This document shows, piece by piece, positions 1-41,110 of a stretch of 41,110 nt of DNA; positions within the stretch are counted from its first letter, which is position 1, and each line of letters starts with the position of its first letter. Made by a program: the position numbers and the translations under genes. The DNA is taken from positions 1 through 41,110 of the forward strand of contig PWOD01000233.1 of NCBI GenBank assembly GCA_003557545.1, written 5' to 3'. Below the pieces are notes generated by a model. It was not told where the DNA came from and made no database searches. It saw nothing but the letters and a program-made list of their open reading frames with translations. The stretch comes from a bacterium. GTDB taxonomy: Bacteria > T1Sed10-126.

Positions 1-1
1 G

Positions 2-1084
2 GTGGTGTTTGCAATGTTCTGGTTGGTTAGCTGTCCAATTTCGGGACAGGCTGATCAATCCGACAGATGGGAAAGTTCCCGGGAGATTCTTTCCTACCGG
101 GTTGAATGTCGGGTTGACGGTAAGGAGTGCCGCCTTGTAGAGATTAAGGAGAAGTCAGAACAAGAGTTATTTTCTGGCTCGCCCGCAGCAGTTGAGGATA
201 AGCTTATCGAAAGTTTGCGAGAGCGATATGGGGAAGGACATCCTAATCTGCCGATCTGGACCATGGGTGGGTCTCAGTTCTGGTCGGATAGTTATCTGTT
301 GTCGGGCTGGCGTATTCAGGAAAATATATTAACTGGCCATTACCGGTTACTTGATCCTGAGGATTTGCGCCGGGCCTGGGGAAGTTATGAGGCTTGCAGG
401 ACAGTTCTGGCTGATTTTCAAAGGCAGCTTGATCTTCGTCCTAAAAGTGATCACGGGGTAGTTTTATTGCATGGACTTTTTCGCAGTCGTCATCATATGA
501 AACCGCTACAAGATGCTCTGAAAGAGGATGGGTATGAGGTAATTTCGATTAATTATCCAAGTACTCAGCAGTCGATAGAGGAACATGCACAGCAGATTGA
601 ACAGCTCTTGATTAAACTTGAAGGGATTGAAAAACTGTCATTTGTCACCCATAGTCTTGGTGGAATCATAATCCGTGCGTTATTCGGTCTTGAGAGCTGG
701 CAAAAGCAGTTTGAACCGGGTCGATTAGTCATGATTGCTCCACCCAATCAGGGCGCACAGGTGGCGGAGGCGATGGAAGATTTCTTTCCTTATCGTGTTA
801 TTACCGGAAAAGCTGGTGAAGAGCTGGTGGAAGAGGTTGTAACTGAGTTTCCTGTTCCTGACGTTGAGTTTGGGATTATCGCCGGTAAGGTTGAACATTC
901 AGTCGGTTGGAATCCACTGCTTGATGGGCCGGGGGACGGATTGATTGCGATCGATAGAACCCGGTTAGAAGAAGCGGGAGATTTTCTTAAGGTGGAGGGG
1001 CAGCATAGCTTTTTGCCGGGTAAAAGTGAGGTTATTGAAGCCACCCTTAAATTTTTAGAGTCCGGGCAGTTTGTCCCTAAGTAG
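2..1084 (+). CDS. Secreted or lipoprotein alpha/beta hydrolase (lipase/esterase-like), 5' end uncertain
   Basis: The protein resembles the alpha/beta-hydrolase fold of lipases and PGAP1-like esterases. Counting from the GTG at position 2, the oxyanion region is HGLFRS, the nucleophile elbow is T-H-S218-L-G-G (the common THSxG variant of GxSxG), and the likely acid and base are D312 (PGDG) and H335 (GQHSF). The N-terminus reads FWLVSC, which fits the end of a lipoprotein signal (lipobox LVSC) or a signal peptide. The gene touches the window edge, so the true start may lie outside. About 130 residues before the hydrolase core show no motif I recognise. It ends in TAG, with an in-frame TAA three codons later, and converges with the small minus-strand gene that follows. 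Substrate is unknown; acyl-ester hydrolysis in the envelope is inferred. Confidence 0.75.
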   Translation: MVFAMFWLVSCPISGQADQSDRWESSREILSYRVECRVDGKECRLVEIKEKSEQELFSGSPAAVEDKLIESLRERYGEGHPNLPIWTMGGSQFWSDSYLLSGWRIQENILTGHYRLLDPEDLRRAWGSYEACRTVLADFQRQLDLRPKSDHGVVLLHGLFRSRHHMKPLQDALKEDGYEVISINYPSTQQSIEEHAQQIEQLLIKLEGIEKLSFVTHSLGGIIIRALFGLESWQKQFEPGRLVMIAPPNQGAQVAEAMEDFFPYRVITGKAGEELVEEVVTEFPVPDVEFGIIAGKVEHSVGWNPLLDGPGDGLIAIDRTRLEEAGDFLKVEGQHSFLPGKSEVIEATLKFLESGQFVPK

Positions 1085-1094
1085 TGGATTTAAA

Positions 1095-1367
1095 TTAGGC
1101 ATCAAACAGCTGTTCAAGCAACTGCTCGGCCGCTTCTTCAGAACTCACACCATTAACTGCCAGCTCACCGTCAGGATGGATATGGATGGTAGATTCACCG
1201 GAAATGATAACCAGGGCGTTTAACTCTTCCATGTGGATAACTCTATCAAATTTGTTTTTAGCAATTCGAGAGAGGGTTTTTAGATCAGGCGGATTGTTCA
1301 GCTGCCCCTGGACTGTATAGCTGCTGTCTTCCGCACAGTATTCGTAGATAGATAGATTGAAATCCAT
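1095..1367 (-). CDS. Small hypothetical protein (90 aa) downstream of pyrF
   Basis: I do not recognise this family. It is a 90-residue soluble, acidic protein with no signal peptide or membrane segment. The middle has a strand-like stretch (ALVIISGESTIHIHPDGELAV), followed by a C-terminal helix rich in Glu (SSEEAAEQLLEQLF). The DGELAVNGV turn followed by an EEAAEQLL helix resembles half-repeats of TBP-like or small ligand-binding folds, but this is only an impression. The ATG lies two bases past the pyrF stop with no strong Shine-Dalgarno, so translation is probably coupled to pyrF. It is the last gene of the minus-strand operon. Confidence 0.65.
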   Translation of the reverse strand: MDFNLSIYEYCAEDSSYTVQGQLNNPPDLKTLSRIAKNKFDRVIHMEELNALVIISGESTIHIHPDGELAVNGVSSEEAAEQLLEQLFDA

Positions 1368-1369
1368 TG

Positions 1370-2038
1370 TCAGATAGTTCCAGAGGAAGAGTTGATTGTT
1401 TGTTTAATCTGTCTTATTTTTGCGGTAGGATCATCCGCCTGGTAGATCGCTCGTCCGATTATTTCAAAGTTAGCCCCGGCGGCTATGGCTGCCCCGTAAT
1501 CGCCTCCCTGGGCGCCTATGCCGCAGGAAACAATCGATAGCTCAGGACCCACTATCTGGCGAACGCGTCGAACAATTTCAGGCCGGTTACCCGGCGCCTG
1601 AACCCCGGCGAAACCAAGTTCCCGGGCCAGTTCGGCAAATTTTTCCCAGTGGGGCTCGAAAAAGTCGGCTCCTCCCGGATTGGTCAACTGGGTGGCAATA
1701 AATAGTTTCATATCACCAGCCGCCCGTTTGGCCCGCAGAAGGGCGTCGACACCGACAAAACCGTGGATCATTGCTGCTGACGCACCATATTCACGACAAA
1801 GGCGAATTATTCTATTGTTAGTTACTGGAACATCAGCAATTTTGAAATCGGCAAATACCGGTCGGTTAAATCGTTCGGCAGTCAGTTTGAGGATCTGTAT
1901 TCCTTCCTTTAAAACCAGTGGATAGTTGAACTTTATCAGGTCAACATGGTCGACCACCTGTTCAACTATTGAAAAGGCGGATTTTTGGTCGGGGAGATCA
2001 AGTGCCAGGATAATACCGGTTTCTTTTTTCCACAGCAT
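1370..2038 (-). CDS. pyrF: Orotidine 5'-phosphate decarboxylase
   Basis: This enzyme decarboxylates OMP to UMP, the last step of de novo pyrimidine synthesis. The 222-aa protein is a short TIM barrel of the archaeal-type OMP decarboxylase family. It starts with GIILALDLPD, carries the catalytic D-x-K-x-x-D cluster in FADFKIADVP, and has the phosphate-binding loop CGIGAQGGD near the C-terminus. Hexulose-phosphate synthase is a related alternative, but the GIGAQGGD loop favours PyrF. The ATG is preceded by AGGAG at about 8 nt. The gene lies between iorB and the 90-aa gene rather than in a pyrimidine operon. TGA stop. Confidence 0.9.
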   Translation of the reverse strand: MLWKKETGIILALDLPDQKSAFSIVEQVVDHVDLIKFNYPLVLKEGIQILKLTAERFNRPVFADFKIADVPVTNNRIIRLCREYGASAAMIHGFVGVDALLRAKRAAGDMKLFIATQLTNPGGADFFEPHWEKFAELARELGFAGVQAPGNRPEIVRRVRQIVGPELSIVSCGIGAQGGDYGAAIAAGANFEIIGRAIYQADDPTAKIRQIKQTINSSSGTI

Positions 2039-2126
2039 GGAACTGCTCCTTTAACTGTCAGGATCGGTTAGATTTGAAAGAGAATATTATCTATTTCAGT
2101 CAGCAGTTGGTCAACAGAGACGGTTT

Positions 2127-2714
2127 TTACAGATCAGCATTTTGTTTGGCCAGCTGTAGTCCTCGTTCGAACAGGGCAAGATTTTTTTCCAGAATAGAAT
2201 CTTTCTGGGAAGCAAATTTTTTAATCAGGGAATTTTTAACCGCTGTAGCTTTCAGTGGAAGATGATAAGTTGCTGCACCCAGCAGGAGAGTGTTGGTGCC
2301 CCGTTTGAAGTTCAGTTCAGCAGCCAGCTCCGAGGCTTTTAACAGTAAACTGTTTTTGTTTAATCGTAGTTTGTTCAGTAGAAGTTCAAGCTCCGGATAG
2401 CCGGGGATGTTTTTGATCGGATCGATACTGCTAATTATCTGTCCGGTTGGTTTCAGCCAGTCCAGGTGTCTGATAGTTTCAAGCGGTTCCAATCCCAGCA
2501 GGAGGTCAGCCTGATGGCGTGGAACAAGGCCGGTGGAGGGAGGGTATTGATTAATTCGCAGGTGTGAGACTACAGCGCCCCCTCGCTGGGCCATGCCGTG
2601 GACTTCAGATTGCTTAATTCGCAGATCAGTTTGTAGAACCGCCTCACCAATTATTGCTGAGATTGTAAGTATTCCCTGGCCGCCAACTCCGGCGATAATC
2701 ATGTCGGTTTGCAT
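2127..2714 (-). CDS. iorB: Indolepyruvate ferredoxin oxidoreductase, beta subunit
   Basis: This is the gamma-type (pyruvate:ferredoxin oxidoreductase-like) subunit of the IorAB enzyme, which oxidatively decarboxylates aryl pyruvates (from Trp, Phe or Tyr) to aryl-acetyl-CoA in anaerobes. The 195-aa length is typical. Diagnostic segments are the N-terminal IIAGVGGQGILT and EVHGMAQRGGAVVSHLRI. Start ATG with GGAGAG about 8 nt upstream. It follows iorA by about 70 nt in the same operon. No iron-sulfur motif is visible, as expected for this subunit. Confidence 0.92.
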   Translation of the reverse strand: MQTDMIIAGVGGQGILTISAIIGEAVLQTDLRIKQSEVHGMAQRGGAVVSHLRINQYPPSTGLVPRHQADLLLGLEPLETIRHLDWLKPTGQIISSIDPIKNIPGYPELELLLNKLRLNKNSLLLKASELAAELNFKRGTNTLLLGAATYHLPLKATAVKNSLIKKFASQKDSILEKNLALFERGLQLAKQNADL

Positions 2715-2784
2715 AATTTAAACTCTCCTAAGTTTTTTGATAAGCCCTGAGTTAGATTATTTTCAAGGGCGTAAACTGTTAAAA

Positions 2785-4353
2785 CTACCTAAGTTTGATA
2801 CAGGCCCGGCGCAGAATTAAAACCGAAACTCCGTCGTAGTTGCTCTCTTCAACCAGGAGTTTGAGATTCTTTTTTTTCTCAGTAGCAAGAGGTTTGAGTA
2901 GATGAATATGTTCCGGCGAAACTCCAATTCCCCGGCAGATATCTTCCAGGGAGTCCGCCCCAATAGAGGTCTGCCCGCCGGTCATAGCGGTTGTTCGGTT
3001 ATCAAGAATAAGCACGGTAATATTTGTTGATTCATAGACCGCATCCAGCAGACCTGTCATTCCGGAGTGGGTAAAGGTTGAATCTCCAATCAGTGCCAGT
3101 GAGGGATGTAGACCGGCATCAGCAGCACCCTTGGCCATGGTTATAGAAGCTCCCATATCTACACAGGTATGGATGGCTTCATAAGGTGCTAGATAACCGA
3201 GGGTATAACATCCTATGTCGGAAAAAGCCCGTCCTTTGGGATTTAGTTCAAGAAACTCTTTAACTACATCGAAACTGTCGGCGTGTGGACAACCGGGACA
3301 GAGCTTTGGGGGACGAGGTGGTAGTTGAAACTGAGAATCTTGTTCTTCATTGTCAAGGTTAAGAGCTGGTTTGATCGTTTCCGGGGTTAATTCACCGGTC
3401 AGTGACAGGGGACCTTGAATTCGTCCAAGGAGCTTTTTCCGGGGGTAGGCATCCTGTAAAAACTGTTCAATTAAGGGGGCCCCGTCTTCCAGTATAAGTA
3501 GCTGTTCAAACCGTTCAGAAAAATCTCTTAGTTTCTGCCTGGGTAGTGGATAGCGGGAGATTTTCAGGCAGGGATGGGGCAGCTCGCCGTTGTTGGCAAA
3601 CTCCTCCAGGTAGCCAAAGCCGATACCCGCTGCAATAATACCAAGTTGAGAATCGCGACCGGCAATCCGCCGGTTTTTTCTGGAACTCTCTGCCGCCGCC
3701 CTGATCTTCTCCCGCTTTTCAGTCAACAGTTGATAGTTTTTGCGAGCATTTAGAGGGATTAGAGTGTATCTGTTATGTTGACGGTTAGGGGAAAAATTAG
3801 CGGGGGGTTGAGGCGGTGCCAGCTTGACGTCAGCTCGGGTATGGGCGATTCTGGTGACAATCCTGACAAGTACCGGAAGGGAGAATTTTTCCGATATTTC
3901 AAAGGCGTTTCGGGTGAAATCATAGGCTTCTTGTTGATCGGCCGGTTCTAAAACAGGAATTCCGGCAAATTCTCCGTAGAAGCGGGAATCCTGTTCATTT
4001 TGGCTGGAATGCATAGAAGGATCATCGGCAACGATCAGTACGAGCCCCCCGTCAATTCCAGTTATTGCCGAGTTAACAAAGGGATCCGCTGCAACATTCA
4101 GTCCGACGTGTTTCATGCTGACCATGGTTCTTAAGCCACAGTAGGAATGGCCCAGCGCTGCTTCGTAAGCAGTTTTTTCATTGCTGCTCCATTTTCGATG
4201 AACCTGTCTTTCGTCAGCCTCCTCGGATTCCATAATATATTCCATAATCTCGGTTGAAGGAGTACCAGGATATGAATAAGCAGCCCCGATGCCCGCGTCA
4301 AGGGCAGCCTGTGCAACTGCTTCGTCACCCAGTAATAGTTTCCGTTCTGTCAT
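2785..4353 (-). CDS. iorA: Indolepyruvate ferredoxin oxidoreductase, alpha subunit, without C-terminal ferredoxin domain
   Basis: This is the thiamine-diphosphate-binding subunit of IorAB. It has the N-terminal pyrimidine-binding domain (AAYSYPGTPSTEIMEY), the cysteine motif LCPGCPH, and a C-terminal TPP domain (GDSTFTHSGMTGLLDA, then ITVLILDN). At 522 aa it is shorter than the usual family length of about 600 or more residues. It stops just after LILRRAC, where family members normally continue into a 2[4Fe-4S] ferredoxin domain. The bases after the stop read TAG TTT TAA, so no hidden domain follows in frame. Start ATG with GGTGA about 8 nt upstream. Electrons may pass to a separate ferredoxin, which is inference. 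Confidence 0.9.
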   Translation of the reverse strand: MTERKLLLGDEAVAQAALDAGIGAAYSYPGTPSTEIMEYIMESEEADERQVHRKWSSNEKTAYEAALGHSYCGLRTMVSMKHVGLNVAADPFVNSAITGIDGGLVLIVADDPSMHSSQNEQDSRFYGEFAGIPVLEPADQQEAYDFTRNAFEISEKFSLPVLVRIVTRIAHTRADVKLAPPQPPANFSPNRQHNRYTLIPLNARKNYQLLTEKREKIRAAAESSRKNRRIAGRDSQLGIIAAGIGFGYLEEFANNGELPHPCLKISRYPLPRQKLRDFSERFEQLLILEDGAPLIEQFLQDAYPRKKLLGRIQGPLSLTGELTPETIKPALNLDNEEQDSQFQLPPRPPKLCPGCPHADSFDVVKEFLELNPKGRAFSDIGCYTLGYLAPYEAIHTCVDMGASITMAKGAADAGLHPSLALIGDSTFTHSGMTGLLDAVYESTNITVLILDNRTTAMTGGQTSIGADSLEDICRGIGVSPEHIHLLKPLATEKKKNLKLLVEESNYDGVSVLILRRACIKLR

Positions 4354-4414
4354 TTTTTCATCACCATCAGTTTAAGTTATTGGTAGCAAATTGCTCCTGG
4401 TAAGTCGGGATAGT

Positions 4415-4846
4415 TTAAAGGGCCAGGACCTCTTCATTGGTAAGTACCGTAAAACCATTTTCGCGCAGAATGGTTCCAGCCCTGGTGAGCTGTTCGAAGC
4501 GAAAGACCATAATCGCCGCATTCTCAGCCTTTTCCACAAAAGCATACATATATTCTACATTGATTGAGGCGTCGGTCAAAGCGGCTAGAACCCGGGCTAA
4601 TCCCCCGGGTTTATCCGGCACTTCTACTGCAATGACCTCAGTAAACTTGAAGATGATATCGCCATCCTCAAGAACTTTACGAGCATGTTCTGGCTGGTCA
4701 ACAATTAAACGAAGAATTCCAAAATCACTAGTATCAGCCAGTGAGAGGGCGCGGATGTTAATCCCCGCCTGTCCGAGCAGAGCTGTTATATGGTTGAGTC
4801 TTCCCAGGCGATTTTCTAAAAAGATGCTTATCTGTTGAACCTTCAC
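4415..4846 (-). CDS. Tandem ACT-domain protein, probable amino-acid-sensing regulator
   Basis: The 143-aa protein consists of two ACT domains. The first is at about residues 3-65 (QISIFLENRLGRLNHITALL) and the second at about 70-140 (VIAVEVPDKPGGLARVLAAL). ACT domains bind amino acids allosterically, and stand-alone tandem forms are commonly found beside paaK and ior genes, so a role in sensing aromatic or branched amino acids is likely but inferred. There is no catalytic or DNA-binding domain. The start is GTG with AGGAAG 7 nt upstream. TAA stop. It sits between paaK and iorA in one operon. Confidence 0.85.
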   Translation of the reverse strand: MKVQQISIFLENRLGRLNHITALLGQAGINIRALSLADTSDFGILRLIVDQPEHARKVLEDGDIIFKFTEVIAVEVPDKPGGLARVLAALTDASINVEYMYAFVEKAENAAIMVFRFEQLTRAGTILRENGFTVLTNEEVLAL

Positions 4847-4879
4847 AATATCACTTCCTGTCTATAGGCTGGTTAGCGG

Positions 4880-6178
4880 TTAAGTACGGTGGTCGATAAC
4901 TCGTTGGGACTTACCCTGATGCCGTTTTAAACTGCGTGGTTCGACCAGCGTAATTTTAGCCCGTAGGTTAAGTGTGTTAATAATAGCATGATTGATTTTT
5001 TGCTGGAGTTTTTCCAGCCCTTTAACTGCATCAGTAAATAGTTTGCGATTGACTTCAACCTGGATTTCCAACTCATCCAGTGTTCCTTCACGCTTAACAA
5101 TTATCTGGTAGTGGGGCTCGGTCTCTTCAATCTCTAACAGGACTGCTTCGATCTGTGATGGAAACACATTAACACCCCGAATAATCAACATATCATCGGT
5201 GCGCCCCCGGACCCGTTCCATCCGGGCAAAGGTGCGACCACAGGGACAGGGTTCACGTGTTATCGAGGTGATATCCCGGGTACGATAGCGGAGGAGAGGT
5301 AGGGCCTGCTTGGTCATGCAGGTTATGACCAGTTCGCCCTGCTCCCCTTCGGGCAGTGGTTGGCCTGATACTGGATCGATGATTTCAGGATAAAAATGAT
5401 CTTCAAAGATATGTAACCCCTGTTTTTCCAGACATTCGCTGGAAACTCCAGGACCGATGATTTCACTTAATCCGTAGATATCCAGAGCATCAATATTCAT
5501 TCGCTGTTCGATAGATTGGCGCATACTGTCAGACCATGGTTCGGCTCCGAAAAAACCGGTTTTAAGTGGCAGAGAATGGAAATCAATCCCCTCTTCGCGC
5601 GCGGTTTCCAGCAGTTGTAGTGCGTAGGTTGGCGTACAGCAGAGCAGGGTTGTGTTGAAATCTTCCATCAGCTGGAGCTGCTGACGTGAGTTGCCACTGG
5701 AAATGGGGATTACAGTTGCCCCAAGTTTTTCACCACCGTAGTGCATCCCCAGTCCTCCGGTAAATAGTCCGTAACCATAGGCGACCTGGACCACATCATT
5801 GGCAGAACCGCCGCCGCAGGCAAGGGTTCGTGCCGCCAATCTTGACCACAGGTCTATATCCTGTTTTGTGTAGCCGACTACTGTGGGTTTTCCGGTTGTT
5901 CCAGAGGAGGCATGCACCCGCACAACATCCTCCAGGTCGGCAGCAAATAATCCAAAAGGATAATTGTCCCGAAAATCTTCTTTAATTGTGAAGGGGAGAT
6001 CTTGTAGCTGTTCGAGGGAGTTAATATCTCCCGGTTTGACTCCGCAGTGTTTAAGTTTATTACGATAAAATAAGACATTTTCATAAAGGTAATTAACCAG
6101 GGAGGCAAGTCTATTCGTCTGGAGTTTTCGTAGTTGTTCGGGGGGTAGTGATTGGTCTTCGCTGTCGAAATAGTCCAT
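4880..6178 (-). CDS. paaK: Phenylacetate-CoA ligase (aryl-acetate AMP-forming CoA ligase)
   Basis: This is an ANL-superfamily adenylate-forming ligase that interconverts aryl-acetates and their CoA thioesters. It has the P-loop-like [11 protein letters not shown], the adenylation motif DIYGLSE, the hinge region [19 protein letters not shown], and the C-terminal domain typical of PaaK. I chose the ATG at 6178 (MDYFDSED), giving 432 aa, because GGAGAG lies 7 nt upstream and the length matches the family. A longer TTG-started form from 6211 is possible. It is the first gene of the operon with the ACT protein, iorA and iorB, which fits conversion of aryl-pyruvate to aryl-acetyl-CoA and then aryl-acetate with energy gain, or the reverse in biosynthesis. 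Confidence 0.9.
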
Positions 6179-6343
6179 TGATAAGCTCTCCATTCTCCGG
6201 ATTAGCGGCAAATCTTTATTCGCTTCATGGTGGTCTTTATTATTTAGGTATAGCTGATCTCACTATGTAAGAAATCCAGGTTATTTTTGTAAACAATGAT
6301 AAAACAGGTTTTGCAATGAGTGTAGGGAAAGACAATTGAAAAT

Positions 6344-7513
6344 TCAAGTTTGTTGTTGCTCGGGATCCGCTGGTGGTGATGGAACATCTGGGGAGGGGCG
6401 AAAGAGAAAAGCATAAAATCCAAGGGCCAGCGGAACGGCCAGTATAAAACCCAGTGCTCCACCAAAAGAACGGACCAGGGAGCTGGCAATAAGTTCCCTA
6501 TTAAGTTGTGAACGTAATGATTCTGGGAATAAATAGAGGCTAAAAAATAGGAGCAGATCAGTTCCCAGGTAAGCCAGCAAAAGAGTGTTACACATCGTTC
6601 CCAGAAGTCGTCGGCTGACCGTAGTAGTTCGTTTCAGCAGTTCACTAAAGGGTAACTCCTTACGGCGAGTAGAGATTTCTGCTGCTGAAGAGTTTATGTC
6701 AACTGCTACGTCGAGGACCAGTCCGAGTATGCCGATCAGTGCTCCTCCGATGAACAGGGCGAAAAAATTAATATCGGCAAGCTGTTCGGGAAAATAGCGA
6801 CGCGCGTAGTCTAATGTCTGAACAGTATCGTCACTGAGACCACTGAGCGAAAGGAGGTGGGTGAATATTGCCAGAATAATGAGAGCGACAACACCAGTGG
6901 CCAGCGTCGTGAAAATTGCGGAAAGGGCTTTTCGGTTAAATCCTAAAGCAGAGGGTAGAACCAGGCAGGAAACCAGCAGATAAAAAATACCAATTTCTAA
7001 TATTATTGGTGAACCGGTCTGTATACGAGGTAGTAAAAAATAGAAAAAATAGCTGGTACCCAGTGCCAGACCGAGCAAACCTCGTAGAGTTGGCCATCCG
7101 CCGGCCAGCATACATAATATCAGGGAGATAATAATTAACAGGCTGTAGCGGTAAACCCGGTTATGGCTGATAAAGATGAACCGCTCCGGTTCATCCGGTG
7201 AGGCTTGTAGAATAACTGGAGTTCCTTCAACAAGCAGCTGCTGAGGAAGATCCAGAGCTGCTTTGTCCAGTTTAATTGTTGGTTGAGCGTCGGGCAGATA
7301 GACAAGTAGCTTCCAGTGATCGGCGCCTTCTTCCAGCAGTTGACCCCGGTAAAAATTGGGCTGCCGTTCCAGCTGTTCAACAAAGGGATGACCGACTATA
7401 TCAAGATCCACCGGCACAAAGTTTCCTCGTTCGGGTTGTCGGGCGCTGGCGGAGCAGGCGATTAAGCTGCTCATAAGAAGGAGGATAAAGAGGAATGGGA
7501 CTGTTTTATACAT
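6344..7513 (-). CDS. YibE/F-like membrane protein with lipoprotein-type N-terminus
   Basis: The 389-aa protein belongs to the YibE/F-like family of bacterial membrane proteins of unknown function. It starts with a hydrophobic signal ending in a lipobox (SLIAC, Cys at about residue 20), then an extracytoplasmic beta-rich domain to about residue 120, then about seven or eight membrane segments. The conserved loop LVLDVAVDINSSAAEISTR, between membrane segments, is the hallmark also seen in the neighbour (MMDVAIVIGSTIDEISR). The start ATG overlaps the end of the upstream paralog by 8 nt, so translation is coupled. A Pro- and Gln-rich tail ends the protein. TGA stop. Confidence 0.8.
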   Translation of the reverse strand: MYKTVPFLFILLLMSSLIACSASARQPERGNFVPVDLDIVGHPFVEQLERQPNFYRGQLLEEGADHWKLLVYLPDAQPTIKLDKAALDLPQQLLVEGTPVILQASPDEPERFIFISHNRVYRYSLLIIISLILCMLAGGWPTLRGLLGLALGTSYFFYFLLPRIQTGSPIILEIGIFYLLVSCLVLPSALGFNRKALSAIFTTLATGVVALIILAIFTHLLSLSGLSDDTVQTLDYARRYFPEQLADINFFALFIGGALIGILGLVLDVAVDINSSAAEISTRRKELPFSELLKRTTTVSRRLLGTMCNTLLLAYLGTDLLLFFSLYLFPESLRSQLNRELIASSLVRSFGGALGFILAVPLALGFYAFLFRPSPDVPSPPADPEQQQT

Positions 7514-8603
7514 CCTGTTTGCACCACCAGGCAGTTATTGTTGAACTTAAGGGGATTATTAGGGCAAGGCCGACCAGAGCGGCGGAGATACGTAAAATTT
7601 CAATACCGATAAAATCATAGTTTAGATATTTCATCCATGAAATTTCAAATAGTTCAAAGGCTAACAGAGCCGGGAGCATTACACCCAAATAAGCAAAAAA
7701 TAAGGTGTTTATCATTGTTGATAAGATCTGTCCCCCAACCCGTTGGCCACTTTTAAATAGTTGGATAAAGGGAAGGTTTTTTTGATCACGGGATATTTCG
7801 TCGATTGTTGAGCCGATAACAATCGCCACATCCATCATCGCGCCCAGTGTGCTGAGGACTATTCCACTTATTATAAGATGTCCAAGGTTGGTTGGTGTGA
7901 GACCGGTTTGATGATCCATCCAGGTTAAGATCAGTCGAGCATGGCGGGCCCGGTTGGCATCAAGATGAAAAAAACCGTAGGCCCAGTTGCTGTAGATGAA
8001 GGTCAGCAGTAATCCGGCCAGCAGGGCCAGGATTGCCGGATAGGCGGCTCGTTGAAAACCGGTAACGAAAAAAATCGTATAAAGTACGGTGAGCATACAG
8101 ATGATAATCGCCAGAGGTAGCAGAGGAAACCCGGCAAGGCTGGCCGGAAAGAGGAAAAAGAAAAATAGTCCGCCGCTTAAAACTGCTGAGCTAAGTCCCA
8201 CCAGTCCCTCCCAACGGCCAATTATGAACAGAACCAGAGTAACGATTAAAAATAATAGAAGTAGTCCGTGTTCCCGTTGTTGCTCACCCAGAGAAAAGCT
8301 AATTCGTTCATTTTCACGATATTCAGCGGTACCGATGAATCGGTTCCCGGGTTGAAAATTACGGTCATAGAGGGGTTCGCCCCACTGATGTGTTTGGTGG
8401 ATAAAGGTGTCGCCCTGTTCTGGACCTGTATGAAATTTAAACAGGACCGCAACCGGGCCGGCCTCGGTATCGTCGGCGGGGGCTGTGAGTAGTTCCAGAG
8501 TTTCGACAACAACTGTTTGATCTCGAGAAAGAGCAATCCGGGGAGTTAACAATAATAACAGGAAGAGCAGTCCGTAGAGAAGAGCCCGGCTTTTATAATT
8601 CAT
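7506..8603 (-). CDS. YibE/F-like membrane protein
   Basis: This is the first gene of a two-gene operon with its paralog. The protein of about 365 aa has an N-terminal signal (YGLLFLLLLLTPRIALS), an outside domain to about residue 115, then several membrane segments. The loop LGAMMDVAIVIGSTIDEISR is followed by IQLFKSGQRVGGQILSTMINTLFFAYLG, as in other YibE/F proteins. I chose the ATG at 8603; a GTG four codons upstream is possible, but GAGGTG sits directly against it and about 12 nt from the ATG. The pair probably forms one membrane complex (inferred); function is unknown. TAA stop. Confidence 0.8.
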   Translation of the reverse strand: MNYKSRALLYGLLFLLLLLTPRIALSRDQTVVVETLELLTAPADDTEAGPVAVLFKFHTGPEQGDTFIHQTHQWGEPLYDRNFQPGNRFIGTAEYRENERISFSLGEQQREHGLLLLFLIVTLVLFIIGRWEGLVGLSSAVLSGGLFFFFLFPASLAGFPLLPLAIIICMLTVLYTIFFVTGFQRAAYPAILALLAGLLLTFIYSNWAYGFFHLDANRARHARLILTWMDHQTGLTPTNLGHLIISGIVLSTLGAMMDVAIVIGSTIDEISRDQKNLPFIQLFKSGQRVGGQILSTMINTLFFAYLGVMLPALLAFELFEISWMKYLNYDFIGIEILRISAALVGLALIIPLSSTITAWWCKQDV

Positions 8604-8643
8604 GGTGCCAATCACACCTCGAGAGATCAGGGTGAAGATTCCA

Positions 8644-8649
8644 ATTATA
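8644..8649 (-). promoter_or_regulatory. Candidate -10 box for the YibE/F operon
   Basis: On the minus strand the sequence reads TATAAT, about 40 nt upstream of the first YibE/F start. No good -35 hexamer is visible at 16-18 nt, so this is a weak call. Confidence 0.35.
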
Positions 8650-8741
8650 TCCGTAAATTTTAAAGTAAGCTGGAAAATAGTCCAAGAGTGTTATTGGTTA
8701 GCGATAAAAAAAGATTTTTTGGTAAAATTCAGAGAATTCTC

Positions 8742-8769
8742 TTGCGTAAAATTAAAAAATAGCTAAAAA
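8742..8769 (+). promoter_or_regulatory. Candidate promoter for tRNA-Gly
   Basis: TTGCGT at 8742-8747 and TAAAAA at 8764-8769 are separated by 16 nt and lie about 30 nt before the tRNA. The match to the sigma-A consensus is moderate, and the region is AT-rich, so chance matches are likely. Confidence 0.35.
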
Positions 8770-8799
8770 TTAATGGTGTGGTTGAAGTCTGCTTTAGTT

Positions 8800-8870
8800 G
8801 CGGGCGTAGTTCAATGGTAGAACATCAGCTTCCCAAGCTGGTAATGTGGGTTCGATTCCCATCGCCCGCT
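8800..8870 (+). tRNA. tRNA-Gly (anticodon CCC)
   Basis: The cloverleaf can be read directly. The acceptor stem is GCGGGCG paired with CGCCCGC, the D stem is GTTC/GAAC, the anticodon stem is TCAGC/GCTGG around loop TTCCCAA (anticodon CCC, reading GGG), and the T arm is GTGGG-TTCGATT-CCCAT. The discriminator is T at 8870, and the 3' CCA is not encoded. It stands alone between the minus-strand YibE/F operon and rpsB. Confidence 0.95.
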
Positions 8871-9098
8871 CTCATGTGGTGGTTCTGGGAGTCAAATAGA
8901 GGACAATCAAATTCTAAGATTTAAAAATCAGGGGTGGGAACGATTTGGCCAGGTAGAGTTTGCCCTCTAAATTTAAATTTTTTATCGGTTTTGCTAACTA
9001 TTTATTCAATTGATTCGATAATAAGATTAAGCTGAGTGGATAGGGCTGGACCGTCGGCTTTATTCAGGCCTCATCTATTTTTCATATTATATCTCATG

Positions 9099-9134
9099 AG
9101 CCCCAAAGGTTATTTACTCCTTTGGGGCTTTTTT
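9099..9134 (+). terminator. Rho-independent terminator
   Basis: A perfect 11-bp stem (AGCCCCAAAGG with CCTTTGGGGCT) closes a 9-nt loop and is followed by a run of six T. It ends transcription from the tRNA side before the rpsB operon. Confidence 0.93.
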
Positions 9135-9252
9135 ACTGATGATTTAATTAAAAAAACATTTCTTCTTTGGGTCATATCTGTTAAACTTCTTTACTTGAAA
9201 TTAGCTATTAATGATCTGTAAGTTGTAAAAAACCACACGTTTCCGGATTATG

Positions 9253-9284
9253 AACGGGGTGCTTATCAAGCTGATAAGTTCGTT
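9253..9284 (+). promoter_or_regulatory. Candidate rpsB leader hairpin
   Basis: A 7-bp perfect stem CTTATCA/TGATAAG around loop AGC is extended, after an asymmetric internal loop, by AACG (9253-9256) pairing with CGTT (9281-9284). It lies about 50 nt upstream of the rpsB start and has no T-run, so it is not a terminator. Autoregulatory S2-binding leaders are known upstream of rpsB in bacteria; the role here is inferred. Confidence 0.4.
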
Positions 9285-9331
9285 TTATTAGAAGGAGACG
9301 GAGGAAAAACCATTTTTTGGAGGAGTTTGTT

Positions 9332-10291
9332 ATGATTGAGGTACCGATGAAAAGTCTACTGGAGACCGGAGTGCATTTTGGTCATCAGCCCCGCCGCTGG
9401 AACCCTAAGATGGAGCCCTATATTTTTACCGAACGTAAAGGGGTTCATATTATTGATCTGGAACAGACAATAGAAGCAGTGCGCCGTGTGACTGAGGTTG
9501 TCACCCAGCGTGTGGCCGAAGGGGACACTGTGCTGTTTGTAGGGACCAAGCGTCAGGCTTCCGATTCTCTGGAGGAACATGCTCGCCGTTGTGGTATGCC
9601 GTTTGTTAACCGCCGCTGGCTGGGAGGAACACTGACTAATTTTAAAACGATTCGGAAAAGCGTTGATAAGCTTAAAGAATTGGAAAAGATGGAAGAAGAA
9701 AATATTATGGACCGGCTGTCTAATCGAGAAGCCCGTCGTAAACAGCGGGAGCGGGAAAGATTGGAAAGAAACCTGTCTGGGATTCGTGATATGGACAAGA
9801 TTCCACAGGTATTGTTTGTGCTTGATGTGTTGCGGGAAGAGATAGCGGTTCGTGAGGCCCGGCACCTTGACATACCGGTTGTTGGAGTTCTTGACACAAA
9901 CTGTGATCCAGAGATGGTTGATTATGCTATCCCCGGCAATGATGATGCTATTCGAGCCCTGGGACTTTACAGTCAGATTATCGCAGATGCGGTGATTGAA
10001 GGGCGGGAGATCCGGGAAAAACGTAAGGCCGAGGAGATCGCAGCCCTTCAGGCTGAAGAGCTGGATGAGGAGACCCTGAGTAGGGAGGCCGAGGTAATCG
10101 AGCCCGGTGAGCTGGATGAGTTTGATGAGTCGGTTGAAATTATCGCTGAGGTTGAAGATGAAGACGCACTGATTGTTGAGGAGGAAGTCGATTCTGAAGA
10201 AAATGATGAAGTTGCTGATGAACCGCCCGGTTCTGAGGATTTAGAGCCGGTGGATGAGGAAACGTCAGAGATCGATGAGGATAAGAGTTAA
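9332..10291 (+). CDS. rpsB: 30S ribosomal protein S2 with acidic C-terminal extension
   Basis: S2 binds the 30S subunit head and is needed for S1 and mRNA docking. The N-terminal 230 residues are typical (MKSLLETGVHFGHQPRRWNPKM, LFVGTKRQASD, RWLGGTLTNFKTI, IPVVGVLDTNCDP). I chose the ATG at 9332 because GGAGGAG lies 6 nt upstream; an in-frame TTG at 9317 would place the ribosome site inside the gene. The product is 319 aa against about 230-260 for most S2 proteins. The extra 85 or so residues are nearly half Asp and Glu and have no recognisable domain. First gene of the long operon. TAA stop. Confidence 0.97.
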   Translation: MIEVPMKSLLETGVHFGHQPRRWNPKMEPYIFTERKGVHIIDLEQTIEAVRRVTEVVTQRVAEGDTVLFVGTKRQASDSLEEHARRCGMPFVNRRWLGGTLTNFKTIRKSVDKLKELEKMEEENIMDRLSNREARRKQRERERLERNLSGIRDMDKIPQVLFVLDVLREEIAVREARHLDIPVVGVLDTNCDPEMVDYAIPGNDDAIRALGLYSQIIADAVIEGREIREKRKAEEIAALQAEELDEETLSREAEVIEPGELDEFDESVEIIAEVEDEDALIVEEEVDSEENDEVADEPPGSEDLEPVDEETSEIDEDKS

Positions 10292-10374
10292 ACAGGATAG
10301 CAGTAGCTGGCCGAGCTGTACTGGTTCGGACCGTTAGCCATGCTGTTGATTAGAATAAAGAGGAGTGAACTGAG

Positions 10375-11028
10375 ATGGGAGTTGCAGCTGAAGATGTAAA
10401 GAAGTTGCGTGATCAAACCGGCGCCGGGATCATGGATTGTAAAGCGGCGCTGCAGGAAACCGACGGTGATTTTGAGAAAGCACGGGATCATTTGCGCCGG
10501 CAGGGAATTGAGGAGGCCCAGCGTAAAACAGGTCAGACTGCTGAAGGCACCATCGGTTCTTACCTGCATTTCAACGGTAAAATCGGTGTTATTGTGGAAC
10601 TTAACAGTCAGACCGATTTTGTTGCCAAAAATGAGAAGTTTTCTGAATTGGCCAATGAACTGGCGATGCAAATAGCAGCCCAGTCCCCGGACTATGTTAA
10701 CCGGCAGGAGGTACCTGAGGAAGAGCTGCAGAAGGAAAAGGAGATTATTGCCGAGCAGATGGCTGATGAGCTCAATGGAAAACCTGATCATGTAAAGGAA
10801 CAGATTCTTGAAGGTAAAATTTCAAAACAGTATTTTCAGAAAAAGGTTCTGGTTGATCAGCCCTATATTGGTGATTCCGAACTTACGGTTGGTGAGTTAT
10901 TGGAGAAGCATATTGCCGATTTTGACGAGAATATAGTAATACGTCGTTTTACCAGATATGAAGTTGGTGAAGGAATCGAGGTAGAAAAAGAGAACTTTGC
11001 CGAGGAGGTTGCCCGGGAGATTGGCTGA
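10375..11028 (+). CDS. tsf: Elongation factor Ts, short form
   Basis: EF-Ts is the guanine-nucleotide exchange factor for EF-Tu. The UBA-like N-terminus (VKKLRDQTGAGIMDCKAALQE) and the core motif GTIGSYLHFNGKIGVIVELNSQTDFVAKNE are clear. At 217 aa it is the short form seen in many Firmicutes and Thermus, rather than the roughly 290-aa E. coli type. Start ATG with GAGGAG about 9 nt upstream. About 83 nt separate it from rpsB. TGA stop. Confidence 0.96.
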   Translation: MGVAAEDVKKLRDQTGAGIMDCKAALQETDGDFEKARDHLRRQGIEEAQRKTGQTAEGTIGSYLHFNGKIGVIVELNSQTDFVAKNEKFSELANELAMQIAAQSPDYVNRQEVPEEELQKEKEIIAEQMADELNGKPDHVKEQILEGKISKQYFQKKVLVDQPYIGDSELTVGELLEKHIADFDENIVIRRFTRYEVGEGIEVEKENFAEEVAREIG

Positions 11029-11032
11029 TAGG

Positions 11033-11761
11033 ATGCTGGAGCTGTCCCGAGTTAAACGAGTTGTTATCAAGCTGAGCGGTGAACTTCTGTCCGGGGAAAA
11101 ACCGTTTGGATTGGATACTGATGTAGTTCAACGAATTGCCGCCGAACTGGCGGAGATCACCCGTGAAGGAATACAACTTACCATAATAGTTGGTGGGGGA
11201 AATATTTTTCGGGGACTTGAGGCCAGCCGCCAGGGGATAGATCGAATTACAGGTGATCAGATAGGCATGCTGGCGACAGTTTTAAATGGACTGGCATTGA
11301 AAAATGCTCTGGAAAAGCAGGAGTGTCAGGTAAAACTTTTTAGTGCTGTAAAGATTGAAACGATAGCCGACAGTTTTGTGGCTGAAAAGGCCCGGCACAA
11401 CCTTCAGACCGGCGGTCTGAATATAGCTGTTGCCGGGACCGGTCATCCCTACTTCACCACCGATACCTCGGCTGTTCTTCGGGCACTTCAGCTGGATGCC
11501 GACCTGCTACTAAAGGCAACGCGGGTAGATGGAGTTTATGATAGTGATCCTGAAAAAGATCCGGAAGCTCGTCGGTTTGAAACTATTTCTTTTCAGGAAA
11601 CCCTTTCCCGGAACCTACAATTTATGGATTTAACCGCCACCTCACTCTGCCAGGAAAATAATCTGCCGGTTATAGTTTTCAACATGGACCAGGCTGGTAA
11701 TCTTCTAAAACTTCTGGCCGGGGAACAGGTTGGGACCTTTATTCATGGAGATGATCAATAA
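11033..11761 (+). CDS. pyrH: UMP kinase
   Basis: PyrH phosphorylates UMP to UDP and belongs to the amino-acid-kinase family, unrelated to eukaryotic UMP kinases. The start VKRVVIKLSGELLSGEK, the glycine-rich IIVGGGNIFRG, and TDTSAVLRALQLDADLLLKATRVDGVYDSDP are diagnostic. I chose the ATG at 11033, giving 242 aa, which matches the family; upstream in-frame TTG codons would overlap the end of tsf. The ribosome site is weak (GGGAG about 13 nt away), so coupling to tsf translation, which ends 5 nt before, is likely. TAA overlaps the frr ATG. Confidence 0.95.
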   Translation: MLELSRVKRVVIKLSGELLSGEKPFGLDTDVVQRIAAELAEITREGIQLTIIVGGGNIFRGLEASRQGIDRITGDQIGMLATVLNGLALKNALEKQECQVKLFSAVKIETIADSFVAEKARHNLQTGGLNIAVAGTGHPYFTTDTSAVLRALQLDADLLLKATRVDGVYDSDPEKDPEARRFETISFQETLSRNLQFMDLTATSLCQENNLPVIVFNMDQAGNLLKLLAGEQVGTFIHGDDQ

Positions 11762-12318
11762 TGTTAAACTCGATCTACAGAGAGACTGAAAACCGCATGA
11801 AAAAAGTGGTTGACGCTGTCTGCCGGGAGTTTGGGTCGGTTCGCACAGGACGGGCTAATCCCGAAATGTTTGAAACTGTTAAAGTTTGCTATTATGGGGC
11901 TCAGACACCGTTGAATCAGTTGGCCAAAATCCAGATACCCGATGCTAAACAGGTGATTATTCAGCCTTATGACAAGGGCTGCATAGAGGATATAGAAAAG
12001 GCTTTAATGGAGTCCAAACTGGGTTTAACACCGAATAACGATGGAAATGTCATCCGGATTAATATCCCTGATTTGACCGAAGAACGGCGCAAAGAGTTGA
12101 CCGGTGTCGTGAAAGAATACGCCGAAGAAGGGAAGATTTCTCTACGGAAAATTCGGCGGGATGCCAGGGATGAAATAGATCTTCTTGAAGAAGAAAGTGA
12201 GATTTCTGAGGATGATGCTCATCGAGCCAAGGAACAGATTCAGGAACTCACAAAAAAATATGAAAATTATCTTGACGATCTGCTTGAAAAAAAGTCAGAT
12301 GAGATAATGTCTTTCTAA
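11761..12318 (+). CDS. frr: Ribosome recycling factor
   Basis: RRF splits post-termination ribosomes together with EF-G. The 185-aa length is exact for the family. Motifs include VRTGRANPEMFETVKVCYYG, IQPYDKGCIEDIEKAL, GLTPNNDGNVIRINIPDLTEERRKEL and the C-terminal helical bundle. The start ATG overlaps the pyrH stop in TAATG, with GGAGAT about 8 nt upstream. TAA stop. Confidence 0.97.
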   Translation: MLNSIYRETENRMKKVVDAVCREFGSVRTGRANPEMFETVKVCYYGAQTPLNQLAKIQIPDAKQVIIQPYDKGCIEDIEKALMESKLGLTPNNDGNVIRINIPDLTEERRKELTGVVKEYAEEGKISLRKIRRDARDEIDLLEEESEISEDDAHRAKEQIQELTKKYENYLDDLLEKKSDEIMSF

Positions 12319-12320
12319 GG

Positions 12321-13088
12321 ATGGATCCCGAGGATTTCAGAATAGAACAGTTGATTGACCGGCTGAACAGGGCTGAAAATATTCCCCGCCATGTAGCAAT
12401 TATTATGGATGGCAACGGCCGTTGGGCCCGACGTCACGGGGTGAGTCTTGCCCGAGGCCATCGGGAAGGTGCGTCGCGGGTCCGGGAAGTTTTGAATGTC
12501 TGCTCCCGAATTAAACAACTGAATACGCTAACCTTGTTTGCTTTTAGTACGGAAAATTGGTCTCGTCCTGAACGGGAGATCGAAACCCTGTTCGACCTGC
12601 TGGTTGAGTTTCTTGAGAAGGAAGTACAGAGGCTGGTCGAAAACCGTATCAAGTTACAGACTATCGGTCATCTCAAACAGTTTCCAGATCGGGTTCGCCG
12701 GGTTTTGAATCGAGTCATAAAACGTACTGCTGAACGGGGAGAATTTAATTTAAATCTGGCGTTAAATTATGGTGGGCGTGATGAAATCATAAGAGCAATC
12801 AAGAGATTGTTAATGGAACCCGGCGGTCCTCCGGCCCCCGAGCAGCTCTCTGAAAAACAGTTTTCCCGGCTGCTTGATACTGCTGGCCAGCCGGAGCCCG
12901 ATCTATTGATTAGAACGAGTGGCGAGCAGCGTCTCTCGAATTTTCTTCTCTGGCAGCTGGCCTATAGTGAGTTCTATTTTACCCGGACCCTCTGGCCCGA
13001 TTTCAAAGAAATTGATTTTCTCGAAGCGATTGATGATTATTCGCAGCGTGAGCGGCGGTTTGGCCGTCGACCGGCTGACGGGGAGTGA
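12321..13088 (+). CDS. uppS: Isoprenyl transferase (undecaprenyl diphosphate synthase)
   Basis: UppS condenses isopentenyl diphosphate onto farnesyl diphosphate to make the C55 carrier for peptidoglycan and LPS. The signature HVAIIMDGNGRWARR contains the catalytic Asp, followed by ARGHREGASRVREVL, TLFAFSTENWSRP, and the C-terminal RTSGEQRLSNFLLWQLAYSE. At 255 aa the length is normal. The ATG lies two bases after the frr stop, with AAGG almost touching it, so coupling to frr translation is likely. TGA stop. Confidence 0.96.
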   Translation: MDPEDFRIEQLIDRLNRAENIPRHVAIIMDGNGRWARRHGVSLARGHREGASRVREVLNVCSRIKQLNTLTLFAFSTENWSRPEREIETLFDLLVEFLEKEVQRLVENRIKLQTIGHLKQFPDRVRRVLNRVIKRTAERGEFNLNLALNYGGRDEIIRAIKRLLMEPGGPPAPEQLSEKQFSRLLDTAGQPEPDLLIRTSGEQRLSNFLLWQLAYSEFYFTRTLWPDFKEIDFLEAIDDYSQRERRFGRRPADGE

Positions 13089-13094
13089 ATTGAA

Positions 13095-13853
13095 TTGTTT
13101 GTTCGTTGGATAACTGGCCTGCTGTTTGCTTTGCTGGCTCTTGTTGTGCTCTGGGTTGACCCGTTGGTCTGGTTGGCCTTTCTGTTATGTTGTGTGACCC
13201 TGGCCGGTTTTGAATGGGGTAGGTTAACCGAACTACCCGGCCTGCTTGCTGTCATACTTTTCTTACCAGCGGCGGGACTTGCTGCCTATCAACATTATCC
13301 ACTGCTACCGCTTTTTGTTCTGCTGGCCGGACTACCTTTAATAGTTAAGGGGCAGGTAGAAACGGCAATCTTCGCCCATAATATTGCGGCTGGAATCGTC
13401 TGGCTATGTATTCCTGTCGGACTACTTTTTCAATTGCGGGTTGAATATGGATTTTGGATGGTTCTCGGCCTGTTGTTAGGTACTGCAGTCCAGGACACCG
13501 GGGCACTTTATTGTGGAATGTTATTCCGAGTGGGTCGGGGTTTTGCCGGGCAGGTTAGCCCGAATAAAACATGGAGTGGTTTTATTGGCGGAAGTTTAGC
13601 TATCATTCTCCTGTTTACAGCTTTTTCTTTCTGGGAGTGGTGGGAGTTACCGGTTCCCCTCGGGGTGGCCACAGCAATATTGCTCGGTATTGCTTCCCCT
13701 GTGGGTGATCTGATGATCTCCGGGTTGAAACGGCGGGCTCAACTGGATGATACCGGGAGTTATCTGCCGGGCCATGGTGGCATTCTGGATCGGGTTGATG
13801 GGCTGTTAATGAATACGGTAGTTTTTTATGTGATTCTTTATTTGGGGAGTTAG
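13095..13853 (+). CDS. cdsA: Phosphatidate cytidylyltransferase
   Basis: CdsA makes CDP-diacylglycerol from CTP and phosphatidate, the branch point for bacterial phospholipids. The 252-aa protein has about seven or eight membrane segments and the C-terminal CdsA signature GLKRRAQLDDTGSYLPGHGG followed by ILDRVDG. In the standard signature the pair before the glycine-rich part is Lys-Asp; here it reads Asp-Asp, a substitution worth noting. The start is TTG, with GGGGAG about 9 nt upstream and no ATG nearby. It ends in TAG immediately followed by TAA, and the dxr ribosome site lies within its last codons. Confidence 0.93.
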   Translation: MFVRWITGLLFALLALVVLWVDPLVWLAFLLCCVTLAGFEWGRLTELPGLLAVILFLPAAGLAAYQHYPLLPLFVLLAGLPLIVKGQVETAIFAHNIAAGIVWLCIPVGLLFQLRVEYGFWMVLGLLLGTAVQDTGALYCGMLFRVGRGFAGQVSPNKTWSGFIGGSLAIILLFTAFSFWEWWELPVPLGVATAILLGIASPVGDLMISGLKRRAQLDDTGSYLPGHGGILDRVDGLLMNTVVFYVILYLGS

Positions 13854-13857
13854 TAAG

Positions 13858-14985
13858 ATGAAAAAACGCATAGCGGTATTGGGGTCGACCGGTTCGGTTG
13901 GGACCCAGGCGCTGGATGTTTTGAGGAATTTTAAAGAGCAGTTTGAACTGGTTGGTTTAACCGCCCATTCATCGGTTTCTCAGTTAAAAAAACAGGCTGA
14001 GGAGTTTTCTCCTGAGCTGGTTGGGATTAGCGGTATTAAACCTGATGAGTTGCCCGACCAAAACTGGTTAACCGGGCCCGGGGTTCTTCAGGAAATAGCC
14101 CGGATGGATCTGGATATGCTGCTTGTATCGGTTGTTGGACTGGCCGGGTTAAGACCCTGTCTGGCCGCTCTTCGCCAGGGAACCGATGTTGCCCTGGCAA
14201 ACAAGGAGGTACTGGTAATAGCTGGTGAATTAATGCAGCAGACAGCCCGGGAATATGGAGCAAAAATAATCCCGGTTGATAGTGAACATAGTGCTATTTT
14301 TCAGGCACTCCAGGGGGAGAAGATGGACCGGGTATCACGCATAATTATTACGGCTTCAGGGGGGCCTTTTTTAAATTGCTCTCCGGAGCAGCTTCAGCAG
14401 GTGAAACTGACCGAGGTGCTGGACCATCCTAACTGGGAGATGGGACCTAAAATCACAGTCGATTCGGCCACGATGATGAACAAAGGATTGGAAGTGATCG
14501 AAGCCTGCCGTCTGTTCGATCTGCCCCCTGACAGGGTCGGGGCTTTCATCCATCCTCAGTCAACAGTTCATGGTCTGGTGGAGTTTAGCGATAATTCGAT
14601 TTTAGCCCAGTGTTCTACTCCTGATATGCGACTTCCCGTTCAGTATGCATTGTTTTACCCGGAGCGTGGCGAAGCGTTGATTGAGCCGGTAGATTTTTCA
14701 CAGCCGTTTTCCTGGGATTTCCAACCGATAGATATTCAGCAGTTTCCTGCCTATGGATTGGCCCGGGAAGCATTGCTTGCCGGAGGAACTTACCCTGCTG
14801 TTTTAAACGCTGCTAATGAGGTGGCTGTAGAAGCTTTTATCAGTAATAAAATAGAGTTTTTTCAAATTACCGAGATAGTTGAACACTGTCTCCAGACCCA
14901 TGCGGGTCAAGCGGGTGAAAACTTGGAAGAGCTTTTGCAGATTGATCGATGGGCGCGGGAACAGGCAGAACAGTTTAATTGTTAA
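13858..14985 (+). CDS. dxr: 1-deoxy-D-xylulose-5-phosphate reductoisomerase
   Basis: Dxr converts DXP to MEP with NADPH, the committed step of the MEP isoprenoid pathway. The NADPH fold starts with LGSTGSVGTQALDVL. Active-site segments ALANKEVLV, PVDSEHSAIFQ, ITASGGPF and the metal/substrate loop HPNWEMGPKITVDSATMMNKGLEVIEA are intact. Length 375 aa is typical. Start ATG with GGGGAG about 8 nt upstream, inside the end of cdsA. TAA stop. It supplies precursors for the neighbouring uppS and works with ispG in the same operon. Confidence 0.97.
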   Translation: MKKRIAVLGSTGSVGTQALDVLRNFKEQFELVGLTAHSSVSQLKKQAEEFSPELVGISGIKPDELPDQNWLTGPGVLQEIARMDLDMLLVSVVGLAGLRPCLAALRQGTDVALANKEVLVIAGELMQQTAREYGAKIIPVDSEHSAIFQALQGEKMDRVSRIIITASGGPFLNCSPEQLQQVKLTEVLDHPNWEMGPKITVDSATMMNKGLEVIEACRLFDLPPDRVGAFIHPQSTVHGLVEFSDNSILAQCSTPDMRLPVQYALFYPERGEALIEPVDFSQPFSWDFQPIDIQQFPAYGLAREALLAGGTYPAVLNAANEVAVEAFISNKIEFFQITEIVEHCLQTHAGQAGENLEELLQIDRWAREQAEQFNC

Positions 14986-15001
14986 AAAAGGAATGTTTTA
15001 A

Positions 15002-16351
15002 ATGACATATTATTTAATCGCAGCAGTAGGTTTCATTTTTGTCTTTGGCCTTGTAGTTCTGGTGCATGAGGGTGGACATTTTTTTCTGGCCCGGCTTAAT
15101 GGTGTCGAGGTTAAAGCCTTTTCCCTGGGGATGGGACCGACTTTAATAAGTTACACACCAAATGAAACAGAATATCAGATTTCGCTTATTCCCCTGGGTG
15201 GTTATGTTAAGCTGGCCGGGGAGGAGCTGACAGAGGAGACTGATAATCCACGTGCCTTTTCGAATAAATCGGTATGGGCCAGGATTTCGATTCTTGTTGC
15301 TGGCGCTCTCTGCAATATTATCCTGGGGTTTGCACTTTATATGCCTTTGGGGATCTTTCATGGTGAAGAGATACTTCCTCCGAAAATTGGATTTATTAAC
15401 CAGGATATGCCAGCCTATGGTGAGTTGCAGGTGGGGGATGAGGTGCTGGCGCTGAATGATAAAAGGATTAACCGATTTCAGGATATTACCGTTCAAAATA
15501 GTCTTCTTGGTGATGCAACTCGGAAGTTTCTCGTTCTCCGGGATGGAGAGGAAAAGTTGGTTGAGGTTGAACCCTACAGGGTAGAAAACAGGTCGGTTTT
15601 TGAACCCACCCATCTGGTGGGGATTTCTCCTTATATGCCTTCTGTGATCGGGTGGTTGGGTGAGGATAGTCCATTTAAAGAGCTGGGAATAGAGGAGGGT
15701 GATCGGGTCGTTAGAATTGGCGATCAGGATATTGAATCCTGGCAGCTTCTTACCCGAGCGTTGTTTGCCAACCGGGGTGATGTAGAGATTGAGTTTTTAC
15801 AAAACAGTGATTTGGTCAGTGCACGGATCACTATACCCACTGATGATGCTGAGTGGCAGCAATGGGTTCATCAGTTGCAGTGGGGACCACCGGTCGAGCA
15901 AAAACGGTATGGATTGATTGGTTCACTGTCCTTTGCGGCACGTGAGACCAATCAGGCCATCAGATTACTTTTTCAGGGGCTATGGGGGCTGTTGACCGGT
16001 CGTCTGTCACCCGAGGGTCTGGCTGGCCCGGTGGGGATTATCGGTGTGACTGGCCATATGGCCACCGTTGGCTTCTGGCCGCTGATTAGTTTTGCTGCCT
16101 TTTTATCAATTAACCTCGGCGTGATAAATATTCTCCCTATTCCAGTACTGGATGGTGGACATATAATGTTGTCAATTCCCGAGCTGTTTGGCCGACGGTT
16201 GCCACCCCGTGTTTTTGAAATAGCTAATACTATTGGCCTGGTTTTTTTACTCGGGTTGTTGATATTTGTGACATTCATCGATCTGTCTCGGTTTGAGTTT
16301 CTCGCCGGTTTGGGGCGTGGTCTGTGGTCATGGTTGACCGGTTGGATTTGA
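15002..16351 (+). CDS. rseP: RseP-type site-2 membrane metalloprotease
   Basis: This zinc metalloprotease cleaves membrane-embedded substrates such as anti-sigma factors and remnant signal peptides. The HExxH zinc motif is in VLVHEGGHFFLARLNG within the first membrane segment, and the second zinc motif is in NILPIPVLDGGHI near residue 380. Between them lie two PDZ-like domains (about residues 125-200 and 210-285; the second contains GIEEGDRVVRIGDQDIESW). At 449 aa it is the long, double-PDZ form as in E. coli RseP, which fits a diderm. Start ATG with AAGGA about 9 nt upstream. TGA stop. Confidence 0.93.
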   Translation: MTYYLIAAVGFIFVFGLVVLVHEGGHFFLARLNGVEVKAFSLGMGPTLISYTPNETEYQISLIPLGGYVKLAGEELTEETDNPRAFSNKSVWARISILVAGALCNIILGFALYMPLGIFHGEEILPPKIGFINQDMPAYGELQVGDEVLALNDKRINRFQDITVQNSLLGDATRKFLVLRDGEEKLVEVEPYRVENRSVFEPTHLVGISPYMPSVIGWLGEDSPFKELGIEEGDRVVRIGDQDIESWQLLTRALFANRGDVEIEFLQNSDLVSARITIPTDDAEWQQWVHQLQWGPPVEQKRYGLIGSLSFAARETNQAIRLLFQGLWGLLTGRLSPEGLAGPVGIIGVTGHMATVGFWPLISFAAFLSINLGVINILPIPVLDGGHIMLSIPELFGRRLPPRVFEIANTIGLVFLLGLLIFVTFIDLSRFEFLAGLGRGLWSWLTGWI

Positions 16352-16375
16352 TCAAGATGGAGAGTGTGACAGGTT

Positions 16376-17455
16376 TTGTCACTGCCGGCTAAACGACGAA
16401 AAACTCGACCGGTGCGAGTTGGTGAGCTGATCATCGGTGGGACTGCCCCGGTGGCCGTTCAATCGATGACAAATACCGCTACTACCGATGTTGCTGCTAC
16501 TGTAAGGCAGGTTAAGCAGCTGGAAACAGCCGGTTGTGAGCTGGTCCGTGTTGCTGTTCCTGATAGGGAGGCAGCATCTCGGTTGCAGGAGATTAAACAG
16601 CAGATAGCCATACCACTGGTGGCTGACATCCATTTCGATCATCGTCTGGCGCTTCAAGCGCTTGATCAGCAGGTCGATAAGATTCGTATCAATCCGGGTA
16701 ATATTGGCGGAAAAGACAAGACTCTTGAGATCATTAAAAGCTGTCAGAAACAGGGGACGGCACTGCGTATTGGGGTAAACTCAGGGTCGCTTGAAAAAGA
16801 GTTCCTGCGTCAATATGGCGGACCTACTCCGGAGGCTCTGGCCAGCAGTGCAGTGGCCCATGTAAAACTCTGTGAAAAGGTCGGATTTGATCAGTTTATT
16901 GTGTCGATTAAATCCAGTGATCCGCTTGTCCTGGTGGAGGCTAACCGGTTGTTCGCCGGGTATAATCAAGTGCCGCTGCACCTGGGATTGACTGAAGCAG
17001 GGTCCTATCCTGCAGGTGCGATTAAGACCGCAGTTGGTTTGAGTCCACTGTTGCTCGCAGGTATCGGGGATACCCTCAGGGTCTCATTGACCGGTGACCC
17101 TGTGCAAGAAATTAAAGTGGCCCAGGAAATTTTGCGTGCCACCGGCCGCCGTCAAATCGGTCCAGAAATCATTTCCTGTCCCACCTGTGGTCGTTTGAAT
17201 TATCCGATGGAAGCAATTGAAAAGCAGATACGCCATGCATTACAGGAGTGCGATTTACCGATTACAGTGGCTATTATGGGCTGTGAAGTTAATGGACCGG
17301 GGGAAGCTCGACTGGCTGATGTTGGTATCGCTGGTGGGCGGGAAAGTGGTCTGCTGTTTCGCCGCGGCAAGGTTGTAAAAAAACTACCCGCCGCTGAACT
17401 GGTTGATGGGTTGCTGGACGAGATTGATAAACTGTCCGCGGAAGCTTCCAAATGA
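16376..17455 (+). CDS. ispG: 4-hydroxy-3-methylbut-2-enyl diphosphate synthase
   Basis: IspG (GcpE) reduces MEcPP to HMBPP in the MEP pathway with a [4Fe-4S] cluster. The TIM-barrel part begins with VRVGELIIGGTAPVAVQSMTNT, and the cluster cysteines are in ISCPTCGR and MGCEVNGPGEA, followed by ADVGIAGG. The 359-aa length is the bacterial short form. The start is TTG at 16376, with GGAGA about 12 nt upstream; no in-frame ATG or GTG is available without a stop codon (the GTG at 16364 is followed by TGA). TGA stop. Confidence 0.96.
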   Translation: MSLPAKRRKTRPVRVGELIIGGTAPVAVQSMTNTATTDVAATVRQVKQLETAGCELVRVAVPDREAASRLQEIKQQIAIPLVADIHFDHRLALQALDQQVDKIRINPGNIGGKDKTLEIIKSCQKQGTALRIGVNSGSLEKEFLRQYGGPTPEALASSAVAHVKLCEKVGFDQFIVSIKSSDPLVLVEANRLFAGYNQVPLHLGLTEAGSYPAGAIKTAVGLSPLLLAGIGDTLRVSLTGDPVQEIKVAQEILRATGRRQIGPEIISCPTCGRLNYPMEAIEKQIRHALQECDLPITVAIMGCEVNGPGEARLADVGIAGGRESGLLFRRGKVVKKLPAAELVDGLLDEIDKLSAEASK

Positions 17456-17530
17456 AAGATTTGAACAACAGTTTAAAAAGGGCTTGTTTAACAGTCGATA
17501 AAAACACCTTTTCGTAGTTTATTTACAGCG

Positions 17531-17536
17531 TATAAT
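17531..17536 (+). promoter_or_regulatory. Candidate -10 box upstream of proS
   Basis: A perfect TATAAT stands in the 196-nt gap between ispG and proS, about 115 nt before the proS start. The -35 region at 17-18 nt is only CTTTTC or TTTTCG, so the promoter is plausible but weak. It may add transcription for proS and polC within the long operon. Confidence 0.4.
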
Positions 17537-17651
17537 CTTAAGGTGGGTTGATTGAAAAAGAGCTTTTTCTGTGAGTCATTCAGACAGCCTGTTTTAGCAT
17601 ATTTTGAACGGAATATTATCGCCATTATCTTTAAAAGCGAGGTTTAACAGT

Positions 17652-19382
17652 ATGGTATGTCAGTATCTTTCTAACTATTATTTGCCTACTCGTAAAGAGG
17701 ATCCCCGGGACGCCGAGATTGTCAGCCATCGGTTGATGGTGCGGGCCGGCATGATCCGTAAATTAAGCAGTGGAGTTTATAGTTTTTTACCTTTGGCCAG
17801 CAGAATACAACATAAAATCGATAATATTGTAAGGGAAGAGATGGATAGAATTGGTGGACTGGAGGTCAAACTTCCAATAATTCAACCTCGGGAACTCTGG
17901 GAAAAAACCGGTAGGTGGGAGTTATATGGTCCTGAAATGATGCGTTTTAAAGACCGACGCGGGGCCGAATATGGGCTGGGACCAACCCATGAGGAGGTTA
18001 TTACCGATCTGTTGAGTTATGAGGTCGATTCCTATCGTGATTGTCCTCTACTTTTTTATCAGATAGCAACTAAATTTCGCGATGAGGTTCGCCCGCGGTT
18101 TGGAATAATGCGAAGCCGGGAGTTTTCTATGAAGGATGCTTATAGTTTTCATGCTGATGAGGAGGATGCCCGGAAAAGTTATCGTGAGGTCGAGGCAGCT
18201 TATTGCCGAATTTTTGATCGGATCGGTTTTGATTACCGTAAGGTTGAAGCGGCCACAGGACAGATTGGAGGGTCATTATCCCATGAATTTATGGTTCTGG
18301 CGGATACCGGTGAGGATCTGATCCTGTACTGTGATAGTTGTAGTTATGCTGCCAACCAGGAGAAAGCAGAGGGAACTGTTGTTATGCCGGAGGAGGAGCC
18401 GGCAAGGGAGCTGGAAAAGTTTCCCACCCCGGGAGTTAAAACAATTGATGATCTGATTAAAATTGACAGCGAGGCCCTCCCTGAGCGCCAGGTCAAAACC
18501 CTGGTTTATCGATCAGGTGACAGACCACTGGTTTTATTGTTGCCAGGAAACTATCAATTGAATGAAGCGGCGGTTGAAGAGCAAGCCGGCGGCCCCCTGT
18601 CTGAGTATAGTGAGGCGGAGATAAAACAGCTGATGGGCGCATATCCAGGCAGCCTGGGCGCTGTAAAACAGGATGCTGCTATCAAAAATCTGCAGGTCTG
18701 GGCGGATCCATCGCTTAAGGGTAGATCTAATCTTTACACAGGAGCTAATATTGACGGGTACCATTATCGGGGAGTCGATGTGGGAAGGGATTTGAAGATT
18801 GATCGGTGGTGTCAACTGCGGGTATCGATCGCCGGTGAGCAGTGTGGTCGTTGTGGAAACGGAAAACTGCAGGAGCAACGGGGAATTGAAGTAGGTCATA
18901 TTTTTTACCTGGGAGATCGGTACAGTCGCTCTCTGGATGCTGATATAACGATGGATGATGGTCAGAAAAAACCAATGATAATGGGCTGTTATGGAATTGG
19001 AACAAGCCGTATAATGGCCGCCGCTATTGAGCAGTCCCATGATGACAACGGGATAATCTGGCCCCGTTCTATAGCTCCTTTTGATATTTATATTTTACCA
19101 ATAAGCTGGGCTAACGATCAGCAGCGTAAGCAGGCGGAAGAATTTGCTCGGATTTTTGAAAAGCAGGGATATGAGGTTCTGGTTGATGATCGGGATGTCA
19201 GTCCCGGGGTTAAATTTAATGATTCTGAACTGATCGGGATTCCTCTGCGTATTACGCTGGGCCGAGCTCTCGAACAGGGTTTGGTGGAGTTGACAGACCG
19301 GGCAACCGGATCAACCCGGGAGATTCCAGTCGAACAGTGCTTGGAGCAGGTTGAGGTGTATCTGACAGAAAATGGAGGCTGA
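17652..19382 (+). CDS. proS: Prolyl-tRNA synthetase (bacterial type)
   Basis: ProS charges tRNA-Pro. It is a class II synthetase with motif 1 around RLMVRAGMIRKLSSGVYSFLPLA, motif 2 in KFRDEVRPRFGIMRSREFSMKDAYSF, motif 3 in MGCYGIGTSRIMAA, and the bacterial editing (INS) domain between motifs 2 and 3 (about residues 220-390). The anticodon-binding domain is at the C-terminus. I chose the ATG at 17652 with GCGAGG about 9 nt upstream, giving 576 aa, close to the family norm. It overlaps the polC start by 11 nt. Confidence 0.96.
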   Translation: MVCQYLSNYYLPTRKEDPRDAEIVSHRLMVRAGMIRKLSSGVYSFLPLASRIQHKIDNIVREEMDRIGGLEVKLPIIQPRELWEKTGRWELYGPEMMRFKDRRGAEYGLGPTHEEVITDLLSYEVDSYRDCPLLFYQIATKFRDEVRPRFGIMRSREFSMKDAYSFHADEEDARKSYREVEAAYCRIFDRIGFDYRKVEAATGQIGGSLSHEFMVLADTGEDLILYCDSCSYAANQEKAEGTVVMPEEEPARELEKFPTPGVKTIDDLIKIDSEALPERQVKTLVYRSGDRPLVLLLPGNYQLNEAAVEEQAGGPLSEYSEAEIKQLMGAYPGSLGAVKQDAAIKNLQVWADPSLKGRSNLYTGANIDGYHYRGVDVGRDLKIDRWCQLRVSIAGEQCGRCGNGKLQEQRGIEVGHIFYLGDRYSRSLDADITMDDGQKKPMIMGCYGIGTSRIMAAAIEQSHDDNGIIWPRSIAPFDIYILPISWANDQQRKQAEEFARIFEKQGYEVLVDDRDVSPGVKFNDSELIGIPLRITLGRALEQGLVELTDRATGSTREIPVEQCLEQVEVYLTENGG

Positions 19383-22300
19383 ACGGTATTGTTTAAAGAT
19401 TACACCGGATAGTTTAAAAGAGCAGCTTCAGGCGGTCCAGACCGCCGGGGGTGATGGAACAGAATATCTTAACTCTGTTTCCCGGGCAGATCTTTGTGTT
19501 GATTTGAAAAATAATAGCTGGGAGTTTCGTTTAACCGGACCGAAAATTCCTCCCCCTGATAATTTTGTCAGCCAGTTAAAACAATATTTTTTGAACTCTG
19601 TTGAGGGATTGAATAATCTTACGTTGCTGACCCAGTCAGCTGCCGAGGATAGTCTTGAGGTCTGGTTTTCTCTCAACTGGGAGAGTTTAAAGATGGAAAT
19701 CTTACAACTTTCCCCGGTGTTGAGAACAGTCCTTGAATATGCTCGTCCGGTTGTCGGTTCAAACAGTGTAGTGATTCAACTGGCCTCTCCGAATGCAATC
19801 GAAATATGTCGTCGCCGCCAGCTTGACACTGTTATTGCCGGCTGGGTCAAAGAGCGTCGTGGCCAGTTACCCAGGGTTGAATTCAAGCTGGGCGATTTCA
19901 AGGGAAAGATCGAGCAGGACGCTCAAAAAATACAGCAGGAAGCAGAGGTTGAAAAAGAGAAACGGCTGCGCCGTCAGCAACTACGGGCGAAAAAACAGCG
20001 CTCGGTGGTGTTGGAGGGGCGAAAGATAAAAAGCTCAGGTGAGCCAATTGAGGAGATACGCACACAGTTGGGTGAGATTGTGACTGTTGAGGGGGTTGTG
20101 ATTGCTGCGGAGTTTGTCAGAACCGGCGGTAAGAAGAAAAATTTTGTTAAGGGAATCATTTCAGACCGCTCGGATTCAGTATCTTTTATGATCTTTATGG
20201 ATGAGGTCAATGAACAGTTATTATCCCTCAAAAACAACTGGCTGAAAATTCGTGGAAGATTAAAGATGGATAATTATCGTCGGCGGAAGAATGAGATTAT
20301 TTTTGTTAATGATGTCAATCGTATTACACCTCGAATCCGTCGGGATGAAGCCCCTGTGAAACGGGTTGAACTACATTGTCATTCTAAGATGAGCCGGCTT
20401 GATGCCACCAGTGATATTCGTGATATAGTCCAGCGAGCTGCATACTGGGATCATCCCGCGGTGGCTATTTCTGACCATGGTGTTGTCCACTCTTTTCCTG
20501 AAGCCGCCCGAGCCGGCGAGGAGTTCGGGGTGAAAATCATCTATGGTATGGAGGGCTACCTGGTCAACGATAAGCGCTGTTTTGTCTTAAATGATTTGGG
20601 ATTTGATAGCTCTCAGCTCTCCCTGGCTGAAGAGTTTATTGTGCTTGACTGTGAAACCACCGGCTTCAGTCCGCTGACTGCCGAAGTTTTCCAGGTGGCT
20701 GCTCTCAGGATACGTAATGGTCAGGTAGTTGATAGTTATAACTCGCCAGTGGCAGTTCATAGAATCTCCTGTTCTTTACTTGATCAAACCCCTCTGACAA
20801 AACAACAACTACTGGATGGTCCCCCTCCCGAGCGGGTTTCTGAGGAGCTGGATCAGTTTATTGGTCAGCTTCCGGTGTTGATTTATGAAGCCAGCTTTGT
20901 CCAAAATTTTCTAAAAAAAATGGGCTATCAGTTTCGTTCTCCGGTTGTCCATTTGCGCCGTCTGGTTGAGAAAATCTGGGCTCCAGGTAGAGCCAACCTT
21001 AACCAGGTCTTTATTAATCGGTTCAAAGAAAAAATAGAACATGAGTTTGATGCCTGCAAGGATGTTCAGAGAACTTTTCAGATCTTCCAGGAAATATCAC
21101 CTAAACTATCTCCTGATCTATCCCTGGATTCAATTAAATCACTGGAAAAACAGGGAGATCATAAGGCCTCTTTTTATCATGTGCTTTTATTGGTGAGAAA
21201 TCGCAAGGGTTTAGAAAACCTCTATAAGCTGGTTTCTCGCAGTCATATCGATTATTTTTATCGCCAGCCCCGGATACTGCGCAGTGATCTGGAGTAGTTA
21301 AGAGAAGGTTTGCTGGTGGGTACGGCCTGTGAACAGGGCGAGATTTTTCAGCGAATCTTACGTGGGGAGTCGGACGGGGACCTTCGTTCTTCAATGAAAT
21401 TTTATGATTTTATTGAACTACAGCCGGTCGATAACAATAAGTTTATGCTCTGTGCTTCGGAGGATAAATATGCCGCAGTATCCTGTCGGGAAGATCTGAA
21501 AAATTTTAACCGTCGTTTGTATGAGTTGGCTGTTAAATCAGGAAAGCCGGTGGTGGGAACCAGTGATGCGCATTTTTTAGATCCGGAGGATGCCAGGTTT
21601 CGGGCTGTTCTTCAGGCCGGCCAAAAATTTGTTGATGCTAATGATCAACCGCCTATTTACCTGAGAACGACCGATGAGATGATTATGGAGTTTGATTATC
21701 TTGGGGAGGATAGGGCCATTCAAATAGCCGTCGAAAACCCCCGTTTACTGGCCAGTAGTTGTGAAAATGTCAGACCTGTGCCGGACGAGTTTTGTCCGCC
21801 TTCGGTGGAAAATGCCCGGGAGATCTTTGAAAATACAATCGCCACTCGTGCCCATCAGCTATATGGTGAAAAGCTTCCTGATCTGGTTGCTGAACGGTTG
21901 AAAAAAGAGCAGCAGGCGATCCTTGGAAATCATTTTGAATCGCTTTATGTGATCTCAGCCCGGCTGGTTGAAAAAAGTCTGGGCGACGATTATCTGGTTG
22001 GATCCCGGGGGTCGGTAGGCTCCAGTTTCGCCGCCTATTTGATGGGGATAACTGAAGTTAATCCTCTCCCACCTCATTATCGTTGTGAACAGTGTGATTA
22101 TGTCGAATTTCCCGGCGATTCCGGGAATATTGTCGGGATTGATCTGGAACAGAAAGACTGCCCTGATTGTGGTAGTTCGTTAGAACAGGATGGTTTTGAT
22201 ATTCCTTTTGAGGTTTTTTGTGGGTTTGATGGAACAAAGATTCCTGATATAGATTTAAATTTCTCTGGTGAATATCAGCAGGAGATATTTCATTATCTTA

Positions 22301-23682
22301 AAAACTTTTTTGGTGAGGGTAATATCTTCCGGGCTGGAACAATTACTACGATCAGTGATCGAACCGCCGCCGGGTTCGCCAATAAATATATTGAAGAATA
22401 TAGCAACACCTCCAGCTGGGCGGAGAAGGAACGTTTGAAATCCGGTATTGAGGGTGTTAAACAGAATACATCCCAGCACCCTGGCGGGATGATAGTTGTC
22501 CCTGAAAATCGTTCTATATATCAGTTTACTCCTATAAACTATCCGGCCAATGATCGTGATTCTAGTTTTTTAACCACTCATTTTGATTATCATTCTATGG
22601 AAGATCAGCTTGTAAAACTTGATATTTTAGGCCATGAAAATCCCACTCAGCTGCGCCATCTTAAGCAATTGACCGGCATTGATCCGGTTACTATCCCGCT
22701 GGATGATCCGCAGACTCTGCAGATTTTTACCGATCTTTCCTCCCTGAATCTTACCGAAGAGGAGCTGGGAATGAAGGTTGGAGTGCTGGGGGTACCAGAG
22801 TTTGGGACGATTTTTGTTCGGGATCTGGTAACCGAAGCAGCGCCAACAAGTTTTGCTGATCTTGTTAGAATCAGTGGACTTTCCCACGGTGAAAATGTCT
22901 GGAATAATAATGCCCGCGATCTGATCAAACAGGGCCGTGCCGATCTTACCTCGGTTATTACCTGCCGGGATGATATTATGAATTACCTGATAAAAAATGG
23001 TTTACCCGAAAACATTGCTTTTCAGATAATGGAGGATGTACGTAAAGGTAAGGGGCTCAAACCAGAATATATCCAAAAGATGCAGGCCTGCCGGGTTCCG
23101 GCCTGGTATATAAAAAGTTGTGATAAAATTAAATATCTCTTTCCTAAAGCCCATGCAGCCGCCTACGTTCTCATGGCCTTCAGAATTGCCTACTTCAAAG
23201 TCCACCATCCGACGGCCTTTTATGCTTCATATCTGAGTCTTAAGGCCGATCATTTGAGTGCCGCTTATATCTGTTCGCTGTCGGCGATTGAAGAGCGGAT
23301 GGAACAGCTGCAGGGAATTATTGAGCAAAAACGCCGTGAGGGTAAAACGGAAAAACGTGATGAGAAAGAATATGGCATCATGGAGGTTTTGAGGGAAGGT
23401 TATTTGAGGGGGATTTCTGTCCGGCCTCCTCGGGTTTCCAAATCAGGACCTTTTCGTTTCAGGGTGGAAAGCGAGCAGCTTATTCGGGCCCCTTATGTGA
23501 CCATAGAAGGGTTGGGAAATACTGTGGCCGAAGGTATAGAGAAAGCCTTTAAAGAGAAACGGTTCACTTCGATTGAAGATCTTCAAAATCGTACCCAGGT
23601 GAATTCTACGGTGACCGAAACAGCGGATGGGCTGGGTTTTTTCGAGGCGCTCCCGCCAACCGAAAATCGCCAGCTGTTTTAG
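19372..23682 (+). CDS. polC: DNA polymerase III PolC, interrupted by one in-frame TAG at codon 642
   Basis: PolC is the replicative polymerase of low-GC Gram-positives. Reading through the TAG at 21295-21297, the gene gives about 1436 residues, close to Bacillus PolC. Domains in order: N-terminal region; OB fold (about 225-325); PHP part (VELHCHSKMS, near 332-340); DnaQ-like exonuclease (about 420-580); remainder of PHP; zinc-binding and polymerase core with QHPGGM and the catalytic D959 and D961 in PDIDLNFSGEYQ and D1084 in KLDILGHE. It ends in NRQLF, similar to the clamp-binding tail. The amber codon falls in RSDLE-stop-LREGLL, where Bacillus PolC has a Lys, and homology is uninterrupted on both sides. 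The exonuclease has D426-x-E428 but lacks the second-motif Asp. The gene ends in TAG with TAA seven codons later. Confidence 0.93.
21295..21297 (+). other. In-frame amber codon inside polC
   Basis: The frame reads GAT CTG GAG TAG TTA AGA GAA GGT. There is no length change, so this is not a frameshift; one base change from GAG, AAG or CAG would explain it. A possible restart is a GTG at 21316 with AGAAGG 7 nt upstream, but those bases encode the conserved REG residues, so the match may be chance. Confidence 0.95.
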
Positions 23683-23716
23683 CTTCAAACTAATACCAGA
23701 TAATGGAGGAAATAAT

Positions 23717-24526
23717 ATGACAGTACCGGTAGCTCTTACGGTGGCAGGATCAGATTCCGGTGGTGGCGCCGGTATACAAGCAGATATCAGGGCTTTTAGC
23801 CGGCTGGGGGTTCATCCCTGTACGGTGATTACAGCTCTGACAGCTCAAAATACTGTGGGAGTTCAGGGGGTTTATCCTGTTTCGGTTGATTTTTTAGTTG
23901 AACAGCTGGAGTCCGTTCTATCTGACATTAAGCTGTCAGCGGTTAAAACAGGAATGTTATTCTCGGCTGAGCTGATCGAACAGGTGGCTGCTCGGGCTCA
24001 AAGCTTTCCCTGGCTGGTAGTTGACCCGGTAATGGTGGCGGAAAGTGGCGATTCTTTGCTCCAGAGTTCGGCTCGGCAAAAACTGGTTAATGAGCTTCTT
24101 CCAAAGGCAGATTTGATAACTCCTAACTGGCCTGAAACCGAGGTCATCGCCGGGGAACTGGGGATTAGTTTAGAGCTTCCTCCTGAACAGCTGGGGCACC
24201 AGATTCAGCAGGCCCTTTCGGGACCTGCAGTTCTTATTAAGGGGGGACATCGTCCTGAAAAAGAAGCGGTTGATCTGCTGTTTGAGTCGAGTGGGTCACA
24301 ACCTCTGAAAATCAGCACTCCCCGGTTAAATAGTTCTAATACCCATGGAACCGGGTGCACTTATAGTTCTCTAATAACCGGTTTTCTTGCCCGTGGTCTG
24401 CAACTGGTTGAATCAATAAGACAGGCTAAAAAGTTTCAACAAAGAGCCCTGGAAAATGGATATGAGTATGGACAGGGAGCCGGGACAATTAATACTCTCA
24501 GCCGGGGACTATTGCCTGACAACTGA
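23717..24526 (+). CDS. thiD: Hydroxymethylpyrimidine (phosphate) kinase
   Basis: ThiD phosphorylates HMP and HMP-phosphate for thiamine synthesis; related enzymes phosphorylate pyridoxal. It is a ribokinase-fold protein with the N-terminal substrate motif AGSDSGGGAGIQADIRAF, TALTAQNTVGVQGV, and the C-terminal ATP/anion-hole motif NTHGTGCTYSS. The ATG at 23717 has GGAGG 7 nt upstream and gives 269 aa, typical for the family. It is separated from polC by 34 nt and does not relate obviously to its neighbours, although TPP is the cofactor of the IorA and transketolase encoded in this window. Confidence 0.92.
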   Translation: MTVPVALTVAGSDSGGGAGIQADIRAFSRLGVHPCTVITALTAQNTVGVQGVYPVSVDFLVEQLESVLSDIKLSAVKTGMLFSAELIEQVAARAQSFPWLVVDPVMVAESGDSLLQSSARQKLVNELLPKADLITPNWPETEVIAGELGISLELPPEQLGHQIQQALSGPAVLIKGGHRPEKEAVDLLFESSGSQPLKISTPRLNSSNTHGTGCTYSSLITGFLARGLQLVESIRQAKKFQQRALENGYEYGQGAGTINTLSRGLLPDN

Positions 24527-24602
24527 CCGGCGGAGAGCTTTTTATCCCGGTGAGGAATGGTTGGTTTGAAATTGCCGGTTGTATTTGATATTCTTACCTT
24601 CT

Positions 24603-27017
24603 ATGAAATTATTCAAAATTGCTTGTTTCGGTTTATTAATCATAGCTATTTGCCTTTTTTCCGTGGGGACACCTCTGTACTCTCAAACGGAAGATAATTC
24701 CGCAAATGAGCAGGTTTATCTTGAGGGGTTGGAACTGTCCGGGTTAGACCTATGGACAGACCAGGGGATTGAAGAGATGATCGAGGCCGGTGGCATCAGT
24801 GCCGGTGAGACATATACCATGGAGAACCTTGTGGAGCGGGCCAATCAATTGTTGACCCGCCTGCAGGAAGAGGGGTTGTTCGAAGATATTAGGATTGAGC
24901 TTGAGAACAGCCGTTTGTTGTTTAAATTTGTTGAATTCCCCCGGATTTCCGAGGTGAGTTTTGAGGGCAATTTTGATTTTTCGTCCGAGCAGTTGCGGGA
25001 AATTATTTTTCTGCAACCTGGAGAACCGGCAAGTCCTGGTGAGGTTAACCGGGCCCGGCGTGATGTTAGTCAGTTTTATCGGATGCAGGGCTATGATCAA
25101 TCGGAGGTTGATATTAATCTTGTTCAGACCCCGGATGGTTATGTCAAACTACAGTTTTTAATTGATGAGGGCGCCCAGAAGATTATAACCGGGGTATTTT
25201 TTGATTTTGAAGGGGTTAATCTGCTGCAAAGAATTCATCGGATGTGGGGTATTGGATGGTCTCAACCGGTGCGGGAGGGTATGCCCTATTCAAACCAGAC
25301 TGTCCAGGCCGGTATGGAGGCCGCCCGGCGGTGGTACAGGAACCGTGGACATATGGAGGTGGAGATCGAACCCCGCGTTTTTTTTAATCAGCGAGAGGAT
25401 GGATATGACCTGTTGTATTATATTAAGGAGGGTCCTGTTTATACGTTGGGTGATCTGAAAATATCTGATAATCAGGTCTATGACGATGCTGAATTGTTGG
25501 GGCTGGTTCCGCTATCGATCGGGGATGTTTTCAGTCAGGAAAAATTTCTCGAAGGATTGCAGAATATTGAGGATAAGTACCAATCCCATGGTTATATAGA
25601 GGCTGTGGTAATGGATCAGGGTCTCTTTCAGATGGAGCTGGATGAACAACAGCAGCTTGTAAATATACAGATGTCTGTAATTGAGGGAGAACCGTTTTAT
25701 GTTGAACGAATTGAAATCCACGGTAACCAGCAGACCTATGATCGGGTTATTCGTCGGGAACTGCGGCTGCGTGAAGGTGATCTGCTGGAGGGTGTAAGAC
25801 TCAGAGATTCTCGCCGTCGGTTAATGAACCTGGGTTTTTTCCGGGCGGTTGAAATAGATCTTTTGTCCGGATTTGAGGAGAACAAAAGGATTATCAGGGT
25901 AAGGGTTGAGGAGGGGCCCACCGGACATCTTCAGTTTGGTGGGGGATATAGTAGCGCCACTGGATTTACCGGACGATTACAGTTGGAAAAGGATAATTTT
26001 AGTCTGTTTGATTATGATCGGGGATTTACCGGTAGGGGGGAATCACTTAAAACATCGTTTAATATAGGGCAGAGGGAGGATAGTTATAGAATCTCCTGGA
26101 GTGATCCCTGGATTAATGACAGTGTTCTGTCTGATGATCCTCCACCCTATGTTCCGGTATCTTTCGGTTTTAGTGGTTTTCAACAGGTTTATAAGCGGAC
26201 GGAGGGTTATGATGAGATGAACCGGGGAGGATCGATGAGATTGGGTCGTGAATTCGGTCCGGCCCTTTCTAACCAGGTTGATCTGGAATATTCGTTCCGT
26301 CGGGTTGAGGTATATGACCTGGATGCTGCTGATACAATTGATATACCGGCTGACTATCGAATAGAGGCTGATGGTGATTCTGAGTTTCAAAGATCGATTG
26401 GTAGTATTGAGATAGGACTTCAACGGGATCGTCGAGACGTGCGAAGATTTCCTACGGAGGGTTATTATATTAGGGGGTCGGCCCTTCTGGCAGCTGATTT
26501 TTTAGGTGGTAACTCAGATTTTTATAAACCGACCTTCGATTATCGTCATTATCTACCTTTTGTTGGTCCAACATTTTGGGCCGTAAGGATGAACTATAGA
26601 ACTTTAGATAGCTGGAAGGATGACGAAGATCGTCCTATCCCCAGTTTTGAACGGTTCCGACTGGGAGGATTCAGAGATGTTAGGGCCTATGATTTTCGTG
26701 ATATTATGTTGCGTGATGATGACGGGGAGAGACTGGGTGGAGGAAATTCCGCTTTCTTTGTAAATTTTGAACTGCGATCGGTAATGATTGATAATACAAT
26801 GCAGCTGTTTCTTTTTGGTGACGCCGGGGCTGTCTATGAGAAGGCCTGGGATTTTTCGGCAAGCGAGTTTAAACGTTCGGTGGGGGCTGGCTTGCGGATT
26901 CACAGCCCGATTGGTCCGATGGTATTGAGCTGGGGAAGAAAACTTGATGACACCTATCCTGGGGCGGGCGATGCGGGTGAATCAAGAGTTGATTTCACAA
27001 TAGGAACTGGTTTTTAA
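24603..27017 (+). CDS. bamA: BamA-type outer-membrane protein assembly factor
   Basis: BamA (Omp85) inserts beta-barrel proteins into the outer membrane. The 804-aa protein has a signal peptide (MKLFKIACFGLLIIAICLFS, cleaved near YSQ), about five POTRA repeats to residue 440, and a 16-strand barrel (bacterial surface antigen domain). Conserved features are GPTGHLQFGGGYS at the barrel start, RRFPTEGYYI, RLGGFRDVRAYDF (the equivalent of the conserved loop-6 motif), and a C-terminal Phe (IGTGF). The ATG at 24603 gives a clean signal peptide but has no Shine-Dalgarno; an in-frame TTG at 24579 is an alternative. The TAA overlaps the next ATG. Confidence 0.95.
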   Translation: MKLFKIACFGLLIIAICLFSVGTPLYSQTEDNSANEQVYLEGLELSGLDLWTDQGIEEMIEAGGISAGETYTMENLVERANQLLTRLQEEGLFEDIRIELENSRLLFKFVEFPRISEVSFEGNFDFSSEQLREIIFLQPGEPASPGEVNRARRDVSQFYRMQGYDQSEVDINLVQTPDGYVKLQFLIDEGAQKIITGVFFDFEGVNLLQRIHRMWGIGWSQPVREGMPYSNQTVQAGMEAARRWYRNRGHMEVEIEPRVFFNQREDGYDLLYYIKEGPVYTLGDLKISDNQVYDDAELLGLVPLSIGDVFSQEKFLEGLQNIEDKYQSHGYIEAVVMDQGLFQMELDEQQQLVNIQMSVIEGEPFYVERIEIHGNQQTYDRVIRRELRLREGDLLEGVRLRDSRRRLMNLGFFRAVEIDLLSGFEENKRIIRVRVEEGPTGHLQFGGGYSSATGFTGRLQLEKDNFSLFDYDRGFTGRGESLKTSFNIGQREDSYRISWSDPWINDSVLSDDPPPYVPVSFGFSGFQQVYKRTEGYDEMNRGGSMRLGREFGPALSNQVDLEYSFRRVEVYDLDAADTIDIPADYRIEADGDSEFQRSIGSIEIGLQRDRRDVRRFPTEGYYIRGSALLAADFLGGNSDFYKPTFDYRHYLPFVGPTFWAVRMNYRTLDSWKDDEDRPIPSFERFRLGGFRDVRAYDFRDIMLRDDDGERLGGGNSAFFVNFELRSVMIDNTMQLFLFGDAGAVYEKAWDFSASEFKRSVGAGLRIHSPIGPMVLSWGRKLDDTYPGAGDAGESRVDFTIGTGF

Positions 27018-27475
27018 TGAAAAAAAATCGGTTGAATTTGGTGGTTATGTTCTGTCTTGCCGGGCTGTTGATACTGGGGTTGTTGACCCTCGGCCCTAAC
27101 CAGAGCTGGGCTCCCCAGATGATAAAGGTTGGCGTGGTTAACTGGGAGAGAACTGTTTCGAATTATCAGCAGTTTCAGGAAGAAATATCTGAGCTGCAGA
27201 CGCAGCGGGAGCGCTGGAGAGCGGCCGTTGAGCAGATAGATAGTGATCGGAATGATGAGGACCAGGATGAGATTTATCAGGAGGCATTGGAACAGATTAA
27301 CAGTCAATTGAACCGGGTTATTCGGGAGGCTCACCGGCATATCTATGAGGTTATTGAAGAGGTGGCTATTACCAATGGTTATAGCCTTGTGCTGTCGGAA
27401 AACGAGGTACTTTATGCTTCGGAAGCCTATACTGATCTGACCGAACCGGTTCTTCGTAGACTTAATGCAGACTGA
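27017..27475 (+). CDS. OmpH/Skp-family periplasmic chaperone, first copy
   Basis: The 152-aa protein starts with a signal or anchor segment (LNLVVMFCLAGLLILGLLTL). It then shows the OmpH pattern: a strand IKVGVVNWERTV, a long charged helical hairpin, and a return strand (GYSLVLSENEVLYASEAYTDLTE). Skp trimers carry unfolded outer-membrane proteins to BamA, and the gene follows bamA directly in a TAATG overlap with no ribosome site of its own. The helix is shorter than in classical Skp. TGA stop. Confidence 0.82.
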   Translation: MKKNRLNLVVMFCLAGLLILGLLTLGPNQSWAPQMIKVGVVNWERTVSNYQQFQEEISELQTQRERWRAAVEQIDSDRNDEDQDEIYQEALEQINSQLNRVIREAHRHIYEVIEEVAITNGYSLVLSENEVLYASEAYTDLTEPVLRRLNAD

Positions 27476-27517
27476 AAAAATATAGTTGAACGATAATTTT
27501 CTTGGGAGGTATTTGTT

Positions 27518-28090
27518 ATGTTGAAAAAAATCATTATTGCTATTGTTGTTATTGGATTGAGTGGGTTTGGTACTCTGTTTGCTGTTGGCGGCTTTTCTTC
27601 CGCCTTGCGGGGCGAGGAGGCACCATCCATACAGGCTTTGCCCGAATCTGAAGTAAAAATTGGTTATGTCAACCTGCAGCGATCTTTAGAGGCCTTTCAA
27701 CCCTATAGAGAGGCTCAGGAAAAATTACGTGAATATCAGGGTGAACTGCAGCAGCGGATCGATGAGATGGAGGGAGAAATTGAGCAGCTGCAGGAAGGGA
27801 TTCAGTTTCTTGCGCCGGAACGTCAGCAGGAGGTTTATGAACAGCTGCAGATGAAAATGCAGGAATATCGGAGTCTTGTTCATGATAGTGAGCGGCGGTT
27901 GGATGAACGTGAGGAAGAACTGTTGCAACCGATACGTGAACGGGTCAAACTGGCCATTGGGACCGTTGGTGATCGGCAGGGTTTAGATGTTATCAAACAG
28001 TTCGACGGTCATGTAACCGATGTTCTCTGGGTTGCTTCCCGAGTTGATATGACCGATGCAATAATCTCCCATTTGCAGGACATTGAATAG
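27518..28090 (+). CDS. OmpH/Skp-family periplasmic chaperone, second copy
   Basis: This is a paralog of the preceding gene. It has 190 aa, an N-terminal signal (IIIAIVVIGLSGFGTLFAVG), the strand VKIGYVNLQRSLEAFQPY, a long Glu/Gln-rich coiled helix (about residues 65-135), and the C-terminal strand with VIKQFDGHVTDVLWVASRVDMTDAI. It has a good ribosome site (GGGAGG, about 8 nt). It ends in TAG, and the frame stays open into lpxD, so readthrough would give an OmpH-LpxD fusion; I regard the TAG as an ordinary stop. Confidence 0.88.
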   Translation: MLKKIIIAIVVIGLSGFGTLFAVGGFSSALRGEEAPSIQALPESEVKIGYVNLQRSLEAFQPYREAQEKLREYQGELQQRIDEMEGEIEQLQEGIQFLAPERQQEVYEQLQMKMQEYRSLVHDSERRLDEREEELLQPIRERVKLAIGTVGDRQGLDVIKQFDGHVTDVLWVASRVDMTDAIISHLQDIE

Positions 28091-28120
28091 ATTTACCAGA
28101 ACTTATTGAAGGATGAAAAA

Positions 28121-29122
28121 ATGGTTGAAATAACCCTGTCAGAGATCGCCGAGCAGCTCAAAAACTGCCGGCTTCGCGGAAGGGATTGTTCTATTAAGGG
28201 TTTGACAGCAGCCGGAGAACCCCGGGTCGGCCATGCGGAAGTTTGCTGGCAGCAGGGTCTGGTCGTTAAGTCGCCGGCCATAGTTGAAGCCCAATCAGCC
28301 CCGGAAGAGCTTGAGGATTGTTTGCTGGTGGAGAATTTACAGGAGCAGTTTCCACAGCTGCTGGAAATTTTTCGGCCTTCCCTTGACTACCGGGGGGTTT
28401 CTGCTCAGGCTGTAGTAGCCGGGGATTTTTCTTATCAGGATCCAGTTCATGTGGGAGCCGGTGCTTTTATCGGTCCTGAAGTCAGCTGTGGTCCTTCGGT
28501 TTATATCGGTCCGGGGGTAGTGATATATGGTCAGGTCACTCTGGCTGAGGGGGTTGTTTTACATAGTGGCGTTAAGATCCAGTCGCCGGCCACTCTGGGC
28601 TGTCATACGGTTATACATTCCAATACAGTCCTTGGGGCGGATGGTTTTGGATATCAGTTTCAGTCTGGAAAACATCGTAAGCTGGTTCACCTGGGTGGAG
28701 TTAAGATCGGCGACAGAGTGGAGATTGGTGCCAGTACAACGGTGGACCGGGCCACTCTGGGTGAGACCGTGGTGGGTAGTGGGACTAAAATTGATGATCA
28801 GGTTCATATAGGGCATAACTGTAAAATTGGAGAAAACTGTCTTATAATTGGTCAGGCTGGATTGGCCGGAACTGTTACGCTGGGTGATTATGTCACTGTT
28901 AGTGGACAAACCGCCATTAAGGACCATGTGAAAATCGCCGACAATGTGCAGATTGCCGGGAAATCTGGGGTTACTAAAGATATTACCCGTGAAGGAGCTG
29001 TGGTCAGCGGGTTTCCGGCTCAGCTCCACCGAGATGAATTAAAACAGAAGTTGCTGATAAAAAAACTGCCGGAAATTTATCAGAAGTTAAGGGATTTAAA
29101 CGCAAACTTAGAATCCAGTTGA
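28121..29122 (+). CDS. lpxD: UDP-3-O-acylglucosamine N-acyltransferase
   Basis: LpxD adds the second acyl chain to UDP-glucosamine in lipid A synthesis. The 333-aa protein has an N-terminal uridine-binding domain, then a left-handed beta-helix of hexapeptide repeats. It contains GADGFGYQF, VEIGASTTVDRATLG and the active-site HIGHN (H232), followed by GQAGLAGTVTLGDYVTVSGQ and a C-terminal helix. The ATG at 28121 has GAAGGA about 7 nt upstream. TGA is followed directly by TAA. Confidence 0.95.
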   Translation: MVEITLSEIAEQLKNCRLRGRDCSIKGLTAAGEPRVGHAEVCWQQGLVVKSPAIVEAQSAPEELEDCLLVENLQEQFPQLLEIFRPSLDYRGVSAQAVVAGDFSYQDPVHVGAGAFIGPEVSCGPSVYIGPGVVIYGQVTLAEGVVLHSGVKIQSPATLGCHTVIHSNTVLGADGFGYQFQSGKHRKLVHLGGVKIGDRVEIGASTTVDRATLGETVVGSGTKIDDQVHIGHNCKIGENCLIIGQAGLAGTVTLGDYVTVSGQTAIKDHVKIADNVQIAGKSGVTKDITREGAVVSGFPAQLHRDELKQKLLIKKLPEIYQKLRDLNANLESS

Positions 29123-29283
29123 TAAACTATAGCAGTTAGAATTTTTCTACTTATTTAATAGTCTGGCTCCTTTCTGTAAAATTATCTCCTGTCGGGATAG
29201 TTAACAAATAAGCTGTGGTTTTAAAACCGGGTTGCATTACCGGAGAACAGAGCTAAAAGATCTTAGTGGAGGAGAGAACATCT

Positions 29284-30609
29284 GTGACTACTGATTATTA
29301 TCGTAAGCGACGGACACTGGCCGAGGTCCTGGAGATTGAGGGTATCGGAATCCATACAAACTGTCAGACAAAGCTGCGGATTGAACCGGCAGATTCCGGG
29401 GATGGTATCCGTTTTATTCGAACCGATTTAGATGAGCCGGTGGTCTTTATTCCATCTGTTGATAGTGTGTTGGATATACCCCGGGCCACTGTGATATCCA
29501 GTGGAGAACATCAGCTGTACACAGTAGAACATTTACTTGCTGCCTTTTATGGCCTGGGCATTACCGACGCTACTGTTTATGTGGAAGCCCCTGAAATGCC
29601 AGCGTTAAACGGTAGCGCCGGAGGATTTGTTGAGCGTTTGCAAGAGATCGGATTGAAAGAACTGTCCGGCAAACGGCAATTTTATCGAGTTCAAAAACCG
29701 GTTTATGTTGAAAAGGGGGACCAATCGATTGTTGTTCTACCCTCGACTGAGTTTCGTGTTTCCTGTACCATCAGTTTTGACAACAGTTATATTGGCGATC
29801 AGTATATGGATTTTTTATTGACCCCGGAGGGATTCGCCGAACAGATTGCCCCCTGTCGGACCTTTGGCTTTAAAGAGGAGATAGAGGATTTGCTGGATAA
29901 TAATCTGGCCCTGGGTGGAAGTTTAGATAATGCGATAGTGCTTGATCGTGACGGAAATCTGCTGGGCGACAAACCGCAGTTTGAGGATGAGTTCGTTCGC
30001 CATAAAATTCTCGATATAATCGGTGATCTGGCGCTGCTGGGAAGTTTTATCGTGGGACATGTTGTTGCCATAAAAAACAGCCATTTCCTAAATGTGGCGC
30101 TGGCCGAAAAAATTGCTCAAAGAATTAAAAGATCTCCTGCTGAGCTAGCCCGCAACTCCCGTCGTGCGGGTGAGGAGATGATGGAAATAGATAGTATTGT
30201 TAAGGTTCTTCCCCATCGCTATCCATTTCTTTTAATCGATCGTATTCTGTCGATGAATTATGAAGAAGAAAAGGTTGTAGGACTAAAAAATGTAACGGTG
30301 AACGAAGAGTTTTTCCAGGGACATTTCCCTGGTGACCCAATTATGCCCGGTGTCTTAATAGTCGAATCAATAGCACAACTTGGTGCTGCCTGGGTTCTTT
30401 CGCAGCCGGGCAATGAGCAAAAAAATATCTATTTTATGGGGGTTGACAAGGTTAAGTGGCGGCGTCCGGTGCGCCCGGGTGATCAGCTTGTTTTTGAAGT
30501 TACCAGTAAACGTCTGCGCAGCCGTTCAGGCATGATGGAAGGTCGTGCATATGTTGATGGAGAGCTGGCCTCAGAGGGGCTGTTTAAATTTGCCCTGGTT
30601 GATCGCTGA
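29284..30609 (+). CDS. lpxC-fabZ: Fusion of UDP-3-O-acyl-GlcNAc deacetylase (LpxC) and hydroxyacyl-ACP dehydratase (FabZ)
   Basis: The 441-aa protein joins two enzymes. Residues 1 to about 290 are LpxC, the committed zinc deacetylase of lipid A synthesis, with likely ligands H83 (TVEHLLAA), H240 and D244 (VRHKILDIIGD), plus H267. Residues from about 300 are FabZ, with H311 (VLPHRYPF), GHFPGDPIMPG and E361. The same fusion is known from Bacteroidetes and some diderm Firmicutes. I chose the GTG at 29284 with GGAGG about 11 nt upstream; a GTG at 29266 would start inside the ribosome site. The 161-nt gap before it shows no clear promoter. Confidence 0.95.
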   Translation: MTTDYYRKRRTLAEVLEIEGIGIHTNCQTKLRIEPADSGDGIRFIRTDLDEPVVFIPSVDSVLDIPRATVISSGEHQLYTVEHLLAAFYGLGITDATVYVEAPEMPALNGSAGGFVERLQEIGLKELSGKRQFYRVQKPVYVEKGDQSIVVLPSTEFRVSCTISFDNSYIGDQYMDFLLTPEGFAEQIAPCRTFGFKEEIEDLLDNNLALGGSLDNAIVLDRDGNLLGDKPQFEDEFVRHKILDIIGDLALLGSFIVGHVVAIKNSHFLNVALAEKIAQRIKRSPAELARNSRRAGEEMMEIDSIVKVLPHRYPFLLIDRILSMNYEEEKVVGLKNVTVNEEFFQGHFPGDPIMPGVLIVESIAQLGAAWVLSQPGNEQKNIYFMGVDKVKWRRPVRPGDQLVFEVTSKRLRSRSGMMEGRAYVDGELASEGLFKFALVDR

Positions 30610-30778
30610 TAAGCTCTGGACCTCTTATTAAGAAATTTCATTCGGGTGAAAACCCATGTAATCGGTGATAGATAAAGGTTTGTTTGTTGCTCTACCAGGA
30701 TTTTGATCTGTGTAGTATTGTTAGTTTTAGCTCCGGGGGTTGTTCCGGACAAATTTTTGAGTAAACGAGGCGATTTTG

Positions 30779-31552
30779 ATGGGTATGATTGATGACACAG
30801 CAATAATTTATGAAGGGGCGGAGCTGGCGGAAGATGTTGTGGTTGGACCACAGTCTATCATTTCATCCGAGGCCCGTATCGCTTCCGGTACTGAGATAGG
30901 AGCAAGAGTTTTAATTGAGGGCAAGGTGGAAATCGGGAAAAACAATAAGATTCTCACCGGCGCTGTGATAGGAACTTCCCCCCAGGACTGGTCCTATGAG
31001 GGGAATGATTCCGGGGTGAAGATCGGTGATCAAAATATCCTGCGGGAATATATCACGATCAATCGTGCTACTGAATCGGGTGGCTATACGCAGTTAGGGG
31101 ATAATAATATGATTATGACTTATTCCCACATAGCACATGATTGTGTGGTTGGAAACAACAACGCCCTGGCCAACGGAGTTACCCTGGCCGGTCATGTTGA
31201 GGTTCATGATCATATTATGATGGGTGGATTGACACCTGTGCATCAGTTTGTTCGTATTGGCTCTTACGCGATGGTGGGCGGTTTAAGTCGTCTTAATAAG
31301 GATGTTCCACCTTATATTCGTATCTCTGGTAACCCGGCCCGTGTCTATGATTTAAACAGTATTGGTTTGCGTCGTCATGGTGTTCCCGAGGCCGAGAGAA
31401 AGCTGCTGAAACGGGCGGTCAGGATCCTTTTTTATTCTGACCTGAATACCACGCACGCCCTTGAAAAGATTGAGGATGAGGTTGAAAGCTGTAAACATCT
31501 TGATCGATTGATTGAGTTCGTCAGATCTTCTGAAAGAGGAATTCATAAATGA
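30779..31552 (+). CDS. lpxA: Acyl-ACP--UDP-N-acetylglucosamine O-acyltransferase
   Basis: LpxA performs the first acylation of UDP-GlcNAc. The 257-aa protein is a left-handed beta-helix of hexapeptide repeats with the catalytic region SHIAHDCVVGNNN (H120 likely catalytic), then HQFVRIGSYAMVGGLSRLNKDVPPYIRISGNPARVYDLN and the C-terminal helical domain with LRRHGVPEAE. The ATG at 30779 has GAGG about 8 nt upstream. In the gap before it, a small hairpin (TCCGG/CCGGA at 30732-30749) is followed by five T and may be a weak attenuator. The TGA overlaps the lpxI ATG. Confidence 0.95.
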   Translation: MGMIDDTAIIYEGAELAEDVVVGPQSIISSEARIASGTEIGARVLIEGKVEIGKNNKILTGAVIGTSPQDWSYEGNDSGVKIGDQNILREYITINRATESGGYTQLGDNNMIMTYSHIAHDCVVGNNNALANGVTLAGHVEVHDHIMMGGLTPVHQFVRIGSYAMVGGLSRLNKDVPPYIRISGNPARVYDLNSIGLRRHGVPEAERKLLKRAVRILFYSDLNTTHALEKIEDEVESCKHLDRLIEFVRSSERGIHK

Positions 31553-32418
31553 ACTCCAGTCAGCCTGTGGCAATTTTAGCTGGAACAGGAGAATTGCCGG
31601 TTATGGTGGCGGAAAAACTAAAATCTCAGGATCGACCGGTTTTTCTCTATAGATTTAGCCGGGATGAACAGGTAGATTTTACCGGGTTGGTTGATAGTGA
31701 TACCGATATCGATCCTACCCGCTTTAGTTTTGTTCCGGAAAAATTAAAACAGGATGGCGTGAAAGAGGTTATTCTGGTTGGTGATGTGGACAAAAAACAG
31801 ATATTTGACAGCCAGGCCCATGAAAAGGCAGATCCCGGTGTCCGTAATAAACTTGCGGATCTGACAGCCAAGGGAGACGATGCATTGATTCGGCTGGCCT
31901 GCAAAATGCTTGAAAGACGTGGCTTGCGGGTGGTCGGGGTTGATGAAATATTATCAGAAAAACTTACTCCTGAAGGGTTGATTGTCGGTGATCCCCCTGA
32001 TTCAGATGACATGGCGACAGTTGAACTGTTATCAGCGCTGGCTATAAAACTGGCTGATGAAGAGGTGGGTCAGGTCGTCACCGGTAAGCAACAGGCGGTA
32101 ATTGCGGTTGAAGGGGTTGAAGGTACCTCTGAACTTATTCGACGGAGTAGAGAGCTTGCCGGGTCAGATTTTGTTATGTTAAAAATAGCTAGATCATCAC
32201 AGGATTATCGACATGATGTTCCGGTGGTTGGCGAAGAGACAGTTAGATTGCTGGCTGAAGCTGGTGCATCCCTGTTGGCCCTGGAAGCTAATGTAACACT
32301 GTTTTTGCAGCAGGAAAAATCTAAAGAGCTGGCCCGTGAGGCCGGTCTGACAATTATCGGCTGGACCCGTCCGCCGTTCTATTCATGGAGAGGATTTAAG
32401 CAATGGTTGATCGGATAA
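31549..32418 (+). CDS. lpxI: UDP-2,3-diacylglucosamine pyrophosphatase, LpxI type
   Basis: LpxI hydrolyses UDP-2,3-diacylglucosamine to lipid X, replacing LpxH in many bacteria. The N-terminal VAILAGTGELPVMVAE and the C-terminal domain (TGKQQAVIAVEGVEGTSELIRR, then LKIARSSQDYRHDVPVVGEETV) are typical of this family. Length 289 aa. The start is in an ATGA overlap with lpxA, and the end overlaps the HAD gene by 16 nt, so all three are co-translated. TAA stop. Confidence 0.92.
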   Translation: MNSSQPVAILAGTGELPVMVAEKLKSQDRPVFLYRFSRDEQVDFTGLVDSDTDIDPTRFSFVPEKLKQDGVKEVILVGDVDKKQIFDSQAHEKADPGVRNKLADLTAKGDDALIRLACKMLERRGLRVVGVDEILSEKLTPEGLIVGDPPDSDDMATVELLSALAIKLADEEVGQVVTGKQQAVIAVEGVEGTSELIRRSRELAGSDFVMLKIARSSQDYRHDVPVVGEETVRLLAEAGASLLALEANVTLFLQQEKSKELAREAGLTIIGWTRPPFYSWRGFKQWLIG

Positions 32419-33095
32419 TTTTTGATCTGGATGACACTTTAATAAGTTCCGGTAAATATTATAATCGCCAGTTGGACCAGTTTGCCCGGTTTGTGCAGCA
32501 AAATTTTCCTGAGGCTGGAACCCGGCGGCAAATTCTCGCCCGTTATGATCTGATCGACCAGTCAGTTATAGCTGAAATAGGGCTGGAAAAAGAGCATTTT
32601 CCTCGCTCAATGGAGAAAACCTGGCATTATTTTTGTAGTCAATTTGACCGGCCGGTAGAATCTGATGAACTGACCCGCTGCCGGCAGATTGGTGAGGCGG
32701 TTTACCGGGTAGTCCCGGAGCCATTGCCTGGAATGGAGGAAGTCCTCGAGCGCCTGGCGGCGGATCATGAGCTAATTCTTTATACTATGGGTGACCCCGG
32801 GGTTCAACTGCAGAAGATTCGTTATCATAGGTTGGACCGTTGGTTTGAAGAGTTTCATATATTTCCCTGGAAAGATCGGCATACTTTGCAAAAACTGCTT
32901 GGCCTGTTCCCTGCCGAACGGACTGCCATAGTTGGTGACTCGTTACGGGGTGAGATTAAACCGGGCCTGGAGCTGGGTTTGAAATCTGTTCATCTGCGGT
33001 CAGATTTTCCCTGGACTTATCATGAGATAACAATTGATCAATATTATCCGGTGGTTGATTCCCTCCCTGAAATACTCGCCGAGCTGGTTCCCTAA
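32403..33095 (+). CDS. HAD-superfamily hydrolase (phosphatase)
   Basis: The 230-aa protein shows all HAD motifs: motif I FDLDDTL (D8 nucleophile, D10), motif II in LYTMGD (Thr), the Lys near WKDRHTLQKL, and motif III VGDSLRGEIKPGLELG. The cap lies between motifs I and II (type C1). Sugar-phosphate or nucleotide phosphatase activity is likely, but the substrate cannot be read from the sequence. It overlaps lpxI by 16 nt, so it could act on an LPS precursor such as a Kdo or heptose phosphate, but that is only a guess. TAA stop. Confidence 0.85.
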   Translation: MVDRIIFDLDDTLISSGKYYNRQLDQFARFVQQNFPEAGTRRQILARYDLIDQSVIAEIGLEKEHFPRSMEKTWHYFCSQFDRPVESDELTRCRQIGEAVYRVVPEPLPGMEEVLERLAADHELILYTMGDPGVQLQKIRYHRLDRWFEEFHIFPWKDRHTLQKLLGLFPAERTAIVGDSLRGEIKPGLELGLKSVHLRSDFPWTYHEITIDQYYPVVDSLPEILAELVP

Positions 33096-33260
33096 ACCAC
33101 TGCAAGTTCTCTTTGAATCGTTTTATGGGACCACTCGTATCTGACAGCATCTTTTAAAGCCGGTTATTCTTACCTGTAAAGAGCTTCTCCACAAATCGTT
33201 TTGGTTCTCTCCTGGTCGATCCGGGTTGCTTTATAGAACTGTTAAAAGATTGAAAAACTT

Positions 33261-33268
33261 GCTATAAT
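33261..33268 (+). promoter_or_regulatory. Candidate extended -10 promoter for ctpA
   Basis: The sequence TGC-TATAAT (TATAAT at 33263-33268 with the upstream TG of an extended -10) lies about 114 nt before ctpA, in a 286-nt gap after the HAD gene. The -35 region (TGTTAA, 17-nt spacing) is weak, as is common with extended -10 promoters. This suggests a new transcription unit for ctpA and the following genes. Confidence 0.55.
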
Positions 33269-33381
33269 ACTATCATATTTAAGCCTGTTATCTTTAATTT
33301 AAAGCTGCCAGAGGGTTGACTTCTGTTGGCTAAACTGGCTTTTTGTTATCAGCTTAACATAATTCCCATGGGGGTTTTAAA

Positions 33382-35145
33382 ATGTTTCGCACAAAGAATT
33401 TAGTTCTTACTTCAGTAGTTTTTTTAGTTGGATTACTGATCGGTCTGCTGGTTGTGGGGCAGATCGATCTGCTGGCTCGCTCCAATGGTCAGTTGAATCG
33501 CTATTTGAGGTTATTTGAAGATACCTACAATCATACTTTTGATTTTTATTTTGATGAGGATAGTCTTGAACCGGAGCTGGTTTTGACCGGGGCTATTGAG
33601 GGGGTAAAAGAACAGCTTATAGAGGAGGGTACTCCGACCGATTTTTTAGCTGATCCCGCTCGGCTTGAGCATGATTTGAAATCAACTGGCGACGGATTTG
33701 TGGTTTATCTTCTGCGCTCTGAAGATACTTTTTTGCTAACCCCGCCTCTTAGTGGGTTTTCACTACCTGATCCACCCTCGGCACCGTTTTCTGATGGTTT
33801 GATCGATAAACAGTATATTGCTGGTTTTTCTGGTGATCCTGTGGAAATAATCAGGCAGCTTATTCCGCATCTGGTTGAAGATTATCAGATAGATGGTCAA
33901 CAACTGGTCTATGCAGCCATTCATGGTATGCTGGCTGAACTTGGTGACCCTCACACTCAGCTGTTAGAACCAGAAAGTTACCAGCAGATGCAGACCTCGA
34001 CGGAACAACAGTTTGGTGGTCTGGGAATTCATATAACAATGGAGGATGAAAGGTTGATAATTATTGCTCCAATGGCCGGCACCCCGGCTTTTGAGGCCAA
34101 CCTTATGCCCGGTGATATTATTGCAAAAATCGATGGTAAACCCGCTTCTGAGCTGAACAATGTTCAGGAAGCGGTTGATATATTGCGTGGGGAACCGGGA
34201 AGTGAAGTTACTTTGAAAATTGACCGAGGGAGAGATGATAGTTTCGAGGTGACTCTTGAGCGAGATATAATTTCAGTTAAAAGTGTATTGTATGATAGTT
34301 TTGATATCGAGAACCGTAATATTGGTCTGGTGAAGATAAATAATTTTGGAGAGAAGACCTTTTCTGAAGTTAAAAATGCTCTCGAAGAGCTTCATAAACA
34401 GGATATGGAAGGTTTGATACTTGACCTTAGAAATAATCCTGGTGGAATTTTGCTGGCGGCTAATCAGGTGGCTGATATTTGGTTGGATGAAGGTCAGAAA
34501 ATAGTTTATACCGAGGGACGTATCAGTCAGCATAATATGCATGTCTGGGCTCGGGCTGAGGGGACTGAAGACAATTATCCTATGCTGGTGATGATTAATG
34601 GCGGTTCGGCCAGCGGGTCTGAAATTGTTACCGGTGCTCTGCAGGATCAAAAACGTGCTCTGGTTGCTGGTGATACTTCTTTTGGCAAAGCCAGCGTTCA
34701 ATCAGTTTTTCCTCTACCAGAAGAAGCAGCTTTAAAAATTACCACCGCCAGTTATTTTACCCCCTCAGGGCATGAAATTCAGGATCGTGGTATTGCCCCC
34801 CAAATTCCGGTGGAACAGGATATTCCTGATACTACGGTACGTGAGGAGATAAGGGCCTTACAGCTGGGTGATACTATTATTGAGTTCGTCCGTGAGACTC
34901 CCCAGCCGTCCGATACAGAGATTAAACAGCTGATTGAACAGCTGCGTCAGGCCGGCTTTACCTTGCCTGATAAATATATCAGACAACAGATCAGAAATCA
35001 GCAATATGCGATTCGGGGTGAACGACTGGTGGCTGACCTGGCTACCGATCCTCAGCTTAGCCGAACACTTGAACTGTTTGTTCGGGTATTGGATGTAGAA
35101 CCCTGGGATGTTGACGCAGCACTTGAGTCGCTTGATAACTCCTGA
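33382..35145 (+). CDS. ctpA: Carboxyl-terminal processing protease (S41 family)
   Basis: This is a membrane-anchored serine protease that trims or degrades envelope proteins. It has an N-terminal anchor (LVLTSVVFLVGLLIGLLVVG), a helical N-terminal region, a PDZ domain (about 210-295, with GLGIHITMEDERLIIIAPMAGTPA), and the protease core with the Ser motif SASGSE (residues 409-414) and K436 in FGKAS. At 587 aa it is longer than the usual 400-450. The helical segment that normally precedes the PDZ domain appears twice: about 40-80 and about 150-195 (the second has the standard GMLAELGDPHTQLL). ATG with GGGGG about 7 nt upstream. TGA overlaps the next ATG. Confidence 0.93.
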   Translation: MFRTKNLVLTSVVFLVGLLIGLLVVGQIDLLARSNGQLNRYLRLFEDTYNHTFDFYFDEDSLEPELVLTGAIEGVKEQLIEEGTPTDFLADPARLEHDLKSTGDGFVVYLLRSEDTFLLTPPLSGFSLPDPPSAPFSDGLIDKQYIAGFSGDPVEIIRQLIPHLVEDYQIDGQQLVYAAIHGMLAELGDPHTQLLEPESYQQMQTSTEQQFGGLGIHITMEDERLIIIAPMAGTPAFEANLMPGDIIAKIDGKPASELNNVQEAVDILRGEPGSEVTLKIDRGRDDSFEVTLERDIISVKSVLYDSFDIENRNIGLVKINNFGEKTFSEVKNALEELHKQDMEGLILDLRNNPGGILLAANQVADIWLDEGQKIVYTEGRISQHNMHVWARAEGTEDNYPMLVMINGGSASGSEIVTGALQDQKRALVAGDTSFGKASVQSVFPLPEEAALKITTASYFTPSGHEIQDRGIAPQIPVEQDIPDTTVREEIRALQLGDTIIEFVRETPQPSDTEIKQLIEQLRQAGFTLPDKYIRQQIRNQQYAIRGERLVADLATDPQLSRTLELFVRVLDVEPWDVDAALESLDNS

Positions 35146-36056
35146 TGAAAAAGTTTCTGTTTTTCTTGCTATTGTTGATGACAATAGCAATCTTAATCGG
35201 AGCAACACTGGCTTTTTTAAAGCGTCCTGGACTGGTTGAAGATTATGCCGATAGATATCGGTTGGAAATTAAACATGAGCTTGATAAGATAAGCGGTTCT
35301 CTGGTGGCAGGGCTTGATTTTAAAGCCGCTCAGCCACGGGGTAAAATCGCCATTGTAATTGATGATCTTGGTTGGGATTTACGAACTATACGGCTCTATG
35401 AAGCGACGGGAATCCCCCTCACAATGGCTGTTTTACCGAGACGCCCTCGCAGCCAGTATCATTATCAGCTGTGGAAGGATAACTACGAGTTTATTATTCA
35501 TATGCCGATGGAGCCGCTGGGATTTCCGGATGATGATCCCGGGGAGTATGCTCTGTTGGAAAGCCATAGTCCAGAAGAAATCCAGCGTAAAGTAACTGAG
35601 CTGGTTGGGCTTTATCCGCGGGTTGTAGGAATGAACAATCATATGGGATCGGCTTTTGTTCGCAGTCGGCCGGGGATGGGGAGCTTGATGGAGCTGCTGA
35701 GGAAGCACCGATTATTTTATCTTGATAGTCGGACCAGTCCGGCCTCCGTTGCTCTAGAAATGGCCGGCCAGCACGCCGTTTCAGTTCAGGAAAGCAACGT
35801 ATTTCTTGATGGATTGACCGATCAGCAGCATATTGAAAATCAGTTTCACAGGTTAATGCGGGTAGCTGAGGCGCGGGGTGAGGCGATTGCCATCGGCCAT
35901 ATTCAGACAGCTAACACTGCCCGTGTAATTGGCCGGCTGGCCCCGGAGTATCTGGAACAGAGTTTTGAATTCGTTAACTTGAGTGAATTGATGGATCTTG
36001 CTCCATTAAGACAGAGTTTGTTTACTGAAATAGATTTGCTGGTTGATTCCAGGTAG
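35145..36056 (+). CDS. Divergent polysaccharide deacetylase family protein (YibQ-like)
   Basis: The 303-aa protein starts with a membrane anchor or signal (FLFFLLLLMTIAILIGATLAFL) and then the divergent polysaccharide deacetylase domain. It has KIAIVIDDLGWD, PLTMAVLPRRPRS, FIIHMPMEPLGFP, VVGMNNHMGSAFV, FYLDSRTSP and GEAIAIGHIQ. Family members are periplasmic; some act near peptidoglycan or polysaccharide, but activity is poorly defined. The ATG overlaps the ctpA stop in TGATG, and pairing with a Ctp protease is common in other bacteria. It ends in TAG; the next in-frame stop is 18 codons later. Confidence 0.88.
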   Translation: MKKFLFFLLLLMTIAILIGATLAFLKRPGLVEDYADRYRLEIKHELDKISGSLVAGLDFKAAQPRGKIAIVIDDLGWDLRTIRLYEATGIPLTMAVLPRRPRSQYHYQLWKDNYEFIIHMPMEPLGFPDDDPGEYALLESHSPEEIQRKVTELVGLYPRVVGMNNHMGSAFVRSRPGMGSLMELLRKHRLFYLDSRTSPASVALEMAGQHAVSVQESNVFLDGLTDQQHIENQFHRLMRVAEARGEAIAIGHIQTANTARVIGRLAPEYLEQSFEFVNLSELMDLAPLRQSLFTEIDLLVDSR

Positions 36057-36106
36057 TTTGTTCGTATTAAGCGAGTAGTCTGTGATGGAAATTTTATAAG
36101 ATTGGA

Positions 36107-36952
36107 ATGATACAACAGATGAAATTAGAGGAACTTAAACTTTTAACCTATGATATCAGGAGCGACATTGTGGAGATGATCGGTCGTGCTGAAAGTGGCC
36201 ATCCGGGGAGTTCTTTATCGATGGTTGAGCTGGTAACAGCCCTGTTTTTTGAAATTATGGAGTTGCGGCCTGATGAACCTGACTGGCCCGAACGTGATCG
36301 ATTTGTTCTGAGTAAAGGACACGGTGTTCCAGCTCTTTATTCTGTTCTGGCTCGGGCCGGTTATTTCCCGCTTGATAAGCTGAGAGAACTACGGAGGTTG
36401 GGGAGTCCTCTGCAGGGTCATCCCGATTATTCCCGGCTCCCGGCTGTGGAGGCTTCCACTGGATCACTCGGGCAGGGTCTTTCGATTTCAGCAGGAATTG
36501 CCTTATCTGCCTGTCATCTCGATAAGAATTTTCATAGTTTTTGTCTGCTGGGTGATGGGGAATTAAATGAAGGACAGGTCTGGGAAGCTGCAGCTTTCGC
36601 TGCCCATCATAAGCTGTCAAATTTAACCGCCATAGTTGATTATAATAAGTTTCAACTGGACGGTCCGGTCGATGAAATTATGCAGATGGAACCGATGGTT
36701 GATAAGTGGCAAGCTTTCGGCTGGGAGGTTCAGGAGGTCGATGGCCATGATCTGGAGCAGGTTGTAGAAGCGCTTCACTGGACAAAAGATTCTGATCATC
36801 TACCACGCTGTCTAATAGCCCATACAATTAAAGGCAAGGGAGTTTCCTTCATGGAAAATAATAATAAGTTTCACGGTAAGGCTCCGGATCAACAGGAGCT
36901 GGCGGATGCTCTGGCGGAGTTACGGAAAGCTCGTCAGGAGGTGGCAGGATGA
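36107..36952 (+). CDS. Transketolase, N-terminal subunit
   Basis: This is the thiamine-diphosphate-binding half of transketolase, which moves two-carbon units in the pentose phosphate pathway. Motifs: SGHPGSSLSMVELVTALFF, SKGHGVPALYSVL, STGSLGQGLSISAGIA, and the TPP motif LLGDGELNEGQVWEA running to IVDYNKFQLDG. Length 281 aa. The start is ATG at 36107 or the in-frame ATG at 36119; neither has a strong ribosome site. It overlaps the second subunit by 4 nt. The split form is common in archaea and many anaerobic bacteria. Confidence 0.93.
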   Translation: MIQQMKLEELKLLTYDIRSDIVEMIGRAESGHPGSSLSMVELVTALFFEIMELRPDEPDWPERDRFVLSKGHGVPALYSVLARAGYFPLDKLRELRRLGSPLQGHPDYSRLPAVEASTGSLGQGLSISAGIALSACHLDKNFHSFCLLGDGELNEGQVWEAAAFAAHHKLSNLTAIVDYNKFQLDGPVDEIMQMEPMVDKWQAFGWEVQEVDGHDLEQVVEALHWTKDSDHLPRCLIAHTIKGKGVSFMENNNKFHGKAPDQQELADALAELRKARQEVAG

Positions 36953-37887
36953 AATTTGAAATAGGACTTGCCACACGGGATGCTTACGGGGAGGCACTAC
37001 GTGATCTGGGGGATGAATATTCAGATATAGTTGTTCTTGATGGAGATCTTTCGCAATCTACAAAGACCTATATGTTTGCCGAAAAGTTTCCTGAGCGGTT
37101 TTATAACGTCGGAATTCAGGAGGCTAATATGGTTGGTCTGGCGGCCGGTCTGGCATCCAGTGGTTTGACTCCTTTTGTCAGCAGTTTTGCCTGTTTCTTA
37201 ACTAACCGGGCTTATGACCAGATGCGTGTATCAGTCGTTTATCCACGACTTAATGTGAAATTTGTTGCTTCCCATGGAGGAATTAGTGGGGGGGAGGATG
37301 GGGCTACTCAGCAGAGTATAGAAGATCTGGCTTTAATGGCATCCTTGCCAGAAATGGTTGTTTGTGTCCCGGCTGATGAGCATGCCACCAGGGCTTTAAC
37401 CCCTCAGTTAATGGAGTGGGAGAGTTCCTGTTATCTGCGGACCGGACGACCTCGTGCACCGATAGTTTATCAACCTGGTGTTGATTTAAAAATCGGCCGG
37501 GCTGAGGTTCTGCGTGAAGGTACAGACCTGACTATTATTACCTGTGGTTTGCTTGTTGCAGAGGCGCTGGAAGCAGCAGAAGCACTGGCTGCAGAATCTT
37601 TCTCGGTAGAGGTTGTGGACTGTCACACCATGAAACCACTGGACAAAAAAACAATTCTTCAATCGGCTCAAAAGACAGGTGCTGTGGTTGTAGCCGAGGA
37701 ACATCAGGTCTGGGGGGGACTGGGTAGTGCTATTGCGCTATTGTTGGGTGAAAATTTTCCTGTGCCTTTTAAACTGATTGGCATCGAGGATACCTATGCA
37801 GAATCGGGAACTGGAGAACAGCTGCTGGATGTCTATGGGTTAACTTCCCCTTACATAGCAGAGGCAGCCCGGGGGTTACTTTCCTGA
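36949..37887 (+). CDS. Transketolase, C-terminal subunit
   Basis: This is the pyrimidine-binding and C-terminal half of transketolase, to be paired with the preceding subunit. It has the start FEIGLATRDAYGEALRDLG, ADLSQ-type residues as LDGDLSQSTKTYMF, the Glu motif NVGIQEANMVGLAAGLASSG, and PFVSSFACFLTNRAYDQ, followed by SHGGISGGEDGATQQSIEDLA. Length 312 aa. It starts in an ATGA overlap with GGAGG about 7 nt upstream. TGA stop, then 34 nt to the ccm-like genes. Confidence 0.94.
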   Translation: MKFEIGLATRDAYGEALRDLGDEYSDIVVLDGDLSQSTKTYMFAEKFPERFYNVGIQEANMVGLAAGLASSGLTPFVSSFACFLTNRAYDQMRVSVVYPRLNVKFVASHGGISGGEDGATQQSIEDLALMASLPEMVVCVPADEHATRALTPQLMEWESSCYLRTGRPRAPIVYQPGVDLKIGRAEVLREGTDLTIITCGLLVAEALEAAEALAAESFSVEVVDCHTMKPLDKKTILQSAQKTGAVVVAEEHQVWGGLGSAIALLLGENFPVPFKLIGIEDTYAESGTGEQLLDVYGLTSPYIAEAARGLLS

Positions 37888-37921
37888 GGTCTGCTGAAGT
37901 TGTGGCGGAGGATGATCACTA

Positions 37922-38575
37922 ATAAATAGGTTTGTCGCAAAAGCAGTTAATCTTTGTAGGCCATCTCAGCTTCCACCGGTTCAATTTGATTTTGAAATTA
38001 TTTCAGGAAAATGGCTTAATTTTGTTGTTCCTCCTGATAGTTCTGAAAATCAGCTGCTGCAACTGGTGAGCCGGGTTGTGGCGGGATTTCACAGACCTGA
38101 TTCCGGACAGCTATTCTATAACGGTTCAAATATCTGGTCCCGCACTTTTAACTTTCGTTCACTGGTCAGGTATCTTTCTACCGATCTGGAGCTTCTGCCC
38201 CGTTTTACTGTTGACCAGAACCTTAAATTTTTCAGTGATCTTTTTGGCCTCCAGGGAACTCTGCCGAAAACTGTGCTTGACTCTATTGATCTTGATTCTC
38301 CTGTTAACTGGTTAACTCAGAATGAACAGCTGCGATTAAAACTGGCTATTTTTCTTATGCATGATCGACCTCTTGCTGTTTGGGCATATCCATTATCCTG
38401 GCTTAACAGCTTTCATCGTGAACTTTGTCTTACTGAGCTGACTAAGTTGCTTGAAACGGATAAACTGCTGGTGAGTTTTGATACCTGCCCCCTGGAAATA
38501 GCTGACAGACAGGTTTCTTTAGAGATTTCGGAAAGTTCTGGAGAAGCTTCCGCGACAGGTCGGTGTAAAAGGTGA
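37922..38575 (+). CDS. CcmA-like ABC ATPase homolog with all ATP-binding motifs lost; start unresolved
   Basis: The frame is open from 37916 (after a TGA at 37913-37915) to 38575. Between 37916 and 38066 it has no ATG, GTG or TTG. I drew the start at the ATA at 37922 because GGAGG lies 10 nt upstream; the GTG at 38066 would remove the whole Walker A region. Over its full length the 217-aa protein lines up with CcmA, the ATPase of the heme/cytochrome-c maturation exporter (RPDSGQLFYNG matches RPDAGEVLWQG; TVDQNLKFF matches TALENLHFY). But Walker A (GSNGAGKTT) reads PPDSSENQL, the signature LSAGQ reads LTQNE, Walker B ILDEP reads VWAYP, and TTH reads FDT. So it is probably a pseudo-ATPase or a decaying gene. 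It overlaps the next gene. Confidence 0.6.
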   Translation: MNRFVAKAVNLCRPSQLPPVQFDFEIISGKWLNFVVPPDSSENQLLQLVSRVVAGFHRPDSGQLFYNGSNIWSRTFNFRSLVRYLSTDLELLPRFTVDQNLKFFSDLFGLQGTLPKTVLDSIDLDSPVNWLTQNEQLRLKLAIFLMHDRPLAVWAYPLSWLNSFHRELCLTELTKLLETDKLLVSFDTCPLEIADRQVSLEISESSGEASATGRCKR

Positions 38576-39231
38576 GTTTGATTTTTAGATTATTTAAAAC
38601 TGATCTCCGCAAACTGATTATCAATTCACCCTTTATCTGGCTGCTGACTTTAGCTAGTAATCTGGTATTGTTGTTTGGCTATTTTTTGTTTCGATTAGTT
38701 GGGCTCAGGCTTGATCTTTTTTTACCGGCAACCCTCTGGGCAATTGTTTTTGTAACAGCTCTGGTTGTCATTTTACCGGTTGTCTATAGGGATTATCGCC
38801 ATGGACTTGTTCGGCTCTATGCGCTGGCCGGTACTCATCCATTCAGATATTATCTCGTTAGAACAGTTATTGGTTTATTATATCTGCTGGCCCCTGTGAT
38901 CACTCTTACCCTGGTTCTGTTTTTTTTGTTGGACTTATCGTCCGCCGCCGCGATCCTGTTATTTATTCTTCTGATACTAAAATCACTGGCGATTATTAAT
39001 CTTTCTATCTGGATAATTGGCCTGACCGCTCCTTTCTCCTGGCAGTTTTTTCTTGTTGTAATAGCTCCCTTTATCGTGCCGCAGTTAATTGCCGGAATTT
39101 ATCTATTCCGGCTGATGTTTGATCCGGCAGGAGTCTATCCGGGGGCCTGGATTTACTGGCTTATCAGCTATATTTTTATTCTGATCTGCGGTATCTGGCT
39201 GTCGGCGGATTTTATCTGGGAGGAACTCTAG
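38572..39231 (+). CDS. CcmB-like membrane protein
   Basis: The 219-aa protein has about six membrane segments. The segment LPATLWAIVFVTALVVILPVVYRDYRHGLVRLYALAGTHPFRYYLVRT is like the CcmB pattern (Leu-Trp, then RLF-E-x-x-x-G, then P near a helix), and a late stretch APFIVPQLI resembles CcmB's LPLTIPLLI. CcmB is the permease part of the CcmABCD heme-handling complex. The GTG start overlaps the preceding stop, and the end is TAG overlapping the next GTG, with TGA straight after. An ordinary unrelated membrane protein is possible, but position supports CcmB. Confidence 0.6.
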   Translation: MSLIFRLFKTDLRKLIINSPFIWLLTLASNLVLLFGYFLFRLVGLRLDLFLPATLWAIVFVTALVVILPVVYRDYRHGLVRLYALAGTHPFRYYLVRTVIGLLYLLAPVITLTLVLFFLLDLSSAAAILLFILLILKSLAIINLSIWIIGLTAPFSWQFFLVVIAPFIVPQLIAGIYLFRLMFDPAGVYPGAWIYWLISYIFILICGIWLSADFIWEEL

Positions 39232-39869
39232 TGAAAATTTTTAATTGGGCTTATGATATCACACTGGCAATTTTGCTTCTGTTGACTGGCTGGCAGATTA
39301 TTTTTACCGAAAATATGGTGAGTCAGCCGTTATATTCAGGAGTCTTATTTCAGCTGTTTTATTATTCTTTTGTGCTGGTTGTTTTTATTTATCTTTTTGT
39401 TTTTGCGCTCGGTTCTTATCTCTATCTTTTTACCGGAGGACGACGTTCTACTGCAGCCATTAGCTCTCTGGCCGCCACACATTATCTGTTTGTTGGTCTG
39501 GTGCTTCTTCTGGGGATTCTTCGGGCCGCGTTTCAGCCCTGGTTTGTCCTTACTCAGGATCCTGTCTGGTTATCATACAGTCTGCTCTGGGCGATGTTTA
39601 CAGTCTGGTTTTTTATTCAAAAAAAGATTGGTTGTCCTCGCTGGCGATTTTTTTGTTCAGCTATATACGGTCTCTTGATGGTTCTACATCTACCTATAAT
39701 ATTGACTGCTTTCAGTTATCATACAGAACTGGCGTCGGCTCACCATCTTGCTGTTACAGGCTATTCTTTGCTGACACTCATACTGCTGTTTAGCGGCCTG
39801 CTGTTCCTTAGAATATATAGATTTTTTTATCATGAAATAAGGTTTTCCCGGGTCAAGTGTGGATCATAA
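39231..39869 (+). CDS. CcmC-like membrane protein lacking the WWD motif and heme-ligand histidines
   Basis: The 212-aa protein has six membrane segments. It resembles CcmC (heme delivery) in order and size: residues 85-125 match the segment that precedes and includes the WWD domain, and MVLHLPIILTAFSYHTELASAHH matches CcmC's VVNLPIIHYSVEWW region. However, the tryptophan-rich WGTWWVWD is replaced by PWFVLTQDPVWL, and the two heme-binding histidines appear to be Tyr (about 44-45) and Leu (158). GTG start with GGGAGG about 7 nt upstream; it overlaps the previous gene by one base. TAA stop. Confidence 0.5.
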   Translation: MKIFNWAYDITLAILLLLTGWQIIFTENMVSQPLYSGVLFQLFYYSFVLVVFIYLFVFALGSYLYLFTGGRRSTAAISSLAATHYLFVGLVLLLGILRAAFQPWFVLTQDPVWLSYSLLWAMFTVWFFIQKKIGCPRWRFFCSAIYGLLMVLHLPIILTAFSYHTELASAHHLAVTGYSLLTLILLFSGLLFLRIYRFFYHEIRFSRVKCGS

Positions 39870-39903
39870 GGCGGGAGCTAATTAGAGAGGATAAGGTTGT
39901 TTT

Positions 39904-41110
39904 ATGTCGGCTGATACTCGTTGGATAAAAATTGTTGGTGCTCGGGAGCATAATCTTACCGGGATAGATCTTCAACTTCCACGTGAAAAAATTACCGTAA
40001 TAACCGGACTGTCCGGCTCAGGAAAATCTTCCCTGGCCTTTGATACACTCTATGCCGAAGGTCAGAGGCGATTTGTTGAATCACTTTCGGCCTATGCTCG
40101 CCGTTTTTTGGGGCAACTTGATAAACCCGATGTTGAACGTATTGAGGGGCTGACTCCAACAATTGCAATTGATCAGAAAAACAGCTCTCATAATCCTCGC
40201 TCAACTGTTGGTACGGTTACGGAGATTTATGATTATTTTAGACTTTTGTATGCTCGGGTTGGTGAGGTATTCTGTCCCTGCTGTGGGACAAAAATTGAAG
40301 CTACCACCATCGATCGAATGGTTGAGGTGGTTCTCGATAGAGATGCCGGCACACGGTTGTTAATAATTGCCCCGGTTGTCCGGGGCCGTAAGGGTGAGTA
40401 TAAAAAAGAGTTAAAAAATCTTCAGACCGAAGGTTATCCCAGGGTTCGTATTGATGGCCAGTTGTACCGGCTTGATCGGGAACGTGTTCCAGAGTTGGAA
40501 AAGCAGGAAAAACATACTATAGAGGTAGTTATTGATCGGGTTAAACTGAAAAATTCTGATGAAAATCGCAGTCGGATTGCTGATTCCATGGAACTGGCAA
40601 TTAAATTATCCGGTGGCCTTGTTACTGTAGAGGAAGCTGATTCGGGAGAAGCGGTTACTATGAGTGAACAGTTTGCCTGTCCTGATTGTGGTTATTCTTA
40701 TTCTGAAATAGAACCCCGAATCTTTTCTTTTAACAGTCCCTATGGGGCCTGTGAAACCTGTGATGGTCTCGGTCATGATCTGCGGGTTGATCCGGATCTG
40801 ATCTTTGATAAGCGGTTGTCGATCGCCGATGGAGCACTTCAGCCCTTTTCCAGTTCATCTTCCACCTGGTTTCAACAAAAAATTCGAGCTCTTGCCAGAC
40901 ATTACGATATCGATCTCGAAAAACCGGTAAATCAGTTAACTGATCGTGAACGGCAGATAATTCTTTATGGCACCGAGGAAAAACTGAACTTTAATTTTTC
41001 CTCTCGGGATGGCGCCTATAGTTTTGAAGGGGTCTATGAAGGAGCAATACCGCTGGTTTGGAAACGTTATAAACGTTCCTCCGGCCGCCGGGTTCGACGG
41101 GCCATGGAAA
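39904..41110 (+). CDS. uvrA: Excinuclease ABC subunit A (partial, runs off the window)
   Basis: UvrA is the damage-recognition ATPase of nucleotide excision repair. The frame is open from the ATG at 39904 to the window end, about 402 codons (full-length UvrA is about 940). Visible motifs: Walker A GLSGSGKSSLAFDTLYAEGQRR, FVESLSAYARRFLGQLDKPDVE, the intrinsic zinc site CPCCG, and the region CPDCGYSYSEIEPRIFSFNSPYGACETCDGLG. No frameshift is seen. The ribosome site is weak (AAGG about 8 nt upstream). It is separated from the ccm-like genes by 34 nt. Confidence 0.97.
   Translation, partial: MSADTRWIKIVGAREHNLTGIDLQLPREKITVITGLSGSGKSSLAFDTLYAEGQRRFVESLSAYARRFLGQLDKPDVERIEGLTPTIAIDQKNSSHNPRSTVGTVTEIYDYFRLLYARVGEVFCPCCGTKIEATTIDRMVEVVLDRDAGTRLLIIAPVVRGRKGEYKKELKNLQTEGYPRVRIDGQLYRLDRERVPELEKQEKHTIEVVIDRVKLKNSDENRSRIADSMELAIKLSGGLVTVEEADSGEAVTMSEQFACPDCGYSYSEIEPRIFSFNSPYGACETCDGLGHDLRVDPDLIFDKRLSIADGALQPFSSSSSTWFQQKIRALARHYDIDLEKPVNQLTDRERQIILYGTEEKLNFNFSSRDGAYSFEGVYEGAIPLVWKRYKRSSGRRVRRAME

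Follow-up and report, generated by a model that had tools for sequence, protein, structure and literature searches.

A lone in-frame TAG in the polC gene of a draft bacterial genome is most likely an assembly error

Introduction

The 41,110-nucleotide stretch of DNA analysed here (the window) carries a polC gene, encoding a PolC-type DNA polymerase III alpha, that is interrupted by a single TAG codon. PolC is expected to be essential, as established from Bacillus, and it is tempting to take a lone in-frame stop in such a gene of a draft genome as evidence for recoding. The question raised by this locus is whether the TAG is decoded, splits the protein, marks a dead allele or is simply a wrong base. 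The original prediction had offered pyrrolysine or another amber suppressor, a two-piece PolC and a sequencing or assembly error as possible answers.

Results

polC is intact apart from one codon

The gene starts at ATG 19372 and its natural stop lies at 23680-23682. The TAG is in frame with both ends, and the frame between them contains no frame change and no stop besides this one. The claim that PolC homology runs unbroken across the TAG was borne out: the read-through product matched PRK00448 in one frame over residues 29-1436 (1378 bits), and the two halves, searched separately, scored 267 and 1087 bits, each against its own part of the family. OB, PHP, RNase_T, DNA_pol3_alpha and finger domains were identified, with HHH_6 in the C-terminal part. 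All PHP metal ligands (H335, H337, D344, H369, E394, H625, C653, D732 and H734) are intact, as are the catalytic palm residues Asp959, Asp961 and Asp1084 in the part after the TAG. The family score, the palm aspartates and the PHP motif identify the product as PolC-type; it has the full domain order, catalytic triad and PHP metal site of these polymerases and differs from them in the internal TAG. A search of the draft genome for a second intact polC copy found none. An apparent further break in the frame, at the 3' end of polC, was rejected, as the open reading frame in another frame (23627-24526) is thiD and polC ends normally.

Table 1. Coordinates of the polC features in the window and of isolated in-frame stops found elsewhere in the same assembly (C129 and C131 are other contigs).
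Feature	Location	Strand	Remarks
polC, PolC-type DNA polymerase III alpha	window 19372..23682	+	1437 codons including the internal TAG
polC open part before TAG, 641 aa	window 19372..21294	+	N-terminal domain, OB, first PHP part, exonuclease domain, start of second PHP part
In-frame TAG, codon 642	window 21295..21297	+	between PHP metal residues H625 and C653; sister genome GAG
polC open part after TAG, 794 codons	window 21298..23679	+	remaining PHP, palm, thumb, fingers, HhH
Possible restart run AAGAGAAGG, then TTG (21310) and GTG (21316)	window 21300..21318	+	purine-rich
folP, TAA	C129 6820-6822		Pterin_bind matched on both sides; sister Tyr TAC
alpha/beta hydrolase gene, TAA	C131 11846-11848		sister Tyr TAT
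Sulfotransferase-like gene, TAG	C131 10977-10979		sister Glu GAA; name read from the sequence, not from a family search
DUF4350-like gene, TGA	C129 16316-16318		codon usage and sub-threshold Pfam match; no sister homologue

The stop is not shared with relatives

The window is contig C236. The draft genome to which it belongs comprises 239 contigs (2.15 Mb in all) and is 91.9% complete. Its phylum is represented by two genomes in the compared set, the other being MAG T1Sed10_126 (PWHN01), here called the sister genome. The genome thus lies outside Halanaerobiales, the order to which a link had been drawn, and the pyrrolysine precedent of Acetohalobium does not apply by descent.

Sister PolC is 60-61% identical to the window PolC, and its codon at the position of the TAG is a single base away from it. 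The homology comparison with the sister covered part of both genomes. Within the compared part of the window, gene order is common to both, all genes of the window align in a single frame across the syntenic contig, and an internal stop on the gene's own strand with matching flanks occurs in polC alone.

The column of codon 642 is variable among 80 aligned PolC sequences (K49, E14, T5, Q5, A4, R3). The Lys originally expected at the site is thus the commonest residue, but the nearest relative has Glu. A stop occurs in this column in none of the 80 relatives, and no in-frame stop was reported within the PolC matches of 95 genomes from another phylum that also carry PolC. The stop is not conserved as recoding would need.

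Isolated stops of all three kinds occur elsewhere in the assembly

A codon-usage scan combined with homology was applied to 0.99 Mb of the draft genome to find stops flanked on either side by coding-like sequence. Within the first half megabase, the polC TAG ranked second among 932 candidates. Two groups of candidates were discarded: most of the top codon-usage candidates, where one gene simply ended and the next began, and most nonsense candidates from the sister comparison, which were frames antisense to real genes. Four further isolated stops in otherwise open genes were retained from the 0.99 Mb, three of them well supported (Table 1). At first sight the sister folP and hydrolase genes also appeared to hold conserved stops (one TAG and one TGA, respectively). 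Both were rejected: each gene has a sense codon at the site, the aligned region of folP contains no stop, and the stop near the hydrolase gene lies upstream of it.

With polC included, the tally is two TAG, two TAA and one TGA, where random substitution under the genome's codon usage would give TAG, TAA and TGA at 39, 39 and 22%. The likeliest source residues for random stops are Glu (21%) and Tyr (17%), and the observed stops fall mostly at Glu or Tyr positions. The implied substitution rate is 1.2-2.0 × 10−4 per base, or about 1-2 per 10 kb, which in our judgement plausibly fits the consensus error of a thinly covered draft. The four extra stops are confined to two contigs, and some of them may be genuine pseudogenes, not evenly distributed errors. 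This confinement speaks against an artefact, as does the nature of the TGA case, which is supported by codon usage and a sub-threshold Pfam match.

Exonuclease domain of the phylum's PolC and other sequence features

The PolC exonuclease domain (window 20637-21095, residues 423-575) has lost catalytic motifs II and III in both genomes of the phylum. In the window PolC and its sister counterpart (locus L103), the ExoII motif NxxFD reads ExxFV and the ExoIII motif HHRA reads EFDA; almost all of the 80 relatives in the alignment retain the ExoII Asp and ExoIII His. The phylum's PolC therefore lacks the DEDDh exonuclease signature, although its family score and palm residues are still those of PolC. 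The motif loss is shared with the sister and is unrelated to the TAG. The PHP metal motif is complete (HHDHEHCDH), and PHP or another exonuclease may have taken over proofreading in this phylum. A separate DnaQ-like exonuclease region lies in a frame of about 596 aa in both the window genome (C103:1468-1758, minus strand) and the sister (C41:1336-1623), and is a candidate replacement proofreader.

Group II introns (Rfam RF02004, RF00029) were observed in the polC genes of three genomes of another phylum (loci L230, L231 and L232 in genomes G083, G097 and G096, respectively). Two of the three interrupt the catalytic PDIDL/NFSG motif; the third follows GQHPGG. Elsewhere in the window, a CcmA-like ABC protein (37961-38575) of the cytochrome c maturation cluster lacks recognisable Walker A, signature and Walker B motifs.

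Unlikely alternatives: decoding of the TAG or a broken PolC

Dedicated reading of the TAG, by pyrrolysine or otherwise, would suit the identity of the codon and the prevalence of Lys in its column, and known pyrrolysine genes (methylamine methyltransferases, as in Acetohalobium) likewise have an in-frame TAG with homology on either side. However, polC does not encode a methyltransferase, and the checks for decoding machinery that the original prediction had called for gave no sign of it. The best PylS match in the window genome reached 19.9 bits against a TIGR02367 cut-off of 178, and none of 41 genomes (the window genome and 40 others) passed, although one control genome did. None of the 40 tRNAs found in the draft genome has a CUA anticodon; the model used, RF00005, may miss pylT, and the set is incomplete, with tRNA-Tyr and tRNA-Ala(UGC) absent, probably because of missing contigs. 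Genes for both release factors are present (RF1 with a PET motif, RF2 with SPF). TAG is a working stop in this genome: it ends 78 of the 459 open reading frames of at least 250 codons in the 0.99 Mb, as in upp ahead of ispE and murA ahead of a flagellar gene. With GAG in the sister and the organism outside Halanaerobiales, we consider dedicated decoding next to impossible. Moreover, the extra stops include TAA and TGA, which pyrrolysine or a TAG suppressor would not explain. A more general readthrough, in which near-cognate tRNAs or a suppressor that escaped detection let the ribosome decode the polC TAG, and perhaps further internal stops, often enough to yield full-length PolC, is very unlikely. 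It would account for the conservation of polC on both sides of the TAG; a tRNA may have gone unseen in a genome that is 92% complete and has no tRNA-Tyr, and prokaryotes have been proposed to read through internal stops frequently (PMC7918605). Against this stand the sense codons of all relatives at codon 642, the lack of a CUA anticodon among the 40 tRNAs, the retention of RF1 and RF2, and the rarity of internal stops of all three kinds (5 in 0.99 Mb), unlike what a translational code would give. It is highly improbable that the base calls are real and that the lineage tolerates rare stops of three kinds in the vital genes polC and folP through unusually strong nonsense suppression while keeping both release factors.

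Translation could instead end at the TAG and restart at TTG 21310 or GTG 21316, with the two chains assembling into one polymerase. Both pieces are long and intact, and AGAAGG lies 8 bases before GTG 21316, but the same run encodes a conserved Arg-Glu-Gly (REGL in relatives), which is why it is purine-rich; its resemblance to a ribosome-binding site is probably due to chance. No relative is split at codon 642, and the break would fall inside the PHP active site, parting H335, H337, D344, H369, E394 and H625 from C653, D732 and H734. Mutations in the PHP site make E. coli Pol III less stable and less active (PMC3666897), and since the integrity of PHP matters for stability, a break between H625 and C653 makes the two-piece protein unattractive and, in our view, barely credible. 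It is also unlikely, if less so, that polC has recently been inactivated or truncated in the population and that the second C-family polymerase, DnaE, replicates the genome. A complete-looking DnaE is encoded on another contig (C61; stop-to-stop frame of 1178 aa), and DnaE1-only bacteria are known, as are systems with both PolC and DnaE1 (PMC12926913). At conserved PolC columns after the TAG, the window sequence alone differs at 6 and the sister alone at 1, a weak hint of faster change that is not significant over the whole protein (7:3). However, PolC is intact in the sister genome and close relatives, its 1436 codons apart from the TAG show no decay, and folP in the same assembly has an equally disabling stop. 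Decay of polC as a pseudogene was rejected, as own-only changes (7 versus 3 in PolC, 5 versus 4 in ProS) do not differ significantly, and the conserved-column changes relative to the sister give no clear sign of relaxed selection after the TAG.

Discussion

Our analysis favours the sequencing or assembly error among the options first proposed, and the polC TAG is most likely an artefact of the draft assembly. We reach this reading because the gene differs from its sister at this site by a single codon and is otherwise intact, because no machinery for decoding TAG was found, and because isolated TAA, TAG and TGA codons occur elsewhere in the same assembly. One wrong consensus base would be sufficient, for example where coverage was low or where the assembler picked a read with a minority variant, and the polC of the living cell would be intact and essential. 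Since folP is disrupted in the same way and PolC is expected to be essential, a wrong base is favoured over a cell that tolerates stops. The TAG is thus most likely an error or a minority variant and not a real feature of polC or new biology.

The pattern resembles the consensus errors that give spurious stops in drafts and MAGs, with one substitution in an intact conserved gene, a sense codon in the relative and stops of all kinds in the assembly; it differs from them in that we infer the error in polC from comparisons rather than from read support. Fragmented polymerase genes have been noted in an earlier survey and were partly put down to sequencing or assembly errors (PMC3919608).

Scanning the same assembly for the other two kinds of stop is a cheap test of an apparent recoding event; in this genome the outcome favours error. 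Should the stops prove real, this lineage would be a striking case of nonsense codons tolerated in vital genes.
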